Source: Sulfurovum sp. (lineage in GTDB: Bacteria; Campylobacterota; Campylobacteria; Campylobacterales; Sulfurovaceae). From it: a DNA stretch of 60,740 bases. Below are positions 1 through 60,740 of the stretch, in pieces (position 1 is the stretch's first letter; each line of letters opens with the position of its first letter). The stretch covers positions 1 to 60,740 of the forward strand of contig JAUUDF010000016.1 in assembly GCA_030826885.1 (NCBI GenBank). Reading direction: 5' to 3'. The notes beneath the pieces are model-generated. The model was not told the DNA's origin. It made no database searches and saw nothing but the letters and a program-made list of their open reading frames with translations. The position numbers and the translations under genes are program-made.

Positions 1-2
1 GT

Positions 3-71
3 ATTGACGGCAGTATGGCTATTTCTCCGCACTTTTTTCTCGATGACGGCAGTCGTGTCATGAAAAAATAG
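3..71 (+). CDS. 3' end of an upstream gene (partial, unidentified)
   Basis: This frame is open from the window edge to a TAG at 69-71 and reads as a plausible protein tail ending in GSRVMKK. It stops about 20 bases before the promoter of the prepilin gene. Another frame is open to TGA at 61-63, so the choice rests only on how protein-like the residues look. No function can be assigned from about 22 residues. Confidence 0.3.
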   Translation: MDGSMAISPHFFLDDGSRVMKK

Positions 72-87
72 CTTTTGCCGCTTCTTT

Positions 88-97
88 ATGCTATAAT
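88..97 (+). promoter_or_regulatory. Extended -10 promoter of the prepilin-priA unit
   Basis: TATAAT lies at 92-97, preceded by TG one base upstream (TGCTATAAT), which is an extended -10 box. No clear -35 hexamer is visible; the upstream DNA is T-rich, as is usual for Campylobacterota housekeeping promoters. It would start a transcript near 104, ahead of the prepilin gene. Confidence 0.6.
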
Positions 98-147
98 TTT
101 CTATAACAGCAAAACATATGTACAGTGTATGAATGAAAGGATATATA

Positions 148-645
148 GTGCAGCGAGAATTACGTAAAGCGTTTACAATGCTGGAGCTTGTATTTGTGAT
201 TGTGGTCATTGGCATTTTATCGGCAATAGCCATACCAAGATTCAGTGATACGGCAGATACCGCCTATCTGACAAAGGCACAGTCTGAGTTGGCCTCTGTA
301 CGCAGTGCCCTGGCGACAGAGAGGCAGCGGCGTATTTTAAGAGGTGATACGAGTACGATACTCAGTCTCAGTTGTGCTGCATCGTCATGTCCCGCCACCC
401 CTACCAATGCTTTCGATCATTTTTCTCCCGATAATGACGGGAACTATACTCGCGTTGTGGATTACCCAATTCCCAAATGTAGTAATGGCACACAAAAAGC
501 TTGCTGGGATGTAGGAACAACGGGAGGGAAGAGAACCTATACTTACAGGTTTGTCGATACCGGAAGTGCAGTATTTGTGTTGGATAAGAATCGTTTGGAT
601 TGTCAGGCGGGGGATGAAACAGACTGTGAAAAAATTACCCGCTAA
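148..645 (+). CDS. Type IV prepilin / pseudopilin-like protein
   Basis: A short basic leader is followed by the class III signal sequence KAFTMLELV and about 20 hydrophobic residues, the N-methylation/prepilin signature with Glu at mature position 5. Cleavage would fall before the Phe, giving an unusual Ala rather than Gly at -1. The globular part has six cysteines, which may form periplasmic disulfides. I chose GTG at 148 because AAAGGA lies at a good distance before it; an in-frame ATG at 133 lacks a ribosome site. It would be assembled by a type IV pilus or type II secretion-like machine (pilT is at 45.4 kb). Whether it is a pilin or a minor pseudopilin cannot be told. priA follows 16 nt downstream. 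Confidence 0.75.
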   Translation: MQRELRKAFTMLELVFVIVVIGILSAIAIPRFSDTADTAYLTKAQSELASVRSALATERQRRILRGDTSTILSLSCAASSCPATPTNAFDHFSPDNDGNYTRVVDYPIPKCSNGTQKACWDVGTTGGKRTYTYRFVDTGSAVFVLDKNRLDCQAGDETDCEKITR

Positions 646-661
646 AGGCTACTAAAAAAGA

Positions 662-2515
662 GTGTTGAAATATTATCAAATAACACTTCTACGCTCTAGT
701 GCCCCCGTGCTTACTTACCATTGTAATGACACATTACAATGTGGCGATGTTGTGGAGGTACCGCTTAAATCTGCCAGGAAAGAGGCAGTTGTACTTCAGG
801 AAGTTTCCAAACCTGCATTCAAAACTGAAGCGGTCAGTAGAAGTTTTGGAAAGTACTATACGCCTGTACAAACGGAAATAGCCAAATTCATTGCCGAGTA
901 CTACTTCTCCTCCTTTTCCGAAGCCATCTCACTGTTTTTGCCCTACGGGACAAAAAGTGTTCAGCGTTCAGAGTTTAGCGTTAAGGAGGATGCAGTGAGG
1001 CGGCCTGTGTTGAATGAGGCGCAGCAACAGGCTTATGAAGCACTTCTTTCCAAAGAAAAAGCATTGTTATTCGGAGTTACAGGTGCAGGAAAAACGGAAA
1101 TATTCATTGCCATGATGGCAAAGATGCTCGAAGAGGGAAAAACCTCCATCTTCCTGATGCCGGAAATTTCTCTTACGCCGCAAATGGAAAAACGGCTGAA
1201 GGTCTATTTTGGCGACAGTGTGGCGATGTGGCATTCGAAAATTACCAAGAAGAAGAAAGAAGAGATTCTTGAGGGTATTGAAGCGGGGCGCATACGCATT
1301 GTCGCCGGGGCGCGTTCGGCACTCTTTGTACCGCTGCGTGATCTTGGGCTGATCATCGTCGATGAGGAGCATGATGACAGCTACAAAGCACAGACCAGAC
1401 CCCGTTACCATGCACGCGATGTGGCAGTGCTGATGGGGAAGAAGATGAACGCGAAGGTCGTACTTGCCTCGGCTACCCCCAGTACGACCAGCTACCACAA
1501 ATACGATATTGTAAGGGTTTCCGAGCCTTATGTAAAAAGGGCAAAGAGGTATCGTTTCGTGCAGGGAGACAGCATCAATGCTCCCATCATCTATGCGCTT
1601 AGAGAACATTATGAAGAGGGTGGGCAGTCGCTGCTCTTTTTGCCCACACGGGGTAACTTCAAATACCTCTACTGCCAAAAGTGCGGAAAAACGCATACCT
1701 GTCCGTTTTGTTCGGTAGGGATGGCGCTGCACCGCAGGCACCGCCACCTCAAATGCCACTACTGTAACTACACCGAAGCCATCCGTGAGAGTTGTGCGCA
1801 CTGCGGTCATACACCCCTAAGCAGTGAGCGTATCGGTACGCAGGAAGCAATGGAGCTCATAGCGGAGAGCATCGAGGGTATTCGCATCGAACAGTTCGAC
1901 AAGGACAGCATTACCACTGCCAACAAACTGGTTAAGGCGCTTAAGCGTTTTGAGAGTGGAGAGAGCAACCTGCTGCTAGGTACTCAGATGCTCAGCAAAG
2001 GGCATGACTACCCCAACATTACACTTGCCGTCATCATGGGACTTGACCACATCATGGGGATGGCGGACTACCGCTCCCGTGAACGCGCCATGAGCCTGCT
2101 TTTTCAGATTGCTGGACGAAGCGGACGCGCCAAAGAAGCAGAAGTGCTCATTCAAACGGCAGACCCGGCGCAGTTTGAGCCCTATTTGGGAGACTATGAG
2201 TCGTTTCTCAAAGACGAGCTGCTTTTTTTGGAGATTGCCCAGTACCCTCCGTTTGTTTCGTTGGCACGTCTCCTCATTGCCCATAAAGATGAATCCAAAG
2301 CCTCCAAAATCACCATGGATACTGTCGGCAAACTCAAAGCGTTCGATGATGTGGAGATTGTCGGACACGGCAAGGCACCCATCGAACGCATTGCCAACAA
2401 ATGGCGTTTTCAGATACTGCTGCGTGCCAAGAGTAGAGTACCCCTGCTCAAAGCCCTGCATACAGTGGACCGTCGTGAAATAGAGATCGATATGGATCCA
2501 GTCGAATTTTCTTGA
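662..2515 (+). CDS. priA: Primosomal protein N' (replication restart helicase PriA)
   Basis: PriA binds stalled forks and reloads DnaB for replication restart. Visible signatures are the Walker A motif GVTGAGKTE near residues 138-146, the DEEH box (DEEHDDSYK) near 234, and a cysteine-rich zinc-binding insert between about residues 336 and 383 with C-x2-C pairs. At 617 residues it is shorter than the E. coli protein (732), as I expect for this phylum. The start is GTG at 662; a TTG directly follows. Its stop is only a few bases before a repeat-bounded element, and dnaB, its functional partner, is encoded 1.8 kb downstream. Identification is firm. Confidence 0.95.
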   Translation: MLKYYQITLLRSSAPVLTYHCNDTLQCGDVVEVPLKSARKEAVVLQEVSKPAFKTEAVSRSFGKYYTPVQTEIAKFIAEYYFSSFSEAISLFLPYGTKSVQRSEFSVKEDAVRRPVLNEAQQQAYEALLSKEKALLFGVTGAGKTEIFIAMMAKMLEEGKTSIFLMPEISLTPQMEKRLKVYFGDSVAMWHSKITKKKKEEILEGIEAGRIRIVAGARSALFVPLRDLGLIIVDEEHDDSYKAQTRPRYHARDVAVLMGKKMNAKVVLASATPSTTSYHKYDIVRVSEPYVKRAKRYRFVQGDSINAPIIYALREHYEEGGQSLLFLPTRGNFKYLYCQKCGKTHTCPFCSVGMALHRRHRHLKCHYCNYTEAIRESCAHCGHTPLSSERIGTQEAMELIAESIEGIRIEQFDKDSITTANKLVKALKRFESGESNLLLGTQMLSKGHDYPNITLAVIMGLDHIMGMADYRSRERAMSLLFQIAGRSGRAKEAEVLIQTADPAQFEPYLGDYESFLKDELLFLEIAQYPPFVSLARLLIAHKDESKASKITMDTVGKLKAFDDVEIVGHGKAPIERIANKWRFQILLRAKSRVPLLKALHTVDRREIEIDMDPVEFS

Positions 2516-2521
2516 AAATTC

Positions 2522-3037
2522 GAAGTGAAAAATTAAGAGTGAAAAATTAAGAGTGAAGAATGAAGAGTTGTGGTATGCTTTTCTTACGAAAATCGATGAT
2601 TAAAATGGATTTAGAATGAGTGTATTGGAACATAAAAGTTATGATTTTTCTATACGAATCATTAAGTGTAGTGAATATTTACAACGGGATAAAAAAGAGT
2701 TTATTTTAAGCAAACAGCTTATACGTTCGGGTACAGCAATTGGTGCATTAGTAGCTGAGGGTAAATATGCGCAATCAAAATCTGATTTTATCAATAAACT
2801 TTCCATCTCACTGAAAGAAGCAAACGAGACAAAATATTGGTTGCATTTGTTGTACGATTGTAGTTATCTTCAGGAAAAATTGGCTATAAGTTTACTAAAT
2901 GATGTAGAAAGTTTAATCAAAATTTTGGCATCGAGTATTAAGACTGCAAAAGAGAACAATCATGACAAATAAAATAAAAGTTTTGCAAAGCAAAACAAAC
3001 CGACACTCTTCACTCTTCACTCTTCACTCTTCACTTA
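2522..3037 (+). mobile_element. IVS-like element bounded by inverted heptamer repeats
   Basis: This 516-bp segment lies between priA and ispG. Its left end is built of 7-nt units (GAGTGAA, AAATTAA, GAGTGAA, GAATGAA). Its right end carries four tandem CACTCTT units followed by CACTTAT, so the two ends are inverted copies of a GAGTGAA-type heptamer. A perfect 7-bp hairpin with an AAA loop sits just inside the right end (2980-2996). The cargo is a single four-helix-bundle gene at 2616-2972. The layout recalls intervening sequences of bacterial 23S rRNA genes, which often encode the same protein family. Mobility is inferred from the repeats and from the related element at 4114-4274. Confidence 0.6.
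2616..2972 (+). CDS. Four-helix bundle protein (S23/IVP, TIGR02436 type)
   Basis: A 118-residue, mostly helical, charged protein. It shows the family hallmarks: an early YDFSIRIIK segment, a central SKQLIRSGTAIGALVAEG segment, and a later helix with KEANETKYWLHLL. Members occur inside 23S rRNA intervening sequences and, in variant form, as accessory proteins of diversity-generating retroelements, where the pentameric bundle binds nucleic acid. No reverse transcriptase or variable repeat is visible here, so the retroelement role is not supported. The gene is AT-richer than its neighbours and is the only cargo of the heptamer-bounded element, suggesting it travels with it. Its cellular function is unknown. 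Confidence 0.85.
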   Translation: MSVLEHKSYDFSIRIIKCSEYLQRDKKEFILSKQLIRSGTAIGALVAEGKYAQSKSDFINKLSISLKEANETKYWLHLLYDCSYLQEKLAISLLNDVESLIKILASSIKTAKENNHDK

Positions 3038-3053
3038 TTTCAATGGATGTTCA

Positions 3054-4115
3054 ATGAAAGAGAGATTCCCCACCAAAAAAATCTACGTCGGAGATGTCCC
3101 TGTCGGCGGTGATGCACCGATCTCTGTACAGTCGATGACCTATAGTGACACACATAATGTCGCGGAGACTGTCGAGCAGATCAACCGTCTGCATTTCGCC
3201 GGCGCCGATATGGTGCGTGTGGCGGTACCGGAGATGGAGGATGCGCTCGCACTAAAGGCGATCAAAGAGCAGATCTCCCTGCCGTTGATCGCCGATATTC
3301 ACTTCAACTACAAGCTCGCACTGGAGGCTGCGAAGTGGGTCGACTGTATCCGTTTCAATCCGGGAAACATCGGAGAGAAGAACCGTATCAAAGAGATCGT
3401 CAAGGCATGCCAGGAGCGTAACCTGCCGATTCGCGTAGGTGTTAATGCAGGAAGTCTTGAGAAGGAGTTTGAGGACCGTTACGGCGCGACGGCAGAGGGG
3501 ATGGTCGCCTCTGCGGAGTACAATATCAAGTTTCTCGAAGACCTTGGCTTTACCGATATCAAAGTCTCACTCAAAGCGAGTGATGTGGACAGAACGGTAG
3601 AGGCGTATCGTATGCTGCGTCCGAAAAACGACTATCCGTTTCATCTGGGGGTGACCGAAGCGGGTACGATCTTTCATGCGACCGTGAAATCTGCGATCGG
3701 ACTGGGTGCACTGCTGCTTGACGGCATTGGAGATACGATGCGTGTCTCGATCACCGGAGAGCTCGAAGAGGAGATCAAAGTAGCCAAAGCGATCCTCAAA
3801 GACAGCGGCCGCGTACAGGAGGGACTCAATATCATCTCCTGTCCTACCTGCGGGCGTATCGAAGCTGATCTGGTCAGCGCCGTTGCTGAGGTGGAAAAGC
3901 GCACGGCACACATCAAAACTCCGATGGATGTCTCAGTCATGGGCTGTGTGGTCAATGCCATCGGTGAAGCCAAGCATGCCGATGTCGCCATCGCCTACGG
4001 CAAAGGGGCAGGACTGATCATGGTCAAAGGCGAAGTGGTCGCACGACTGCCAGAGGGTGAACTGGTAGAGCGCTTCGTGCAGGAAGTGGAGAAGTTTGCA
4101 GAAGATAACGCTTAG
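3054..4115 (+). CDS. ispG: 4-hydroxy-3-methylbut-2-enyl diphosphate synthase
   Basis: IspG (GcpE) catalyses the reductive ring opening of methylerythritol cyclodiphosphate in the non-mevalonate isoprenoid pathway, using one [4Fe-4S] cluster. The ligand pattern is visible: SCPTC near residues 262-266, then C-x6-E near 298-305 (CVVNAIGE). The N-terminal [10 protein letters not shown] segment is typical. Length (353 residues) fits the compact two-domain bacterial form. The ATG at 3054 follows the right end of the first repeat element by about 16 bases and has only a weak ribosome site; the stop TAG overlaps the left edge of the second element. dxs, from the same pathway, is at 52.8 kb. Confidence 0.95.
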
Positions 4116-4274
4116 TGAAGAACTAAGAGTGAAGAATGAAGAGTTGTGGTATGCTTTTCTTTAAAAGAAAAGCTATGAATGACGAGGGGAAAATGAAAAA
4201 ATATGATATGAAAAAAGCATTGCACAGCAATGTAAACCAACACTCTTCACTCTTCACTTTTCACTTTTCACTTT
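4114..4274 (+). repeat. Short deletion derivative of the heptamer-bounded element
   Basis: Of its 161 bp, positions 4124-4161 are identical over 38 nt to 2548-2585 of the larger element. The right end again carries CACTCTT units, here partly changed to CACTTTT. No protein gene remains inside. It keeps two hairpins: a 9-bp perfect stem with a TAA loop at 4153-4173, and a 6-bp stem with an ACA loop at 4218-4232, placed like the hairpin at the right end of the larger element but with different stem bases. It begins within the ispG stop codon and ends just before the dnaB start hairpin. It looks like a MITE-style non-autonomous copy. Confidence 0.6.
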
Positions 4275-4299
4275 GTCCATCAAAGGTATTTTGATGGAC
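4275..4299 (+). promoter_or_regulatory. Hairpin over the dnaB translation start
   Basis: GTCCATCAAA at 4275-4284 is perfectly complementary to TTTGATGGAC at 4290-4299, leaving a 5-nt loop. The right arm contains the dnaB ATG (4294) and the left arm overlaps the AAAGG ribosome site (4282-4286). If it forms in mRNA it would mask initiation. A regulatory role is inferred from position only. Confidence 0.45.
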
Positions 4300-5748
4300 A
4301 ACATGTACAACCTCAACATCGAGCGTGCCGTACTTTCTGTGATAATCTTCGATCCGGAGACCTATGAAGAGATTGCATCCAAGCTAAACGCACAGGATTT
4401 CTATCTGCCGTTTCACCAGTATGTCTTTATGGCAATGGAGGAGCTTAGCCGGGAAGAGAAGCCTATTGACGAGGAGTTTTTACGGTCCAAACTGCAGGGA
4501 ATGGGCAAGTTCGATGAAGTGGCGATGCTGGAGATGCTTTCTGCCAACCCCATCTCCAACACGCAAGCGTATATTGCCGAAATAAAAGCCAAGTCTGCCA
4601 AGCGTGCACTCGCCACGCTGGCGACGGAAATCAAGAAGGTAACCATTGAAGATGATCTTCCCGCTGAGGATGTGATGAACCTGGTGGAGAAGAAGCTCTA
4701 CGAGATCACGCAGAACAATACCAATGAGGATTTCAGGGAATCAAAAGAGATTACCATTTCGATGATGGAGGAGATCAACCGGCTCAAAGCGCTTGGAAAC
4801 TCCAAGCTTATCGGTACAGACACAGGCTTCAAGAACCTCAATGAAAGAACTTCCGGGTTTGGAAAAGGAGATCTGGTCATTGTTGCCGCACGTCCTGCAA
4901 TGGGAAAGACGGCTTTGGTGCTCAATATGGCGCTCAAAGCCATAGAGAGAGGTGAAGGGGTGGCCTTTTTCTCCTTGGAAATGCCCGCGGAGCAGTTGAT
5001 GCTCAGAATGCTGGCTGCCAAGACCTCCATCCCGCTGCAGCAGCTGCGTGTGGGGGACCTTACCGATGAGCAGTGGGGGCAGCTCTCTTCCGCAACCGAT
5101 GATCTGGCACACAAAAAGCTCTTTGTTGATGATGGCGGATATGCAACGATCCACCACGTTCGCAGTAAGCTGCGCAAGCTCAAGACTCAGCATCCCGAGA
5201 TCAGTATGGCGATCATCGACTACCTGCAGCTGATGAGCGGTGAGGGGCGTGAGGGCAGACAGCAGGAGATTTCGGAGATCAGCCGGGGGCTCAAGCAGCT
5301 TGCCAGAGAGTTGCAGATACCCATTTTGGCACTCTCGCAGCTCAACCGTAGTCTCGAGAGCCGTGACAACAAGCGCCCGATGCTCTCCGACCTAAGGGAA
5401 TCCGGGGCGATTGAACAGGATGCCGATATTATTCTCTTTGTCTATCGTGGGGTAGTCTACAAGATAAACGAGATGAAAGAGAAGCTTGAAAAAGCCAAAA
5501 CTGACGGCAATGCGGACAAGGTCAGTGAGTACCAGAAGAAGTATGACGAACTGCTGCGCAACAATGAAGAGGAGACAGAGCTGATTATAGGCAAGCAGCG
5601 TAACGGACCTACAGGAACGGTTGATCTTGTCTTTCAGAAACGCTTTACCCGTTTTATTGATGCTGTCCACTCACCGGCATTTGAAGTGGTGTATGAAGAT
5701 GGGGATATCCCTGCCAACACAGGCAACATTGAGCTTCCGCCAATTTAG
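4294..5748 (+). CDS. dnaB: Replicative DNA helicase
   Basis: DnaB is the hexameric fork helicase. The N-terminal domain (IERAVLSVIIF onwards) and the RecA-like motor are both present: Walker A ARPAMGKTAL near residues 198-207, Walker B with IIDYLQLM near 306, and the C-terminal DLRESGAIEQDADII motif. There is no intein. I start at ATG 4294, which has AAAGG seven bases upstream; an in-frame TTG at 4273 lies in the repeat end and ATG 4303 is a second option. A 25-nt hairpin covers this start. comEC begins 12 nt after the stop and is probably co-transcribed. Confidence 0.96.
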   Translation: MDNMYNLNIERAVLSVIIFDPETYEEIASKLNAQDFYLPFHQYVFMAMEELSREEKPIDEEFLRSKLQGMGKFDEVAMLEMLSANPISNTQAYIAEIKAKSAKRALATLATEIKKVTIEDDLPAEDVMNLVEKKLYEITQNNTNEDFRESKEITISMMEEINRLKALGNSKLIGTDTGFKNLNERTSGFGKGDLVIVAARPAMGKTALVLNMALKAIERGEGVAFFSLEMPAEQLMLRMLAAKTSIPLQQLRVGDLTDEQWGQLSSATDDLAHKKLFVDDGGYATIHHVRSKLRKLKTQHPEISMAIIDYLQLMSGEGREGRQQEISEISRGLKQLARELQIPILALSQLNRSLESRDNKRPMLSDLRESGAIEQDADIILFVYRGVVYKINEMKEKLEKAKTDGNADKVSEYQKKYDELLRNNEEETELIIGKQRNGPTGTVDLVFQKRFTRFIDAVHSPAFEVVYEDGDIPANTGNIELPPI

Positions 5749-5759
5749 GATATGAGCGT

Positions 5760-7031
5760 ATGCCCGGCATGGCACTGGAGAAGCCGCATCTTTTTGAAAA
5801 TACAAAAGAGTTTATCCTCTTTCTTCTGTTTTGTGCCATACTGCTGCTGATACATCTTGGTTGGAAGTATACTCACTATCGTGACTTTGTCTCCAAACCG
5901 TTCTACTATACCTACGCAGATGTAGAGCATGCTTATTTCAAGCACAAGAGCAACTACAGCTATCAGGTACTTAAGGTAGTAGACGACGAGGGGAGACACT
6001 TTTATACCACGACCCACAGAAAGGAGCCGCTTGAGGGCAAACGGCTCCGCTTGCAGCTTTTTCCCGATGAACGTATCGGATTTTGGGACTATGCGGGTAC
6101 ATTTTATGTCAAAAGCCGCATAAAGAAGATTCTGGCTTCCGGTCACATACTCAAAGAGAGGCTTTATCATGCAGTTGAAAAACAGCATGCATCTTCGCAG
6201 GTAGGGTCATTTTACAAGGCCATATTCTTCGCGGCACCAATTTCCAAACCGCTTAGAGAACAGATTGCCGGACTTGGAGTCAGTCATCTGGTGGCACTGA
6301 GCGGATTTCATCTGGGGATTCTCTGGGCACTGCTTTATGGAGGATTGCTGATACTCTACAAACCGTTGCAGCAGCGCTATTTTCCGCACAGGTTCGCATT
6401 GGTCGATCTGGGAGTCGTAGTGTTGATACTGCTTGGTGTGTATGTCTGGTTTACAGGGGCACCACCTTCACTGCTGAGAGCCTATGGGATGATTTCACTG
6501 GGATGGCTTGCGCTCATTTTGGGTGTGGCTCTGCTCGATATACAGCTGCTTTTTGCCGTTATTGCACTGTTGTTGGTACTTTTTCCTTCACTTTTGGTCT
6601 CAATGGGATTCTGGTTTTCTGTAGCCGGCGTATTTTACATCTATCTGCTGTTGCGTTATACGAAGCGATGGCATTGGGTTATTGTCACTTTTCTTGTTAT
6701 CCCCATAGGTATCTTCATATTGATGCTGCCCATCGTGCACAGTATCTTCCCGGTGACAACACCCTGTCAACTCCTCTCACCACTGTTGTCACTGCTCTTT
6801 GTTCCTTTCTACCCGGCAGCGATGGTACTCCACCTTGTCGGTGCAGGTGAACTGTTGGACATACCGTTGCTGCAACTTCTTTCTTTCTCGTGTAAAAACA
6901 GTGAACATTTGCTGCCTTTATGGGCTTTTGCAGTGTATGTCGGGCTTTCATTTTCGGCAATACGCTACCGTTTGGCATTGTATGTTTTGAGTGCAGTTGC
7001 CTTGGGGTATGGGGCGTACCTGTTCATTTGA
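5760..7031 (+). CDS. comEC: ComEC/Rec2-family DNA uptake channel protein
   Basis: A membrane protein of about 423 residues. After one N-terminal membrane segment and a soluble, OB-like region (to about residue 140) comes the ComEC 'competence' domain, recognisable by GVSHLVALSGFHLGIL near residue 170, followed by many hydrophobic helices. The C-terminal metallo-beta-lactamase domain of larger ComEC proteins is absent, as in short Helicobacter-type ComEC. It would carry single-stranded DNA across the inner membrane during natural transformation. ATG 5760 was chosen over 5769 because AGGA lies 10 nt before it. The gene converges on the YihY-family gene. Confidence 0.88.
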   Translation: MPGMALEKPHLFENTKEFILFLLFCAILLLIHLGWKYTHYRDFVSKPFYYTYADVEHAYFKHKSNYSYQVLKVVDDEGRHFYTTTHRKEPLEGKRLRLQLFPDERIGFWDYAGTFYVKSRIKKILASGHILKERLYHAVEKQHASSQVGSFYKAIFFAAPISKPLREQIAGLGVSHLVALSGFHLGILWALLYGGLLILYKPLQQRYFPHRFALVDLGVVVLILLGVYVWFTGAPPSLLRAYGMISLGWLALILGVALLDIQLLFAVIALLLVLFPSLLVSMGFWFSVAGVFYIYLLLRYTKRWHWVIVTFLVIPIGIFILMLPIVHSIFPVTTPCQLLSPLLSLLFVPFYPAAMVLHLVGAGELLDIPLLQLLSFSCKNSEHLLPLWAFAVYVGLSFSAIRYRLALYVLSAVALGYGAYLFI

Positions 7032-7054
7032 AAAGAGTAGGTTCAGACTCTCAG

Positions 7055-7876
7055 TCATATAGCATCGATCTCTTCTTCTTTGTTCAGCAGATAGCAAAAC
7101 CTAAGCCCGTGCAGAAAGATCGCCCAGGAGATGTAAATCCAGAGCAGGAAAAAGAGTACCGTAGAGATGCTGCCGTAGATGGAGGTGTAGGTTTTATTGT
7201 GCAGTACATAGAAGACAAAGCCGCTTTTGCCCAGATACCAGATGAGTGAAGCAATAAAAGAGCTGACAAGTGCTGCACGCTTTTTGATACGTGTGTTGGC
7301 AGAGAGCTGGTAGGCGATGTAAAAGGCGATCCAGACGATGAGATAGGGGATGATGGCATAGAGGCGTATCATGCTTGTCAGGCTGCTTTGGTCAAGGTAG
7401 TGCTGAATGAAAGAGGAGAGATAGAAGGAGGCGCCTATGATGGTTGGCAGCAGTACAATGAGTATGAGGTAGGTTTTGATGCTTTTGATTACTCCGCGTT
7501 CGGGCAGTTCGAAAATGTCATTGACTATGTAGTCGTAGCTTTTGAAAAACATGATAGCCGCGAACGTGACATAGAATGCACCGACAAGACCAAGTTTGTC
7601 CGAGTTGGCAATGAAGGTATTGAGATAGCGCATAATCTCTTTGGACTGCGTTGGCATGAGATTGGTGAAAATGATCTGTTCAACCTTGTCATAGACTTCC
7701 TGAAAGAGCGGCAGTGTGGTAAAGACAGAAAGAAAAATGACAAGAAGAGGAATAATGGAGAATATGGTGTTCCAGCTCAGACTCGATGCATAGTAGCCAA
7801 GCCTGTCATCAAAGAGGTCTTTGAAGAAATCTTTGACAAACAGGTAGTATTCATACAGCAGTGCACGTTTTGCCAA
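7055..7876 (-). CDS. YihY/virulence factor BrkB family inner-membrane protein
   Basis: 273 residues with about six hydrophobic segments. The first part (YYASSLSWNTIFSIIPLLVIFLS) matches the YihY/BrkB family pattern, in which an ALAYYTLLSLVPLL-like motif opens the first membrane helix. The family was once called RNase BN by mistake; its biochemical role is not established. The gene lies 20 nt downstream of glcD on the same strand and is probably its operon partner. Its end faces that of comEC. Confidence 0.8.
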   Translation of the reverse strand: MAKRALLYEYYLFVKDFFKDLFDDRLGYYASSLSWNTIFSIIPLLVIFLSVFTTLPLFQEVYDKVEQIIFTNLMPTQSKEIMRYLNTFIANSDKLGLVGAFYVTFAAIMFFKSYDYIVNDIFELPERGVIKSIKTYLILIVLLPTIIGASFYLSSFIQHYLDQSSLTSMIRLYAIIPYLIVWIAFYIAYQLSANTRIKKRAALVSSFIASLIWYLGKSGFVFYVLHNKTYTSIYGSISTVLFFLLWIYISWAIFLHGLRFCYLLNKEEEIDAI

Positions 7877-7896
7877 CGTGACCTCCTTTTCTTGCT

Positions 7897-9279
7897 TTAT
7901 AGGCCCATTTTTCCCGGATTGAGTATGCCGTTTGGATCGAATGCCTTTTTGATGTCTTTAAAGAGTTGAAGCTCGGCATCATTGAACGCAATGTGCATAA
8001 ACGGTGCCTTGGAGGTACCAATACCGTGTTCCCCGCTGAGTGTACCGCCCATTTCTACGACCATTTCGAATATCTCCTCAATGGCCTGATGCCCCTCTTC
8101 AAGCTGCTTTTCATCTGAACCGTCCACCATAACGTTGACATGAATGTTCCCGTCTCCCGCATGGCCGAAACAGGGAACCTTGAAGCCGTATTTTGCTCCA
8201 ATGGTATAGATGTTCGTCAATGCTTCAGGCAGCATACTTCTTGGTACGGAGATATCCTCATTGAGTTTTTTGCTGCCGTAGATGGTAATGGAAGGCGAAG
8301 CGTTGCGTCTGGCGAACCAGAGCTTGTCTCTCTCTTCGTCGGTATGGGCGACAACGAAGTCCTGTGCACCGTTCTCTTTAAAGGACTGTTCGAGAATATC
8401 GAGCTGAAACGCTACCTCTTCGGGAACGTTCCCGTCCACATCGCCAATGAGCAGTGCCCCTGCATTTTCGGGCAGTTCGACACCAAGCTTCTCTTTGAGC
8501 GCTTGTATGACCAGCGCGTCCATGAACTCCATGGCAACAGGGTTCGCGCCGCCGGCCAGTGATTTGAAGACGGCATTCATGGCATTTTCGACAGAGGGAA
8601 AAACACCCATGTAGGCTTTGCGGTATTTGGGTTTTGGCAGCAGTTTGACCGTAATTTCGGTAATGACTGCCAGTGTACCCTCGGATGCGGTCAGAATACC
8701 GGCGATGTTGTAACCGGCAACATCCTTGATGGTGCGTTTACCCGCACGGATAATGTCACCGTTGGCACGAACCGCCCGCAGTGCCATGACGTAGTCTTTG
8801 GTAATGCCGTACTTTGCCGCACGCATACCTCCCGCGTTTTCACTGACATTGCCGCCAATGGTAGAGTACTCTTCGCTCGCGGGATCGGGCGGATAGAAGA
8901 GTCCTACCTCTTCTACCGCTTTTTGCAGGTCCATATTGATCACTCCCGGCTGGACGACGGCGACCATATTCTCCATGTCGATCTCAAGGATCTTGTTCAT
9001 GTGCTTTTCCATGGCCAGGGTAATGCCGCCGTTCGTTGGCAGTGCACCGCCTGTAAAGCCGCTGCCCGCACCGCGCGGTGTGATGACAATACCATGGTGG
9101 TTGCAGTAGGTTAAAATACGGCTGACATCCTCTTCGTTGCGGGGGAAGACAACTGCATCCGGTTCGTAACGCGTGCGGGTTGCATCGTAGCTGTAGGCGA
9201 TCATGTGGGCTTTGTCACTGTAGACGTTCTCTTTGCCTACAAGGTCTTCAAGGGCTTTGATATGTTTTGCTTCCAACAC
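7897..9279 (-). CDS. glcD: FAD-linked oxidase, GlcD/D-lactate dehydrogenase type
   Basis: A 460-residue member of the FAD-linked 2-hydroxyacid oxidase family. The PCMH-type FAD domain shows PRGAGSGFTGG near residues 68-78 and PPDPASEEYSTIGGN further on; the C-terminal half carries GHAGDGNIHVN and SGEHGIG, both family signatures. It would oxidise glycolate or D-lactate and feed electrons to the respiratory chain. A GlpC/LutA-type Fe-S protein that could be its partner is at 29-30 kb, not adjacent. The GTG start at 9279 overlaps the TAG of the upstream pgbA-like gene (TAGTG). The substrate cannot be read from the sequence. Confidence 0.88.
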   Translation of the reverse strand: MLEAKHIKALEDLVGKENVYSDKAHMIAYSYDATRTRYEPDAVVFPRNEEDVSRILTYCNHHGIVITPRGAGSGFTGGALPTNGGITLAMEKHMNKILEIDMENMVAVVQPGVINMDLQKAVEEVGLFYPPDPASEEYSTIGGNVSENAGGMRAAKYGITKDYVMALRAVRANGDIIRAGKRTIKDVAGYNIAGILTASEGTLAVITEITVKLLPKPKYRKAYMGVFPSVENAMNAVFKSLAGGANPVAMEFMDALVIQALKEKLGVELPENAGALLIGDVDGNVPEEVAFQLDILEQSFKENGAQDFVVAHTDEERDKLWFARRNASPSITIYGSKKLNEDISVPRSMLPEALTNIYTIGAKYGFKVPCFGHAGDGNIHVNVMVDGSDEKQLEEGHQAIEEIFEMVVEMGGTLSGEHGIGTSKAPFMHIAFNDAELQLFKDIKKAFDPNGILNPGKMGL

Positions 9280-9977
9280 TAGAATCTCTCCATACTTTTG
9301 TAGTAGTCACCTTTTCCGCTATCGGAGAAGATGCCGGTTTTAAAGGTATCGAAACGCATATAGAACGGGTACTGCGCTTTTGCGGGTGTATGTTTGAAGG
9401 ATTTTTTCCCCACAATTCTGCCGGAGATGGGGTCAAGCAGCACGGCACTGTTGCGTTTGACAAGATAGACAAGCCCTACCTGATACTCTCTGGCAAATTG
9501 CAAAAGGTTTTCGCGAGTGGGGTAGGCATCACCCCGGGTGGAAAGGAACATGGCAAAGAGATCGGGGTGTATCCAGTGTTTTTTGGTATGGTCGGTGATT
9601 TTGGCGTAGGTCTCGGCATCGGGAGCAAGAAGCAGCACAGTATCGTACAGGTAGCCGCCAAGTACCTTGTCTCCCCTTGCCAATGGTGTTTTGATGCTTG
9701 GGAGTTCGTCGTGGTGGATGATCTCTTTGAGGACAAGTTGGGCACTGCCGTCAGCAGCACTCTGTGCGATGTAGCCGGTAACGGCTTCAAGCTGATTCCC
9801 GAAGTTGTGGATGACAATGCCGCTCATACCGGTGACAGGGAAGGGTCTGTTGAGTTTAATATGGGTACCGTCCGAGCTGACGACAGTTCTCTGTACCGAA
9901 GCAGGGAAGAAGCCTGCCACAAGGGAAACCGAGAGGAAAACAATCAGCATGAAGGCAGTGGGTGCAATGCGTTGCAT
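9279..9977 (-). CDS. PgbA N-terminal domain protein
   Basis: 232 residues with an N-terminal hydrophobic signal (TAFMLIVFLSVSLVAGFF), so exported or membrane anchored. The body (TVVSSDGTHIKLNRPFPV ... GKKSF) resembles the N-terminal domain of Helicobacter PgbA, and order supports this: in H. pylori pgbA sits between glcD and the M23 peptidase gene, as here. The lysine-rich C-terminal tail that binds plasminogen in Helicobacter is not present, so the ancestral role is likely envelope related. Start ATG 9977 follows AAAGGA; a TATAAT box at 10011-10006 provides a promoter divergent from csd3. Assignment by similarity of pattern and synteny. Confidence 0.75.
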   Translation of the reverse strand: MQRIAPTAFMLIVFLSVSLVAGFFPASVQRTVVSSDGTHIKLNRPFPVTGMSGIVIHNFGNQLEAVTGYIAQSAADGSAQLVLKEIIHHDELPSIKTPLARGDKVLGGYLYDTVLLLAPDAETYAKITDHTKKHWIHPDLFAMFLSTRGDAYPTRENLLQFAREYQVGLVYLVKRNSAVLLDPISGRIVGKKSFKHTPAKAQYPFYMRFDTFKTGIFSDSGKGDYYKSMERF

Positions 9978-10005
9978 GACAATCCTTTGTGTATGTATTG
10001 CTCTG

Positions 10006-10066
10006 ATTATACAAACAAAAGAGTAAAAGTTGAATGAGATTCGGATTAATCTATTTGCGTTATAAT
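10006..10066. promoter_or_regulatory. Divergent promoters pgbA-like / csd3
   Basis: Two TATAAT boxes face away from each other: one on the minus strand at 10011-10006, about 29 nt before the pgbA-like ATG, and one on the plus strand at 10061-10066, about 35 nt before the M23 peptidase ATG. Neither has a clear -35 box. Confidence 0.6.
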
Positions 10067-10100
10067 ATCTGCTACCAAAACGAGGGGTCGGCACAGCCAT

Positions 10101-11390
10101 ATGAGAATATTTTTTGTAAGTCTGCTCTGCATGAGCTGGCTGTTGGGTATGCATGTAGAGTATTTGAAGTGGCAAAAGGGAGAGACCTTTTCCGACTATC
10201 TTCAGGAGAGAAACATCTCTGCGTCCGTGCTTGACTCCATCTCCAAAGAAGACCAAAAATTCCTTTCGGAAATACGCAGCGACTACAGGTTTTTTGAACT
10301 GAGAGATGATAACGGAACACTCGATCAGGCACTGATCCCTCTAAGTAAAGAGATGCAGATACACCTTTTTCAAAAAGAAGATGGCGAGTACGGTTTCGAT
10401 ATTGTTCCCATCGCCTATAAAGAAGAACCCTTTTTCGGTAAAGTGGTCATTACCTCCAACCCCTACAAGGATGCGCTCAAAGCGACAGGCTACCCAAAAG
10501 TGGCAGAACGCCTGAGCATGGCACTAAAAGGTACAGTAGATACCAGCAGGTTGCACAAAGAGGATGAGATCGACTTTTATTATACCCAGAGAACGCGTCT
10601 TGGTATGGTCTTCACATCGCCGATGATACGCATGGTAAGGGTGCATTCTGGTAAGAAAGAGAAGTTCATCTATGCGGATGAGGATGGGTACGGATATGAC
10701 GAGATAGGCAAAAAAGTTGCCTATACGGTCACCGGAAAGAAAAAAGTGGTCTATACCAAGCGTGTTAAGAGCAGACACTCGAAAGGAAGCCGGTTTGGCA
10801 TGCCTTTGCGTCGTATCAGGGTCACTTCAAGCTTCTCGTACCGTAGGTGGCACCCCATTCTTCACCGATACCGCCCCCACCATGGCACGGACTTTGGGGC
10901 AAGAAGAGGTACACCGCTCTTGGCGGTCAATGACGGGAAGATTATCTATGCCGGATGGATGCGCGGCTATGGACGGGTAGTGAAGATTAAACATGCCGGA
11001 GGGTATGTGTCTCTCTACGCACACCAGAGTCGCATACGGGTCAAGCGCGGTCAGTATGTCAAAAAAGGGCAGATTATCGGCTATGTCGGTAGCAGTGGAC
11101 GCAGTACCGGGCCACATTTGCATTTTGGACTGATGAAGAACGGACGATGGATAGACCCGATGAAGGTACTGCGTAAAAAATCGGTCAGCAGCCATTCGGT
11201 ATTGAAAAAGTTCACAAAATATGAAACGGTTAAAACAAAGAAGTATAGAAAGGTTGAGATCAAAGGGGCGGAGGAGAACAAAAAGAGACTCGAAGCCTAC
11301 CTGATGGATGATGCACCATCCTACATATGGAAAAAAGAGCGTTTCGAGGGAAAACTGCAGGATGAGGAGGTACTCGAAGATGCAGAGTGA
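10101..11390 (+). CDS. csd3: M23 metallopeptidase, Csd3/HdpA-type cell-shape enzyme
   Basis: 429 residues: an N-terminal signal anchor (FFVSLLCMSWLLGMHV), a long regulatory region (about 40-240), then a LytM/M23 domain. The zinc motifs are visible: HHGTDFGARRG near residue 260 and GPHLHFG near 337. Helicobacter Csd3 (HdpA) trims and cleaves peptidoglycan peptide cross-links and sets helical shape; position next to the pgbA-like gene and glcD matches that locus. The C-terminal tail after the peptidase domain is lysine/glutamate rich. It overlaps the Nudix gene by 11 nt, implying co-translation. Family assignment is certain; the Csd3 name rests on context. Confidence 0.87.
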   Translation: MRIFFVSLLCMSWLLGMHVEYLKWQKGETFSDYLQERNISASVLDSISKEDQKFLSEIRSDYRFFELRDDNGTLDQALIPLSKEMQIHLFQKEDGEYGFDIVPIAYKEEPFFGKVVITSNPYKDALKATGYPKVAERLSMALKGTVDTSRLHKEDEIDFYYTQRTRLGMVFTSPMIRMVRVHSGKKEKFIYADEDGYGYDEIGKKVAYTVTGKKKVVYTKRVKSRHSKGSRFGMPLRRIRVTSSFSYRRWHPILHRYRPHHGTDFGARRGTPLLAVNDGKIIYAGWMRGYGRVVKIKHAGGYVSLYAHQSRIRVKRGQYVKKGQIIGYVGSSGRSTGPHLHFGLMKNGRWIDPMKVLRKKSVSSHSVLKKFTKYETVKTKKYRKVEIKGAEENKKRLEAYLMDDAPSYIWKKERFEGKLQDEEVLEDAE

Positions 11391-11949
11391 TGTAACACAT
11401 TTTATACTCGAACCGCTGCACGATCCGCACTTCATACGTACAGCGCTTGCACGCTATGAACAAAACGGCATACCCAAAAGCTGGGAGATCGTCGAGGCGC
11501 ATGACAGTGTGGCGATTTTGATCTATCATGTGCAAAAAGAGGTATTCGTTCTTGTCAAGCAGTTTAGACCGGCAGTCTATTTGAACAATAACGACGGGCA
11601 TACGGTCGAGCTGTGTGCCGGTATTGTAGACAAAGATATGCCGCTGGTACAGATAGCGGTAGAGGAGATAGAGGAGGAGTGCGGCTATTCCGTACCGTTG
11701 GAAGCAATGGAGCGGGTTACGGCATTTCATACCTCGGTCGGGTTCGCCGGCAGTCGTCAGACACTCTATTACGCCGAAGTGGAGGAAAGTATGCATACCG
11801 GAGAGGGTGGCGGTATAGAGGGTGAGCTCATTGAGGTTCTTGAGGTGAGTATGTCCGAGATGGAAACACTCATATTTGATGAGTCTATCGCCAAAACCCC
11901 CGGGCTTATGTTTGCATTTATGTGGTGGAAGAACAGATATAAGGGGTAG
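11380..11949 (+). CDS. Nudix hydrolase, NUDT14-like (UDP-sugar or ADP-ribose diphosphatase)
   Basis: 189 residues. The Nudix box spans about residues 79-101: GIVDKDMPLV ... VEEIEEECGY. The first conserved Glu is replaced by Met and the Arg of REUxEE by Glu, while the metal-binding EExG core is intact. The flanks VKQFRPAVY, ELCAGIVD and GSRQTLYY resemble human NUDT14 (UDP-glucose diphosphatase), which also departs from the strict box, so a UDP-sugar or ADP-ribose substrate is plausible. ATG 11380 follows AGGAGG and lies inside the end of the csd3 gene. A link to cell-wall sugar nucleotides is possible but inferred. Confidence 0.8.
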   Translation: MQSDVTHFILEPLHDPHFIRTALARYEQNGIPKSWEIVEAHDSVAILIYHVQKEVFVLVKQFRPAVYLNNNDGHTVELCAGIVDKDMPLVQIAVEEIEEECGYSVPLEAMERVTAFHTSVGFAGSRQTLYYAEVEESMHTGEGGGIEGELIEVLEVSMSEMETLIFDESIAKTPGLMFAFMWWKNRYKG

Positions 11950-11964
11950 ATGGCAAAAGCGTGC

Positions 11965-12486
11965 TTATTTTTCCTCTTTTGCCTGCTTGTATGCTGCGTA
12001 GTAGGTGCTCCCGTCAGCAAAGGTGTTGACGGTCAGTTTTGAGAATGCTTCAAGGTATTCCCAAAATTCCCTAATGAGTGCGATATCAACATGCTGTGCT
12101 TTGTCTGCAAGGGCTTCTCTCATGCTCCCAAGCCATTCAACGCGGTTGTTTTCATTGATGGAAAAATCATCGTGCAGGCGAATCATATATTCATTCAGAT
12201 CAAGCCCTTTGCTCTCCCCCTCATAGACTTTTGGACCGCCGCATATCTGAATGAAAAATTTGCTGTTTTTCTTTTTTACTTCTTCAAATTCCTCTTCATC
12301 CTGGGGAAAGAAGTGTGCGATTTTGCTTTCGTAAATCTTGTCATAAAAATCATACATCAGTTCTTTCATACCTTCCTCACCGCCAAGAGCCTCGTAAAAT
12401 GCCTTGGGCGGGTTTTTGAAGTGAACCGTTGCGCTTTTGTCGACGGGCGTAATGGGCAGTGCCATAATTTCGTGTTTGGTTGCCAT
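11965..12486 (-). CDS. Truncated (2/2) hemoglobin, group II-like
   Basis: 173 residues. After a short N-terminal extension (about 25 residues) the globin fold begins at FYEALGGEEGM. Key features are FFPQD, KFFIQICGGPKVYEG, a candidate proximal His near residue 105 (RLHDDFSI) and Trp near 118 (VEWLGSM), the G8 position typical of groups II and III. The GGPxxY segment favours group II. Such proteins bind oxygen or nitric oxide and often detoxify NO. ATG 12486 follows AGAAGGA. A 113-bp palindromic element lies in its leader, between this gene and aguB, which could act as terminator or regulator. Subgroup is less certain than the family. Confidence 0.83.
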   Translation of the reverse strand: MATKHEIMALPITPVDKSATVHFKNPPKAFYEALGGEEGMKELMYDFYDKIYESKIAHFFPQDEEEFEEVKKKNSKFFIQICGGPKVYEGESKGLDLNEYMIRLHDDFSINENNRVEWLGSMREALADKAQHVDIALIREFWEYLEAFSKLTVNTFADGSTYYAAYKQAKEEK

Positions 12487-12507
12487 GGAGAAATCCTTCT
12501 TGTGGAC

Positions 12508-12620
12508 ACCTCTAAAAACGTTTTTCAATCAATACGACAAAGAAGCACTCAACCCATGAAATGGGCGCTTGCGTTTGCGACTGCTGGAGTATTGACTGAA
12601 AAAATTGAGTTTTTAGAGGT
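12508..12620. repeat. 113-bp palindromic element upstream of globin gene
   Basis: The outer arms are long inverted repeats: ACCTCTAAAAAC at 12508-12519 is mirrored by GTTTTTAGAGGT at 12609-12620. After a small mismatch zone, TCAATAC (12528-12534) is mirrored by GTATTGA (12589-12595). The centre has a CCCAT-GAA-ATGGG hairpin (12553-12565). It fills most of the aguB-globin gap. It could be a MITE-like insertion, or a bulky terminator/leader structure on the minus strand. Confidence 0.6.
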
Positions 12621-12652
12621 ATCTTTATTATATAAATTTGATCAGATTATAG

Positions 12653-13552
12653 TCAATCTTCATCACAAAAACGCTTAAGCAGGCAGTTATATGCCTCAAT
12701 ACGCCGGTCTCTTAAAAACGGCCATATTTTACGCACTTCCGCGTGTTTTTTAAGATCCAATTCCACTGTAATGACACGCTCCTCTTCACCGGCATGTGCG
12801 AGAAACTCTCCCTGTGCTCCCAGAACAAAGCTGTTACCCCAAAAGCAGATACCTTCCAGTATGCACGAGCTGTCTTTTTCGCTTCCGACGCGGTTGACGG
12901 CAATGACCGGAATACCGTTGGCAACGGCATGGCCGCGCTGGACGGCGATCCATGCATCGAGCATCTTCTGTTTCTCTTCCGGGGTATTCTCTTTTTCGCA
13001 CAGTTCATCATAGCGCTCTTTTGGGCACTCAAGGTAGCCTATTGCCGTAGGGTAAATGAGTACTTCCGCACCTTTGAGTGCCATTATGCGTGCCGCTTCG
13101 GGGTACCATTGGTCCCAGCAGACCAAAACACCCAGTCTTCCGACACTGGTATCGATGGGTTCAAAGCCAAGGTCTCCCGGAGTGAAGTAGAACTTTTCAT
13201 AGTAGCCGGGATCATCGGGGATGTGCATCTTACGGTATTTGCCTGCAAGTTTTCCATGGTCAAAGACATAGGCGGTATTGTGGTAAATGCCTTCTGTGCG
13301 TTTTTCAAAAAGTGACGCTACCAGTACAATGTCATGCTCTTTGCTGACCTGCTGCCAAAAGGCTATATCTTCCCGATAGTTTTGGGCATAGGCAAAAAAT
13401 GCCGTATCTTCACTTTGACAGAAATACTCGTTTTGGTGCAGCTCCTGAAGTACGACAAGATCTGCATTGCTTTGTGCGATCATTTCCAGCGTTTTGGCAA
13501 TGGTGGCTTCTTTGCTTCCGTGGTAGCGTTGTTGTATAAGTGCGACTTTCAT
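12653..13552 (-). CDS. aguB: N-carbamoylputrescine amidase
   Basis: A 299-residue nitrilase-superfamily hydrolase. The catalytic triad is readable as Glu37 (VVLQELH), Lys108 (YRKMHIPD) and Cys145 (VLVCWDQWYPE). It converts N-carbamoylputrescine to putrescine, CO2 and ammonia, the last step of the agmatine route. The strong match around PGYYEKFYFTPGD is typical of AguB. It lies 8 nt downstream of aguA on the same strand, so the two enzymes are made together. No arginine decarboxylase gene is seen in the window. Confidence 0.93.
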   Translation of the reverse strand: MKVALIQQRYHGSKEATIAKTLEMIAQSNADLVVLQELHQNEYFCQSEDTAFFAYAQNYREDIAFWQQVSKEHDIVLVASLFEKRTEGIYHNTAYVFDHGKLAGKYRKMHIPDDPGYYEKFYFTPGDLGFEPIDTSVGRLGVLVCWDQWYPEAARIMALKGAEVLIYPTAIGYLECPKERYDELCEKENTPEEKQKMLDAWIAVQRGHAVANGIPVIAVNRVGSEKDSSCILEGICFWGNSFVLGAQGEFLAHAGEEERVITVELDLKKHAEVRKIWPFLRDRRIEAYNCLLKRFCDED

Positions 13553-13560
13553 AGGGCTCC

Positions 13561-14577
13561 TTAAAAGGGTATTTGCATCGTAGAGCAGTGTAGGCTGCCG
13601 CCTTGTTCGATCAGCTTGAGGCAGTTGACCGGGATGATCTCACGCTCCGGGAAGAGCTGTTTGAAAATCTCCCCCGCTTTTTTGTCGTTTTCAACATCAC
13701 CATAGGTCGGGTAGATAAGTGCGCCGTTGCTGATGAGAAAATTGGCGTAGGTTGCGCTCATACGTTTGCCCTCCTTGTCAAACTTTGCTTCGGGCATAGG
13801 CAGGGGTACAATGGTATAGGGAGTCCCTTCGGCAGTCTTGAAATGCTGCAACTGTTCCTTCATCGCCTTGAGTGCTTCGTAGTGTTCATCTGCAGTGTCA
13901 TCACACTTGACATAGGCAATGGTCGTTTCGTTGACAAATCTGGCAAGTGTGTCGATATGACTGTCGGTATCATCTCCGGCTAGATATCCGTGATCGAGCC
14001 AGAGAACACGCTCTGCACCGAGATACTCTGAGAGATTCTCCTCGACCTCATTTTTTGTCAACCCTCCATTACGGTTAGGGTTACAGAGGCATTGACTCGT
14101 TGTCAGGATTGTGCCTGCTCCGTCACTCTCGATGGAACCCCCCTCCAGGACGAAATCAACACGCTCAAGGGGTGTTGTCCCCATCAGTCCCGTGCTGTAG
14201 AGTTGTTGATTGACACGGTTGTCAAGTGTGGCATCAAATTTGCCGCCCCATCCGTCAAAGGTAAAATCCAGAAACTTTGTCTCACCCTCTTCCTTGATGG
14301 AAATGTAGCCATAGTCGCGTATCCAGGTATCGTTGCTCGGAAGCTCCCAGAAGATCATGTTGAACGTCGAGCAGAACATCTCACTGATGCGTTTTTTGTC
14401 ATCACAGAGGATATAGACCGGTTCTTTGTAGGCGATCGCCTGTGCGATGCGGATAAAGGGGGAGAGTGCAGTATCGAGTGATTTGGGATCATTGGGGTCG
14501 TACCAGTCTGTATCTTTGTGGGGAAAGCTCATCAGTACACAGCGCTGTTTCTCCCATTCTGCGGGCATTCTTTTCAC
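13561..14577 (-). CDS. aguA: Agmatine deiminase
   Basis: 338 residues of the peptidyl-arginine-deiminase-like family. Motifs include NDTWIRDYG, DFTFDGWGGKFD, LEGGSIESDGAGT, DTDSHIDTLARF, and the catalytic Cys about eight residues from the C-terminus (GGSLHCSTMQ, Cys331). It hydrolyses agmatine to N-carbamoylputrescine and ammonia, supplying AguB. It is the first gene of the aguA-aguB unit; the ATG at 14577 is preceded by a short AT-rich leader. Confidence 0.93.
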   Translation of the reverse strand: MKRMPAEWEKQRCVLMSFPHKDTDWYDPNDPKSLDTALSPFIRIAQAIAYKEPVYILCDDKKRISEMFCSTFNMIFWELPSNDTWIRDYGYISIKEEGETKFLDFTFDGWGGKFDATLDNRVNQQLYSTGLMGTTPLERVDFVLEGGSIESDGAGTILTTSQCLCNPNRNGGLTKNEVEENLSEYLGAERVLWLDHGYLAGDDTDSHIDTLARFVNETTIAYVKCDDTADEHYEALKAMKEQLQHFKTAEGTPYTIVPLPMPEAKFDKEGKRMSATYANFLISNGALIYPTYGDVENDKKAGEIFKQLFPEREIIPVNCLKLIEQGGSLHCSTMQIPF

Positions 14578-14653
14578 AGGAAATTCCTAATATATCAAAT
14601 TTTCTAAAAGGTGATCATATCAAAAATAGTGACTATTTGCTATAAACAATCTG

Positions 14654-14842
14654 TTAATCAAGATCACATTTGTCATTTGGTTTGCCCTCTCTGTCTTCTT
14701 TGATGACATCTATGAGTACTTTCAGCAGGTAGAGCATAAACACTGCCGTAAGCGTCATTCCGACAATCTTTATCCATCCGACAACCGTTATCTCCTCTAC
14801 TTTAACCCCCTTTTGAGTATAATCCTCTATGGCAAAAATCAT
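14654..14842 (-). CDS. Small single-pass membrane protein (hypothetical)
   Basis: 62 residues with one hydrophobic helix ([20 protein letters not shown]) and a charged tail ([15 protein letters not shown]), so a likely inner-membrane microprotein with a cytoplasmic C-terminus. It is divergent from alr and its ATG lies inside the first codons of alr (14-nt overlap). A stronger ribosome site (AGAGGAG) lies within the coding frame about 15 codons in, but no standard start follows it in frame soon after. Function unknown; codon-like composition and a clean helix make it more than a chance frame. Confidence 0.5.
14818..14828 (+). promoter_or_regulatory. -10 box for a probably leaderless alr mRNA
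   Basis: TATAAT at 14818-14823 ends five bases before the alr ATG at 14829, and no ribosome-binding sequence lies between. Transcription starting about 6-8 nt after the box would begin at or next to the ATG. Confidence 0.5.
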
Positions 14843-15833
14843 TATATCCAGAGAGAATTTCTATTACAATCTTAACCAAATCGCCCTGAAAACAGGCTCT
14901 AAAGAGAAGATTGCGATCGTCCTCAAGGACAATGCCTACGGGCATGGCCTACAAGAGATGGCGACACTGGCATCGGAGTACGGCATCAGGTATGCGGTGG
15001 TACGCAACAGTACCGAAGCGACGGCGATACGATCACTCTTTGAGACGATTCTGGTACTGGGTGACCGTGCAGTAGCGGATGAGGTATTGAGCTTCGCGCT
15101 CAACGATCTCTCCGATATAGAACATGCACAGGCGGGTGCACGGGTAGAACTCAAGGTCGATACGGGAATGCACCGCAACGGTATCGCTCCCGAGATTCTG
15201 GATCAGGCACTGGCGATGATCCGAGAGCGGGAGCTCAGGCTCGTCGGTGTGATGACCCATTTCCGAGCCGCCGATGAGATGGGATCGTCATTTTTCTGGC
15301 AGCAGAAGCGCTTTGCAGCTATCAAAGCCAAAGTGATGGATGCCGGCTTTGAAAATGTACGTTTTCATTCGCACAACTCCGCAGCGATTTTACGAAACAA
15401 CCATTTCGATGAAGATCTCGTGCGTGTAGGCATCGCTGCCTACGGTTACAGCGAACTGCCACAGACATTTGACACACCGCCTCTCAAACCGGTGATGAAG
15501 CTCACTGCCAACAGAGTCTCTACACGGGATTTGGACAGAGGGGAATGCATAGGATATGGCGGAGATTTCATCGCCCCCAATCCTATGAGAGTCTCTACGT
15601 ATGACCTTGGTTATGGTGACGGCTGGTGCCGCGGCAATACCTTCGCTCCTTTTGTCACCGCGGAGGGACTGCCTATTCTCGGACGTGTCTCGATGGATTT
15701 CATCTCTCTGGAGGGAGACAAAGAGGAGGTATGCATCTTTGACGATGCCCAAAAAGCCGCTGTACAGCTGGGTACAATAAGTTATGAAGTGATGACAGCA
15801 TTATCAAAAGAGATAGAGAGAAGAGTGATTTGA
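14829..15833 (+). CDS. alr: Alanine racemase
   Basis: A 334-residue PLP enzyme that makes D-alanine for peptidoglycan. The PLP lysine is Lys33 ([10 protein letters not shown]) and the opposing catalytic tyrosine is about Tyr243 (CIGYGGDF). Other family motifs: [35 protein letters not shown] and LGRVSMDF. It is somewhat shorter than the roughly 360 residues of well-known Alr proteins. The ATG lies five bases after a TATAAT box, suggesting leaderless translation. tmRNA follows on the opposite strand with 12 nt between. Confidence 0.94.
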
Positions 15834-15845
15834 AGAGTTGACGTT

Positions 15846-16209
15846 TGGTGGAGGTGACGGGAATTGAACCCGTGTCCTGAAACAGCTAGGACCATGACTC
15901 TACATGCTTAGTCGGTGTTGATTGCTCTCGCTGTACTTCGCTCAACACCCAAAGCTACGTACAGCCAGCCAGAAGATTCGTCTGACGGCATGGCTTCCGT
16001 CAGATATAGTCATCAGATATGATACCCAAAGATCCGGTTAAGATGACACTCACCGGCAGGGCAGTCCAAAGTTGGTTAAACTTACGCTACGGCGTAAGCT
16101 GGACGATAATCTGTATTGTTTGCAGTTATTGCGTTGGGCCGCGTAACGGAATTGCCCAGTCCGACATGCACATGGCCCCGACTGCTCCAGTCGAAACCAA
16201 GTCACCCCC
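15846..16209 (-). ncRNA. ssrA: Transfer-messenger RNA (tmRNA)
   Basis: The minus strand starts with GGGGGTGAC and ends with the tRNA-like T-arm GGTTCAATTCCCGTCACC and CCA. The acceptor stem pairs 7 bp: GGGGGUG with CACCUCC (one G-U), then discriminator A and encoded CCA. The open reading frame at 16123-16082 encodes the tag ANNTDYRPAYAVA followed by TAA, similar to the Campylobacter-type tag ending in Ala-x-Ala. One-piece tmRNA, about 364 nt. It rescues stalled ribosomes and marks the products for proteolysis, which links it to ClpA at 41.5 kb. Confidence 0.97.
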
Positions 16210-16342
16210 ATTAATCAAAATGCTATGCATTTTGGAGTCATATCGTGAAGAGCCATAGTGCGTTGCAAAGTACAGTGTACGGCATTGCAACTATTGACTG
16301 ATCCGGGCGGATAATAACACGTTTGGGTGACTTTGTCAAGAG

Positions 16343-16401
16343 CGTTGTATATTAAGTTATATAATGCTACGATTACGGTCGCTGTATAACTTGATATATA
16401 A
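16343..16401 (+). promoter_or_regulatory. Two putative ModE operators before modE
   Basis: Site 1 (16343-16366) reads CGTTGTATAT-TAAGTT-ATATAATG, close to the ModE consensus half-sites CGTTATAT and ATATAACG around a 6-nt spacer. Site 2 (16383-16401) is an inverted, imperfect copy (TGTATAACTTGATATATAA). Site 2 ends about 10 nt before the modE ATG. Known ModE-molybdate represses mod transport genes, so autoregulation of this operon is likely. Confidence 0.6.
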
Positions 16402-16409
16402 GGACAGAG

Positions 16410-17183
16410 ATGGAGCTTGCCTCGACACTTTCTTTGGAAATGTTCGGAGAACCGTTTTTGCTGGAAAAACGGATACGGCTGCTGCATGCGATCAGAAAGC
16501 ATGGTTCCATCTCCAAGGCGGCAAAGGCAGTGCCCATGAGTTACAAAAGTGCGTGGGATGCGGTGGATGCGATGAATTCGCTTGCTCCCGAACCGATGGT
16601 CATACGCGAGACCGGAGGCAAAGACGGCGGGGGTACAGTGCTGACCGCCTATGCCGAGAAACTGCTTGAGTACTATACCCTGCTCAAAGAAGAGCATCAG
16701 CGTTTTATGCATAGACTCGAAAATCTCTCAAATATGCATGAAGGAACATTCGGCACTCTTGGCCGAATGGCCCTGCAGCTTTCGGCGCGCAATCAGATAC
16801 AGGCGAGTGTGGAAAATGTGGTTGCCAAAGGCGTAAGTGCGCAGATCGATCTGCGGCTCAAGGGCGGGCAACTGCTCCGCTCCAAGATCACTACCGAAGC
16901 GGCGGAGGAGCTTGGTATTGCCAAGGGGCAGCGGGTGATCGCGCTCTGCAAGTCCTCCAATGTCTTTGTCCTGCAAGAGGCGGAAGTGTGCAGGGAGAAT
17001 GTGCTGGAGGGGCGTATCGTTTCGCTCGAAGAGGGAGAGGATAGTGTGAAGGTTGTAACGGATATCGGCGGGTATGACCGGATTGTTTCGGTATTCCCGT
17101 CAGATGACCCTGCCGCCGGGCTTGAAGCGGGACAGGGTGTGAGGCTTACAGTCAAACCAAAAGATGTGATGATAGGAAGGTAA
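16410..17183 (+). CDS. modE: Molybdate-dependent transcriptional regulator ModE
   Basis: 257 residues. The N-terminal winged helix-turn-helix (RIRLLHAIRKHGSISKAAKAV ... YKSAWDAVDAMN) is typical of ModE. Two TOBE/Mop molybdate-binding domains follow: about residues 124-186 (SARNQIQASVENV ...) and 190-257. Molybdate binding converts ModE to a repressor of uptake genes. Two operator-like palindromes lie just upstream. The porin ATG directly follows the TAA (TAAATG). The ModC encoded here lacks a TOBE domain, so ModE carries the Mop modules of this operon. Confidence 0.92.
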   Translation: MELASTLSLEMFGEPFLLEKRIRLLHAIRKHGSISKAAKAVPMSYKSAWDAVDAMNSLAPEPMVIRETGGKDGGGTVLTAYAEKLLEYYTLLKEEHQRFMHRLENLSNMHEGTFGTLGRMALQLSARNQIQASVENVVAKGVSAQIDLRLKGGQLLRSKITTEAAEELGIAKGQRVIALCKSSNVFVLQEAEVCRENVLEGRIVSLEEGEDSVKVVTDIGGYDRIVSVFPSDDPAAGLEAGQGVRLTVKPKDVMIGR

Positions 17184-18668
17184 ATGAAAATAGAACGATT
17201 TGCAGGTTTTGCAGCTATGGTTATGTTGGGTGCGTCCCTCTACGCGCAGACACTTCACAAACCCAAACACTCGCTCTTGCCCAATATGGTGCATATTTAT
17301 AATGAAAAAACACAAACCGCAGAGAATATGGAGGAGATGGTTACCAAAGGGGAGTGGTATGGCAGACTGCGTACCCACCTCTTTGTCGACAAGTGGGCAC
17401 ACGAGCTGCAAAAGAACGGCAAATACTTTCGAAAAGACAACACCATTGCGGGGATTGGCGGAAGTTTAACGTACAGAACCGCTTATTATCAAGGCTTTGG
17501 TGCAACTGCAGGACTCTATTTTACCCAGGGTATCGGCAATCTGGGACGTGACAATACATACCTTTACAAAGCGGGCAAGGATACCCTCAGTCGCTATGAC
17601 AGACTTGGAGAGGGGAAAAATTACATTGCTGTCTTTGCGGAAGCCTATCTGGAGTATCGTTACAGTCATACCGATGTCAAAGCCGGACGACAGATTTTCG
17701 AGAGTTTTCTGACGGCAAGCAATGACGGAAAGATGATCCCCAATACCTTTCAGGGTATATCGGTCATCTCTCACGATTTGAAGGATACAGTGTTTAAAGC
17801 GGCCTATTTCACCAGGCAGAAATTGCGTGATCACAGCAGCTTTCACCATCTATTGGCAACCGGCTTTGTCAAAGATGTGCCTTACTCCTACTACACACAG
17901 AATGACGATGCCGGGATGCACAGGGGATTGAGCCTTTCCAAGCTCAAGGCAAGAGGTATCGATGACAGACTGATTGTATTTGAGGCAAAAAACAGCAGCA
18001 TTGACAACTTCCTCTTGACTGCCAACTATACTGCTGTACCCGACCTGCTCTCCTGTGCAATGATGCAGGTTGACTATACCCTCAAGCGTGGAGACTGGAC
18101 ATTCAGACCGGGGCTACGCTATATGCAGCAGTTTGACAATGGTGCCGGTGTCATTGGCGGAGCAAGCAAAAAAGGGGTTGTAGCAGGCTATAAAGATCCG
18201 ACGTCACTGAATAGTTGGCTTCTTGGTGTGCGTCTGGATACGAAGGTCGATGAGTGGACATTTCGTGCCGCTTACTCACAGGTGGCGGACAAGGCGGATA
18301 TTATTGCGCCGTGGAGAGGATTTCCAACAGGCGGATTTACCCGTCTGATGGGGCAGTACAACTGGGATGCCAATACAAAAACGTATGCGTTTAAAGCAGG
18401 GTACGATTTTAAATCTTACGATACCAAAATAGTTGGAAGTTTTGGTTATCAGGATTTTGATGATGCAAAAGCTGCCGTATCTGCCGATGACAGGGTAGCG
18501 GTCCTGGAGGTAATGCAGGGGTTTGACAGCAAAGCACAGATTTACTGGAAGGCGCGTTATGCCCATGTCTGGGGTGATGAGCATACGCCGTTGCCCGGCA
18601 GTGTCGGCAAATACAAGCTTGACCCGTCCTATGATGAGTTTCGATTTGAAGTAGATTATCTTTTTTAA
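17184..18668 (+). CDS. Outer-membrane porin, OprD-like (molybdate operon)
   Basis: 494 residues with a signal peptide (AAMVMLGASLYAQ) and many alternating beta-strand segments. It ends in FEVDYLF; a C-terminal Phe is the outer-membrane assembly signal. The N-terminal region (GEWYGRLRTHLFVDKW, ITYRTAYYQGFGATAGLYF-like) fits OprD-family porins of Campylobacterota. Unusually it is encoded between modE and modA, with no gap to modE and 9 nt before modA, so it is almost surely expressed with the molybdate transporter. A channel for molybdate, tungstate or a similar anion is an inference from context. Beta-barrel nature is well supported; substrate is not. Confidence 0.82.
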   Translation: MKIERFAGFAAMVMLGASLYAQTLHKPKHSLLPNMVHIYNEKTQTAENMEEMVTKGEWYGRLRTHLFVDKWAHELQKNGKYFRKDNTIAGIGGSLTYRTAYYQGFGATAGLYFTQGIGNLGRDNTYLYKAGKDTLSRYDRLGEGKNYIAVFAEAYLEYRYSHTDVKAGRQIFESFLTASNDGKMIPNTFQGISVISHDLKDTVFKAAYFTRQKLRDHSSFHHLLATGFVKDVPYSYYTQNDDAGMHRGLSLSKLKARGIDDRLIVFEAKNSSIDNFLLTANYTAVPDLLSCAMMQVDYTLKRGDWTFRPGLRYMQQFDNGAGVIGGASKKGVVAGYKDPTSLNSWLLGVRLDTKVDEWTFRAAYSQVADKADIIAPWRGFPTGGFTRLMGQYNWDANTKTYAFKAGYDFKSYDTKIVGSFGYQDFDDAKAAVSADDRVAVLEVMQGFDSKAQIYWKARYAHVWGDEHTPLPGSVGKYKLDPSYDEFRFEVDYLF

Positions 18669-18677
18669 GGAGTGGGA

Positions 18678-19433
18678 ATGGTACGCAAACTATGCATTAT
18701 GGTTGTGATGGGGGCAGTGCTTGGTGCGGGGGAAATGACCATTTTCGCCGCAAGTGATCTGAAGTTCGCACTCGATACGGTCAAAGCGCGGTTTTTGCAA
18801 TCGCATCCAAAGGCTACGATTCGTATGATTTACGGTTCATCCGGAAAAGGGCGGGTACAGGTTGCCAACGGTGCACCCTTTGACCTCTACTTCTCTGCCA
18901 ATATGGATTATGTGCAGCAGCTTTACAAAAACGGTAACATTGTTACAAAGCCGAAACTTTATGCCATTGGCAGGCTTGTGATATGGAGCACGAATGATGC
19001 ATTTGACGCGACCAAGGGGTTTGAAAACCTGACGGCACCATGGGTGGAGAAGGTTACTATTGCCAATCCTGCACATGCGCCGTACGGTCAGAAGGCAAAA
19101 CAGGCACTCGAAGCCAAAAAGCTCTATGCCGTACTCAAACCGAAGATCGTGCTGGGTGAGAATATCTCCCAGACAGCCAATTTTATTAAAAGCGGTGCGG
19201 CGGATGCAGGGATCATTGCGCTCTCATTGGTGCTGGCACCTGCTGTTGCCAAGAGCAGTCATAAAGCTTACTATCTCATCGATGACAGGTTGCATGAAGC
19301 GCTGCGGCAGGGGTATGGTATTACCAAACATGGTAAAGAGAATCCGCTTGCCCGGGATTTTTACCGTTTTTTTCAAAGCGAAGAGGCACAAACTATCATG
19401 AAACGCTACGGCTTTAGCGTTCCCAAGGAGTAG
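18678..19433 (+). CDS. modA: Molybdate ABC transporter substrate-binding protein
   Basis: 251 residues with a signal peptide (LCIMVVMGAVLGAGEM). Mature-protein motifs FAASDLKFAL, YGSSGKGRVQVANGAPFDLYFSAN and KSGAADAGIIALSL match the ModA/WtpA class of periplasmic oxyanion-binding proteins; the Ser residues of AASD and GSSG bind the anion in this family. ATG 18678 follows AAGGAG; an in-frame GTG six bases earlier is less well placed. It lies 9 nt after the porin and 3 nt before modB. Molybdate versus tungstate cannot be separated by eye. Confidence 0.93.
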   Translation: MVRKLCIMVVMGAVLGAGEMTIFAASDLKFALDTVKARFLQSHPKATIRMIYGSSGKGRVQVANGAPFDLYFSANMDYVQQLYKNGNIVTKPKLYAIGRLVIWSTNDAFDATKGFENLTAPWVEKVTIANPAHAPYGQKAKQALEAKKLYAVLKPKIVLGENISQTANFIKSGAADAGIIALSLVLAPAVAKSSHKAYYLIDDRLHEALRQGYGITKHGKENPLARDFYRFFQSEEAQTIMKRYGFSVPKE

Positions 19434-19436
19434 CAT

Positions 19437-20132
19437 ATGGCATGGTGGCAGCAGATAGAGTGGAGCCCTTTTGTGCTTTCGTTCAAACTGGCAGGGGTCA
19501 CGGTAGCTATTTTGTTTGTCATCGCCATACCGTTTGCCTGGCGGCTCTCACAAAGCCGCTCGCGCTTCAAGCCGCTGCTTGAGGCGATGACTGCGCTGCC
19601 GATTGTCCTGCCGCCTTCCGTTTTGGGTTTTTATATGCTGATGCTGCTTTCGCACAACTCTGCACTGGGGCATTTTCTTGAAGAGAGTTTCAATATAAAA
19701 CTGGCTTTCAGTTTTACCGGTCTGGTGATTGCCAGCTGTTTCTACTCCTTTCCCTTTATGGTACAGCCGCTGCAAAGCGGGTTTGAGTCGCTCAATCGGC
19801 ATATGATAGAAGCGAGCTATCTGGCAGGGAAAAATATGCATACCACACTGTTGAAGGTTGCACTGCCCAATATCAAACCTTCTCTGATTACCGCACTCAT
19901 TATCTCCTTTGCCCATACAGTCGGTGAGTTCGGGGTAGTGCTGATGGTAGGAGGGAACATCCCCGACAAGACACGTGTCGCCTCCGTGGCGATCTATGAT
20001 CTGGTTGAAGTGATGGACTATGACAAAGCCAATCTCTATGCCGGTGTGTTGCTGCTCTTTAGTTTCAGCGTACTGGTAAGTGTCTACTGGTTTAACTATC
20101 GTCACAAAATTCGTGTGGGAACGGTACTCTGA
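19437..20132 (+). CDS. modB: Molybdate ABC transporter permease
   Basis: 231 residues with about five membrane helices. The cytoplasmic coupling motif appears as EASYLAGKNMHTTLLKVALPNIKPSLI, the EAA-type loop of binding-protein-dependent permeases, and the helix before it has the LPIVLPPSVLGFYML pattern typical of ModB. It forms the channel dimer that pairs with ModC. Start ATG 19437 has AAGGAG upstream. Its TGA overlaps the modC ATG (TGATG), indicating coupled translation. Confidence 0.94.
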   Translation: MAWWQQIEWSPFVLSFKLAGVTVAILFVIAIPFAWRLSQSRSRFKPLLEAMTALPIVLPPSVLGFYMLMLLSHNSALGHFLEESFNIKLAFSFTGLVIASCFYSFPFMVQPLQSGFESLNRHMIEASYLAGKNMHTTLLKVALPNIKPSLITALIISFAHTVGEFGVVLMVGGNIPDKTRVASVAIYDLVEVMDYDKANLYAGVLLLFSFSVLVSVYWFNYRHKIRVGTVL

Positions 20133-20797
20133 TGCTGCGTATTGATGTTCAAAAGCCGATACACGGCAGCAGCGGATATATGACACTCTTTGTCAATCAG
20201 CAGGTTGACAAGGGTGACTTTGTTGTCATTATGGGAGAGAGCGGTGCAGGGAAGAGTACACTGCTGCGTATCATTGCAGGACTTGAAGAAGCCAAGGGGA
20301 AAATGACAATGGGTAATGCTGTGTGGCAGGATGCACACAAGAGGCTGCCCATACAGCAGCGAAATGTCGGTTTCGTTTTTCAGGACTATGCACTGTTTGA
20401 CAATATGAGTGTCAAGGAAAACCTTCTGTTTGTCAATGCCGATGTTCCCCTGGCGGAAGAGCTGCTTGAGATGATGGAGATCACACAAATCGCACAGCGC
20501 AATGTCACGACACTCAGTGGCGGACAGAAGCAGCGTGTGGCTCTGGCAAGGGCACTCATGCGACGTCCGAAACTGCTCTTGATGGATGAACCTCTCAGTG
20601 CGCTCGATCCGCGTATACGACGCAAACTCAGCCGACAGATACTTGCACTTCATGAGCGCTTTGGCATGACCACGCTGATGGTCAGCCATGATGTGACAGA
20701 GGCCAAAGCGATGGCCACGCGGCTGTGGTTTGTGGAGTCCGCAGAGGTGCATGAGTATCCGCTTTCAATGCTTGATGCGCTCTATGAGGAGGAGTGA
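20132..20797 (+). CDS. modC: Molybdate ABC transporter ATP-binding protein (short form)
   Basis: 221 residues, an ABC ATPase: Walker A GESGAGKST (residues 35-43), Q-loop FVFQDYALF, signature LSGGQKQR (127-134), Walker B LLLMDEP (147-153) and switch His in VSHDVTEA. It is about 130 residues shorter than E. coli ModC because the C-terminal Mop/TOBE regulatory domain is missing. Direct feedback inhibition by molybdate on the transporter is therefore unlikely, and control would rest on ModE. Its TGA overlaps the following ATG. Confidence 0.93.
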   Translation: MLRIDVQKPIHGSSGYMTLFVNQQVDKGDFVVIMGESGAGKSTLLRIIAGLEEAKGKMTMGNAVWQDAHKRLPIQQRNVGFVFQDYALFDNMSVKENLLFVNADVPLAEELLEMMEITQIAQRNVTTLSGGQKQRVALARALMRRPKLLLMDEPLSALDPRIRRKLSRQILALHERFGMTTLMVSHDVTEAKAMATRLWFVESAEVHEYPLSMLDALYEEE

Positions 20798-21570
20798 TGG
20801 CAAAAGAGCGTGGGAAATACGATTATAACTTTGACGGTTTTGTCGAAAAGTTTGAAAAGTCCATTTACGGTTCATTCAAAGGCGAGTGGCGGCTGAAACT
20901 GCTGCAAGAAGACCTCTCTATGCTACAGAAATCAGCACCGATGCAGGTGTGGGATGCAGGCTGCGGACTGGGGCAGATGGCACTCTGGTTTGCCCAGGGT
21001 GGTCACAGGCTTACCTGTAACGATATTTCGTTCAAGATGCTTGAAAAAGCGAAAGAGATGTTTGAGAAAGCAGGGTGTCAGGCAGATATTCACAAGGCCC
21101 CGGCACAGGAAATTGCCCAGACGCTTCCACCGCAGGATCTGGTGCTTTACCATGCTGTCATCGAGTGGACGGCAAAGCCGCTGGAGACACTGGAGATCGT
21201 TGCATCGAAAGTAAAACCCGGCGGGCATCTCTCTTTACTCTTCTTCAATCAGCATTCACTCATTTACCGTAATGTGATGCAGGGAAGCTGGCGGCTGAAA
21301 ACCATACTTGAAAACCGATGGTACGGCAGAGGAAAACGCCTTACACCACCGCACCCGCAAGCCCCGGAGGTGATTGCAGACTGGTTAACATCCCATGGAT
21401 TTGAAATAAAAGTACAGACGGGTATTAGGATCTTTCACGACTACATGGACAAAGAGGTGCTCAAACAGACCGATCTGGAGGAGCTGATGGCACTTGAATA
21501 CCGCTATTGCAGGCAACCAACCTTCAGAAATATGGGACGGTATATACATATATTGGCAAAACGGAATTAG
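20797..21570 (+). CDS. cmoM: tRNA 5-carboxymethoxyuridine methyltransferase-like (CmoM/SmtA)
   Basis: 257 residues, class I SAM methyltransferase with motif I VWDAGCGLGQMALWF near residues 50-60. The alignment with E. coli CmoM is strong by eye: NFDGFVEKFEKSIYGSFKG at the start, LVLYHAVIEWTAKP in the middle, TGIRIFHDYM and EYRYCRQPTFRNMGRYIH at the end. CmoM methylates cmo5U34 in tRNA to mcmo5U. It is translationally coupled to modC (TGATG), an odd pairing for a tRNA enzyme. ATG 20797 is preferred over GTG 20794. Its end overlaps the converging diguanylate cyclase gene by 4 nt. Confidence 0.85.
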   Translation: MAKERGKYDYNFDGFVEKFEKSIYGSFKGEWRLKLLQEDLSMLQKSAPMQVWDAGCGLGQMALWFAQGGHRLTCNDISFKMLEKAKEMFEKAGCQADIHKAPAQEIAQTLPPQDLVLYHAVIEWTAKPLETLEIVASKVKPGGHLSLLFFNQHSLIYRNVMQGSWRLKTILENRWYGRGKRLTPPHPQAPEVIADWLTSHGFEIKVQTGIRIFHDYMDKEVLKQTDLEELMALEYRYCRQPTFRNMGRYIHILAKRN

Positions 21571-22502
21571 GAGTTTGTTGTACATACACGGTTTCTGCCT
21601 TTGGTCTTGGCAAAATAGAGAGCCTTGTCAGCTTTTTTCAGCAGTGACTCTTTCGTATCACCGTTTGCAAACTCTGAAACGCCAAAACTGCAGGTGAGTC
21701 TTGTAATATGTGAGAATGGAAAATGTGCAATCTCTTTTCTAATCCGCTGGGCAAGTTCCTGGGCATGATCGAGTGTTGTCGAAGCAGAGAGAATGACAAA
21801 CTCCTCTCCTCCCCATCGTGCCAGAAGGTCATCACCTCTCAATACATTTTTTAAAAGCGCACTCAGCTCAATGAGTACTTTGTCTCCCACATCGTGTCCA
21901 TAGGTATCGTTAATTGTTTTAAAGTGGTCAATATCCAGCAGAATGATGCTAAAAGGGGTGCCATATACGGTTGCATCACGTATGGCAAAAGCGAGCATGG
22001 TATTGAACTTTTTCCGGTTGTAAATATGTGTGAGTTCATCCTTTTCCGCATCCTGGGTGATGGACTCTTTTTCCGCGATGACTTTTGAAATGTTGTAAAA
22101 GGTGACCAAATAGCGGTTAGGATGAATCTGGTTTACCTGCATCGAAAATGTCTGGGTACGGTTTTGCAACTGCATCGTTACCTTGATATTCTGATATTTT
22201 TCCAATTTCGTCACCCAGTTTATCGATACAACAAAACGATGATCGTCAGTAGGAACTTCTTTGAAAAGCTTGCCCAAATAGGGGGTTTTTTGCAGCAGCG
22301 TATCCAGCTCTTTAAAGCCGAGAAGGTTCAGCCCTGTCTGGTTCATAGCAATTATTCTGGTACGGTCTGTAAGGACGGTAATGTTGTTGTTAAATTCAAT
22401 GAATTGGCGCAAATGCCTGTCAAAAGAGTTCTTTTCATAGAGTATGAAAGCAGCAATAATGAGGGCGAATATCAAGAAACATATACTGTAAATATAGTCC
22501 AA
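21567..22502 (-). CDS. Membrane diguanylate cyclase with PAS-like sensor
   Basis: 311 residues: one N-terminal membrane helix (IYSICFLIFALIIAAFILY), a PAS-like region (about 40-145, with ITVLTDRTRIIAMNQTGLNLLGF), and a GGDEF domain from about 150. The active site is GGEEF (231-235), and the inhibitory c-di-GMP site RGDD (222-225) lies exactly five residues before it, so the enzyme should be active and feedback controlled. It makes cyclic di-GMP, which directs attachment versus swimming. Preceded by an AT-rich 115-nt gap after lgt. Confidence 0.92.
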   Translation of the reverse strand: MDYIYSICFLIFALIIAAFILYEKNSFDRHLRQFIEFNNNITVLTDRTRIIAMNQTGLNLLGFKELDTLLQKTPYLGKLFKEVPTDDHRFVVSINWVTKLEKYQNIKVTMQLQNRTQTFSMQVNQIHPNRYLVTFYNISKVIAEKESITQDAEKDELTHIYNRKKFNTMLAFAIRDATVYGTPFSIILLDIDHFKTINDTYGHDVGDKVLIELSALLKNVLRGDDLLARWGGEEFVILSASTTLDHAQELAQRIRKEIAHFPFSHITRLTCSFGVSEFANGDTKESLLKKADKALYFAKTKGRNRVCTTNS

Positions 22503-22617
22503 AATGCCCTCCCCATAATGATATATTAATTATAAACATTTTAAACTTTAAAGAAGTCTATGATAAAAATTATTATATAAAATATAATTTTTGTTAGATA
22601 AAAAAAGTGATTTACGG

Positions 22618-23418
22618 TTATTTTTGGGAACTATACATATGTTTCAGTGCCCATATAGTCCACAGGAGACCGAGTAGAATGAAGGGAATGCTAAGTACCT
22701 GGCCTGTTGTAAAGGGAATGTCCCATTGATAGTCGGCCTGTTTTGTTTTGACGAACTCAAGTGCGAACCGTACCGAAAAGACAAGCAAAAAGAAAAGTCC
22801 GGGGAAGAGCCTGGTAACTGCCTGGGGTTTAAGTAGGAGGTAGAGTACCCAGAGGAGTATGAAAACAGCAAAATAGCTGAATGCTTCATAGAGCTGCACG
22901 GGATGGCGCGGGAGCATATCGATACGTGCAAACACGATGCCCCATGGTTTGTCTGTCGGTATGCCGACGATCTCGGAGTTGAAGAAATTTCCAATACGGA
23001 TGGCTGCCGCGGCCAGTGCACCGGGTATGGCAACCCTGGAGATAAGCCAGAGAAAGGATTCGTGGTATTTCCGGCAAAAAAGATACATCGCAAGCAGGAC
23101 ACCTATGAGCCCTCCGTGGCTGGCAAGACCTCCTTTCCATATCTTGAATATCTCAAGCGGATGGGCAAGGTAAAAATCCGGTTCATAGGCAAGGCAGTGC
23201 ATCAGCCTTGCACCGACAACCGTACCGACAAGCAGGTAGATGAGCAGTGTGTCAAGGAGTGCAGGATCTCTGCCTTCACGGGTATAGATCCACTGCATGA
23301 AACGGAAACCGACAAGAAAGGAGCCGACGAAAAAGAGCCCGTACCAGCGTACCTGCAGAGATCCAAGGTGCAGTAAAACGGGGTCGATATCCCAGATGAT
23401 GTGAGAAGTTGAGTTCAT
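22618..23418 (-). CDS. lgt: Prolipoprotein diacylglyceryl transferase
   Basis: 266 residues with about seven membrane helices. Family motifs: VRWYGLFFVGSFLVG, GARLMHCLAYEP, KGGLASHGGLIGV (the essential His-Gly region) and RIGNFFNSEIVG with the conserved Arg and Asn. Lgt moves diacylglycerol onto the lipobox cysteine of prelipoproteins, such as the one encoded at 38.0 kb. ATG 23418 lies two bases after the trpA stop; an in-frame TTG at 23424 overlaps that stop. Co-transcribed with trpA. Confidence 0.94.
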   Translation of the reverse strand: MNSTSHIIWDIDPVLLHLGSLQVRWYGLFFVGSFLVGFRFMQWIYTREGRDPALLDTLLIYLLVGTVVGARLMHCLAYEPDFYLAHPLEIFKIWKGGLASHGGLIGVLLAMYLFCRKYHESFLWLISRVAIPGALAAAAIRIGNFFNSEIVGIPTDKPWGIVFARIDMLPRHPVQLYEAFSYFAVFILLWVLYLLLKPQAVTRLFPGLFFLLVFSVRFALEFVKTKQADYQWDIPFTTGQVLSIPFILLGLLWTIWALKHMYSSQK

Positions 23419-23420
23419 GT

Positions 23421-24161
23421 TCAACTGTTGATCTTCTCTTTGATCTCTCTGGCTATCTGTGCAATACTGGTAATCTTTTGTGTGTGGCTGAGTGTATCGT
23501 CAAGCAGCACTTTGACAAATGCCGATCCGACTATGACACCGTCAACACCTTTGGCTTTCTCTCTGGCCGTGTTCCGGTCGACCCCGAACCCGACAAATAC
23601 CGGTGTATCGGTAGATGCTTTGATGTGAGAGACCACTTCCTGAAGATCTTCGCTTTTACCCGTACCGGTGATACCGGCATAGGCGACAAGATAGATGAAC
23701 TTCTTGGCATTTTTGGTAATTCTGGCGATACGTTCCTGTGGATCGGTCGGTGCGATAAAGTCGATGAGGTGAAGCCCTGCTTCCTCTATGAGCGGTTTGT
23801 ATGGCTGCGCCTCCTCAAAAGGCAGATCGGGAATAATAAAGCCGTTTACCCCTGTCTGTTTGGCCTTGGCAATGAAAGTCTCGATACCTTTATGGTAAAA
23901 GGGGTTGAAGTAGCCCATCCAGAGTGTATCGATATAGGGTGTGATCTTGGCAGAGGCTTCAAAGAGATGATCGAGTCTGAATCCGTTTTGTAGCGCTTTG
24001 AGGTTGGCGGCTTCGATCACGGGGCCATCGGCAACCGGATCCGAGAAAGGCATACCCATCTCAAGGGTATCTACTCCTGCATCGGCGAGGGCGAGTGCGG
24101 CATCTACGGTAAAGTCGAGCGAGGGGAATCCTGTGGTAATATAGGCGACTAGCTGTTTCAC
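23421..24161 (-). CDS. trpA: Tryptophan synthase alpha chain (short N-terminus)
   Basis: About 246 residues. Catalytic residues are present: Glu34 in DTLEMGMPFSDP and Asp45 in VADGP (equivalents of E. coli Glu49 and Asp60). Loop and phosphate-site motifs also fit: AYAGITGTG, GFGVDR and VIVGSAFV. The N-terminus is about 15 residues shorter than usual because translation seems to begin at GTG 24161, preceded by AAGAG; no ATG upstream fits the family. It releases indole from indole-3-glycerol phosphate for TrpB. No other trp genes are adjacent. A TATAAT lies at 24198-24193. Confidence 0.93.
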   Translation of the reverse strand: MKQLVAYITTGFPSLDFTVDAALALADAGVDTLEMGMPFSDPVADGPVIEAANLKALQNGFRLDHLFEASAKITPYIDTLWMGYFNPFYHKGIETFIAKAKQTGVNGFIIPDLPFEEAQPYKPLIEEAGLHLIDFIAPTDPQERIARITKNAKKFIYLVAYAGITGTGKSEDLQEVVSHIKASTDTPVFVGFGVDRNTAREKAKGVDGVIVGSAFVKVLLDDTLSHTQKITSIAQIAREIKEKINS

Positions 24162-24192
24162 TAAAAAACTCTTTTGTATCAATATTTGTGGT

Positions 24193-24229
24193 ATTATACA
24201 TTTTTTTGATAAAATGAGTAAAATTATAG
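24193..24229. promoter_or_regulatory. Divergent promoters trpA / panB
   Basis: On the minus strand TATAAT occupies 24198-24193, giving a trpA leader of about 25 nt. On the plus strand an AATTATAG box near 24222-24229, or TAAAAT near 24210, could serve panB, whose ATG is at 24246. No -35 boxes stand out. Confidence 0.45.
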
Positions 24230-24245
24230 CGTATAAGAGAGATCC

Positions 24246-25058
24246 ATGAGTATTCATACTCCCAAAATAGAGAAAAAAGTAACCCTCAGTACCATTGCCA
24301 AGATGAAAGGTAAAGAGCCCATAACCATGGTAACGGCCTATGATGCACTGTTTGCCAGTCTGTTTGACGGTGAAGTGGAGATGATCCTTGTCGGCGACAG
24401 CCTCAATATGAGTTTTTACGGCAAGCCCGATACGCTCAGTGCGACAATGGATCAGATGATCTACCATACGCAGGCGGTCTGCAACGGTGCCAAACTGCCC
24501 TGCATTGTGTTCGACATGCCTTTTGGCTCCTACCTGACACCGCAGCAGGCACTGGAAAATGCCGCACGGGTGTACCGTGAAACGGATGCACAGGCGGTAA
24601 AAATCGAAGGTGGCAGGGAGAAGGTCGAAGTGGTTAGAGCACTTGCCGATAACGGTATTGCCGTAGTGGCACACATTGGATTGATGCCGCAGCATGTCAG
24701 AAGCGAAGGGGGATACAAAGTACGCGGCAAAGATGCCGAAGATATAGAACGCTTAGTAGACGATGCCAAAGCGCTTGAAGCTGCGGGTGCAGCCATGGTA
24801 CTGGTAGAAGGCATCAAAAGTGAAGCTGCCAAAGCGGTAACAGAGGCGGTGAGTGTCCCTACCATTGGTATTGGAGCAGGCAATGTTACCGATGGACAGG
24901 TACTTGTTTGGAGCGATATGTTTGGCTTTTTTGAAGCGTTCAAACCCAAGTTTGTCAAACGGTATGTTGCGGGTGCAAAACTGATACGAGAGGGCATAGA
25001 AGCGTATCGCAACGAAGTAAAAGAGAGAATTTTTCCTGACACGGAGCACAGCTACTGA
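24246..25058 (+). CDS. panB: Ketopantoate hydroxymethyltransferase
   Basis: 270 residues. PanB adds a hydroxymethyl group from methylene-tetrahydrofolate to alpha-ketoisovalerate in pantothenate (CoA) synthesis. Motifs: [51 protein letters not shown] and PTIGIGAG. The metal ligands Asp (VGDS) and Glu (LVEGI) are intact. The ATG is preceded by GAGA. Its TGA overlaps the ruvB ATG (TGATG). Confidence 0.95.
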
Positions 25059-26068
25059 TGGAGCGTATGGTGGAGATAGAACGTTTTGAGGGGGAAGCCT
25101 CGTATGAAGTAACACTTCGCCCCAGCAATTGGGACGAATATATTGGGCAGGAGAAAATCAAGAAAAATCTTCGGGTATTCATTGAAGCGAGCAAACGCAG
25201 GGGTGAAGCGCTTGATCACATCCTTTTTTTCGGCCCTCCGGGGCTTGGTAAAACGACGCTGGCGAATATTATCGCTGCGGAGATGGGTGCCAATATCAAA
25301 ACAACTGCTGCACCTATGATTGAAAAAGCAGGGGACCTTGCCGCACTGTTGACCAATATCGAAGAGGGTGACATTCTTTTTATCGATGAGATACACAGAA
25401 TGTCTCCCGCGATCGAAGAGATTTTATACCCCGCGATGGAGGATTTCAGGCTTGACATCATTATCGGCAGCGGGCCGGCAGCACAAACGGTCAAGATAGA
25501 CCTGCCGCGCTTTACGCTCATCGGGGCGACGACACGGGCGGGAATGCTCTCCAATCCGCTTAGAGAGCGTTTTGGTATGCACTTTCGCATGCAGTTCTAT
25601 GATCCCCGGGAGTTGGCGAAAATTGTAGAGCAGGCGGCCATAAAACTGGAAAAGCCGGCACATACCGATGCAGCAGTCGAAATTGCCAGACGAAGCCGCG
25701 GGACACCGCGGATTGCCCTGCGTCTGCTCAAACGCGTGCGGGATTTTTCGGAAGTGGCCAACGAGGAGAAAGTGACGCTAGAGCGTGCCCGTTATGCCCT
25801 CGATGAACTTGGTGTCAACACGCTTGGGTTTGATGAGCAGGATATTCAGCTGTTGGAACTGCTTGTTGCTGCGAAGAACAGGCCGATGGGGCTGAGTACC
25901 ATCGCCGCGGCACTGAGTGAAGATGAAGGTACCATTGAGGATGTGCTCGAACCCTATCTCATTGCCAACGGATATATTGAACGTACGGCACGCGGACGCA
26001 TTGCGACACAAAAGAGTTATGAGCATTTCAAACTCGGCGGTTTGAACCAGGGGCTGTTTAATGACTAA
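25058..26068 (+). CDS. ruvB: Holliday junction branch migration helicase RuvB
   Basis: 336 residues, the usual size. AAA+ motifs: Walker [10 protein letters not shown] near residues 61-69, Walker [10 protein letters not shown] near 110, sensor 1 GATTRAGML, the Arg finger region PLRERFG, and a C-terminal winged helix ([15 protein letters not shown]). RuvB drives branch migration with RuvA in recombinational repair. It sits between panB and a permease gene, overlapping both by a few bases; ruvA and ruvC are not in the window. Confidence 0.97.
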
Positions 26069-27083
26069 AACACAGCTGATGATCACGGCGCTCTTTGTAC
26101 TCGGACTGATGGGAGCGTATAGTGTCTATCAGCCTTTTTTGCTCTCTTTGACCGTAGCGATCCTGCTTTCTATGGCGACATTCAACCTGACCAAACATCT
26201 GGTGGATTTTACAGGGTCGGCCAAGATCTCTGCAACCATTTCCACCCTGCTGTTGACCCTGCTGCTTTTTGCACCGATTGTCTATTTGGCGACGGTGGGG
26301 GTAGGTTACATCTCCCAGATCGACCAGCAGGGGGTGAAGGAGACGCTTGGCGCACTGCGGGCCCTGGTCGAGGAAGTGCCCTTTTTGAAAGATATGGCGC
26401 ACGAGTATATGAGTGATGTACGTATTGCCGAATATATCAGAGAATCGACGACCTATCTGACCGTGGCGGGCAGTACCGGTTTGGGCTTTATGAAAAACAT
26501 GCTCTTTGTGGTCTTTTTCTACTTTTTTATCAACTACTACGGAAACCGCTTTTTCGATACCATACTTGAACTGCTGCCTGTCTCTCCGAAAAAAGGGGAG
26601 AAGATGATGAAAGAGGTCTCCGCAACGATGGAGATCGTTTTCTACTCCATTATCGTCACGGCAATATTTGAAGGGTTCCTCTTTGGGGTGATGATGAGCT
26701 TTTTTGGCTTTAATGGGGTCTTTTTCGGGGTGATTTACGGATTTGCTTCCCTGATTCCTATCATTGGAGGTATGATTGTGTGGGCGCCGGTGGCACTTTA
26801 TGTCTGGACAAAAATAGATACCCAGACAGCCCTGATCATTGCTTCCTATTCGCTCATTGTCATCTCCGTCATCGCCGATACGTTCGTCAAACCGATGATC
26901 ATTGAAATTATCAAGAGGGATTTTCTCAAGAGTACGCTGCAGATCAACTCCATTTTGATCTTCTTTTCCATACTGGCAGGCATGAGTACCTACGGTTTCT
27001 GGGGAATGATCCTTGGACCGGCGATCACCTCTTTTTTGATTGCGATTACGAAGGTTTATCTGGACTATTCAGAGGTGAATTAA
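26061..27083 (+). CDS. AI-2E family transporter (UPF0118)
   Basis: 340 residues with seven to eight hydrophobic segments. Signatures include [14 protein letters not shown] at the start and a late block with [20 protein letters not shown] and [15 protein letters not shown], diagnostic of the AI-2E/PerM family. Family members export quorum-signal AI-2, act as Na+/H+ antiporters, or are uncharacterised, so substrate is open. ATG 26061 overlaps the end of ruvB by 8 nt. Confidence 0.87.
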
Positions 27084-27139
27084 TCCTTCATTAAAGTTCT
27101 TGATTTACAATATGAATACTACGAAAAAAAGGATAAGCC

Positions 27140-27820
27140 ATTATTAGAATACTCATTATAGAAGATGATCCGGAGCTGGCACTCATTCTGACGAATTATC
27201 TGACAAAACACGATATGGAAGTCATTGGCGCGGAAGATCCCTATATCGGGCTCTCTCTTCTGACACAGCACGACTTCGATCTGATCATTCTCGACCTCAC
27301 CCTTCCGGGGATGGATGGTCTGGAGGTGATTGAAAAAATAAGAGAGATTACCAACATCCCCATTATCATCTCTTCTGCCAGAGATGACATTACCGACAAG
27401 GTCATCGGGCTGGAGAGGGGAGCAGATGACTATATGCCAAAGCCGTATGACCCGCGTGAGCTGGTTACACGCATAAAGACAATTTTACGCCGCACACACA
27501 GTTCAGATGCCAAAAAGGAGAAAAAAGAGGAGATTTTTGTAGCGGATCCTTCTGCGAGAACGATTCTCTTTAAGGGGCATTTTCTTGACCTTACCGCTGC
27601 GGAGTACGATATCCTCTCCATGCTGCTGCAGCACAAGAACGGTTCGGTATCGCGTGAACAGCTGTTGTATGAGAGTGAGCATATCGATGATGACAGCTCC
27701 ATTAAGAATATCGATGTGATTATCTCGCGTATTCGTCAGAAGATCGCCAAGATCGATCCTGACCATGCCTATATCAAACCTATCCGCGGTGTCGGATATC
27801 TGTTGACAGACCGCGTATGA
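27140..27820 (+). CDS. ArsR-like OmpR-family response regulator with ATT start
   Basis: Receiver domain plus OmpR-type winged helix. The acidic pocket LIIEDD at the start, phospho-acceptor Asp52 (LIILDLTLPGMDG), SSARDD and KPYDPREL are typical, and the C-terminus ends IKPIRGVGYLL. The frame has a TAA at 27134-27136 and no ATG, GTG or TTG before ATG 27215, which would delete the acidic pocket. AAAGGA at 27128-27133 is correctly placed for ATT at 27140, so a rare ATT start is inferred. The protein resembles acid-response regulator ArsR of Helicobacter. It overlaps the kinase gene by 4 nt. Confidence 0.85.
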   Translation: MIRILIIEDDPELALILTNYLTKHDMEVIGAEDPYIGLSLLTQHDFDLIILDLTLPGMDGLEVIEKIREITNIPIIISSARDDITDKVIGLERGADDYMPKPYDPRELVTRIKTILRRTHSSDAKKEKKEEIFVADPSARTILFKGHFLDLTAAEYDILSMLLQHKNGSVSREQLLYESEHIDDDSSIKNIDVIISRIRQKIAKIDPDHAYIKPIRGVGYLLTDRV

Positions 27821-29055
27821 GAAACCTTTCTGTCACAACCTTTATCCATATTCTGTTTTCTGTTGCAATCGTTATTTTGCTTGCAACCTTCACTCTGTTC
27901 CACTACTGGAATAAAGACCGGCAGAAGATCGATGAATTTAAACGCTATCAGCTCATCTCCATTACATTTCTCTCCAACCTCAGGCTCTACCCGAGTCAGG
28001 AAGAGCTTGAAAAGCTCTATGAAGAGCTGCATGTCAAACCTATCCCTGAAAAAGAAACCAAAGCATTAGAAAAAAAGATCATGGAAAAAGGGGAGACGAT
28101 CTTTAGCGGTGGCTCAAGACAGCTTGGAAGAGTACGTGTATTTCGAGTAGATGGTCAGAACTACATTTATGTACAGCGTATGTCCTACAACCTGCTGCTC
28201 AAAGATGACGTTCCCAAAAACTTCTTTTTTGAAATTGCCGTTACGCTGGGGGTTGTACTGATAGCGCTGTTGCTGCTTATCTACTTTGCGGTACTGAAAA
28301 AACTCTATCCGCTGAAAAAGCTGCATCGCCAGATACAGCGTTTCGCACAGGGCGATATGAATGTAGAGATCACCTATGAGCATGATGACGAGATCGGTAA
28401 AATCGCCAAGAGTTTTGGGGATGCCATCAAACACATCAATCAGCTGAGTACCTCCAAAAACCTCTTTATGCGCAATCTGATGCATGAGCTTAAAACGCCC
28501 ATTACCAAAGGGCGCATTGTGGTGGAAATGTTGGATAACGAAGCAACCAAAAAGGTACTTATCCGCGCCTTTGAGCGGATGAACGAGCTCATTTCGGAAC
28601 TTGCAGAGATTGAACGGGTGACGACACAGAACTTTGAGCCCAATTTTGAATATGTCATGCTTTCGGATATTGTGAATGAAAGCAGGATGCTTCTTATGTC
28701 GGAAGGAAACTGCATAGATACAAGCGAGGTAAAGGAAAGAGGCCTTGCGACCGACAAAAAACTGATGGTTCTGGTATTGAAAAACCTGATGGACAACGGC
28801 ATGAAGTATGGCAAGGACAAATGTGTCAAGGTCCGCACAAGAGACAACATGCTTGAAGTCGTTTCAAAAGGAAAACCGCTTGAGCATCCGCTTTCATATT
28901 ACACCGAACCTTTCTCTCAGGCTGAAAAACGAAGTTCTGGATTTGGGCTTGGACTCTATATTGTAGACAGTATTTTGGAAAAAATCGGCTACAGACTCGG
29001 CTACAGGCATGAAGAGGGGATGAACATCTTTATGATTGTACCGGAAAAGCAGTAG
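27817..29055 (+). CDS. ArsS-like sensor histidine kinase
   Basis: 412 residues. Two membrane helices (about 10-30 and 138-165) enclose a periplasmic sensor of about 110 residues. A HAMP segment (LHRQIQRFAQGDMNV) follows, then the His box LMHELKTPITKG with His223, the N box LVLKNLMDNGMKYG and the G box SSGFGLGLYIV. The His-box sequence and gene order match the acid-sensing ArsRS pair of Helicobacter, though the stimulus here is unknown. ATG 27817 overlaps the regulator TGA (ATGA), so the two are made together. Confidence 0.92.
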   Translation: MRNLSVTTFIHILFSVAIVILLATFTLFHYWNKDRQKIDEFKRYQLISITFLSNLRLYPSQEELEKLYEELHVKPIPEKETKALEKKIMEKGETIFSGGSRQLGRVRVFRVDGQNYIYVQRMSYNLLLKDDVPKNFFFEIAVTLGVVLIALLLLIYFAVLKKLYPLKKLHRQIQRFAQGDMNVEITYEHDDEIGKIAKSFGDAIKHINQLSTSKNLFMRNLMHELKTPITKGRIVVEMLDNEATKKVLIRAFERMNELISELAEIERVTTQNFEPNFEYVMLSDIVNESRMLLMSEGNCIDTSEVKERGLATDKKLMVLVLKNLMDNGMKYGKDKCVKVRTRDNMLEVVSKGKPLEHPLSYYTEPFSQAEKRSSGFGLGLYIVDSILEKIGYRLGYRHEEGMNIFMIVPEKQ

Positions 29056-29087
29056 GTACCGGCACTCTTTTGTAAAGCCGAATCTCT

Positions 29088-30389
29088 CTATTTGAGTGCT
29101 TCTGCAATCAGTTCCAGCGGATTTTTGAAGATCACGTCGGATTCGGCTCTGTTGAGTGATTCGGAGATCTGCACACGGCAGGCGGAGCACTCCGCACTGA
29201 CATAGGTTGCCTTGGTTTCGTCTATCATTTCCGCCTTGGGTTTCCCGGCCGCTTCGGCAAAATGAAACTTTTCCGTCTGCATCGTCACGCCGCCAAATCC
29301 GCAGCAGCGATTGGGATCGCTCATCTCCACCATCGGATAGTTCGGACTGAGCAGGTTGCGAGGTTCCTTGTAAATGCCCTGTACTTTTCTGGCATGACAT
29401 GGATCGTGATAGGTTACAGGCGTGTCGAACTGTTTGCCCTGCTCTTTGAGCAACTGTTGCAGTCCGGTATGGTTATCGAGCCATTCGGTTGCCATATGGA
29501 TTTTTTGGGCGACTTTCTTGGCGCGTGCCTCCCATTCGGGCATATCATGATTTTTAAAGAAAACCTGCCAGTCATGGGTGACCATGGCGGAGCATGTTGC
29601 TTCCGGGATGAGCATGGCATCATACTCGTCCATAAAGCTCTCAAAGTATTCGATGTTCTTCTTCGTCATATATTCGACTGATCCGACATCACCGGTAAAG
29701 TAGGCGGGTGCTCCACAGCAGAGCTGTTTTTTGGGAATGAATACCTCAATATTGAGTTTTGCCAGAATCTCGACCAGTGAATCACCAATGCCTTCATAGT
29801 TATAGTTTCCCAGACATCCGATGAAGATGGCGATCTTTTGCGTACTCTCCTGCGGTTTGGGTGCGGGAATATGCTCCGGATATTTGTTGAGAAAGCTTGT
29901 CTTCATCATGGAAGGGATAAGCCGCCCCTTTTTCATCATCGGAAGAGAGAAACGTGCACGCAGTCCGCGTCCCTTGTCATCCTGTGCAAGTGCACAGGTT
30001 TTGAACATGAAACCGAATTTCATGACAAGGTCCATGATTTTACGGTGACGCAGGAGGAAGAAGAACCCCCGTTTGAACCAGGCTATGCCATACTTGTCAG
30101 CAATGTCGGCACGTACTTCTTCAATGACCATATCCGTTGCGAGTGAATTGGGACAGACATCGACACAGTTGGTGCAAAGAAAGCAGCTTTCGAAAATATC
30201 CTTGGCGTTTTTATCCAGTGGCAATTCTCCACGCTGATAGGCTCCGAGCAGGTCGATGAATCCGCGTGGGGATGTCGTTTCGTCAGGGTTGATGCTGTGA
30301 ATGGTACAGACAGGAATACACTTTCCGCACTTGATACAGGCATCACTGGTTTCGGTGAAGTTGAATATCTCTTCTGTTTTTTTACTCAT
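29088..30389 (-). CDS. GlpC/GlcF/LutA-type Fe-S oxidoreductase subunit
   Basis: 433 residues. The N-terminal ferredoxin-like domain has two clusters: CIKCGKCIPVC and CFLCTNCVDVCP. The C-terminal half holds two CCG domains: GCLGNYNYEG ... CCGAPAY and HDPCHARK ... RCCGFGG. This is the electron-transfer subunit class of glycolate, glycerol-3-phosphate or lactate dehydrogenases; its likely FAD partner could be the GlcD protein at 7.9 kb. In Helicobacter the glpC-like gene is also next to hemN. ATG 30389 follows AGAGGAAAT; an ATG 15 bases upstream is less well placed. Confidence 0.88.
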   Translation of the reverse strand: MSKKTEEIFNFTETSDACIKCGKCIPVCTIHSINPDETTSPRGFIDLLGAYQRGELPLDKNAKDIFESCFLCTNCVDVCPNSLATDMVIEEVRADIADKYGIAWFKRGFFFLLRHRKIMDLVMKFGFMFKTCALAQDDKGRGLRARFSLPMMKKGRLIPSMMKTSFLNKYPEHIPAPKPQESTQKIAIFIGCLGNYNYEGIGDSLVEILAKLNIEVFIPKKQLCCGAPAYFTGDVGSVEYMTKKNIEYFESFMDEYDAMLIPEATCSAMVTHDWQVFFKNHDMPEWEARAKKVAQKIHMATEWLDNHTGLQQLLKEQGKQFDTPVTYHDPCHARKVQGIYKEPRNLLSPNYPMVEMSDPNRCCGFGGVTMQTEKFHFAEAAGKPKAEMIDETKATYVSAECSACRVQISESLNRAESDVIFKNPLELIAEALK

Positions 30390-30445
30390 ATTTCCTCTTG
30401 TCATTTCCTAATCATGAGAGCATACTACCCTACTGGATTTGGCTG

Positions 30446-31813
30446 TTATACGGTTTTAGAAAAGCTTTTTTTGTTACCGCTATACTGATGCATATAGGCA
30501 TCAAACGGCATTGCGATATTGCGAATCAGCAGTGTACCTGTGGTACTGACAGTGATTTTCTCATCAGTGATCTCTACCAGGTCAGCTTTAACAAACTCCT
30601 CAAGGTCACGGAGCGCGTCGGAAAAGTAGGTTTTGAAATCGATACCGTGTTCATTTTCGACCCGCTTGATGTCGATGGCAAAATTTGCCATCAGTTCCAT
30701 GATGACCGCTTTACGCAGGTAGTCGTCATCACTCAGCTCTACACCGCGCTCAAACGGCAGTTTGCCCGCATCGATGGCTGCTTCATAGACTTTCATATCT
30801 TTGGTATTCTGCGCATAGTAGCGGCTTCCTTCGCCGATGCTTGTCAATCCGATGCCGATGAGGTTTGCCCCCCCTTTGGTGGTGTAACCCTGGAAGTTAC
30901 GGTGCAGTTCCCCTTTTTCAATGGCAGCAAAAAGCTCATCTTCGGGTTTGGCGAAGTGGTCCATACCTACCATTTTATAGCCATTGTTTTCAAAAAAGTC
31001 AATAGTGTAGCGGAAGATCTTCAGTTTAACATCGGGTGTGGGCAGTGTGGTCTCATCGAATTTACGCATGGTTTTTTTCATCCATGGCACATGGGCATAG
31101 TTGAAAACCGCCAGTCTGTCCGGCTCGAGTGAAAAAGCCTGTTCCAATGTGGACTGAAAACTTTCAAAGGTCTGATAGGGCAGTCCGTAGATGAGATCGA
31201 CGTTAATGGAGCCAATGCCGTAACGACGCGCCAGGTCAACGGCCGCTTTCGTAGTCTCGAATGGCTGGATACGATGGATCTCCTGTTGGACTTTCGGATC
31301 AAAATCCTGAACACCGAAGCTGATGCGGTTGAAGCCGTGTTTGGCAAAGACCTTCATCTGGTCTTCGTTAAAGAAACGCGGGTCTATCTCTACGCTGATC
31401 TCAGCATTGCTGCTCCAGTTTGGGAATTTTGTTTTGATGTAGCTGACAATCTCATCGAGCTCAAAAGCTTTGTAAAAGGTTGGGGTACCGCCTCCAAAGT
31501 GAAACTGAATCACCTCTCTGGAAGTGTCGAGATGTTGTGCGAGAATGTCGATCTCTTTTTTGAGGTATTCGATATACTGGCTCAGCTTCTCCTCTTTGGA
31601 GGTAAAGACGACATTGCATCCGCAGAAGTAACACGCACTTCGGCAAAAAGGCAGGTGCACATACAAGGAGAGTTTCTCGGTGCCGTTTTCCAGATATTTC
31701 AGATAGTTGTCATAGGTGAAACCGTCATCAAACTCCAAAGCGGTAGGGTAGGAGGTGTAGCGCGGCCCTGGTTTGGAGTATTTGCTGAATTTTTCAAAGT
31801 CTATAGTGCTCAT
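30446..31813 (-). CDS. hemN: Oxygen-independent coproporphyrinogen III dehydrogenase
   Basis: 455 residues, radical SAM enzyme. The cluster motif is CRSACYFCGC (C-x3-C-x2-C plus C) near residue 57, after the typical YTSYPTALEF start and YVHLPFC. GGGTPT and SIEIDPR-like (SVEIDPRF) follow. HemN decarboxylates coproporphyrinogen III to protoporphyrinogen IX without oxygen; hemB of the same pathway is at 34.5 kb. The start is ATG 31813. A heptamer-bounded repeat lies directly upstream, between this gene and argF. Confidence 0.95.
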   Translation of the reverse strand: MSTIDFEKFSKYSKPGPRYTSYPTALEFDDGFTYDNYLKYLENGTEKLSLYVHLPFCRSACYFCGCNVVFTSKEEKLSQYIEYLKKEIDILAQHLDTSREVIQFHFGGGTPTFYKAFELDEIVSYIKTKFPNWSSNAEISVEIDPRFFNEDQMKVFAKHGFNRISFGVQDFDPKVQQEIHRIQPFETTKAAVDLARRYGIGSINVDLIYGLPYQTFESFQSTLEQAFSLEPDRLAVFNYAHVPWMKKTMRKFDETTLPTPDVKLKIFRYTIDFFENNGYKMVGMDHFAKPEDELFAAIEKGELHRNFQGYTTKGGANLIGIGLTSIGEGSRYYAQNTKDMKVYEAAIDAGKLPFERGVELSDDDYLRKAVIMELMANFAIDIKRVENEHGIDFKTYFSDALRDLEEFVKADLVEITDEKITVSTTGTLLIRNIAMPFDAYMHQYSGNKKSFSKTV

Positions 31814-31829
31814 TGTTTTTCCTTCGGAA

Positions 31830-31964
31830 AAAAGCGTTTAGCGTTTAGCGTTTAGTGTTCAGAGGTTTTCTCATTTTCACATTGCTTCATGCTTATGACG
31901 CATTCATATTATTGTCATTTGTTAAAATCTTTAACGCTTAGCGCTTAGCGCTGAACGCTTGGCT
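31830..31964 (-). repeat. Heptamer-bounded inverted-repeat element (second sequence type)
   Basis: About 135 bp between argF and hemN. One end has units GCGTTTA, GCGTTTA, GCGTTTA, GTGTTCA (31834-31861); the other has TTAACGC, TTAGCGC, TTAGCGC, TGAACGC (31931-31958), the inverted counterpart. The design is the same as in the elements at 2.5 and 4.1 kb, but the heptamer sequence differs (GCGTTTA against GAGTGAA). The inner 65 bp carry no gene. It ends about 3 nt from the argF stop codon. Confidence 0.6.
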
Positions 31965-31967
31965 TTA

Positions 31968-32888
31968 TCAGCGGTGCTGATCCAGCCATACCATGATTCC
32001 TTTTTGGGCATGTAGTCTGTTTTCCGCTTCGGTGAAAATGACATCGGCATGTTTTTCAAAGGTCTCTTCACTGACCTCATAGCCCCGATAGGCGGGCAGG
32101 CAGTGCAGGAAGATGGCATCCTGCTTGGCATGGGACATGAGTGTCTCATCGACCATATAGCCCTCAAATGCTTTAAGACGGATCTCTTTTTCCGCCTCCT
32201 GTCCCATACTGACCCAGGTGTCGGTCGTTACCACGTCACACCCTTTGACCGCTTCGACAGGGTCGCTGCCAAAGTGCAGCCTCGCACCACTGATTTTGGC
32301 AAAAGCCTGTGCCTGTGCGACAATGTCCGGATCGCACTCATAGCCTTTTGGCGTTGCAACTCGCAGTTCAAAGCCCATTTTAGCGGCAAGTAACAGCCAG
32401 GAGTGTGTCATGTTGTTGCCGTCACCGACATAGGCACAAACGGGGTTGTCAGCTTTGTTGAACTCAAGCATGGTAAGGTAGTCCGTCATCAACTGTACCG
32501 GATGGTAGCTGTCGGTCAGTCCGTTGATGACCGGCACTTGGGAGTAGTGTGCGAACTCTTCAAGCTTGGAGTGCTCAAAGGTACGTATCATCACCATGTC
32601 CACCATGCGGCTGATGACGCGGGCTGTATCTTTCATGGGTTCGCCGCGCCCAAGCTGAATGTCGTTCGAAGAGAGGAAGAGCCCAACACCGCCAAGCTGG
32701 TAGATACCGGTTTCGAAGCTGACACGGGTACGCGTCGAGCTTTTTTCGAAGATCATCCCAAGTGTCTGCCGTTGCATATAGGGAACGAACTCTTTTCGTT
32801 TGGTCTGTGCCTTGATCTTGACTGCAAGGTCGATCATCTCCAGCAGTTCCTCTTTTGTGAAGTCTGCCAGGGTTAGAAAGTGTCTCAT
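31968..32888 (-). CDS. argF: Ornithine carbamoyltransferase
   Basis: 306 residues. Carbamoyl-phosphate site [10 protein letters not shown], the HPVQ ([10 protein letters not shown]) motif, DGNNMTHSW and the HCLPAYRG catalytic segment are all present, fitting OTCase rather than aspartate transcarbamoylase. It makes citrulline for arginine synthesis. ATG 32888 follows GAGGA; an in-frame ATG six codons upstream is less likely. A palindrome with arms CATTGTA/TACAATG lies 16 nt upstream in the leader, which may be an operator. Confidence 0.95.
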
Positions 32889-32903
32889 AAGAGCATCCTC
32901 ATA

Positions 32904-32919
32904 CATTGTATGTACAATG
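32904..32919. promoter_or_regulatory. Palindromic operator candidate before argF
   Basis: CATTGTA-TG-TACAATG, two perfect 7-bp arms with a 2-nt centre, lies between a likely extended -10 box (TGGTAAAAT on the minus strand, about 32940) and the argF ATG. A related palindrome (TTGTATATACAA) is found at 60516-60527. Confidence 0.45.
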
Positions 32920-32963
32920 CAAAATTTTAAAGAGAATATTTTACCATAACTTGCTTGAATGGG

Positions 32964-33584
32964 CTATAATTTCGGCTTAGGTACCTCTTTTCCCAGTTCG
33001 GTGGCTATGGTGTAGGCAATGAGTTTTGCAATCTTTTCAAGCCTGGGTCTGAGCCATTTTGCCTGTTTTTCACAGGTTATCTCTCCAAGTTCAAGTACCG
33101 CAAACTTCTCTGCCCGAATTGTTTTGTAGGCATAGTAGTTTTTCAGGTTGTCTGTAAAGTTGTCATTATGCCATTTAAAGGGAAACCATGGTTTGTAGAG
33201 CTGTTTCCAGTGTGTGGCGAACATACGGGAAGCATTGGTATCGGGGTATCCGACGGAAGCACCGGAGCGGCAGATGCGTCTGGCAGAGTCAAAATGGATG
33301 GCCACAGCTACTTGGGCACGTTGAGACAGTACATCTGCGGGTACCCGCTTTACTTCAATCCCCCACTCTCTAAGCTGACGGGCTGCCTCGTTGGCAACGA
33401 GAATGTTCCACTCCACCTCCGTATAGTTCTTGCACACAGCGCCGGTATTGCCACAGGTACGACCCTCATGCCCTGCCTGAATAATGACAGGAGTGGGGGC
33501 TTTGAGGCTCTGGTATATAATGTAGCCTATAAGCAGCAGGATAAGTACGGTAAAAACGGTAGCGGCTTTGTTTTTGATGTTCAT
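32964..33584 (-). CDS. Amidase_3-like (N-acetylmuramoyl-L-alanine amidase fold) protein
   Basis: 206 residues with an N-terminal membrane anchor (VFTVLILLLIGYIIY) followed by a periplasmic domain. VIIQAGHEGRTCGNTG, VAVAIHFDS and VLELGEI suggest the His-Glu-His zinc site and catalytic Glu of the amidase_3 fold. The domain is short and contains four cysteines, so the assignment is tentative; it could cleave peptidoglycan stem peptides or be a degenerate member. ATG 33584 comes seven bases after a TATAAT box, with no ribosome site between. argF lies downstream on the same strand. Confidence 0.6.
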   Translation of the reverse strand: MNIKNKAATVFTVLILLLIGYIIYQSLKAPTPVIIQAGHEGRTCGNTGAVCKNYTEVEWNILVANEAARQLREWGIEVKRVPADVLSQRAQVAVAIHFDSARRICRSGASVGYPDTNASRMFATHWKQLYKPWFPFKWHNDNFTDNLKNYYAYKTIRAEKFAVLELGEITCEKQAKWLRPRLEKIAKLIAYTIATELGKEVPKPKL

Positions 33585-33591
33585 AGGGCGG

Positions 33592-33597
33592 ATTATA
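33592..33597 (-). promoter_or_regulatory. -10 box for a probably leaderless amidase mRNA
   Basis: TATAAT on the minus strand at 33597-33592 is separated from the ATG at 33584 by seven bases (CCGCCCT) that contain no ribosome-binding sequence. A normal start-site distance places the first base of the mRNA at the ATG. Confidence 0.5.
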
Positions 33598-33718
33598 GCA
33601 AAAGCAGAAAAAAAAGGAAATGATTGAAATATAATAATTAGTAATGAATATTTAAAAACAATTGTTGTACTATGCACTAGTGTTCAGTCATGAATAAAAT
33701 ATGTATTGGAGATGATAG

Positions 33719-34333
33719 ATGAAAATCGGTCGCTTATTTTTAGGGTTACTTGCTGTGTGCTCAATGGCCTTGTCATACGACGGTGTCAAAAGTACAGTCA
33801 AACAGTCGTATGTGCCCATCGGGATGGAAGATATGTTTGTGATGGTGAGCATTAAAACAGTGGTTCAAACCGTCATCCACTACAGTTCGGTGGTGGAAAT
33901 AGCCAATAGCAATGGTAAACAGGTAGGTGTCATGAGAACCAAGAATGGACTGGTTTTCGAAGGGCATGAGAACCAGATTGTTCTGCTGGAGACATACGGC
34001 AACAGCTGCCCTCACTGCAAGGCGGCCATTCCTGATTATAACGAGATTAAAAAACAGTTCCCAAAGGATGTCTACATCATTACCGTTGAAACGTACGGTA
34101 TGAGTAATGCAGAGTTGAAACAGTACGCACAAAACCAGGGTATTGAGTATGATACCGTTGCAAAAGAGAAGTCAGGAAAGCTGCTGCAGTATTTTAATGA
34201 ACTGGGATATGCCACCACCGGTGTGCCAAATCTGCTAATTCTCCGAAGAGACGGCAGTGTTGCCAAGTTCTATCCCCTTCTTGCCGACTTTCCCAAAAGC
34301 GAAATTGTCGACCTGATACACAATCTTCAATAG
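33719..34333 (+). CDS. Exported thioredoxin-fold protein with CPHC motif
   Basis: 204 residues with a signal peptide (LFLGLLAVCSMALS). The redox site is CPHC at residues 97-100 in the context ETYGNSCPHCKAA, and the cis-proline loop is TTGVPNLLIL. CPHC is the DsbA-type motif but the domain resembles TlpA/ResA-like thioredoxins, so it may either form or reduce disulfides in periplasmic proteins. The 70 residues before the domain have no recognised family. A hairpin terminator candidate follows. ATG 33719 has GGAG upstream. Confidence 0.75.
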   Translation: MKIGRLFLGLLAVCSMALSYDGVKSTVKQSYVPIGMEDMFVMVSIKTVVQTVIHYSSVVEIANSNGKQVGVMRTKNGLVFEGHENQIVLLETYGNSCPHCKAAIPDYNEIKKQFPKDVYIITVETYGMSNAELKQYAQNQGIEYDTVAKEKSGKLLQYFNELGYATTGVPNLLILRRDGSVAKFYPLLADFPKSEIVDLIHNLQ

Positions 34334-34353
34334 CTCTACACAAAATGCAGTGT

Positions 34354-34380
34354 GGATGTCATATATATGGCATCCTCTTT
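34354..34380 (+). terminator. Terminator candidate after thioredoxin-fold gene
   Basis: GGATG-T-CAT at 34354 onward pairs with ATG-G-CATCC up to 34375, giving an 8- to 10-bp stem around an AT-rich centre, followed by TCTTT. The T-tract is short, so termination efficiency is doubtful. The remaining 75 bases to hemB show nothing recognisable. Confidence 0.4.
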
Positions 34381-34454
34381 AACGGGCCGTATTCTACTTC
34401 CTTCCTGTTAGAGCAGGTCAGTTAAACCCACTCCTATCTTTCAATTTTGTATGA

Positions 34455-35435
34455 CTATATAGTGCTTGTTTGCAGCAATTTGGCCGCTTCCTTCGCATGG
34501 TAGGTGATGATGATATCCGCTCCCGCACGCTTGAAGCCAAGCAGGGTTTCCATCATGACCCTGTCGTAGTCGATGACCCCTGCTTCGGCAGCCATTTTGA
34601 GCATGGAGTATTCTCCGCTGACATTGTAAACAGCGAGAGGGAGAGTGGTGTTTTCTCTGACATCACGTATGACATCCATATAGGCAAGGGCAGGTTTGAC
34701 CATGAGGATGTCCGCCCCTTCGAGTTCGTCCGCGACACTCTCTGCAATGGCTTCCCGACGGTTGGCGGGGTTCATTTGGTAGCTTCTTCTGTCGCCGAAG
34801 CTCGGTGCGCTTTCTGCAACATCACGGAAAGGGCCGTAGTAGGCAGAGGCGAACTTGGTAGAGTAGCTCATGACAGGCAGGTTGACAAACCCTGCATTGT
34901 CAAGCCCGTTTCGGATTGCCTGTATCATCCCGTCCATCATACCGCTTGGTGCGATCATGTCAACACCCGCTTTGGCATGCACGACTGCCTGTGCAGCAAG
35001 GTTGTCAAGGGTAATGTCATTGTCAACCGTTTCAAGTACAGGGTCAAGTACACCGCAATGTCCATGATCGGTATATTCGCAAAAACAGAGATCTGTCACA
35101 ACGAACATGTCAGGGTGTGCGGATTTGACAGCTTTGACTGTCTGGGCAATGATGCCGTATTCACACATTGCATCACTGCCGACAGAGTCTTTGACATCGG
35201 GAATACCGAAAAGAATGATGGATCTGATGCCGAGATCTTTGAGCGTGTCACACTCTTTGACAATCTCGTCGATGCTCATCTGATACACTCCCGGCATGGA
35301 GGCTACTTCATCCCTGATACCTTCACCGCTTCTGGCAAAGAGCGGATAGATAAAATCGTTGACACTCAAATGTGTCTCCTGTAAAAGGTCCCTGAGGACA
35401 GGATGGATTCTTTTTCTTCTAAATCGTGTAAACAT
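34455..35435 (-). CDS. hemB: Porphobilinogen synthase (delta-aminolevulinate dehydratase)
   Basis: 326 residues. The Schiff-base lysines lie in YSTKFASAYYGPFR and MVKPALAYMD, and the Zn-type metal site is TDLCFCEYTDHGHCG with three cysteines. HemB condenses two aminolevulinates to porphobilinogen in heme synthesis (compare hemN at 30.4 kb). It is divergent from ribA; the 90-bp gap contains an array of AATT-starting heptamers. Confidence 0.96.
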   Translation of the reverse strand: MFTRFRRKRIHPVLRDLLQETHLSVNDFIYPLFARSGEGIRDEVASMPGVYQMSIDEIVKECDTLKDLGIRSIILFGIPDVKDSVGSDAMCEYGIIAQTVKAVKSAHPDMFVVTDLCFCEYTDHGHCGVLDPVLETVDNDITLDNLAAQAVVHAKAGVDMIAPSGMMDGMIQAIRNGLDNAGFVNLPVMSYSTKFASAYYGPFRDVAESAPSFGDRRSYQMNPANRREAIAESVADELEGADILMVKPALAYMDVIRDVRENTTLPLAVYNVSGEYSMLKMAAEAGVIDYDRVMMETLLGFKRAGADIIITYHAKEAAKLLQTSTI

Positions 35436-35474
35436 AATAGGTGCCTTTGAGAAATATGGAATTTATTTTACACT

Positions 35475-35509
35475 AATTATGAATTGTTAATTATTAATTG
35501 CTAATTGTT
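35475..35509. repeat. Heptamer tandem array in hemB-ribA gap
   Basis: Five consecutive 7-nt units, each beginning AATT: AATTATG, AATTGTT, AATTATT, AATTGCT, AATTGTT. The 7-nt period matches that of the element ends at 2.5, 4.1 and 31.8 kb, but no inverted partner is present nearby. It sits immediately upstream of the ribA -10 box and could also tune that promoter. Confidence 0.5.
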
Positions 35510-35513
35510 TTTG

Positions 35514-35519
35514 TATAAT
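35514..35519 (+). promoter_or_regulatory. -10 box for a probably leaderless ribA mRNA
   Basis: TATAAT at 35514-35519 ends six bases before the ribA ATG at 35526, and the intervening CTTGTC offers no ribosome site. Transcription would begin at or next to the start codon. Confidence 0.5.
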
Positions 35520-35525
35520 CTTGTC

Positions 35526-36101
35526 ATGAAAAACATTGAGATCTCCGAAATCGCTACACTGCCGACAAAACACGGAACCTTTCAGATACAGGCTTTCAAA
35601 GATGAAACAGGCAAGGAACACCTTGCCATTTTTACGAAAAATCTGTCTGAACTGGATGCGCCTATCGTGCGAGTACATTCCGAATGTCTTACCGGTGATG
35701 CCATCGGATCGGTCAAGTGTGACTGCGGAGAGCAGCTGAATTTTGCACTCGAGCTGATCGCCAAAGAGGGCGGACTGGTGATCTATCACCGTCAGGAGGG
35801 GCGTAATATCGGACTGTTGAACAAGGTTAACGCCTATGCACTGCAGGATAAAGGGTACGACACTGTCGCAGCCAACCATCAGCTTGGGTTTCGTGCCGAT
35901 GAACGCACGTATGAGATTGTCGAGTTCATTTTGCATCACCTGAAGATAAACGCACTCAAACTCCTTACCAACAATCCCGCCAAGATCGAGTCACTTTCCG
36001 ATATAAAGATTGTTGAGCGTTTGCCTATCAAAATAACACCCAATCCACATAATGAAGCTTACCTTAAAACAAAAAAAGAGCAGATGGGGCATTTGCTTTA
36101 A
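35526..36101 (+). CDS. ribA: GTP cyclohydrolase II
   Basis: 191 residues, a stand-alone RibA. The zinc site is C-x10-C-x-C (SECLTGDAIGSVKCDCGEQL), followed by IYHRQEGRNIGLLNK, the substrate-binding and catalytic segment. It opens GTP to the first riboflavin intermediate. I start at ATG 35526 because the family begins close to TLPTKHG and a TATAAT box lies six bases upstream; earlier in-frame codons would precede the likely transcription start. rsmG follows after 44 nt. Confidence 0.94.
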   Translation: MKNIEISEIATLPTKHGTFQIQAFKDETGKEHLAIFTKNLSELDAPIVRVHSECLTGDAIGSVKCDCGEQLNFALELIAKEGGLVIYHRQEGRNIGLLNKVNAYALQDKGYDTVAANHQLGFRADERTYEIVEFILHHLKINALKLLTNNPAKIESLSDIKIVERLPIKITPNPHNEAYLKTKKEQMGHLL

Positions 36102-36145
36102 AAAAAGATAGGTTTTCTGTATAGAATGAAGGAAGAAGATACATC

Positions 36146-36736
36146 GTGAACCTGAATGAGAAACTACAGCAAGAAAAAATTATTTTAGAGGATAACATTA
36201 TCGGTAAACTTGAAGATTTTGCCGTACTTTTGCATGAATGGAACCAGGTGCATAACCTTACAGGGGCAAGGTCAGTAGCGGCGATCTACGACAACATTGT
36301 CGATTCACTTTACCCTTTAACATTTATTGAAACACCCCATACGCTGCTTGATGTTGGCACAGGTGCCGGATTTCCAGGACTTGTATTGGCCATAGCGCTA
36401 CCCAAGACGGAAGTAGTGCTTGCCGAGCCATTGAAAAAAAGGGTGGCATTCTTGAAGTATGCCTGTATTGACATCGGTATTGAGAATGTAAAGGTTGAAG
36501 CAAAACGGGTGGAGCATATTGAGCATGCCCCGTTCGATCTTATCAGTTCTCGGGCTGTGACAAATACTGAACTGCTCCTTCGTCTGACCGGCTCACTTGC
36601 CAAGAGTCATACCCGCTATCTCTTTTACAAAGGAAGCAGGGTTTTTGAGGAGATCGGTGCGTTGCAACATCAGTTAGAATATGATATAGTACAAAAGAAC
36701 CAGAGGAACTACCTCTATATAAGGAAGCACGCATGA
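36146..36736 (+). CDS. rsmG: 16S rRNA (guanine527-N7)-methyltransferase
   Basis: 196 residues. The [11 protein letters not shown] segment and SAM motif [20 protein letters not shown] identify RsmG (GidB), which methylates G527 in the 16S rRNA decoding region; loss gives low-level streptomycin resistance in other bacteria. [10 protein letters not shown] is a further family motif. Start is GTG 36146 with GGAAGAAG upstream. Its TGA overlaps the next ATG (ATGA). Confidence 0.94.
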
Positions 36737-36948
36737 TTCTCAAGCTTATTGTCTTTGCGGCTGTCGCTCTTTTTGTCTACAAACTGTTTGGCGGACAGCT
36801 GCCCTCTATCGGTAAAAAGTCACCTGTGCGTCAAGACAAAAAATCCGATAGTGATACATTGGTAGAGTGTAGCAAATGCGGAACCTATGTAAGTGTGGAA
36901 GAGGCGACACTCATCCACGGAAAATACTATTGTGACGAATGTGCATAA
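36733..36948 (+). CDS. PP0621-type small zinc-ribbon membrane protein
   Basis: 71 residues: an N-terminal membrane helix ([17 protein letters not shown]), a polar linker, and a C-terminal C4 zinc ribbon with CSKCG and CDEC. This layout matches the PP0621 family of small proteins; no function is established. It is translationally coupled to rsmG by a 4-nt overlap, and the next gene starts 14 nt after it. Confidence 0.75.
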
Positions 36949-36961
36949 AAAAGGATAACAG

Positions 36962-37342
36962 ATGATACTGATTGGACATCCATGGATCAAAAGTCCTGCA
37001 TTTTGCAGAGTATTTACACGTGAAGATATTCAAAAGAGCCAACCTGAGCAGGTTGTATTGCTTGAACCGCTTGTTGATTCGCATACATTGGCAAACTATT
37101 GCCAGGATAATGGCATATCCTACGCAGTGGTGGTCAATACACTTGATGATGCCATTTATGCCAATGCACTGGGAGCCGAGTATATGATCTGCGATGAAGA
37201 TACGGCGCTGATGGTGCAGCCGGTGGCGGAACAGTATCTTTTTGATACAAAGGTGCTGGTGCTTATTCACAGTGAAAAGGAGATAAGCAAGATTGCACGC
37301 GGCGGGATTGACGGGGTGATATTCGCAGGGGCGATCAGTTAA
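36962..37342 (+). CDS. Conserved-looking protein of unknown function
   Basis: 126 residues, no signal peptide or membrane helix. Repeated hydrophobic strands alternating with helices (VVLLEPLVDS, ISYAVVVNTLDDAIYANALGAEYMIC, KVLVLIHS, GIDGVIFAG) suggest a small alpha/beta, Rossmann-like or TIM-barrel-fragment fold. I do not recognise a catalytic motif. It lies in the rsmG-rhomboid cluster with short gaps, so it is probably co-expressed. Confidence 0.7.
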   Translation: MILIGHPWIKSPAFCRVFTREDIQKSQPEQVVLLEPLVDSHTLANYCQDNGISYAVVVNTLDDAIYANALGAEYMICDEDTALMVQPVAEQYLFDTKVLVLIHSEKEISKIARGGIDGVIFAGAIS

Positions 37343-37348
37343 CGTCAG

Positions 37349-38032
37349 ATGCAGGAGATACGTCGCTATCCGCTTACCTTTTTCATCATAATACTAAACA
37401 CCCTCATGTATGGCGTGAGTATACTTTACAGCGGCAGCATCGTCGATATCGATCTGCATGCACTTGTCGATCTTGGCGCGCTTTACGGTCCGCTTGTCGT
37501 ACTCAAGGGAGAGTGGTGGCGGCTTTTTGCTGCCATGTTTCTGCATGGCGGTATGACACACATTCTGATGAATATGTTCTCACTCTATCTTATTGGTCGT
37601 GGGATGGAGGTCTACTTTTCCAAAAGTGCATATGTGGCTGTCTATCTTTTCTCAGGTCTGTTAGGCGGTGTTGCATCGCTCTATATGCATCCATTGAGTG
37701 TCGGTATTGGTGCATCGGGAGCGATTTTCGGTGTATTCGGTGCGCTTGCCGGGTTCTTTCTTGCGCATCGTAAAATGCTCGCTTCGGCTCAGGCACAGGC
37801 TATCTTTAAAGATTTTGCCATTATTATCGGGCTGAATCTTGTGCTGGGACTCTCCATCGCCTCTATCGACATGAGTGCGCATATTGCAGGGCTTGTGGTC
37901 GGTCTGGCAGGAGGTTTTGCCATTGCCCGGTCCCCAAAGGCAGTCTGGCTTTTTTCGGTAGTGTCACTGCTGCTTCTTGGGATGGCCCTGCAATGGTATC
38001 TTCCAGAGCACTATGTTCAGGTTCTTTCTTAG
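37349..38032 (+). CDS. Rhomboid-family intramembrane serine protease
   Basis: 227 residues with six membrane helices. The catalytic Ser is in GASGAIFGVFGAL (about residue 117) and the His in MSAHIAGLVVG; the loop-1 WWRLFAAMFLHGGMTHILMN motif with HxxxN is also typical. Rhomboids cleave membrane proteins within helices. Substrate unknown. The next gene, a lipoprotein, begins 20 nt inside its 3' end. Confidence 0.92.
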   Translation: MQEIRRYPLTFFIIILNTLMYGVSILYSGSIVDIDLHALVDLGALYGPLVVLKGEWWRLFAAMFLHGGMTHILMNMFSLYLIGRGMEVYFSKSAYVAVYLFSGLLGGVASLYMHPLSVGIGASGAIFGVFGALAGFFLAHRKMLASAQAQAIFKDFAIIIGLNLVLGLSIASIDMSAHIAGLVVGLAGGFAIARSPKAVWLFSVVSLLLLGMALQWYLPEHYVQVLS

Positions 38033-38534
38033 CATAGTGTTTCTGCTGGTACTGGGTGGATGTCAGAGCCCACCCATGCAGGTACCGCAGACGACGCGAA
38101 CGCAGATCATACAGGCACTTGAATCGCTCGATGGCAATGTTCCCGAAGAAGAAACGGTGCGTCTTGCCAATGATATCGTAAGCCGTACAGAGATACTCAA
38201 CCGGGAGTTTGAGCGCACGAGTGATCCGAAAGTACATAATTTTCTTGTCAAGATAGGGGTAAAACGGAAAGGACTCTGCTACCACTACAGTGACGGACTC
38301 TATCTTTATCTTGGGGGGCGATATTATCCGCACTACGATTTTCATCTTGTCGGCGCACACATCGGATCCTACTGGCGTGAACACAATGCGATGGCAGTGA
38401 CACTGAAAGGCCATCAGCCTCTCGATGGCATTGTCATTGACGCATGGCGAAAAAGCGGGGATATTTTTGTTTCAAAAATAACCGATGACAAGGCATACAA
38501 CTGGGTACACAGAACAGACAGGGGATGTCCTTAA
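38013..38534 (+). CDS. Lipoprotein of unknown function
   Basis: 173 residues. The N-terminus FRFFLSIVFLLVLGGCQSP is a clear lipoprotein signal with lipobox LGGC; Lgt (22.6 kb) would modify the Cys. The body is soluble with LVKIGVKRKGLCYHYSDGLYLYL and many aromatics; I do not recognise the family. I begin at ATG 38013 since this places the signal at the N-terminus; an in-frame ATG 36 bases upstream would spoil it. The end overlaps the converging pabB gene by 4 nt. Confidence 0.78.
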   Translation: MFRFFLSIVFLLVLGGCQSPPMQVPQTTRTQIIQALESLDGNVPEEETVRLANDIVSRTEILNREFERTSDPKVHNFLVKIGVKRKGLCYHYSDGLYLYLGGRYYPHYDFHLVGAHIGSYWREHNAMAVTLKGHQPLDGIVIDAWRKSGDIFVSKITDDKAYNWVHRTDRGCP

Positions 38535-39499
38535 AACGGAAGATAGATTTTGTCGATAAGCTCTTCATATTCGCTTTTGGCATCGCTGTCGATGGTAATG
38601 CCCCCGCCGCTTTTGTAATACAGTTGCCCCGCTTTCTGTTCGATGAAGCGGATCATAACAGCAGAGCGCAGGGATTTTCCGTCAAAAATGCCAAATACCC
38701 CCGTATAGAATTCCCGGTCAAAATCTTCGATACGCTCGATAATCTCCACTGTACTTTTTTTGGGAGTGCCGGTGATGGAGCCTGCCGGCAGGATTTGGGA
38801 GAAAAGTGTACCGATATTGCTACGCCAGTCGGAAGGAAGTGTGGCGGTGATCTTGGAGCTTACCTGGAGCAGTTCTTTGGAGCCGGCTTTGATTTTCTCG
38901 ACATAACGGAACTTCTCTACGTTGACGTTTGAACCAATAATACCCATATCGTTACGCATCAGATCGACAATCATCACATGTTCCGCCATCTCTTTTTTAT
39001 CTGCAAGGATGTTGGCTTTGGCATTGGGGATGTTGGCATCGATCGTGCCCTTCATGGGAAAGGTAGCAATGGTGTTACCCTCTATCTCTACAAAACGCTC
39101 TGGTGAGAAGCAGATGAACTGGTCTTTAAAGTAGAGTTTGAATTTGGCTCTGGCATAGGAGAATATTTCTTTGAGTGAGTAGTTGGTCTCAATAGGGGTT
39201 TTAAATGTCAGGTTAAGCAGATAGGTGTTGCCAGAACGTATCTCTTCGAGGACGGTATCAAGCGCTTTTTTGTAGTGCATGAAATCGACAGGGTATTTGG
39301 AAAAGTGTAATGGCTTTTTTCTCTTTTGAACAGGGTAGTTGCGCCAATCTTCCAGTTTGTAATAGATGTCATCCTCAAGCTTGTCAAGGGGCTGTGCAAA
39401 AATGCTGTTTTGGTCATAGGAGATGATGAAGAGGAAAGGGGTACGAGACTGCCCCAAGGCATTTATCCGGTCGAGCCCTTCCTTCTTTTTTAGCCACAT
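38531..39499 (-). CDS. pabB: Aminodeoxychorismate synthase component I
   Basis: 322 residues of the chorismate-binding family. The conserved block is complete: FICFSPERFVEIEG, FPMKGTIDA, KEMAEHVMIVDLMRND, ILPAGSITGTPK and GVFGIFDG. The short length and the PMKGT motif favour para-aminobenzoate synthase over anthranilate synthase. It makes aminodeoxychorismate for folate; no C-terminal lyase (PabC) fusion is present. The ATG lies one base after the pyrB stop (TGAAATG), so the two are coupled. Confidence 0.9.
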   Translation of the reverse strand: MWLKKKEGLDRINALGQSRTPFLFIISYDQNSIFAQPLDKLEDDIYYKLEDWRNYPVQKRKKPLHFSKYPVDFMHYKKALDTVLEEIRSGNTYLLNLTFKTPIETNYSLKEIFSYARAKFKLYFKDQFICFSPERFVEIEGNTIATFPMKGTIDANIPNAKANILADKKEMAEHVMIVDLMRNDMGIIGSNVNVEKFRYVEKIKAGSKELLQVSSKITATLPSDWRSNIGTLFSQILPAGSITGTPKKSTVEIIERIEDFDREFYTGVFGIFDGKSLRSAVMIRFIEQKAGQLYYKSGGGITIDSDAKSEYEELIDKIYLPF

Positions 39500-39500
39500 T

Positions 39501-40382
39501 TCAGGAGTCGAGCAATAACAGTTTTAGTACTGCCATGCGCATAAAGACGCCGTTTTGAACCTGTGTCAGTACCTTGCAGCGTGGATCCTCCAGCATCTCG
39601 TCACTGATGTCGATATTGCGCATGACAGGTCCGGGGTGAAGAATGAGGGTGTTGCGATTGCCCAGACGCTCTTTGGTGATGCAGTAGTGTTTGGCATACT
39701 CTGCGTAGTCGTCGAAGATCGGTTTGGTATGGCGTTCGAGCTGGGCACGCAGACTCATGATGATGTCGGCTTTGTCGAGTACCTCTTCAAGATGCTGATA
39801 TTTGGGAAGTTCACTCTCCTGCGGCATAAACGGCTCCGGGGCGACGAGAAGAATGTGCATCCCCATACGCCGAAAGAGACGGATGCCGGAACTGGCAACA
39901 CGTGAATTGGCAATATCTCCCACAATGGCAATGGTTTTTCCCTTGATGTCGCCCTGGAAGTGTTCATGGATGGTAAAGAGATCGAGCAGCGCCTGTGTCG
40001 GGTGTGCATAGTTACCTGCACCTGCATTGATGACCGGTGTCATCTGCATATCTGCCAGTATGCCGGGCGCAGTGTTCTCTTTGTGGCGTATGATCACACC
40101 GTCAGGTTCCATGGCACAGAGATTGGCAAAGGTGTCTTCGAGACTTTCGCCTTTTTTTGTGGAAGAGCGGCTCGGGTCAAGGTGTACTACAGCCGCGCCG
40201 AGCCGCTTTGCCGCTACCTCAAAAGAACTTCGCGTACGAGTGGAGGGCTCAAAAAAGAGTGTAATGAAGAGTTTGTCGTGAAGCAGTTGCGGCGGACGCT
40301 GTTTTTTGAAGGCGGATGCATCGCCGAGTAACTGGGAAATCTGTTTGTCTGTAAGATCATTGGTATCTATGAGATGCTGCAT
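39501..40382 (-). CDS. pyrB: Aspartate carbamoyltransferase catalytic chain
   Basis: 293 residues. STRTRSSFEVAAKRLGA binds carbamoyl phosphate; GNYAHPTQALLDL and ILHPGPVMRN are the ATCase-specific motifs, separating it from ArgF at 32 kb. It catalyses the first committed step of pyrimidine synthesis. AAGGA precedes the ATG and a TATAAT box lies at 40420-40415. No pyrI is adjacent. Confidence 0.95.
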   Translation of the reverse strand: MQHLIDTNDLTDKQISQLLGDASAFKKQRPPQLLHDKLFITLFFEPSTRTRSSFEVAAKRLGAAVVHLDPSRSSTKKGESLEDTFANLCAMEPDGVIIRHKENTAPGILADMQMTPVINAGAGNYAHPTQALLDLFTIHEHFQGDIKGKTIAIVGDIANSRVASSGIRLFRRMGMHILLVAPEPFMPQESELPKYQHLEEVLDKADIIMSLRAQLERHTKPIFDDYAEYAKHYCITKERLGNRNTLILHPGPVMRNIDISDEMLEDPRCKVLTQVQNGVFMRMAVLKLLLLDS

Positions 40383-40414
40383 GGCGGTCCTTGGCAGTGA
40401 TGGTATGAATTGTG

Positions 40415-40420
40415 ATTATA
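40415..40420 (-). promoter_or_regulatory. -10 box of pyrB
   Basis: TATAAT on the minus strand at 40420-40415, 33 nt before the pyrB ATG, leaves a leader of about 25 nt with a ribosome site. No -35 box is clear. Confidence 0.5.
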
Positions 40421-40453
40421 ACAAAGAGGGGGTAATAAGCGAATGAAAGCGTG

Positions 40454-41092
40454 TTAGGCAAAAAGTGTTTTGCTAAAAGCTTCCAATCCTTTTTCTGTAT
40501 CCCACCAATGGGGGAATACCGTATCATAGTAAGGTTTTGTTACGGCAGAAAATGATTCTTTGTCTTCATAAAGGTTGACACACCAGTCAAATGAAATGTC
40601 AAAACTGCGCAGTGCCATCATGGAGAGCAGTGTGTCATTGATGCATCCCAAACGGCTCGGTGTAACAAGCAGTGCGGAGGCACCAAGCTCCTTGATGAGA
40701 TGAATCATCAGGTAACTTTGGGTGATGGGTACCATCAGCCCACCGGCACCTTCGACAAGCAGAATGTCACATTTTTTAAGCAGGTTGTCATGGATGTCAA
40801 CAATATATTGCAGATCGATTATTCCTTTGGTGTCTGCACAGTAGGGTGCTGCAGGGAGAGGAAAGGTATAGGCGGTAATATCATTGGTTGTCAGTGACGC
40901 AAAATCAGGGTTGACATCCTGAACAGCCTCAAGCAGCAACGAAGCATCGGCCGGAGAGCCTTTTACCCCTGTTTCGACAGGTTTGTAAACTCCTACGCGC
41001 AATCCCTGTTTTGCAAGTGTATCGATGAGTTTGAGTGTGGTGTGCGTTTTTCCTACATTCGTACCGGTCGCTGTAATGAAAAGACTCTTCAT
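40454..41092 (-). CDS. bioD: Dethiobiotin synthetase
   Basis: 212 residues. The P-loop is ATGTNVGKTHTT near residues 8-19, with KPVETG and VEGAGGLMVPI further on, all typical of BioD. It closes the ureido ring of dethiobiotin with ATP and CO2 in biotin synthesis. ATG 41092 follows GAGGAAG. It is divergent from clpS; no other bio genes are near. Confidence 0.93.
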   Translation of the reverse strand: MKSLFITATGTNVGKTHTTLKLIDTLAKQGLRVGVYKPVETGVKGSPADASLLLEAVQDVNPDFASLTTNDITAYTFPLPAAPYCADTKGIIDLQYIVDIHDNLLKKCDILLVEGAGGLMVPITQSYLMIHLIKELGASALLVTPSRLGCINDTLLSMMALRSFDISFDWCVNLYEDKESFSAVTKPYYDTVFPHWWDTEKGLEAFSKTLFA

Positions 41093-41151
41093 TGCTTCCT
41101 CATTTGCTTTTAATTTATGTAATATATGTATACTATGAGTGATTATGAGAT

Positions 41152-41157
41152 TATAAT
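41152..41157 (+). promoter_or_regulatory. -10 box of the clpS-clpA-aat-tal operon
   Basis: TATAAT at 41152-41157 is 22 nt upstream of the clpS ATG. The next four genes are closely spaced or overlapping with no terminator between them, so this is the likely start of the operon. Confidence 0.55.
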
Positions 41158-41179
41158 GCAAAAGGAATAGTAACATAAG

Positions 41180-41479
41180 ATGCCAAAGTTTGAAGAAGAG
41201 TTGGAGTTTGCCCTGGAACTACAGGAGCCGCAGATGTTCAGGGTACTGCTACACAATGATGATTATACCAGTATGGACTTTGTCGTCGAGGTACTGATGG
41301 GTATTTTTCATAAAAGTCAGCCTCAGGCAGAGCAGATCATGTTGCAAATACATGAAAAGGGCAAAGCGATTGTAGGGGTCTATACCTATGAAATTGCCCA
41401 GATGAAAGTAGAACAGGTGCGTCAGCGTGCCAAACAGAACCAGTTTCCACTGTTGGCGACAATGGAAGAGGATGCGTAG
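41180..41479 (+). CDS. clpS: ATP-dependent Clp protease adaptor
   Basis: 99 residues. The core RVLLHNDDYTSMDFVVEVL contains the N-degron pocket residues (Asn-Asp-Asp), and the C-terminal AxxKVEQVR-like helix (YEIAQMKVEQVRQRAK) completes the fold. ClpS delivers substrates with bulky N-terminal residues (Leu, Phe, Trp, Tyr) to ClpA. It lies 15 nt before clpA. Confidence 0.95.
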   Translation: MPKFEEELEFALELQEPQMFRVLLHNDDYTSMDFVVEVLMGIFHKSQPQAEQIMLQIHEKGKAIVGVYTYEIAQMKVEQVRQRAKQNQFPLLATMEEDA

Positions 41480-41494
41480 TAGAAGGATGAACCA

Positions 41495-43687
41495 ATGATA
41501 AGTATTGCACTTAATGATGTATTTAAAGAGGCGGTCAGTTATGCCAAAGAGAACAGACACGAGTATCTGACTGTAGAGCATGTATTTCTGTCCATCGTCC
41601 GTTCGCAGGAAGGGCGGGAGATACTCGGTACACTCGGAGCGGATATCAAGAGTCTTGAAAAAGGGATCGCTGAACATATCCACAAAACGATCCCGACACT
41701 CAAAGAGGCGGTCGAACCGTTTGAGACCGTTGCCCTTTCACGTGCCATTAACGATATGATGACACATATTCACTCCTCCGGCCGTACGGAAGCCAAAATC
41801 GGAGATATGCTCGCGTCTATCTTTATGCAGGAGCACTCGTATGCGGTCTATCTGATGAAAAAAGAGGGAATAGAGCGTGTGGATATTTTGGAGGTGATTT
41901 CGCACCATACACCACAGCAGCAAGGCGAAGCGGGGCAGCAGAGCCAGGAAGAGACCCTGCTTGACCAGTTTACTGTGGAGTTGACACAGCTGGCGCAAAG
42001 CGGCAAGATAGACCCCGTCATAGGACGGGTAGATGAGATCGACCGTGTGATGCAGACACTCTGCCGCCGTAAAAAGAACAACCCGCTGCTCGTAGGCGAA
42101 CCGGGGGTCGGGAAAACCGCTATTGCAGAGGGGCTTGCACTTAAGATTGCACAAGAAGAAGTACCCGATATTCTCAAAGATGCCAAAGTCTATGCGCTCG
42201 ATATGGGTGCTTTGGTTGCAGGGACAAAGTACCGGGGCGATTTTGAAAAGAGGCTTAAGGGGATCATTAAAGAACTCAAACAGATCGATGATGCGATTTT
42301 ATTCATTGACGAGATCCACACGATGGTTGGCGCAGGGGCAACCAGCGGAAGCAGTATGGATGCAAGCAACCTGCTCAAACCCGCGCTTGCAAGAGGAGAG
42401 CTCAAGTGTATCGGTGCGACGACCTATCAGGAGTTTAGAAACTTCTTTGACAAGGATAAGGCACTCAGTCGCCGATTTGCAAAAATAGATGTTGAAGAGC
42501 CGAGCATCGAGGATACCTTTATCATCCTCAAAGGAGTGCAGCACAAGTATGAGAATTTTCACAAGATTATCTTCAGTGATGAGGCGTTGCAGTCTGCCAT
42601 TGATCTGAGTGTAAAATATCTGCATGACAGATTCCTTCCGGACAAGGCAATGGATATTGTTGATGAGGTCGGTGCACACTTCATGCTCAGAGGCAAAGAG
42701 AGAGTCACCGTTACACCCAAAGATATTGAAGAGAGCGTTGCAAAGATGATGAAGCTGCCTTCAACCGTCATCGGTACCGATGATACGAAGAAGCTCAAAA
42801 GCCTCGAAAAGCGCCTGCAGAAGCATATTATCGGTCAGGATGAGGCCATAGGTGTACTGGCAACGGCAATCAAACGCTCCTATGCAGGGCTCAATGGTGA
42901 GAACAGACCCATTGGCTCTTTTCTGTTCGTTGGCCCTACGGGAGTCGGGAAAACGGCACTGGCGACTCAGCTTGCCGAAACGATGCATGTACATTTTGAA
43001 CGGCTCGATATGAGTGAGTATATGGAACCGCATACCGTCAGCCGTCTGGTAGGTGCACCTCCGGGATATGTCGGATACGATCAGGGCGGATTGTTGACGG
43101 AGATGATCAAAAAACATCCGCATACGGTACTGCTGCTCGATGAGATCGAAAAGGCACATCCGGACATTATGAATATTCTGCTGCAGATCATGGACGGGGC
43201 TAAACTCACAGACAACAACGGTGTGGTGACGGATTTTAAAAATGTCATTCTCATCATGACTTCCAACCTGGGTACAAAAGAGCCTAACGTCATGGGATTT
43301 AACAAAGATACGTCCATGAAAACGGACAAGGCGATCAATGCCTTTTTCTCACCGGAGTTTCGAAACCGTTTAAGTGCCATTGTAGAGTTCAATGCGCTTG
43401 ATCTTGATGTGCTGGTGCAGATTGTCGATACGGAACTCGAAAAGCTCAACCGCCTGCTTGAGTCGAAGGATGTGAAAGTCAAGGTAGGCAAGAAAGCAAA
43501 AATCTATCTTGCCGAGTCAGGCTATGACGAACGCTACGGGGCGCGCCACATTGCCCGCGTGATCGATGAGAAGATCAAAGAGGCGTTGACGGATGAGATA
43601 CTTTTTGGCAGTCTCAAAAATGGCGGTATGGTCAAAGTCGGACTCAAAGAGGGAGCGTTGACATTCGATTTTAAAGGGAACGCATAG
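41495..43687 (+). CDS. clpA: ATP-dependent Clp protease ATP-binding subunit
   Basis: 730 residues, the two-ring Hsp100 unfoldase. It has an N-terminal double repeat (1-150), AAA-1 with [10 protein letters not shown] near residue 201, and AAA-2 with [10 protein letters not shown] near 479. The ClpP-binding loop region and lack of a long middle coiled coil indicate ClpA rather than ClpB. It works with ClpS, and with ClpP (not in the window). The stop overlaps the GTG of aat (TAGTG). Confidence 0.95.
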
Positions 43688-44433
43688 TGGGTTCCATGTT
43701 CGACGAGGAGGATTATTTCATTCCTCCGCTCAGCAAGTATGCCTACACTTTCCCAGACCCGAATCATGCTTCTGATGAAGGGCTGCTTGCTTACGGGGGC
43801 GATCTCTCTACGCCGAGGCTTTTGACGGCCTACCGTAAAGGAATTTTCCCATGGTATGCCAAGGGAGACCCCATTTTGTGGTGGTCTCCAGACCCGCGGC
43901 TGCTGTTGTATCCCGATCGTTTTATTGTACGCAAATCGTTTCGCAGGGTGCTTAGAAACGGAGGGTTTGAAGTCACGTTTGACCACCGTTTCGAAGAGGT
44001 GATCCGCTACTGTGCCACCGTACCCAGAGAAGGGCAGGAGGGTTCATGGATACTGCCGGAAATTCAGGAGGCGTACATACGTTTGCATGAAGAGGGGTTT
44101 GCACACAGTGTCGAGGTGTATAAAGATGGCGAATTGGTCGGAGGACTTTACGGGCTTGCCATGGGAAAAGCCTTTTTCGGTGAATCGATGTTTTCGCTGG
44201 TCTCCAATGCCTCAAAGGTTGCCTTCAAGGCACTCAGTGATGTTTTAGGGCAGAGAAGCTATGATTTTATCGATTGTCAGATGCGTACCGACCATATGGT
44301 AGGATTGGGCGCGCAGACCGTACCGCGCAGACAGTTTTTGCAGGAGCTTGACGCAGCACTGCAAAAGCCGAGTGACCTGGGAAACTGGCAGGAATTTGAA
44401 TGGAACTATAAGGAAACGACTGATGGTAAATAG
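43687..44433 (+). CDS. aat: Leucyl/phenylalanyl-tRNA-protein transferase
   Basis: 248 residues. Motifs LLAYGGDLS, AYRKGIFPWY, LWWSPDPR, GLYGLAMGKAFFGESMFS and DCQMRTDHM are diagnostic. The enzyme adds Leu or Phe to proteins with N-terminal Lys or Arg, creating N-degrons read by ClpS, whose gene heads this operon. GTG 43687 has AAGGGAA upstream; ATG 43696 is an alternative. It overlaps tal by 11 nt. Confidence 0.94.
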   Translation: MGSMFDEEDYFIPPLSKYAYTFPDPNHASDEGLLAYGGDLSTPRLLTAYRKGIFPWYAKGDPILWWSPDPRLLLYPDRFIVRKSFRRVLRNGGFEVTFDHRFEEVIRYCATVPREGQEGSWILPEIQEAYIRLHEEGFAHSVEVYKDGELVGGLYGLAMGKAFFGESMFSLVSNASKVAFKALSDVLGQRSYDFIDCQMRTDHMVGLGAQTVPRRQFLQELDAALQKPSDLGNWQEFEWNYKETTDGK

Positions 44434-45406
44434 AGAGATAGGATTTTCACTGTGGCTTGATTTTGTGGAACGGGACTACCTGAAAAAGGAGTTTGGTGCA
44501 TTGATCGAAAAAGGGATTATCAACGGGGCGACAAGTAACCCGGCGATTTTTGCCTCCGCCATTACCACTTCCCCTGCCTACAAAGAACAGCTTGCATCTC
44601 TGGAAGGAAAAACGCCCAAAGAGAAGTATGAAGCACTGGCGATAGAAGATATTAGAACCGCTGCGCGTGCGCTTCGCCCGCTCTATGATGAAGACAATGA
44701 CGGTTATATCTCCATCGAGGTCGATCCGTTCCTTTCAAACGATACACAAGGAACCATCGAAGAGGGCAGAAGACTTTTTGAATGTATCGGCGAACCCAAT
44801 GTCATGATCAAAGTACCTGCGACCAATGCCGGATATGAGGCGATGAAGATGTTGCTGAGTGAAGGTATTTCTGTAAATGCAACACTGATATTCTCTCCGA
44901 CACAGGCACAGCGGTGTGTCAAAGCGATGGAAGAGGGGATGTCTCAGACCAAGGCAAAAGTTGACGGAGTGATCTCGGTCTTTGTCAGCCGGTTTGACCG
45001 TATGCTGGATGACGAGCTTGCCCAGAGTGGAATAGATGGCGGGTTGACCGGTGTTTACAATGCGGCAAAGATATATGCTATGATCGAAAAGGCTGAAAAT
45101 CCGCGTATTCGTACACTTTTCGCCAGTACAGGTGTCAAGGGAGATGATCTGCCACCATACTACTATATGCGCCAGCTTCTTGCCCCGCACAGTGTCAATA
45201 CCGCACCGCTGGCAACTATTGAATCATGGCTTGCCGTCAAGCCGACACCGCCGCAGCTGCCAATGGATGATGCGCTTATAAACGGCTATTTTACCAAGCT
45301 CTCCGATAACGGTTTTGATATGGATGAAGTTTATGCTACACTTTTGAAAGAGGGGCTTGAAGCATTTGAAAACGCGTTTGAAGAGATGCTTGCCAAACTG
45401 AAGTAA
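44423..45406 (+). CDS. tal: Transaldolase
   Basis: 327 residues. The Schiff-base lysine is Lys130 (VMIKVPATNAG); GATSNPAIF, NATLIFSPTQA and FVSRFDRMLD support the assignment. It links the pentose phosphate pathway and glycolysis by transferring dihydroxyacetone units. ATG 44423 follows AAGGAA and sits within the 3' end of aat. Why it belongs to the N-degron operon is not clear; coupling by overlap suggests shared expression. Confidence 0.93.
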   Translation: MVNREIGFSLWLDFVERDYLKKEFGALIEKGIINGATSNPAIFASAITTSPAYKEQLASLEGKTPKEKYEALAIEDIRTAARALRPLYDEDNDGYISIEVDPFLSNDTQGTIEEGRRLFECIGEPNVMIKVPATNAGYEAMKMLLSEGISVNATLIFSPTQAQRCVKAMEEGMSQTKAKVDGVISVFVSRFDRMLDDELAQSGIDGGLTGVYNAAKIYAMIEKAENPRIRTLFASTGVKGDDLPPYYYMRQLLAPHSVNTAPLATIESWLAVKPTPPQLPMDDALINGYFTKLSDNGFDMDEVYATLLKEGLEAFENAFEEMLAKLK

Positions 45407-45431
45407 AAAAAGTGTAAACAAGGAAGTGTAG

Positions 45432-46565
45432 ATGGAAGAGAAACTTAAACTGTATCTGCGTACAATGATAAGTAACAACGGAAGTGACCTTCACCTCAAA
45501 TCGGGTTCGCATGTACGTACCAGAATATACGGGACCCTTAAAATTGTGGGGAAAGAGATACTGAGTGCCGAAGATATGGATCAGCTTGCCAGAGAGATCA
45601 CCACAGAAGAGCAGTATGACAAACTTCAGTCGGACAGAAACCTTGACTTTTCCTATGCAATAGGCAGCGATCACCGGTTCAGGGTCAACTTTTTCTATCA
45701 GATGGACGGTTTGAGTGCGGTTTTCCGAATTATTCCCGTAGAAATACTGAGTATTGAACAGTTGGGACTTCCCGAAGTAGTCAATGATTTTGCCAATATT
45801 CAGCGTGGACTGGTACTGGTGACAGGTGTTACCGGATCAGGTAAGTCTACGACGCTTGCAGCCATTCTCGACAAAATAAACCGGGAACAGAAAAAACATA
45901 TTATTACCGTAGAGGACCCGATAGAGTTCGTACACAAGGATCGGGGCTGTCTGATCAACCAACGAAGTATCGGCCAGGATGCACACTCTTTCTCCGATGC
46001 CCTTCGCGCGGCACTGAGGGAAGACCCCGACATTATCCTCGTTGGGGAGATGCGTGACCTTGAAACCATTGATATCGCGATGCACGCAGCCAATACAGGA
46101 CACCTTGTCTTCTCGACACTTCACACACTCGATGCCAAGGAGACGATTGACAGGATCGTGGGGATGTTCCCAAATGACGAGCAGAACCGTATTAGGATGT
46201 CACTCGCATCGGTACTTGAGGGGGTGCTCTCCCAGCGGCTTATTCCGACAGTCAAAGGCGGACGGGTCGCTGCGATTGAGATATTGAAAAAGACAGCACG
46301 TATTGAGCAGCTTATCGCCGAAAACCGTGACAGCGAGATTCTTGATGCCCTCTTTGAAGGAAAAGAGATTTATGGTACCCAAACCTTTGACCAGGCACTG
46401 TTGGACATTTTCAGACGGGGAGACATAGACGAAAAAACAGCGCTTGAATACGCCACCAACCCGGCAGATATGAAACTGAAGATGGAGGGTGTCGGCAAAG
46501 GCGCAATTGTTGATGAAGAGATGCTTGAAAAAGAAATAGAAGTCTTCGATTTTAAGGATGAGTAG
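45432..46565 (+). CDS. pilT: Type IV pilus retraction ATPase
   Basis: 377 residues. An N-terminal PAS-like domain (DLHLKSGSHVRTRIYG) precedes the secretion ATPase core: Walker A TGVTGSGKST near residue 131, Asp box EDPIEFVH, Walker B LVGEMRDLETI, and the PilT-typical AANTGHLVFSTLHT His box. The retraction motor drives twitching and DNA uptake, linking it to the prepilin (0.1 kb) and comEC (5.8 kb). The TAG is part of a strong hairpin. No other pil genes are adjacent. Confidence 0.93.
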   Translation: MEEKLKLYLRTMISNNGSDLHLKSGSHVRTRIYGTLKIVGKEILSAEDMDQLAREITTEEQYDKLQSDRNLDFSYAIGSDHRFRVNFFYQMDGLSAVFRIIPVEILSIEQLGLPEVVNDFANIQRGLVLVTGVTGSGKSTTLAAILDKINREQKKHIITVEDPIEFVHKDRGCLINQRSIGQDAHSFSDALRAALREDPDIILVGEMRDLETIDIAMHAANTGHLVFSTLHTLDAKETIDRIVGMFPNDEQNRIRMSLASVLEGVLSQRLIPTVKGGRVAAIEILKKTARIEQLIAENRDSEILDALFEGKEIYGTQTFDQALLDIFRRGDIDEKTALEYATNPADMKLKMEGVGKGAIVDEEMLEKEIEVFDFKDE

Positions 46566-46602
46566 CGTAAAGAAATCGTGAACTGCTTCACGATTTTAGC
46601 TA
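46562..46602 (+). terminator. Hairpin terminator candidate after pilT
   Basis: An inner stem AATCGTGAA / TTCACGATT (46574-46582 with 46587-46595) closes a CTGC loop, followed by TT. Outer bases GTAGC and GCTAC (46562-46566, 46598-46602) also pair, embracing the pilT stop codon. Confidence 0.5.
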
Positions 46603-46690
46603 CGAAACCGAAGCGGTGAAGCAAAGCGACCCGCGAAGGCAAAGCGTAAAGAAACCATCATCTGCATACCAAAATTCAGCTACGAAACTT
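46562..46690. repeat. Imperfect direct repeat in the pilT-rplY gap
   Basis: Two copies of a roughly 46-nt unit begin GCGTAAAGAAA and end AGCTACGAAAC (46565-46607 and 46645-46690), with divergent middles. They are separated by a purine-rich stretch with AAGCGGTGAAGC. The first copy forms the hairpin described separately; the second does not. The rest of the gap before rplY holds TATAATCC near 46718, a likely promoter. Confidence 0.5.
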
Positions 46691-46751
46691 CAACTCTTTT
46701 TAAAATTGTTTCGATATAATCCCTCTCTATTTTTAATTTAAGGAAACAATA

Positions 46752-47288
46752 ATGTTAGAAGGTATCGTTAGAGAGAGTATCGGAAAGACGACTGCAAAGA
46801 AGCTTAGAAGAGATGGTTATCTAACTGCAAACCTTTACGCAAAAGGCGTAGAGAACATTCAGGCGGCATTTAAACGCGGTGAGTTTGTTAGAGCAGTAAG
46901 AGCAAAAGAAAATCTTGCATTCCCGGTAAAAGTGGGAGACAAAGAACTGAATGTTGTCATCCAGGAGTATCAACTGCACCCGGTACACGGTGAAGTCGTA
47001 CATGTGGATCTTAGAATCGCCGTACCCGGTCAGGTTACAGACTACCTTGTCCCTGTTGTCACACACGGAACGCCGGTAGGACTGAAAAACAAAGGTGTTC
47101 TTGTTATTTCCAAAAGAAGGGTCAAAGTGAGAGGTGCCATTGAAAATATACCTGCAAAGTTCGACCTGAATGTCGAACCGCTTAACAGAGATGACTCTAT
47201 TCTTGTAAGAGATGTGGAAGTACCTGAAGGGTGTCGTATGATGGACAGACCTGATGTTGCTATCTGTGGTGTGATCAAGTCTAAATAA
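46752..47288 (+). CDS. rplY: 50S ribosomal protein L25/general stress protein Ctc
   Basis: 178 residues, the long (TL5/CTC) form with a C-terminal beta domain beyond the 5S rRNA-binding part. VRESIGKTTAKKLRRDGYLTANLYAKG opens the L25 domain and VHVDLRIAVPG the linker. It binds 5S rRNA in the large subunit. AAGGAAAC precedes the ATG. pth follows after 18 nt, the common rplY-pth pairing. Confidence 0.94.
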   Translation: MLEGIVRESIGKTTAKKLRRDGYLTANLYAKGVENIQAAFKRGEFVRAVRAKENLAFPVKVGDKELNVVIQEYQLHPVHGEVVHVDLRIAVPGQVTDYLVPVVTHGTPVGLKNKGVLVISKRRVKVRGAIENIPAKFDLNVEPLNRDDSILVRDVEVPEGCRMMDRPDVAICGVIKSK

Positions 47289-47306
47289 CTTCATGAAAGC
47301 ATTGTC

Positions 47307-47876
47307 GTGACACTCTTTGCAGGTCTGGGGAATCCGGGATCACAGTATGAAGAGACACGTCACAACATAGGGTTCAAAGTCATTGACGCGATAGTCAGTG
47401 ACTTTAATGCCAGAAATATCTCCAAAACTGCATTTTACGGTGAACTCTACCGTACAGCCAATACCCTTTTTTTAAAACCGACCACGTTTATGAACCTGTC
47501 GGGTAAAAGTCTGCTTCCGGTAAAGCAGTTTTTCAAAATCGATCTTGAAGACATTGTTGTAATTCATGACGATATAGACCTGCCGTTTGGTGCGGTGCGT
47601 TTTAAAAGAGGGGGAGGACATGGAGGCCATAACGGGCTTAAATCCATAGATGCAACGATCGGTAAAGAGTATTTGCGCATTCGTATAGGTGTCGGAAAAC
47701 CCGAACGTAAATCACAGGTAGCAGATTATGTACTTCACCCATTCAGCGATGAGGAAAGGGTATTGCTCGACAAGCTCATTGCGCATGTAGTCGATGCTGC
47801 CAAAGCACTATTGCACCATGAAATCGATGAGGTTAAATCCCGTTACAGCCTGAAATCAATTGAGGGACTGCTGTGA
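47307..47876 (+). CDS. pth: Peptidyl-tRNA hydrolase
   Basis: 189 residues. Active-site residues are Asn9 and His19 (GLGNPGSQYEETRHN) and the Asp of VIHDDIDLPFG; the GGGHGGHNGLKSI loop is also present. It recycles peptidyl-tRNA released from stalled ribosomes. The GTG at 47307 overlaps the TGA of a five-codon frame (ATG at 47293), perhaps giving translational coupling. The TGA overlaps the lptG ATG. Confidence 0.95.
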   Translation: MTLFAGLGNPGSQYEETRHNIGFKVIDAIVSDFNARNISKTAFYGELYRTANTLFLKPTTFMNLSGKSLLPVKQFFKIDLEDIVVIHDDIDLPFGAVRFKRGGGHGGHNGLKSIDATIGKEYLRIRIGVGKPERKSQVADYVLHPFSDEERVLLDKLIAHVVDAAKALLHHEIDEVKSRYSLKSIEGLL

Positions 47877-48961
47877 TGAGTCTTATTACCCCTCCACGCT
47901 ATTTTCGCTATCTTGCACTGCTGTATCTGAAAAACCTTCTATGGATCCTCTTTGGACTCTCGTTCGCCTTTGCTGCCATTGATTATTTCCAGCATATTCA
48001 GGAATTGCAGGTTTCATGGAACTACAAGATACTCTATATCTTCTACATGTGGGAAGAGGCGCTTGGGATGCTCTACCCGCTGGCGATCATTTTTGCACTG
48101 ATAATGACAAAGCTCTCTCTAGTCAGGCAGAACACGATGGGGATACTCCATGCCTTCGGCTATACCAAAAAGCGACTTGTCGTACCGATGTTTCTTGTTG
48201 CACTGTTTGCCTATCTGGTCTTTCTGGGGCTGAATACAACGGAATTCGCCTACGCAAAAGACAAGGCAAAGTCACTATTGAAAAACGAGATCGGTGCCTA
48301 TAATGTCAATGATATCTTTTTTAAGTATAACGATACGTTTGTCTATATGAAAAAACTCGATCCTGTACGTAAAAAACTGGAAAACGTGACCATCTTCAAA
48401 GTTAAAGACAACAAAGTGCTCTATACGATTCACGCACCCTATGCACTGTTTGACGGTCTGCAGTGGGATGCACACAACGCCACAGTGAAAACACACCGAT
48501 ATAACCGGTATGACAACCTCGTACGGTACGATGTGGAACACAAAGATCGTATCAGTACGCTCAAGGGCTATAAACCGAAGATCATCGAATCACTCTATGA
48601 GGGTAAAAGCCTCAATATTCTCGATGCCTATCATACCTGGCAGCTGTTAAAAAGCCAGCATCTCAATTCGGACAAAATACGTTCGGCATTTTATGAAAAA
48701 ACGGTCGTACCGCTGTTTGCACTCGCGATGCTTCTAATTCTGTTTTTCAAACTTCCGTTTCATGCGAGAATGATGAAAATGGGGTTTGTGGTAGCCCTGG
48801 CACTGGGTACGACATTTGTGATTTGGGGCATACTTTTTGGACTGAACCAGATCGGATCGAACGGTGTGGTCATGCCTGAATTGACTGCGGTGCTGCCGGT
48901 CTCTCTGCTCTGGTTTTATGCCATCTATCTCTATTTGACAGACGAACGGAGTATCGGCTAA
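47876..48961 (+). CDS. lptG: LptF/LptG-family lipopolysaccharide export permease
   Basis: 361 residues with three membrane helices at each end and a periplasmic beta-jellyroll in the middle (about 110-265), the YjgP/YjgQ layout. GILHAFGYTKKRLVVP is the cytoplasmic coupling-helix region, and FYEKTVVPLFALAMLLILFFKLPF opens the second membrane half. It would pull LPS from the inner membrane with LptB. LptF and LptG are hard to separate by eye. ATG 47876 overlaps the pth stop. A rho-independent terminator follows. Confidence 0.85.
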   Translation: MSLITPPRYFRYLALLYLKNLLWILFGLSFAFAAIDYFQHIQELQVSWNYKILYIFYMWEEALGMLYPLAIIFALIMTKLSLVRQNTMGILHAFGYTKKRLVVPMFLVALFAYLVFLGLNTTEFAYAKDKAKSLLKNEIGAYNVNDIFFKYNDTFVYMKKLDPVRKKLENVTIFKVKDNKVLYTIHAPYALFDGLQWDAHNATVKTHRYNRYDNLVRYDVEHKDRISTLKGYKPKIIESLYEGKSLNILDAYHTWQLLKSQHLNSDKIRSAFYEKTVVPLFALAMLLILFFKLPFHARMMKMGFVVALALGTTFVIWGILFGLNQIGSNGVVMPELTAVLPVSLLWFYAIYLYLTDERSIG

Positions 48962-48985
48962 TTCATCCTTTCCTCTCCCTTTTAT

Positions 48986-49005
48986 GGGGGGAAATCCCCC
49001 TTTTA
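48986..49005 (+). terminator. Rho-independent terminator after lptG
   Basis: GGGGG at 48986-48990 and CCCCC at 48996-49000 form a stem around GAAAT, followed by TTTTA. This closes the rplY-pth-lptG unit before lysA. Confidence 0.7.
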
Positions 49006-49047
49006 ATCAACTTTTGGATAAAATCACTCCAAATCAGTTTAGGATAG

Positions 49048-50259
49048 ATGATGTCAATAGAGTTCAAAGCACTGGTCAAAAAGTACGGTACACCGCTGTA
49101 TATGTACGATTTTGACTATATTGAAAACCGCTACAACACACTTAAAGAAGCGTTTGCAGGAAAGAAATCACTGATCAACTATGCTGTAAAGGCAAACTCC
49201 AACCTTTCAGTCATTCAGCATCTGGCGAAACTGGGCGCGGGTGCGGACTGTGTCAGCATCGGAGAGGTCTATCGTGCGCTCGATGCGGGAGTGGACAAGT
49301 ATAAAATTATTTTTTCGGGTGTTGGCAAACGTGACGATGAGATAGAAGAGGCACTGAATAAAGATATTCTGATGCTCAACCTTGAGAGTGAAGCGGAAAT
49401 GAAACGGGTAGAGATGGTGGCCAAAAAACTTGGCAAAGAGGCACGCATTTCCATTCGTGTCAATCCCAATATCGATCCGCAGACCCACCCGTATATTTCG
49501 ACCGGTCTGCATGAAAACAAGTTCGGTGTCGAGATAGATATGGCCAAACGGATGTATATTTACGCCAACAAATCGGAACATCTCAATCCGGTCGGTATTC
49601 ATTTTCATATAGGGTCGCAGTTGACCAATCTTGAGCCCATCAAAGAGGCAGCGGCAATTGTTGCCGACCTGGTACGCTCTTTGCAGGCGATCAAAATCGA
49701 TATCAAGTTTTTCGATGTCGGGGGCGGGATCGGTGTCGTGTATGACGATGAACAGCCCATTTCGGAACAGGCGTATGTCGATGCCATTGCCGAAGCGACC
49801 AAGGGGCTTGATGTAACACTTTTGTGTGAACCCGGACGCTATATGGTCGCCAATGCCGGTGCCTTCTTTACGCAGGTACTTTATGAAAAAGTCAACAGCG
49901 GAAAACGCTTCGTGATTGTTGACGGAGCCATGAACGACCTGATCCGTCCGAGCCTTTACAATGCCTATCACAAGATAGAGGCTCCCGGTGTAGAGGGAGA
50001 AAAGAGTGAAGCAGATGTGGTAGGTCCCGTATGTGAGAGTGGGGATTTCTTTGGAAAGAATGTACCGCTGCCGCCGCTGGAACATGGAGATATTCTGGTC
50101 GTACACTCTGCCGGAGCATACGGCTTTACCATGGCAAGTAACTACAATACCCGCCCAAAACCTGCAGAGGTTGCGCTTCAGGGTGGCAGTGATAGACTGA
50201 TCAGAGCGCGTGAAACCTATGAGGATCAGGTACGGCTGGAAAAGGCGTATTTGCTGTAG
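49048..50259 (+). CDS. lysA: Diaminopimelate decarboxylase
   Basis: 403 residues, PLP-dependent. The PLP lysine is Lys48 (YAVKANSN); GIHFHIGSQ, FDVGGGIG, EPGRYMVANAG and VGPVCESGDFFG are all present. It makes lysine from meso-diaminopimelate. Start ATG 49048 or the adjacent 49051; AGGA precedes. A TAAAAT box near 49018 is the likely promoter. It heads lysA-pheA-hisC, an amino-acid synthesis run. Confidence 0.95.
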   Translation: MMSIEFKALVKKYGTPLYMYDFDYIENRYNTLKEAFAGKKSLINYAVKANSNLSVIQHLAKLGAGADCVSIGEVYRALDAGVDKYKIIFSGVGKRDDEIEEALNKDILMLNLESEAEMKRVEMVAKKLGKEARISIRVNPNIDPQTHPYISTGLHENKFGVEIDMAKRMYIYANKSEHLNPVGIHFHIGSQLTNLEPIKEAAAIVADLVRSLQAIKIDIKFFDVGGGIGVVYDDEQPISEQAYVDAIAEATKGLDVTLLCEPGRYMVANAGAFFTQVLYEKVNSGKRFVIVDGAMNDLIRPSLYNAYHKIEAPGVEGEKSEADVVGPVCESGDFFGKNVPLPPLEHGDILVVHSAGAYGFTMASNYNTRPKPAEVALQGGSDRLIRARETYEDQVRLEKAYLL

Positions 50260-50279
50260 GGCAAGAGTAAGGAGCAAAG

Positions 50280-51338
50280 ATGACGCTGGATGAGTTACGA
50301 GAAAAGATAGACCGTATTGATGATACACTGCTAAAACTCTACAATGAACGTATGGAACTGGTGCATCAGGTGGGTGAACTGAAAAGCACTACCGGTGCGC
50401 CGATTTACCGTCCGGAGCGAGAGCAGGCGATTTTGCAGCGTCTCAAGGCACACAATGACGGTAAGCTGACAGATGCGGCTATTGATGCACTTTTTTTGGA
50501 GCTTTTTGCGGTCGCACGCAACCTTGAGCGTCCGGAAGCGGTTGCCTACCTGGGACCTGAAGCGAGTTTTACCCATCAGGCAGCCGAGAGCAAGTTTGGT
50601 GCAATGAGTACCTACTACCCGGTCGCGACGATCAAAGGTGTCTTTCGCGAGGTTGCCAACGGCAAAGCGAAGTTCGGTGTCGTGCCCATTGAAAACAGTT
50701 CCAACGGTATCGTAAGCGATACGATAAGCTGTCTGAACGACTATGATCTGAAGATCATTGCAGAGGTTGTGGTGGATATTCATCATGTATTGGCATCTCG
50801 TGCAGAAAATATCGGCAATATCAAACGCATCTATTCAAAAGATATCGCTTTTGGACAGTGTCAGAACTTTTTGAATGATTTCGGGTTTGATAATGTAGAG
50901 CAGATACCGGTGGAGTCAACGGCAAAAGCGGCGAAGCTCGCTGCCGAAGATCCGCAAAGTGCAGCCATCTGTTCCGTAGTTGCCGCGAAGATCAACAACC
51001 TTCCGGTACTCTTTGAGAATATTGAGGATGATCAGAACAACCGTACGCGCTTCTTTGTCATCAGTGATTTCGAGAATGCCCCAAGCGGGAACGACAAAAC
51101 CTCTCTGCTTGTCAGGCTGCCCAACAAACCGGGGTCGCTGGTGGAGTTTTTGAATGATTTTGAAAAGGCACACATTAACCTGACCAAGATAAAATCACAC
51201 ATAGTCGAAGGTGTTTCCATCTTCTTTATTGAATTTAACGGGCATAAAGACGATGAGAAGATTAAAGTGATTCTCGACAAACATCAGGGGTCGGTAAAGG
51301 TGCTGGGATCCTATGTGAAAGAGACAGATGACATTTAA
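50280..51338 (+). CDS. pheA: Chorismate mutase / prephenate dehydratase
   Basis: 352 residues, a fusion of three parts. The AroQ chorismate mutase (1-85: LREKIDRIDDTLLKLYNERM) comes first, then prephenate dehydratase (about 92-265, with FGVVPIENSSNGIV and the catalytic NRTRFFVI), then an ACT domain (SLLVRLPNKPGSLVEFL) for feedback by phenylalanine. AAGGAG precedes ATG 50280. A 128-nt spacer with a broken micro-frame separates it from hisC. Confidence 0.95.
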   Translation: MTLDELREKIDRIDDTLLKLYNERMELVHQVGELKSTTGAPIYRPEREQAILQRLKAHNDGKLTDAAIDALFLELFAVARNLERPEAVAYLGPEASFTHQAAESKFGAMSTYYPVATIKGVFREVANGKAKFGVVPIENSSNGIVSDTISCLNDYDLKIIAEVVVDIHHVLASRAENIGNIKRIYSKDIAFGQCQNFLNDFGFDNVEQIPVESTAKAAKLAAEDPQSAAICSVVAAKINNLPVLFENIEDDQNNRTRFFVISDFENAPSGNDKTSLLVRLPNKPGSLVEFLNDFEKAHINLTKIKSHIVEGVSIFFIEFNGHKDDEKIKVILDKHQGSVKVLGSYVKETDDI

Positions 51339-51466
51339 ACGCCACATCGACGGTAAATGGTGCCGGTAAGTTTTGTTTACAGAAGGCGCTTATCGTCTGA
51401 ATGAGGAGCAGATCCCGTATCTGCCCATGTGATACAACAATAAAGAAAGTTCGTAAAAGGCAGAAG

Positions 51467-52561
51467 ATGAGATTCAATAAAGTACTTGAAAATATTCAAA
51501 CCTATGAAGCGGGGAAACCGATAGAACTGGTGGTGCGTGAGTTTGGGATTGCTCCGGAAGATGTCGTTAAACTGGCATCCAATGAAAACCCCATCGGTAC
51601 CGCTCCTGCAGTGGCAGAGGTCATCCGCAGTCATGCCGACAAGGCACACCTCTATCCGGATGACAGCATGTTCGAGCTTAAAGCGGCACTCTCTGAAAAA
51701 TACGGTGTAGAGGATGACAACATTATCATCGGTGCGGGAAGTGACCAGGTGCTTGAGTTTATCTCCCGAGCCCTGCTCAATGAGACTGAATCGGTACTGA
51801 TGAGTGCCGTAACGTTCGCGATGTATGAAATTTACGCCAAGCAGATGGGGGCGAAAATATACCGCACGGCAAGTTATGCACACAAGTACGACGAGTTCAT
51901 GAAAGCCTACAGGATGTACCACCCCAAGATAGTCTATATCTGTACACCCAACAACCCGACGGGTGATGCGACCTCAAAAGAGGAGGTGCTGCGTATCATT
52001 GAAGCAGTCGATACCGATACACTGGTCGTAGTTGACGGTGCGTACATGGAATATGCCGCGGCGAAAGATGCCAGGTACGCCATCACGCCCAAAGAGCTGC
52101 TGTGCTACGAGCACGTGATCTATCTGGGGACCTTCTCAAAGGCTTACGGACTTGGAGGCATGCGTGTGGGGTACGGTATTGCACAAAGTGCACTTATAAA
52201 ACAGCTTTACAAGATGCGTCCGCCGTTTAACATTACGACACTCTCGCTTGCCGCAGCGATAGAAGCAGCGAAAGATACGGCATTTGTCGAGAAGTCCGTT
52301 GCGCTGCACCAGGATCAGATCAAACGGTATGAGGCATTTGCCAAAGAGCATGGATTACGCTATATTGAGAGTTATACAAACTTTATCACCTATCTTTTCC
52401 CGGAAACACTCGATTCGACAGAGATAAGCGATGGACTGCTTAAAAGAGGGGTTATCATCAGAAACCTTGCCTCTTACGGGATGAATGCGATTCGTATTAC
52501 CGTAGGTACCGCTGCTCAGAATGATACCTTCTTCAAGCACTTTGCGGAGGTTATTGCGTGA
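51467..52561 (+). CDS. hisC: Histidinol-phosphate aminotransferase
   Basis: 364 residues, class II-type fold I PLP enzyme. [24 protein letters not shown] and [17 protein letters not shown] with PLP Lys225 are typical. It converts imidazole acetol phosphate to histidinol phosphate; placed next to pheA, it may also act on aromatic amino acids. ATG 51467 follows AAAAGG. The stop TGA overlaps the GTG of the next small gene. Confidence 0.92.
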
Positions 52562-52773
52562 GATACGCAGAGGTTGTCGGCATCTCTGATGTGGTGATAA
52601 ACCCTTTTGAGATTGCCGATTTTACGGAGCGAGCCGGCAGAGGGGTTTTGGTTGTAAAACAGGTGAAGAAAAAACAGATAAAAGCGATAGCGAAGAGACT
52701 GGGACTGGCTTATGATGAAAAACAGCTGCTATTCGCAAAACAGATACTCAATGAGTATATCAGTGAACAATAA
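52558..52773 (+). CDS. Small conserved-looking protein between hisC and dxs
   Basis: 71 residues, soluble, no cysteines. The sequence [29 protein letters not shown] is basic and helical, compatible with nucleic-acid or protein binding. GTG 52558 overlaps the hisC TGA (GTGA), so expression is coupled. dxs starts 10 nt after its stop. I do not recognise the family. Confidence 0.65.
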
Positions 52774-52783
52774 AGAAAAAACA

Positions 52784-54649
52784 ATGGATATTCAGCGCTA
52801 TTCGATCGAAGAACTTGAAACACTCTCAGGCAAGATTCGTGAACGCATCCTTGAAACGGTTAGCCGTAACGGAGGACACCTAAGTTCTACACTGGGGGCG
52901 ACGGATCTGATTGTTGCAATGCACAAAGTGTTCGATGTGAACAAAGACCCGTTCATTTTTGATGTTTCGCATCAGGCGTATGCGCATAAACTACTGACGG
53001 ACAGATGGGAGAGTTTTGAGAGTCTGAGACAGTTTGGCGGCATATGCGGCTATACCAAGCCCAAGGAATCCCCCTATGACTACTATGTTGCTGGACACAG
53101 TTCCACCTCCATCTCTCTGGCAGTCGGTGCCGCAAAGGCGATAGCACTGAAGGGTGAAGATCGTATTCCCGTAGCATTTATCGGAGATGGCAGTATGAGT
53201 GCGGGTATGGTCTATGAAGCGCTCAATGAACTGGGAGACAGAAAGTATCCGGTTGTCATTATTCTCAATGACAACGAGATGAGCATTGCTAAACCTATCG
53301 GGGCGATATCCAAACTGCTCTCCCAGACAATGGCAGGATCGTTCTATCAGCGCTTCAAGGGGAAAGTGGAGAAGATGCTTGAACATTTCCCCGAAGGTGC
53401 CGCTTATATGGCAAAACGTTTTGAAGACGGGTTTAAGCTGATCACACCGGGTGTATTGTTCGAGGAGATGGGGATTGAATATATCGGTCCGGTTGACGGA
53501 CATGACATCGCTACATTGATTGAAACGATGGAAGTTGCAAAGGCTATGGGAAAACCGGTAATCATCCATGCGCAGACGACGAAGGGCAAAGGGTATGAAA
53601 TAGCCGAAGGGACGAAGGAACACTGGCACGGGGTGGGCGCATTCGATCCCAAAACGGGCAAGTCGCTCAAGAAGGGCAGCGCCAAATCGGCAACGCAAAT
53701 TTTTTCGGAAACACTGCTTTCCATGTCAGAGGAAGATGATACAATCGTCGGTGTTACGGCTGCCATGCCAAGCGGTACGGGGTTGAGTGCAGCGATGGAG
53801 AAGTACCCTGAACGCTTCTGGGATGTGGCTATTGCAGAACAGCATGCGGTCACCTCCATGGGACCGTTGGCAAAAGAGGGGTTCAAGCCTTTTTGTGCGA
53901 TCTATTCGACCTTTCTGCAACGCGGATACGATCAGGTTATTCACGATATCTGTCTGATGGATCTGCCTGTAAGTTTCGCAATAGACCGTGCGGGGATCGT
54001 CGGAGAAGACGGGGAGACACATCAGGGGGCTTTTGATGTCTCCTATCTTCGTCCTATCCCTAATATGACCCTGCTCGCACCGTTCAATGAGAACAGTATG
54101 AAGAAGGCAATGGCGTTCGCCAGAGACTATGACCGTCCCTGTGCATTCCGTTATCCCCGCGGGGCATTCATGGCGGAAGATTTCGATGTGCCTGCGTATG
54201 AACGCGGTAAAGCGCACCTTCTGCAAGAGGGTGAGAATAACCTGCTTCTTATAGGGTACGGAAACGGTGTCGGTCGTGCGCTGCAGGTTGCCACAATACT
54301 CTCCAGCGCAGATGCCCAGAAGGAAGAGAATGTACCGGCACAACCTCTCAAGGCCGCGGTATTGGATTTACGATTTGTCAAGCCACTGGATGAGGAGATG
54401 CTTGAGAGACTCAGCAAACAGTATGACAGATGGTATGTTCTGTCCGATTCCGCCAAACAGGGCGGTGTTGCTTCTGCCATTGGAGAATTTTTGGATGAAA
54501 AAGGTATTTCGGGGGTATCGTTGAACTCATATGAGTATGATGATGCATTCATCCCTCACGGCAATACAAAATTGGTAGAGGAGAGTATGGGGCTGCTCCC
54601 GGAGCAAATCGCGCAAGATATAAGGGAAACATTTAACATTAAAAGCTAA
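52784..54649 (+). CDS. dxs: 1-deoxy-D-xylulose-5-phosphate synthase
   Basis: 621 residues, thiamine diphosphate enzyme. GGHLSSTLGATDLIVAMH opens the protein, GDGSMSAGMVYEALN and NDNEMSIAKPIG form the cofactor site, and AEQHAVTSMGPLA holds the catalytic Glu. It starts the methylerythritol phosphate isoprenoid pathway that includes IspG at 3.1 kb. I take ATG 52784, which fits the family start MDIQRYS; an ATG at 52751 lies inside the preceding gene. Confidence 0.95.
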   Translation: MDIQRYSIEELETLSGKIRERILETVSRNGGHLSSTLGATDLIVAMHKVFDVNKDPFIFDVSHQAYAHKLLTDRWESFESLRQFGGICGYTKPKESPYDYYVAGHSSTSISLAVGAAKAIALKGEDRIPVAFIGDGSMSAGMVYEALNELGDRKYPVVIILNDNEMSIAKPIGAISKLLSQTMAGSFYQRFKGKVEKMLEHFPEGAAYMAKRFEDGFKLITPGVLFEEMGIEYIGPVDGHDIATLIETMEVAKAMGKPVIIHAQTTKGKGYEIAEGTKEHWHGVGAFDPKTGKSLKKGSAKSATQIFSETLLSMSEEDDTIVGVTAAMPSGTGLSAAMEKYPERFWDVAIAEQHAVTSMGPLAKEGFKPFCAIYSTFLQRGYDQVIHDICLMDLPVSFAIDRAGIVGEDGETHQGAFDVSYLRPIPNMTLLAPFNENSMKKAMAFARDYDRPCAFRYPRGAFMAEDFDVPAYERGKAHLLQEGENNLLLIGYGNGVGRALQVATILSSADAQKEENVPAQPLKAAVLDLRFVKPLDEEMLERLSKQYDRWYVLSDSAKQGGVASAIGEFLDEKGISGVSLNSYEYDDAFIPHGNTKLVEESMGLLPEQIAQDIRETFNIKS

Positions 54650-54689
54650 AAGGTCTATAGGAGGGGTCTCTCTCTTTGCGGAGTTTAAA

Positions 54690-54740
54690 TCAATGTCCTG
54701 CGGGGTATTGACTTAAGTTCAGTGACAGTGGACGAACTTA
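54690..54740 (+). promoter_or_regulatory. Two-hairpin leader of metK
   Basis: Hairpin 1 (54690-54711): TCAATGTCC pairs with GGGTATTGA over nine positions around a TGCG loop. Hairpin 2 (54714-54740): TAAGTTC pairs with GAACTTA around a 13-nt loop. They lie back to back, ending 17 nt before the metK ATG. It does not match any SAM riboswitch consensus I can recall; a cis-regulatory role is inferred from position and structure. Confidence 0.45.
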
Positions 54741-54757
54741 TTAGTAAAGGATTAAAA

Positions 54758-55918
54758 ATGGCTCACGAATACATTTTTACCAGTGAATCAGTAACGGAGG
54801 GGCATCCTGACAAGATGGCGGACCAGATATCGGATGCGATTCTGGATTACATCATCAAGGAAGACCCCAATGCCAGAGTGGCATGTGAAACGTTGCTGAG
54901 CAACGGTTTTTGTGTTATTGCAGGTGAATTGAAAACGACGGCGTATGCACCGATGCAGGAGATCGCCAGAGAGGTGGTACGGGATATCGGCTATACCGAT
55001 GCTTCGTATGGATTTGACTATCGCAGTGCAGGGGTACTCAACGGGATTGGAGAACAGTCACCCGACATCAACCAGGGTGTCGATCAGGCAAGCGGAGAGA
55101 TAGGTGCGGGAGACCAGGGGCTGATGTTCGGATATGCCTGCAAAGAGACACCGGAGCTGATGCCGTTGCCTATTACCCTCGCACACAGACTTACTTCGAA
55201 ACTTGCCGAAGTACGCAAGAACGGTACCGTACCCTTCCTCCGTCCTGACGGTAAGGCACAGGTATCTGTCAAATACGTTGATGGTAAGCCCGTAAGTGTC
55301 GATACTGTGGTTATTTCTACCCAGCACCACGACAATGTCTCTTTGGCACAGGTACAAAAAGCGGTCAAAGAAGAGGTGATCACGCCGGTACTTGAAGCCT
55401 ATGGTATGCTCCATGACGAGATCATCTATCACATCAACCCGACAGGACGCTTTGTCATTGGCGGTCCACAGGGGGATGCGGGTTTAACGGGACGCAAGAT
55501 CATTGTCGACACCTATGGCGGGAGCTGTCCACACGGGGGCGGTGCCTTTTCGGGAAAAGATCCGACCAAAGTCGACCGTTCGGCAGCTTATGCGGCACGC
55601 TATGTAGCCAAAAACCTTGTGGCCGCTGGTGCATGTGAGAAAGCAACTATCCAGATTGCCTATGCAATCGGGGTTGCCGCGCCGGTCTCCATTCATGTCG
55701 ATACGCATGGTACGGCAGATATTCCCGAAGATAAAATTGTCTCCTGCGTCAAGGAACTCTTTGATCTGACCCCAAAAGGGATCATGAAGATGCTCAATCT
55801 TCTGCGCCCCATTTACCGAAAAACAGCGGCATACGGGCACTTTGGTCGGGAAGATGCAGACTTTACATGGGAAAAAACAGATAAAGTAGACGCGATCAGA
55901 GACTATTTAAACATCTGA
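54758..55918 (+). CDS. metK: S-adenosylmethionine synthetase
   Basis: 386 residues. The start [23 protein letters not shown], the [13 protein letters not shown] loop and [16 protein letters not shown] are classical. It makes SAM from methionine and ATP, the methyl donor used by CmoM, RsmG and radical SAM HemN here. The ATG at 54758 is chosen since an upstream GTG (54722) lies inside the second leader hairpin and adds non-family residues. Confidence 0.96.
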
Positions 55919-55980
55919 TTAAAGAATAATTTAAATAACTTTTGTTATAGTTTGGGCATCTTATATAAAGGAGAAACAAA

Positions 55981-56256
55981 ATGGCAGTAATTATTACTGA
56001 TACTTGTATCAACTGTGCCGCTTGTATCGACGAGTGTCCGGTTGAAGCGATCGTTGACGAGGACGATAACCCAACAGGTGAGGAGATCTACTACGTATAC
56101 GCCGACAAATGTGTCGAGTGTGTAGGGTATTTCGACGTTCCTGCATGTGCTGAAGCATGTCCTACCGAAGGATGTATTCAGTGGAGTGACTGTGTAGATG
56201 GACAGCCTTGTTCTGAGAACAGAGGCGAGCCGGGTACACCTGTTATCGAAGACTAA
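55981..56256 (+). CDS. YfhL-type 2[4Fe-4S] ferredoxin
   Basis: 91 residues. Cluster motifs CINCAACIDECP and CVECVGYFDVPACAEACP provide eight cysteine ligands; the longer insertion in the second motif is typical of the YfhL/Alvin class of low-potential ferredoxins. Two more cysteines occur near the C-terminus. It probably serves IspG, radical SAM or respiratory enzymes. AAAGGAG precedes the ATG; a terminator follows. Confidence 0.92.
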   Translation: MAVIITDTCINCAACIDECPVEAIVDEDDNPTGEEIYYVYADKCVECVGYFDVPACAEACPTEGCIQWSDCVDGQPCSENRGEPGTPVIED

Positions 56257-56269
56257 TCGTAATTTTAAT

Positions 56270-56287
56270 GGCCGGGACTTCCCGGTC
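56270..56287 (+). terminator. Terminator candidate after ferredoxin gene
   Basis: GGCCGGG (56270-56276) pairs with CCCGGTC (56281-56287, one G-U) around ACTT, followed by a pyrimidine-rich run ATCTTCTCTTTCCTCTTTT. ndk then has its own TAAAAT box near 56333. Confidence 0.6.
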
Positions 56288-56389
56288 ATCTTCTCTTTCC
56301 TCTTTTAATAATCGTTTAAACAATATTCCGATAAAATTCCGCCCGAATACTTCACCTGTGGAGTAAATTATCCTATCAGGAACAGACAC

Positions 56390-56803
56390 ATGGAACAAAC
56401 ACTTTCGATCATTAAGCCGGATGCAGTGAAAAAAAATGTCGTAGGACAGATTCTTGCACGTTTTGAAGAAGCGGGCCTCAGAATCGCTACAACCAAGAAG
56501 ATCAGACTTTCAAGAGTTGATGCAGAAGCATTTTATGCCGTACACAAAGACCGTCCTTTCTTTAAAGACCTCGTAGACTTTATGATATCAGGGCCGGTTG
56601 TCGTTTCTGTTCTCGAAGGTGAGAACGCAATGGCAAAAAACAGAGAACTGATGGGTGCAACAGACCCTAAAGAGGCTGCTCCCGGAACGATCAGAGCCGA
56701 CTTTGCGGACAGTATTGATGCCAATGCGGTACACGGAAGCGACTCGCTGGAAAATGCACAGATCGAGATCAATTTCTTCTTTGCACAAAGAGAAATCTAC
56801 TAA
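56390..56803 (+). CDS. ndk: Nucleoside diphosphate kinase
   Basis: 137 residues, usual size. Starts [16 protein letters not shown]; the phospho-histidine is His115 in [12 protein letters not shown]. It balances nucleoside triphosphate pools. AGGAACAG lies upstream of ATG 56390. yceD begins 8 nt later, opening the yceD-rpmF-plsX-fabH cluster, so ndk may be transcribed with it. Confidence 0.96.
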
Positions 56804-56811
56804 GTCAACGC

Positions 56812-57186
56812 TTGAAAATAGTTTTTGACAAAGTCGGTTCCACGGCAAAACCTTTCAGGCTCGAAGAGAACAAGGTAGCGCTTTCGGGAACCCTGTGTAA
56901 AAGCGGTTATCATCGTGTATTGCTCGATGGCAGAATGGAGGGGAATCTCCCGCTCATCTGCGATCGATGCGGGCGTACTTTTGAACAGTATCTTGACATA
57001 CCGCTCAAGCTGACGCTGAGCGATACAGTTTCAGAAGATAAAGATGATTTGGATATAATCGAGTTTTTAGACGGTGTTATCGATATGACATACGTCCTTG
57101 AGAGCGAGATCAATGCGATTGAAGGTGCATTTCACTACTGCGACAGTTGTGAAGCAAGTGAAGAAGCACTTGAAATAGAATATTAA
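56812..57186 (+). CDS. yceD: YceD/DUF177 family protein
   Basis: 124 residues with a TTG start at 56812. Core motif GNLPLICDRCGRTFEQYLDIPLK and the acidic DKDDLDIIEFLDG segment identify YceD, whose gene almost always precedes rpmF. In other organisms YceD is linked to 23S rRNA processing. Its CDRC and CDSC pairs may bind zinc. Confidence 0.88.
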   Translation: MKIVFDKVGSTAKPFRLEENKVALSGTLCKSGYHRVLLDGRMEGNLPLICDRCGRTFEQYLDIPLKLTLSDTVSEDKDDLDIIEFLDGVIDMTYVLESEINAIEGAFHYCDSCEASEEALEIEY

Positions 57187-57206
57187 CCTAATAAAAAGGA
57201 TAGATT

Positions 57207-57368
57207 ATGGCAGTACCTAAGAGACGAGTAAGTAAAACAAGAGCGGCAAAGAGAAGAACACACTACAAACTGACACTTCCAATGCCTGTAAAAGACAGCG
57301 ACGGAACATGGAGAATGCCTCACCATATGAATATGACTACAGGTGAGTACAAAACAACAAAAGCGTAA
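57207..57368 (+). CDS. rpmF: 50S ribosomal protein L32
   Basis: 53 residues: [20 protein letters not shown] at the start, then [21 protein letters not shown]. This is L32; the zinc cysteines of some L32 proteins are absent, so it is the C-minus form. AAAAAGGA precedes ATG 57207. It lies between yceD and plsX (5 nt), the widely conserved order. Confidence 0.95.
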
Positions 57369-57373
57369 TGTAG

Positions 57374-58363
57374 ATGATACGCATCGCGATTGACGCAATG
57401 GGTGGGGACTTCGGTCCCGAGCCCATCATTGAAGGTGTCGTTCAGGCACTTGAAGAGAAGACTTTCCTTCCTATTCTCGTAGGCGACAGAGAAGAGATTT
57501 TGTCACTGCTTCCCCAGTATTATACCAACAAAGTAGAAATTGTGGACGCTTCGGATGTCATTGCCATGGAAGACCAGGCGACCAATGCATTGAAGCGCAA
57601 AGACTCCTCCATCTACAAAGCGGTAGAACTGGTACGCAATAAAGAGGCAGATGCCGTAGTCTCCGCCGGGCATAGCGGGGCTACAATGACCGTAGCGACA
57701 TTGCGGATTGGGCGTCTCCCGCATATTTCAAAACCGGCACTCGCGACCCTGATGCCGAGTCTTGGCAAGAACAAGACGCTTGTACTGGATGTTGGTGCCG
57801 TTACAGACTGTACGCCAAGGAATCTTTACGAGTTCGGTGCCATGGGTGAAGCCTATGCTGAGAAGATACTCGGAGTGAAAGCACCGCGTGTCGGTCTGCT
57901 TTCGAACGGTTCTGAGGAAACCAAGGGTAACGCACTGACAAAAGAGGCCTTCAAGCTTCTTAAAGACCTTCGCGGATTTGTAGGCAATGTAGAAGGTAAA
58001 GATATTTTCAACGGCAATGTAGATGTCGTTGTCTGTGACGGATTTACCGGAAACATTCTGCTTAAAACGAGTGAAGGGGTCGTGACGACAGTCTTTGCCC
58101 TGATGAAACAGCACATTCGCAAATCGCTGCCCGCCAAAATTGGGGCACTGATGATGCGCAAAAAGGTCTTTGTCAATATGAAAAAAGAGGTTGACAAAGA
58201 TGAGTACGGCGGAGCACCCCTGCTAGGCATAGACGGATGTGCCATCATTTCCCACGGAGCATCTAACGCCAAGGCGATCAAAAATGCGATTTTTCAGGCG
58301 ATTACCTACACCAGCTCCGATGTGAACAAAGAGATTGAAGACCTTCTGACACACAAAGTATAA
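57374..58363 (+). CDS. plsX: Phosphate acyltransferase PlsX
   Basis: 329 residues. [18 protein letters not shown] at the start, [21 protein letters not shown], and [16 protein letters not shown] are signature segments. PlsX makes acyl-phosphate from acyl-ACP for phospholipid synthesis. Start ATG 57374 is five bases after rpmF. A 143-nt gap with its own promoter separates it from fabH. Confidence 0.96.
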
Positions 58364-58449
58364 CAGGCGTTTCACAGCGTCTGGTACATACGTTTTTCTG
58401 CTCCCCTAATTTCCCCCAATTCTTAGATTATTATGGTAGAATATTAGAC

Positions 58450-58455
58450 TATAAT
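58450..58455 (+). promoter_or_regulatory. -10 box of fabH within a palindrome
   Basis: TATAAT at 58450-58455 lies inside an imperfect 21-bp palindrome (58438-58458, arms AGAAT/ATTCT). The start site would be near 58462, leaving a 45-nt leader. Confidence 0.45.
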
Positions 58456-58506
58456 TCTGGAACTATGCATGCTGCGAGCCTGCATATTCTTTTACTAAGG
58501 ACATCA

Positions 58507-59523
58507 ATGTCAGCTACCAAACCGCAACTTGCTTCATTCCGTTCGATCGGTGCCTATGTGCCCGAAAAGATACTCTCCAATGAAGACCTTGAAAAGATGG
58601 TAGATACAACAGATGAGTGGATCACCAAGCGTACCGGTATTAAAGAGCGTCATATTGCAGACAAAGATGAAAGTACCAGTGACATGGGAGCCAAAGCGGC
58701 ACAAAAAGCGATTGAACGTGCCGGTCTGAAAGCAGAAGATATTGACCTGGTACTCTGTGCGACAGTGACACCGGACTACTTCAACATGCCTTCGACAGCC
58801 TGCATCATTTCCGACAAAATCGGTATCCGCAATGTACAGGCGTTCGACATATCGGCTGCCTGCAGCGGATTTGTCTATGCGCTTTCTGTCGCCAAGGCGT
58901 TCATAGAATCTGGTATGAAAAAGAACGTACTGGTTGTGGGTGCAGAGAAGTTCTCTTCCATTGTCGATTACACGGACAGAAGTACCTGTATTCTTTTTGG
59001 AGACGGTGCGGGAGCAGCGGTTATTTCGGCGACTGAAAAGGAGGATGAAGCGTTTGTGGATGTGCATGCGAGTGCAGACGGCAACTATGCAGACTTTCTT
59101 GTAACTCCTGCACCGGGGAGTGTGAATCCCGTTAGTCAGCAGGTTATCGATGAAGGACTCAACTTCGTGCAGATGAAAGGGAACGAAACGTTCAAGCTGG
59201 CAGTCAAGACACTGACAAAAGATGTCAAAGAGATTCTTGAAAAGAACGCGATCGCTTCGGACGACATTCCCCACTTCATTCCGCATCAGGCGAATTACCG
59301 TATTATTAAAGCGGTGGGTGATGCGTTGAAAATGAAAGAGGAGCAGGTGGTACGAACCGTACACAAGTATGGGAATACTTCGGCAGCATCCATTCCAATG
59401 GCTATTAATGACATCTGGGAGTCGGGCAGACTTCAAAAGGGTGAACTGATGCTTCTCGATACTTTTGGCGGCGGGCTGACATGGGCATCCGCGCTGTTAC
59501 CCTTTGCCGGAGAAAGCTGTTAA
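58507..59523 (+). CDS. fabH: 3-oxoacyl-ACP synthase III
   Basis: 338 residues. The catalytic triad is Cys119 (DISAACSGFVYA), His in FIPHQANYR and Asn in YGNTSAASIP. FabH condenses acetyl-CoA with malonyl-ACP to start fatty-acid synthesis. ATG 58507 follows AAGGA; an in-frame ATG at 58465 is near the predicted transcription start and adds non-family residues. Confidence 0.96.
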   Translation: MSATKPQLASFRSIGAYVPEKILSNEDLEKMVDTTDEWITKRTGIKERHIADKDESTSDMGAKAAQKAIERAGLKAEDIDLVLCATVTPDYFNMPSTACIISDKIGIRNVQAFDISAACSGFVYALSVAKAFIESGMKKNVLVVGAEKFSSIVDYTDRSTCILFGDGAGAAVISATEKEDEAFVDVHASADGNYADFLVTPAPGSVNPVSQQVIDEGLNFVQMKGNETFKLAVKTLTKDVKEILEKNAIASDDIPHFIPHQANYRIIKAVGDALKMKEEQVVRTVHKYGNTSAASIPMAINDIWESGRLQKGELMLLDTFGGGLTWASALLPFAGESC

Positions 59524-59591
59524 CAGACAGGCAAGCGCTGAGCTGCTTGAGATGGGCAGTGTAGATTTTTATTCTTAAGGATTTGGGCATC

Positions 59592-60404
59592 GTGAGAATC
59601 GGATTTATTGGAGATATTGTCGGTAAACCCGGTCGGATGATGGTCAAAAAATACCTTCACCAGCTCCGAGAGGAGCATGTTCTTGATCTTGTTATTGCCA
59701 ATTGTGAAAATGCCTCACACGGGTTTGGTCTGACCCGGAAAAATGCCGATGAACTGCTAAGCTACAGTATTGATGTCATGACCGGCGGCAACCACAGTTT
59801 TGACAAGAAAGAGATCGTCGAAATCTTCGAGACATATCCGATCATCCGTCCTATGAACTACCCGGAAGCTGCGCCGGGAAAGGGAATTTTTCGTACCTCC
59901 GTCAATGGTAAAGATGTGGCTGTGCTCAACCTGATGGGCCACTACACCATGCCGATGGCCGATAACCCCTTTACCATGATCGCTTCGGTGGTCTCGTCTC
60001 TGAAGGCGGAGGGTATTGGGCATATTATCATCGATATGCATGCAGAGGCAAGTGCCGAGAAGAATGTACTGCTGCATCTTGTCGGAGATGAAGTTTCCGC
60101 AATACTCGGTACCCATACGCATGTGGGTACAGACGATCTTCAAATTGTACAGGGGTGTGCCTATGTAACGGATGTCGGACTGACAGGATGCCGCGACGGG
60201 GTAATCGGAATGGAGAAGAGTGTACCGATGCGCCGTTTCATGACCGGCTTGGGCGGGCATCACGACATCCCGGAGAGCTGTAATACCATTTTTCAAATGA
60301 CTGTGTTTGAGTTGGATGATACAGGACGCTGTATCGATGCAGAGAAGATTAAAATCTATGATGACAATCCCAAAATTGTCACGAAAGCCATTACTTTCAG
60401 GTAG
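59592..60404 (+). CDS. YmdB-type metallophosphoesterase (TIGR00282)
   Basis: 270 residues. Metal ligands are visible: Asp8 in IGFIGDIVGKPGR, Glu in ANCENASHGFGLT, the Asn/His of GGNHSFDKKE, and late His residues in GHYTMPM, DMHAEASAEK and GTHTHVGTDD. Bacillus YmdB hydrolyses 2',3'-cyclic AMP and affects biofilm choice; function here is inferred from family. GTG 59592 is placed 10 nt after AAGGA; the TTG at 59583 is too close. Confidence 0.92.
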   Translation: MRIGFIGDIVGKPGRMMVKKYLHQLREEHVLDLVIANCENASHGFGLTRKNADELLSYSIDVMTGGNHSFDKKEIVEIFETYPIIRPMNYPEAAPGKGIFRTSVNGKDVAVLNLMGHYTMPMADNPFTMIASVVSSLKAEGIGHIIIDMHAEASAEKNVLLHLVGDEVSAILGTHTHVGTDDLQIVQGCAYVTDVGLTGCRDGVIGMEKSVPMRRFMTGLGGHHDIPESCNTIFQMTVFELDDTGRCIDAEKIKIYDDNPKIVTKAITFR

Positions 60405-60487
60405 CAGCTTGTCTGTAAATGATGAAATTTTGGTTGTAATTTTAATATAAGCAGGGATTGGGAATAAGGATAAAAAATATTTCTTTC

Positions 60488-60527
60488 TTGACAATCAAAA
60501 TATTTTGCACTACAATTGTATATACAA
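60488..60527 (+). promoter_or_regulatory. Canonical promoter with overlapping palindrome
   Basis: TTGACA (60488-60493), a 17-bp spacer and TACAAT (60511-60516) form the only textbook -35/-10 pair I see in the window. A perfect 12-bp palindrome TTGTATATACAA (60516-60527) covers the start-site region and would be a good operator. About 30 nt downstream is an ATG followed by AAAAAAACG, then foreign-looking DNA. The rest of the 60405-60575 gap holds nothing else recognised. Confidence 0.6.
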
Positions 60528-60575
60528 ATCAGGCAAAGGAAATTGTAGGCCTAATGAAAAAAACGGGCGCTTAAA

Positions 60576-60740
60576 TTATAGCTTATTATTATAGTTCACT
60601 AAATAATAGTCTATCATTTTAGTCTTCAAACTTCTACTCATTCCTTGATGTAATTTCATTAGTTTTTTCAACTGTGCGAACACTCCTCCATCTAAAGCAT
60701 TTGTTGTATTGACTATATTAAGATCAGGATGGTTTTTATA
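60576..60740 (-). mobile_element. C-terminal part of a transposase gene (runs off the window)
   Basis: On the minus strand 54 codons are open from the edge to TAA at 60578-60576. The protein reads NTTNALDGGVFAQLKKLMKLHQGMSRSLKTKM and so on. The NTTN-LDGG-F--LKK--K-H-G-S pattern is that of the C-terminal part of IS256/IS1249-like DDE transposases, where the Glu/Asp after TTN belongs to the catalytic end. The region is clearly AT-richer than its neighbours. The IS end must lie between about 60540 and 60576. The family call is tentative; the transposase class is likely. Confidence 0.65.

Follow-up and report, generated by a model that had tools for sequence, protein, structure and literature searches.

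A four-helix-bundle gene within inverted heptamer arrays between priA and ispG of Sulfurovum: a probable transposase-free insertion element related to 23S rRNA intervening sequences

Tandem heptamer repeats have been reported from bacteria for decades, and we know of no mechanism that accounts for them. Genes of the four-helix-bundle family PF05635 (FHB genes) are widespread and, to our knowledge, have no known function beyond the story of the intervening sequences (IVSs) of 23S rRNA, whose stem is cut by RNase III. The family is presumably homologous with Avd, the accessory protein of DGRs. The Coxiella IVS carries GACAGAT heptamers ahead of its S23 ORF (PMC4990558), and FHB genes have been described in cas loci (PMC3936711) and in CPR rRNA insertions (PMC11270868), locations that fit their being parts of insertion elements. 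Among the heptamer repeats, TAACTGA (PMC4679880) has a proposed translational role (MacGregor 2015), and GGGAATC of Xanthomonas, mostly in four units and often in inverted pairs, was left unexplained (Rehm 2015; PMC4692102). In the open-access literature, we found no paper that connects heptamer arrays with FHB genes in operons of protein genes.

The window analysed here is a stretch of 60,740 nucleotides from a Sulfurovum genome of 1.65 Mb (G000). Its priA-ispG gap holds a PF05635 gene enclosed by inverted GAGTGAA-type heptamer arrays, the full feature with its junctions spanning approximately 2502-3057. The left array (2524-2565, plus strand) consists of six units, AGTGAAA, AATTAAG, AGTGAAA, AATTAAG, AGTGAAG and AATGAAG, and the right array (3009-3036, minus strand), inverted relative to the left one, of four, (TTCACTC)3 and TTCACTT; the TRF scores of the two arrays were 76 (period 14) and 64 (period 7). 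A preliminary description had proposed tandem GAGTGAA heptamers in opposite orientation at both ends, enclosing a single gene, between two protein genes. The opposed arrays are indeed present, except that the left one alternates AGTGAAA and AATTAAG. The FHB gene (2616-2972, plus strand) is the only sizeable ORF between them, and the flanking genes encode proteins as described. Its 118-aa product matched PF05635 (E 8.6e-26) and TIGR02436 (E 4.4e-29) and is a relative of PDB 2RLD and 2GSC. Inside each array lies a box with an inner 7-bp hairpin: on the left, AGTTGTGGTAT followed by GCTTTTC ttac GAAAATC (2566-2594, plus strand; hairpin 2577-2594) and, on the right, a box with GTTTTGC aaa GCAAAAC (2980-3008, minus strand; hairpin 2980-2996). 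A leader ORF (2962-3057, plus strand) starts within the 3' end of the FHB gene, crosses the right arm and terminates on the start codon of ispG (ATGA). Outside the left array, a junction hairpin (2502-2523; TCGAATTTTC tt GAAAATTCGA) includes the priA stop codon (2513-2515); its far arm is the 3' end of priA and its near arm an inverted copy thereof, and no such hairpin was found in relatives with an empty priA-ispG site. At the right junction (3037-3057), an imperfect inverted repeat spans the start of ispG.

Three features of 23S rRNA IVSs, such as that of Coxiella (PMC4990558), were compared with the window element. A homologous ORF (S23p/IVP, PF05635) and complementary ends able to form a stem with the ORF in its loop are present, whereas the location is not in rRNA but between protein genes of an operon; the element further differs in having an ORF-less family and leader ORFs for translational coupling. 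With the cyanobacterial STRR, TAACTGA (PMC4679880) and GGGAATC (PMC4692102) repeats, FHB elements share arrays that are tandem, of 7 nt, intergenic, often of about four units and often in inverted pairs; however, the reports on those repeats tie them to no gene or mobile element, while in the present material such arrays terminate FHB elements or their ORF-less kin. REP/BIME sequences with RAYT and MITEs are likewise dispersed short non-coding hairpin units, solo or in facing pairs, but the FHB units end in tandem heptamers and have no matching transposase. The element contains no transposase, and no target duplication was evident by eye at the junctions read. As for DGRs, whose Avd we take to belong to the same protein family, the difference is that no reverse transcriptase was found in G000 (no PF00078 match). 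The window feature is probably a full-length copy of a class of selfish insertion elements with FHB as sole gene and inverted heptamer arrays as ends. Most likely, the element is transposase-free, selfish and kin to 23S rRNA IVSs, with the FHB protein as a trans factor.

A half-unit was defined from 20 loci around other arrays in G000. It comprises the array, a box AGTTTTGGTAT, a 7-bp hairpin with a 3-4 nt loop, and TTTTATT. In a manual alignment of 20 half-units, with N placed in short loops, 94.3% of cells were paired and 29 double changes were counted (0/500 shuffles); the pairing of the hairpin covaries. A covariance model, R1, matched both ends of the window element (2551-2601, E 1.1e-13; 2973-3022, E 2.6e-15), retrieved about 38 half-units in G000 and from 0 to about 98 per species in congeners, and found few outside the genus. 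Half-units stand alone, in facing pairs with 40-80 nt between them, or around an FHB gene. A second element, ORF-less and with the same ends, lies 1.1 kb away between ispG and dnaB (4113-4302, plus strand). It is made of half-units at 4127-4180 (plus) and 4210-4259 (minus), a junction hairpin over the dnaB start (4274-4301) and a leader ORF (4193-4294) that ends TGATG on dnaB. This neighbour, the approximately 38 half-units and the empty sites of congeners indicate more than chance.

The solo half-units L038 and L047 lie within coding genes resembling anmK and a permease, apparently in frame as judged by eye, so that the repeat would be translated. At 31831-31962 of the window, a short element without an FHB gene has inverted AGCGTTT / AACGCT heptamers that match those of the second FHB gene of G000 (L001), and a GAGTGAA-class element occupies the orthologous place in G009. 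A single AATTGTT/AATTATT-like array (35473-35509) stands directly ahead of a gene start. At L247 (contig C22 of G009, ~46000-49000), half-units differ in heptamer between their two ends (GGATTGA versus GAGTGAA), which looks like the replacement of one array.

The orthologous priA-ispG gaps were then compared. An FHB element is present in G000, G001, G002, G016 and G018 and as a decayed copy in G007, and there is none in G003, G005, G006, G008, G009, G010 and G019. Relatives thus differ, and the comparison does not refute insertion as opposed to vertical descent of the same sequence in all of them. FHB is moreover discordant with its neighbour: G000 and G016 share 95% in ispG and 61% in FHB, against 92% and 80% for G000 and G001, and FHB therefore likely arrived at this site at least twice. 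The ispG-dnaB site is occupied in G000, G002, G009, G012, G014, G016 and G020, while G001, G003, G005, G007, G008, G010 and G019 have an empty site at which stop and start codons overlap (AAATAATGGAAAACATG or a variant). Many more polymorphic sites were found in syntenic stretches of six genomes. The earlier view of a transposase-free insertion with FHB as its only gene, belonging to a poorly described mobile system, is supported; that view did not take in the genome-wide family with its ORF-less derivatives, the occurrence of the same layout across phyla or the element-specific heptamers. Other inverted-repeat insertions, of the GTAGGGTGCGT...ACGCACC type and similar, were seen in the priA-ispG gaps of G009, G010, G014 and G022 (L217, L218, L224 and L230). 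The FHB genes of two Richelia genomes are 85% identical at the DNA level; each has TTGACAG-type arrays, and the flanks of the two do not match.

Within the order, FHB genes are flanked by inverted heptamers whose sequence varies by element and agrees between both ends. For a wider view, 80 FHB loci were collected from public genomes, many of them metagenome-assembled (Bacteroidota, Gammaproteobacteria, Cyanobacteria, Clostridia, Acidobacteria and others). These loci are of FHB subfamily A, the all-family alignment being too diverse for a collection scan, and the evidence for subfamily B comes from the order-level, plasmid and six-genome samples. Period-7 arrays were found upstream at 52 loci, downstream at 50 and on both sides at 38, and no other period from 4 to 12 was found more than once. 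Control ORFs of the same loci, a small set that includes overlapping starts and is not independent, gave 0/97 upstream, 9/97 downstream and 0/97 on both sides. The best 21-nt stretch of one flank matched the reverse complement of the other at 18.8/21 on average, while mismatched pairs and the direct orientation each gave 15.3. The arrays flanking FHB genes are therefore inverted and element-specific in many phyla. The FHB gene was co-oriented with its upstream neighbour in 67/78 cases (67:11) and with its downstream neighbour in 65/77 (65:12). A location in rRNA was rejected for these elements, as it applied to 0/80 loci. Plasmid copies in Nostoc, Anabaena, Planktothrix, Euhalothece and Treponema carry arrays, several of them perfect. 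One such element lies between cas2 and cas1 (L267, Anabaena cylindrica) and another between drmD and pglX (L268, Planktothrix); a Nostoc plasmid has more than 25 downstream units versus about 4 upstream (L264), and a Euhalothece plasmid about 12 versus about 4 (L263). It should be noted that the arrays of two loci (L088, L089) are built from a 6-nt unit, GTGATA, and that several Flavobacterium copies show no clear arrays. Carriage by phages was rejected, the only phage contigs with FHB genes being two unannotated faecal ones (L269, L270), both free of heptamer arrays.

The heptamer sequence appears to be related to the FHB gene that it flanks. Across 97 elements, more divergent FHB proteins went with more divergent heptamers (Mantel r 0.39, 0/2000), host phylogeny and composition being uncontrolled in this comparison. 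The two FHB subfamilies of G000 have different heptamers (AGTGAAG and AGCGTTA), and FHB paralogues within one genome are divergent, not recent copies. Between the sister species G002 and G009, both arms of an FHB element at the same site have shifted together, from AATTAAA to AATTAGG, and at the ppk site the array differs while the inner hairpin is kept. A prediction was fixed before its test, namely that, should FHB proteins have cognate heptamers, a genome with GGGAATC arrays of the kind reported by Rehm (2015) would have a GGGAATC-flanked FHB gene. Arrays of three GGGAATC units were sought in 369 gammaproteobacterial genomes and found in one, G432, which appears to be xanthomonad-like, and there the prediction held: the sole PF05635 gene, which matches the family incompletely (E 3e-21) and lies between genes reading as accB and accC, is flanked by the inverted GGGAATC arrays GGGAATCGGCAATGGGGAATCGGGAATC and GATTCCCTACTCCCCATTCCCGATTCCC. 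ORF-less inverted GGGAATC pairs occur in G432 as well.

Some of these properties suit a rival reading in which the structures are not actively mobile but are long-standing operon spacers, regulatory or structural, that selection retains and whose heptamers grow by slippage. FHB is under purifying selection (dN/dS ~0.1; dN 0.13 and dS 1.4 for G000-G001, dS being near saturation), leader ORFs and start-codon hairpins would couple translation, heptamers turn over in place between sister species, and a translational role has been suggested for TAACTGA repeats (MacGregor 2015). We nevertheless consider such spacers unlikely, given clean empty sites, one with an overlapping stop/start, copy numbers between 0 and about 98 in congeners, solo units within coding genes, discordance of FHB with the neighbouring gene, and plasmid copies, one of them between cas2 and cas1.

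With respect to insertion, the preliminary description had left three routes open: RNA, a trans-acting enzyme, or the FHB protein itself. Among 25 genomes of the genus, the number of half-units correlated with that of FHB genes (rho 0.84, p 1.5e-7), a correlation that is partly expected if FHB copies simply represent complete elements. FHB was present in 10/10 unit-rich genomes and 3/15 others. By contrast, half-units did not track the count of Y1 transposases (rho 0.15; genomes partly incomplete) or of reverse transcriptases (rho 0.12) in the genus, and either enzyme in trans was rejected on this lack of correlation; FHB is the only gene shared by the unit-rich genomes among those tested (FHB, Y1 and reverse transcriptase). 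The enzymes are thus unlikely routes within the genus, and a role of FHB is favoured. If a Y1 enzyme that recognises hairpins (IS200/IS605 or RAYT) mobilised non-autonomous elements in trans, as it does REP sequences, and FHB were a passenger, this would account for the subterminal hairpins with a conserved adjoining box, the solo half-units and the facing pairs, which resemble REP/BIME, and G000 does have one Y1 gene. However, Y1 counts are untied to units: no Y1 match was obtained in G020 (44 units) or G021 (10 units), where the gene is possibly missed as the genomes are incomplete, while G012 has 9 Y1 genes but 6 units. Such movement, which would leave the period-7 arrays around FHB genes of other phyla unexplained, seems somewhat less likely still than immobile spacers. 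The least probable account is that a reverse transcriptase acting in trans moves the elements through RNA, with FHB in a part like that of its presumed homologue Avd. The sense-orientation bias and the adjacency of FHB and reverse transcriptase genes in G021, G038 and G046 would favour it, but selection can also give an orientation bias and PF00078 had no match in seven unit-rich genomes (G000, G002, G014, G016, G018, G020 and G024).

Returning to a transposase-free element with FHB as trans factor, it is fairly likely that the protein recognises cognate heptamers and that both its own element and the ORF-less copies depend on it for spread or maintenance. More speculatively, and with rather low probability, movement could proceed through host replication and repair enzymes, by template switching or fold-back priming, the element encoding neither a transposase nor a reverse transcriptase; the inverted duplicates of host sequence seen at the junctions would be the footprint of that step. 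Points against this reading are the divergence of FHB paralogues within a genome, the FHB copies that lack clear arrays, the 6-nt units and the differing heptamer ends in G009. We tentatively propose, at somewhat less than even odds, that FHB elements are a mobile class of their own, in which FHB and host replication/repair enzymes spread and homogenise cognate arrays, the IVSs, the cyanobacterial heptamer repeats and the xanthomonad GGGAATC repeats being products. The GACAGAT heptamers ahead of the Coxiella S23 ORF suggest that 23S rRNA IVSs may be those members of a wider FHB class that sit in rRNA. If this link holds, PF05635 genes and heptamer repeats form one element class with protein-repeat pairing, several long-unexplained heptamer repeats share one likely origin, a concrete candidate emerges for the origin of 23S rRNA IVSs, and the FHB genes of cas, DISARM/BREX-like and essential operons can be taken for insertions and not for parts of those systems. 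FHB elements also raise the question of how DNA spreads without a transposase or reverse transcriptase.

Action at the RNA level would fit the co-orientation of FHB with its operon, the folding of the arms into a stem and the leader ORF that ends on the next start codon. Folding of the window element paired its left and right arrays (z -4.29). On transcription of the operon, a long stem would likely form between the arrays and enclose FHB in its loop, an arrangement known from 23S rRNA IVSs. Ribosomes that have translated FHB would likely reach the next gene by way of the leader, and it is presumably because translation passes through that the insertions are tolerated and survive in essential operons. 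The leader ORF ends at the ispG start codon (ATGA) in G000, G001, G002, G016 and G020, and at dnaB it ends TGATG in G000, G002, G009 and G014, which recreates the native ispG-dnaB overlap. As ribosomes travelling along FHB and the leader would open the stem, its cutting may be conditional and processing by RNase III possibly rare.

In six Sulfurovum genomes, a perfect stem of 8 bp or more lay within 45 nt outside the array at 30/80 unit ends compared to 1/475 controls, and 25 of these 30 stems ended no more than 3 nt from the array. Where the host sequence could be named (the end of priA and the starts of dnaB and ppk), it forms the far arm; the near arm is an inverted copy of it and follows host coding changes between species. 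Pre-existing terminators were rejected as the source of the hairpin at ispG-dnaB, since empty sites are without them. We tentatively read the junction hairpins as products of fold-back or template-switch synthesis, the alternative being selection for an mRNA hairpin. They were rejected as a universal part of the elements, as they occur at 9/128 ends of the 80-locus set, mostly in Campylobacterota, and are lineage-dependent. Two of the five G432 loci, both ORF-less pairs, have a perfect junction hairpin, again formed by an apparent host-gene end and its inverted copy.

Follow-up and report, generated by a model that had tools for sequence, protein, structure and literature searches.

The regulator gene and its immediate surroundings

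The DNA analysed here, referred to as the window, is the whole of a 60,740-nucleotide stretch from Sulfurovum sp. It contains a gene for a response regulator, situated between a transporter gene and a sensor kinase gene on the same strand. The features relevant to its translation start are given below, where AUH denotes AUU, AUC or AUA.

26061-27083, + strand: upstream gene, AI-2E family transporter (Pfam PF01594, 127.6 bits; open reading frame list)
27128-27133, + strand: Shine-Dalgarno sequence AAAGGA, 6 nt before the ATT start (read from the sequence)
27134-27136, + strand: in-frame TAA stop, two codons ahead of the start (read from the sequence)
27140-27142, + strand: ATT start codon of the response regulator (AUH kept in relatives)
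27140-27820, + strand: OmpR/PhoB-type response regulator, 226 amino acids, ArsR/CprR-like (Pfam Response_reg 98.8 bits, Trans_reg_C 65.1 bits)
27215-27217, + strand: first in-frame ATG, a false start open to ORF callers (open reading frame list; receiver profile positions 1-23 lost)
27817-29055, + strand: ArsS-family sensor histidine kinase, the ATG of which overlaps the TGA of the regulator as ATGA (NCBIfam NF038389.1)

The regulator exhibits both modules of its type above cut-off, i.e., a receiver (PF00072) and a winged helix (PF00486). No NCBIfam equivalog for the regulator itself reaches its cut-off among the matches listed (25 of 96 families). The downstream kinase passes the NCBI ArsS-family equivalog model (417 bits, cut-off 250), and the description of the regulator as ArsR-like in an earlier note on this DNA is thus a fair one.

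The transporter stop codon and the regulator start are separated by 56 nt in the window. The regulator frame reads TAA (27134-27136) GCC ATT (27140-27142) ATT AGA ATA CTC ATT ATA GAA GAT GAT, which from position 27140 encodes IIRILIIEDD. The TAA lies in frame, so initiation further upstream is excluded, and no ATG, GTG or TTG occurs in this frame of the window between the TAA and the acidic pocket of the receiver, in agreement with the earlier note. The gene therefore presents a start other than AUG, GUG or UUG, in frame, with a Shine-Dalgarno sequence and without a canonical alternative. Folding of the leader (27100-27180) was no better than that of shuffled sequences (z 0.91); a scan for promoters and terminators gave nothing on the + strand, and its total did not exceed that obtained from shuffles.

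Conservation of the start codon among relatives

At E <= 1e-70, the regulator gene was found in 71 of the 78 genomes of the genus, of which 70 were read, leaving out the G031 match (68% identity) and two extra partial matches in G071. The start codon is ATT in 41 genomes, ATC in 19 and ATG in 10, such that AUH accounts for 60 of the 70; the earlier claim of a non-canonical start at ATT 27140 is borne out by this distribution. Comparison of the start region in relatives, proposed in the earlier note as a check, gave a similar picture. Among the window and its 80 best relatives (81 rows), the aligned codon is ATT in 38, ATC in 14, ATA in 6 (58 AUH rows) and ATG in 12, and the remaining 11 rows contain a different codon at the aligned site, followed by an ATG one codon on. 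After pooling, 100 non-redundant loci were obtained (75 AUH, 14 ATG and 11 other).

Beyond the genus, 198 genomes were drawn from the order; 156 of them gave matches (E <= 1e-60), and 79 loci were read from these. AUH occurs in 7 of the 14 loci from other genera of the window's own family, in all 17 genomes examined of a second family (f7, which we suspect to be the Sulfurimonadaceae), in the single loci of families f21 and f10, and in one of six loci of f5. Nine other families show ATG, GTG, TTG or a shifted start in all of their 40 loci. In two further genera of the window's family (g2 and g3; L229-L231 and L233-L235), the regulator possesses an ATG 3-5 codons upstream of the usual start, and a second ATG one codon after the usual start is present in some of these regulators and absent in others.

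A tree was built from 97 regulator proteins with a short search, and several of its rows have long branches. A branch with full SH-aLRT support sets apart a group that contains every one of the 34 AUH rows as well as AUG rows from families f1 and f5. This grouping indicates that AUH belongs to one orthologous group, apparently with one or a few gains and several losses, the fewest changes needed on the tree being eight.

An error of sequencing or assembly, or a pseudogene, might be considered, given that the assembly of the window is incomplete (89% complete, 57 contigs). AUH is nevertheless found in 75 of the 100 distinct loci, including four single-contig genomes (ATT in G001, G002 and G036, ATC in G004), and the regulator frame is open throughout in the window. 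An error is refuted by the relatives, and we assign this explanation practically no probability. Since the AUH codon is kept in most relatives of several families, the comparison identifies it as a lasting biological feature rather than a sequencing error.

The position of the start is supported by its upstream context. In all 75 distinct AUH loci, an AGGA motif ends either 6 nt (53 loci) or 7 nt (22 loci) before codon 1, and in the window the AAAGGA which the earlier note had matched to ATT 27140 is placed accordingly. In the pooled set, AGGA is located 5-8 nt upstream in every one of the 95 distinct AUH loci versus 21 of 50 AUG loci (Fisher P 2.5e-17, a statistic that ignores relatedness). 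AUH and AUG loci show no difference in the pairing energy of the Shine-Dalgarno sequence (P 0.50); a stronger Shine-Dalgarno interaction in the AUH loci was therefore rejected, and only the strict AGGA motif and its position distinguish the two.

Downstream of codon 1, the mean entropy of codons 2-25 is 0.33, 0.11 and 1.13 at positions 1, 2 and 3, and that of the region from -40 to -17 is 1.75, i.e., nearly random. By this measure codons 2-25 evolve like coding sequence, with variation chiefly in third positions. This bears on the possibility that translation in fact begins at the ATG at 27215, the first ordinary in-frame start codon, and that the codons upstream of it are untranslated. A protein begun there matches the receiver profile only from position 24, with the first 23 of 111 positions gone, and would lose the acidic pocket; the preceding codons are conserved as protein, and the first canonical codon is an ATG at that position in only 23 of the 75 AUH loci. 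We regard a start at 27215 as very improbable.

Even less credible is initiation at an upstream ATG (27112) with slippage on a run of seven A residues (27124-27130) into the regulator frame. Both elements exist in the window, but the TAA of the regulator frame at 27134 comes after the A run, which rules out a frameshift from the upstream open reading frame, and a small ATG-started frame ending at the regulator start is found in only 12 of the 75 AUH loci.

A canonical in-frame codon upstream is absent in 67 of the 75 AUH loci. Codon 2 varies (ATN, ACN or GTN) whereas codon 1 retains AT, which marks codon 1 as the start, and we conclude that translation of the regulator almost certainly begins at ATT 27140.

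Selection on the third base and other AUH genes

The third base of codon 1 has undergone 23 changes on the tree, nine of them between G and non-G. The 24 fourfold-degenerate columns of the regulator exhibit 21-42 changes, 1-25 of which involve G, so that codon 1 lies inside this range, toward its low end. The usual selection for AUG is thus absent, and by the same comparison with the 24 columns there is no signal of selection against AUG in the regulator. These counts are what would be expected if the third base were neutral, with a fixed Shine-Dalgarno sequence, or ribosomes that come in from the gene upstream, rendering initiation insensitive to it and AUH arising by drift.

The upstream genes provide some support for such neutrality. 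In f7, f21 and some members of the window's family, a gene for an htrA/Do-type-like protease ends 10-20 nt before the regulator start, and in f5 an htrA-type gene ends 8-24 nt before it; across f5, f7 and f21 (8-24 nt) this geometry permits re-initiation. C-terminal fragments of the upstream gene (one row each from f7, f21 and f9) all had TIGR02037, the Do family, as their best model, with scores that, coming from fragments, are below the full-length cut-off. The position of the regulator close behind an htrA/Do-type protease gene was seen in other families (L236-L261, e.g., L242), and in the genus an AI-2E transporter is mostly found there (match in 60 of the 75 AUH loci). The start of this transporter gene varied too much to be usable as a control: of 59 loci with the start position inside the locus, 37 have ATG and the rest are mixed, probably owing to misaligned N-termini.

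Three observations oppose a neutral third base. The gap in the genus is often 50-90 nt, behind a different upstream gene, and AUH is still kept; the start of the neighbouring kinase is steady (ATG in 75 of 75 AUH loci); and a second AUH gene, described below, never has G in its 60 loci. We consider neutrality of the third base rather unlikely.

The extent of AUH initiation was surveyed in 489 non-overlapping reciprocal best genes, using 800 kb from each of two single-contig genomes of the genus. For 46 of these genes the first canonical codon lies late in the alignment of both genomes; on reading, nearly all have ordinary starts, with the alignment running on upstream. AUH with a Shine-Dalgarno sequence at a conserved boundary was found in both genomes for just two genes, the regulator and a DUF234 protein, which argues that initiation is not generally loosened. 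A second scan under other rules returned eight candidates, of which the regulator and a guanylate-kinase-like row have AUH in both genomes without an adjacent ATG; in the latter row we read the AUH as an internal Ile codon. Since the second scan missed the DUF234 gene, neither of the two can be taken as complete.

The DUF234 gene lies outside the window (G000:C20:10047-10931, L389; PF03008, 61 bits). From the 74 genus genomes with a match, 60 loci were examined (L372-L431), and every one has AUH (ATC 32, ATT 17 and ATA 11), with no AUG. Its third base shows 15 changes and is never G, and each of the 38 fourfold-degenerate columns there holds some G; this pattern suggests selection against AUG in the DUF234 gene. 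In two other genera of the family (L432-L437), all six loci have AUH at the aligned codon, and L437 has an ATG one codon upstream.

The earlier note had named infC as the known ATT case, which is correct for E. coli and Streptomyces, where the start is AUU or AUC (PMC5472188), but does not extend to this genus: infC begins with TTG in all 30 genomes read (L112 and L153-L181, of 64 with a match), one alignment beginning at residue 9 and its TTG being read by eye. The classic AUU autocontrol codon is absent from infC here. A changed initiator tRNA is unsupported: of the three tRNAs with a CAU anticodon, one carries (as read by eye) the features of an initiator, C1.A72 and GGG/CCC in the anticodon stem, and its CAU anticodon is the ordinary one.

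Proposed role of the start codon and comparison with known systems

We consider it probable that the regulator is translated from a long-kept AUU, AUC or AUA start and that this weak codon holds the regulator and its kinase low. Initiator tRNA would pair with the first two bases of the codon, and the conserved AGGA 6-7 nt upstream would hold the 30S subunit in place. The mismatch at the third base would make initiation inefficient and possibly subject to rejection by IF3, as work in E. coli and Streptomyces suggests.

The kinase may then follow the regulator. Its ATG overlaps the regulator stop as ATGA in 55 of the 75 AUH loci, and its mean Shine-Dalgarno pairing is -0.55 kcal/mol, versus -5.78 kcal/mol for the regulator (-0.06 in the 55 overlapping pairs and -1.88 in the other 20). 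With this overlap and almost no Shine-Dalgarno sequence, translation of the kinase should depend on ribosomes finishing the regulator. On balance, we lean toward a single weak codon that keeps the amounts of both proteins low and tied to each other. Ribosomes that re-initiate after translating the upstream gene may contribute as well, most probably in the operons where that gene is of the htrA type.

The AUH start probably signifies translation that is low and sensitive to IF3; the earlier reading of a rare and probably weak start is partly supported, and right in kind. More tentatively, Sulfurovum and its related families may possess a limited group of AUH genes of ancient origin, so far the regulator-kinase operon and DUF234, with starts under selection for weakness, so that the level of an envelope-stress two-component system would follow the supply of IF3 or the state of growth. 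IF3 would then act on this set without the classic AUU autocontrol, infC being outside the AUH class.

The start is of interest for the depth of its conservation and because a second gene of this kind is present. Known genes with AUU, AUC or AUA starts are few, and gene-calling programs generally expect ATG, GTG or TTG; they may thus truncate the regulator (at 27215 here; in f7 at an ATG located six codons into the frame) and leave database entries with a damaged phosphorylation pocket. A two-component regulator with AUH across at least two families would constitute a natural test of the purpose of such starts, because AUG lineages exist beside AUH lineages. Titles and abstract beginnings in the open-licence literature contained no report of an AUH start for this regulator in Sulfurovum, Sulfurimonas or Campylobacter.

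The start of E. coli pcnB is also AUU and limits the level of its protein, an enzyme unrelated to the regulator and belonging to no two-component system. Comparable systems are ArsRS of H. pylori and CprRS of C. jejuni, which likewise combine a regulator with an ArsS-family kinase and resemble several of the families studied here in the htrA-type gene directly upstream (including the f9 row L276). They differ in the start: the relatives examined in f9 and f12, families we recall as holding Campylobacter and Helicobacter, begin with ATG. Both H. pylori ArsR and C. jejuni CprR are reported to be essential (PMC6083042 and PMC7887314, respectively), and it is from these papers that a role in acid or envelope stress is taken. 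The hp0166EMSA_3' primer in the primer table of PMC6083042, when reversed, reads GAAGGAG and then TTAATTG, hinting at a TTG start of H. pylori arsR.

The infC gene of E. coli and Streptomyces shares with the regulator a conserved start of the AUH class, which in those bacteria is IF3-sensitive (PMC5472188). There IF3 controls its own gene, whereas in Sulfurovum infC has TTG and the AUH codon is found on a two-component regulator. The closest tested precedent is sigR of Streptomyces, also a stress regulator with a conserved non-canonical start and a partner gene behind it. As described in the same paper, its GTC start (32 of 34 across the genus, with two GTT) is repressed by IF3 and helps to set the ratio to the partner, the two genes being incompletely coupled in translation; by the account given there, evidence for such a start in other genera is lacking (PMC5472188). 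Unlike sigR, which has GTC rather than AUH and forms a sigma/anti-sigma pair, the regulator retains its AUH start across at least two families, and its repression by IF3 would be by analogy.
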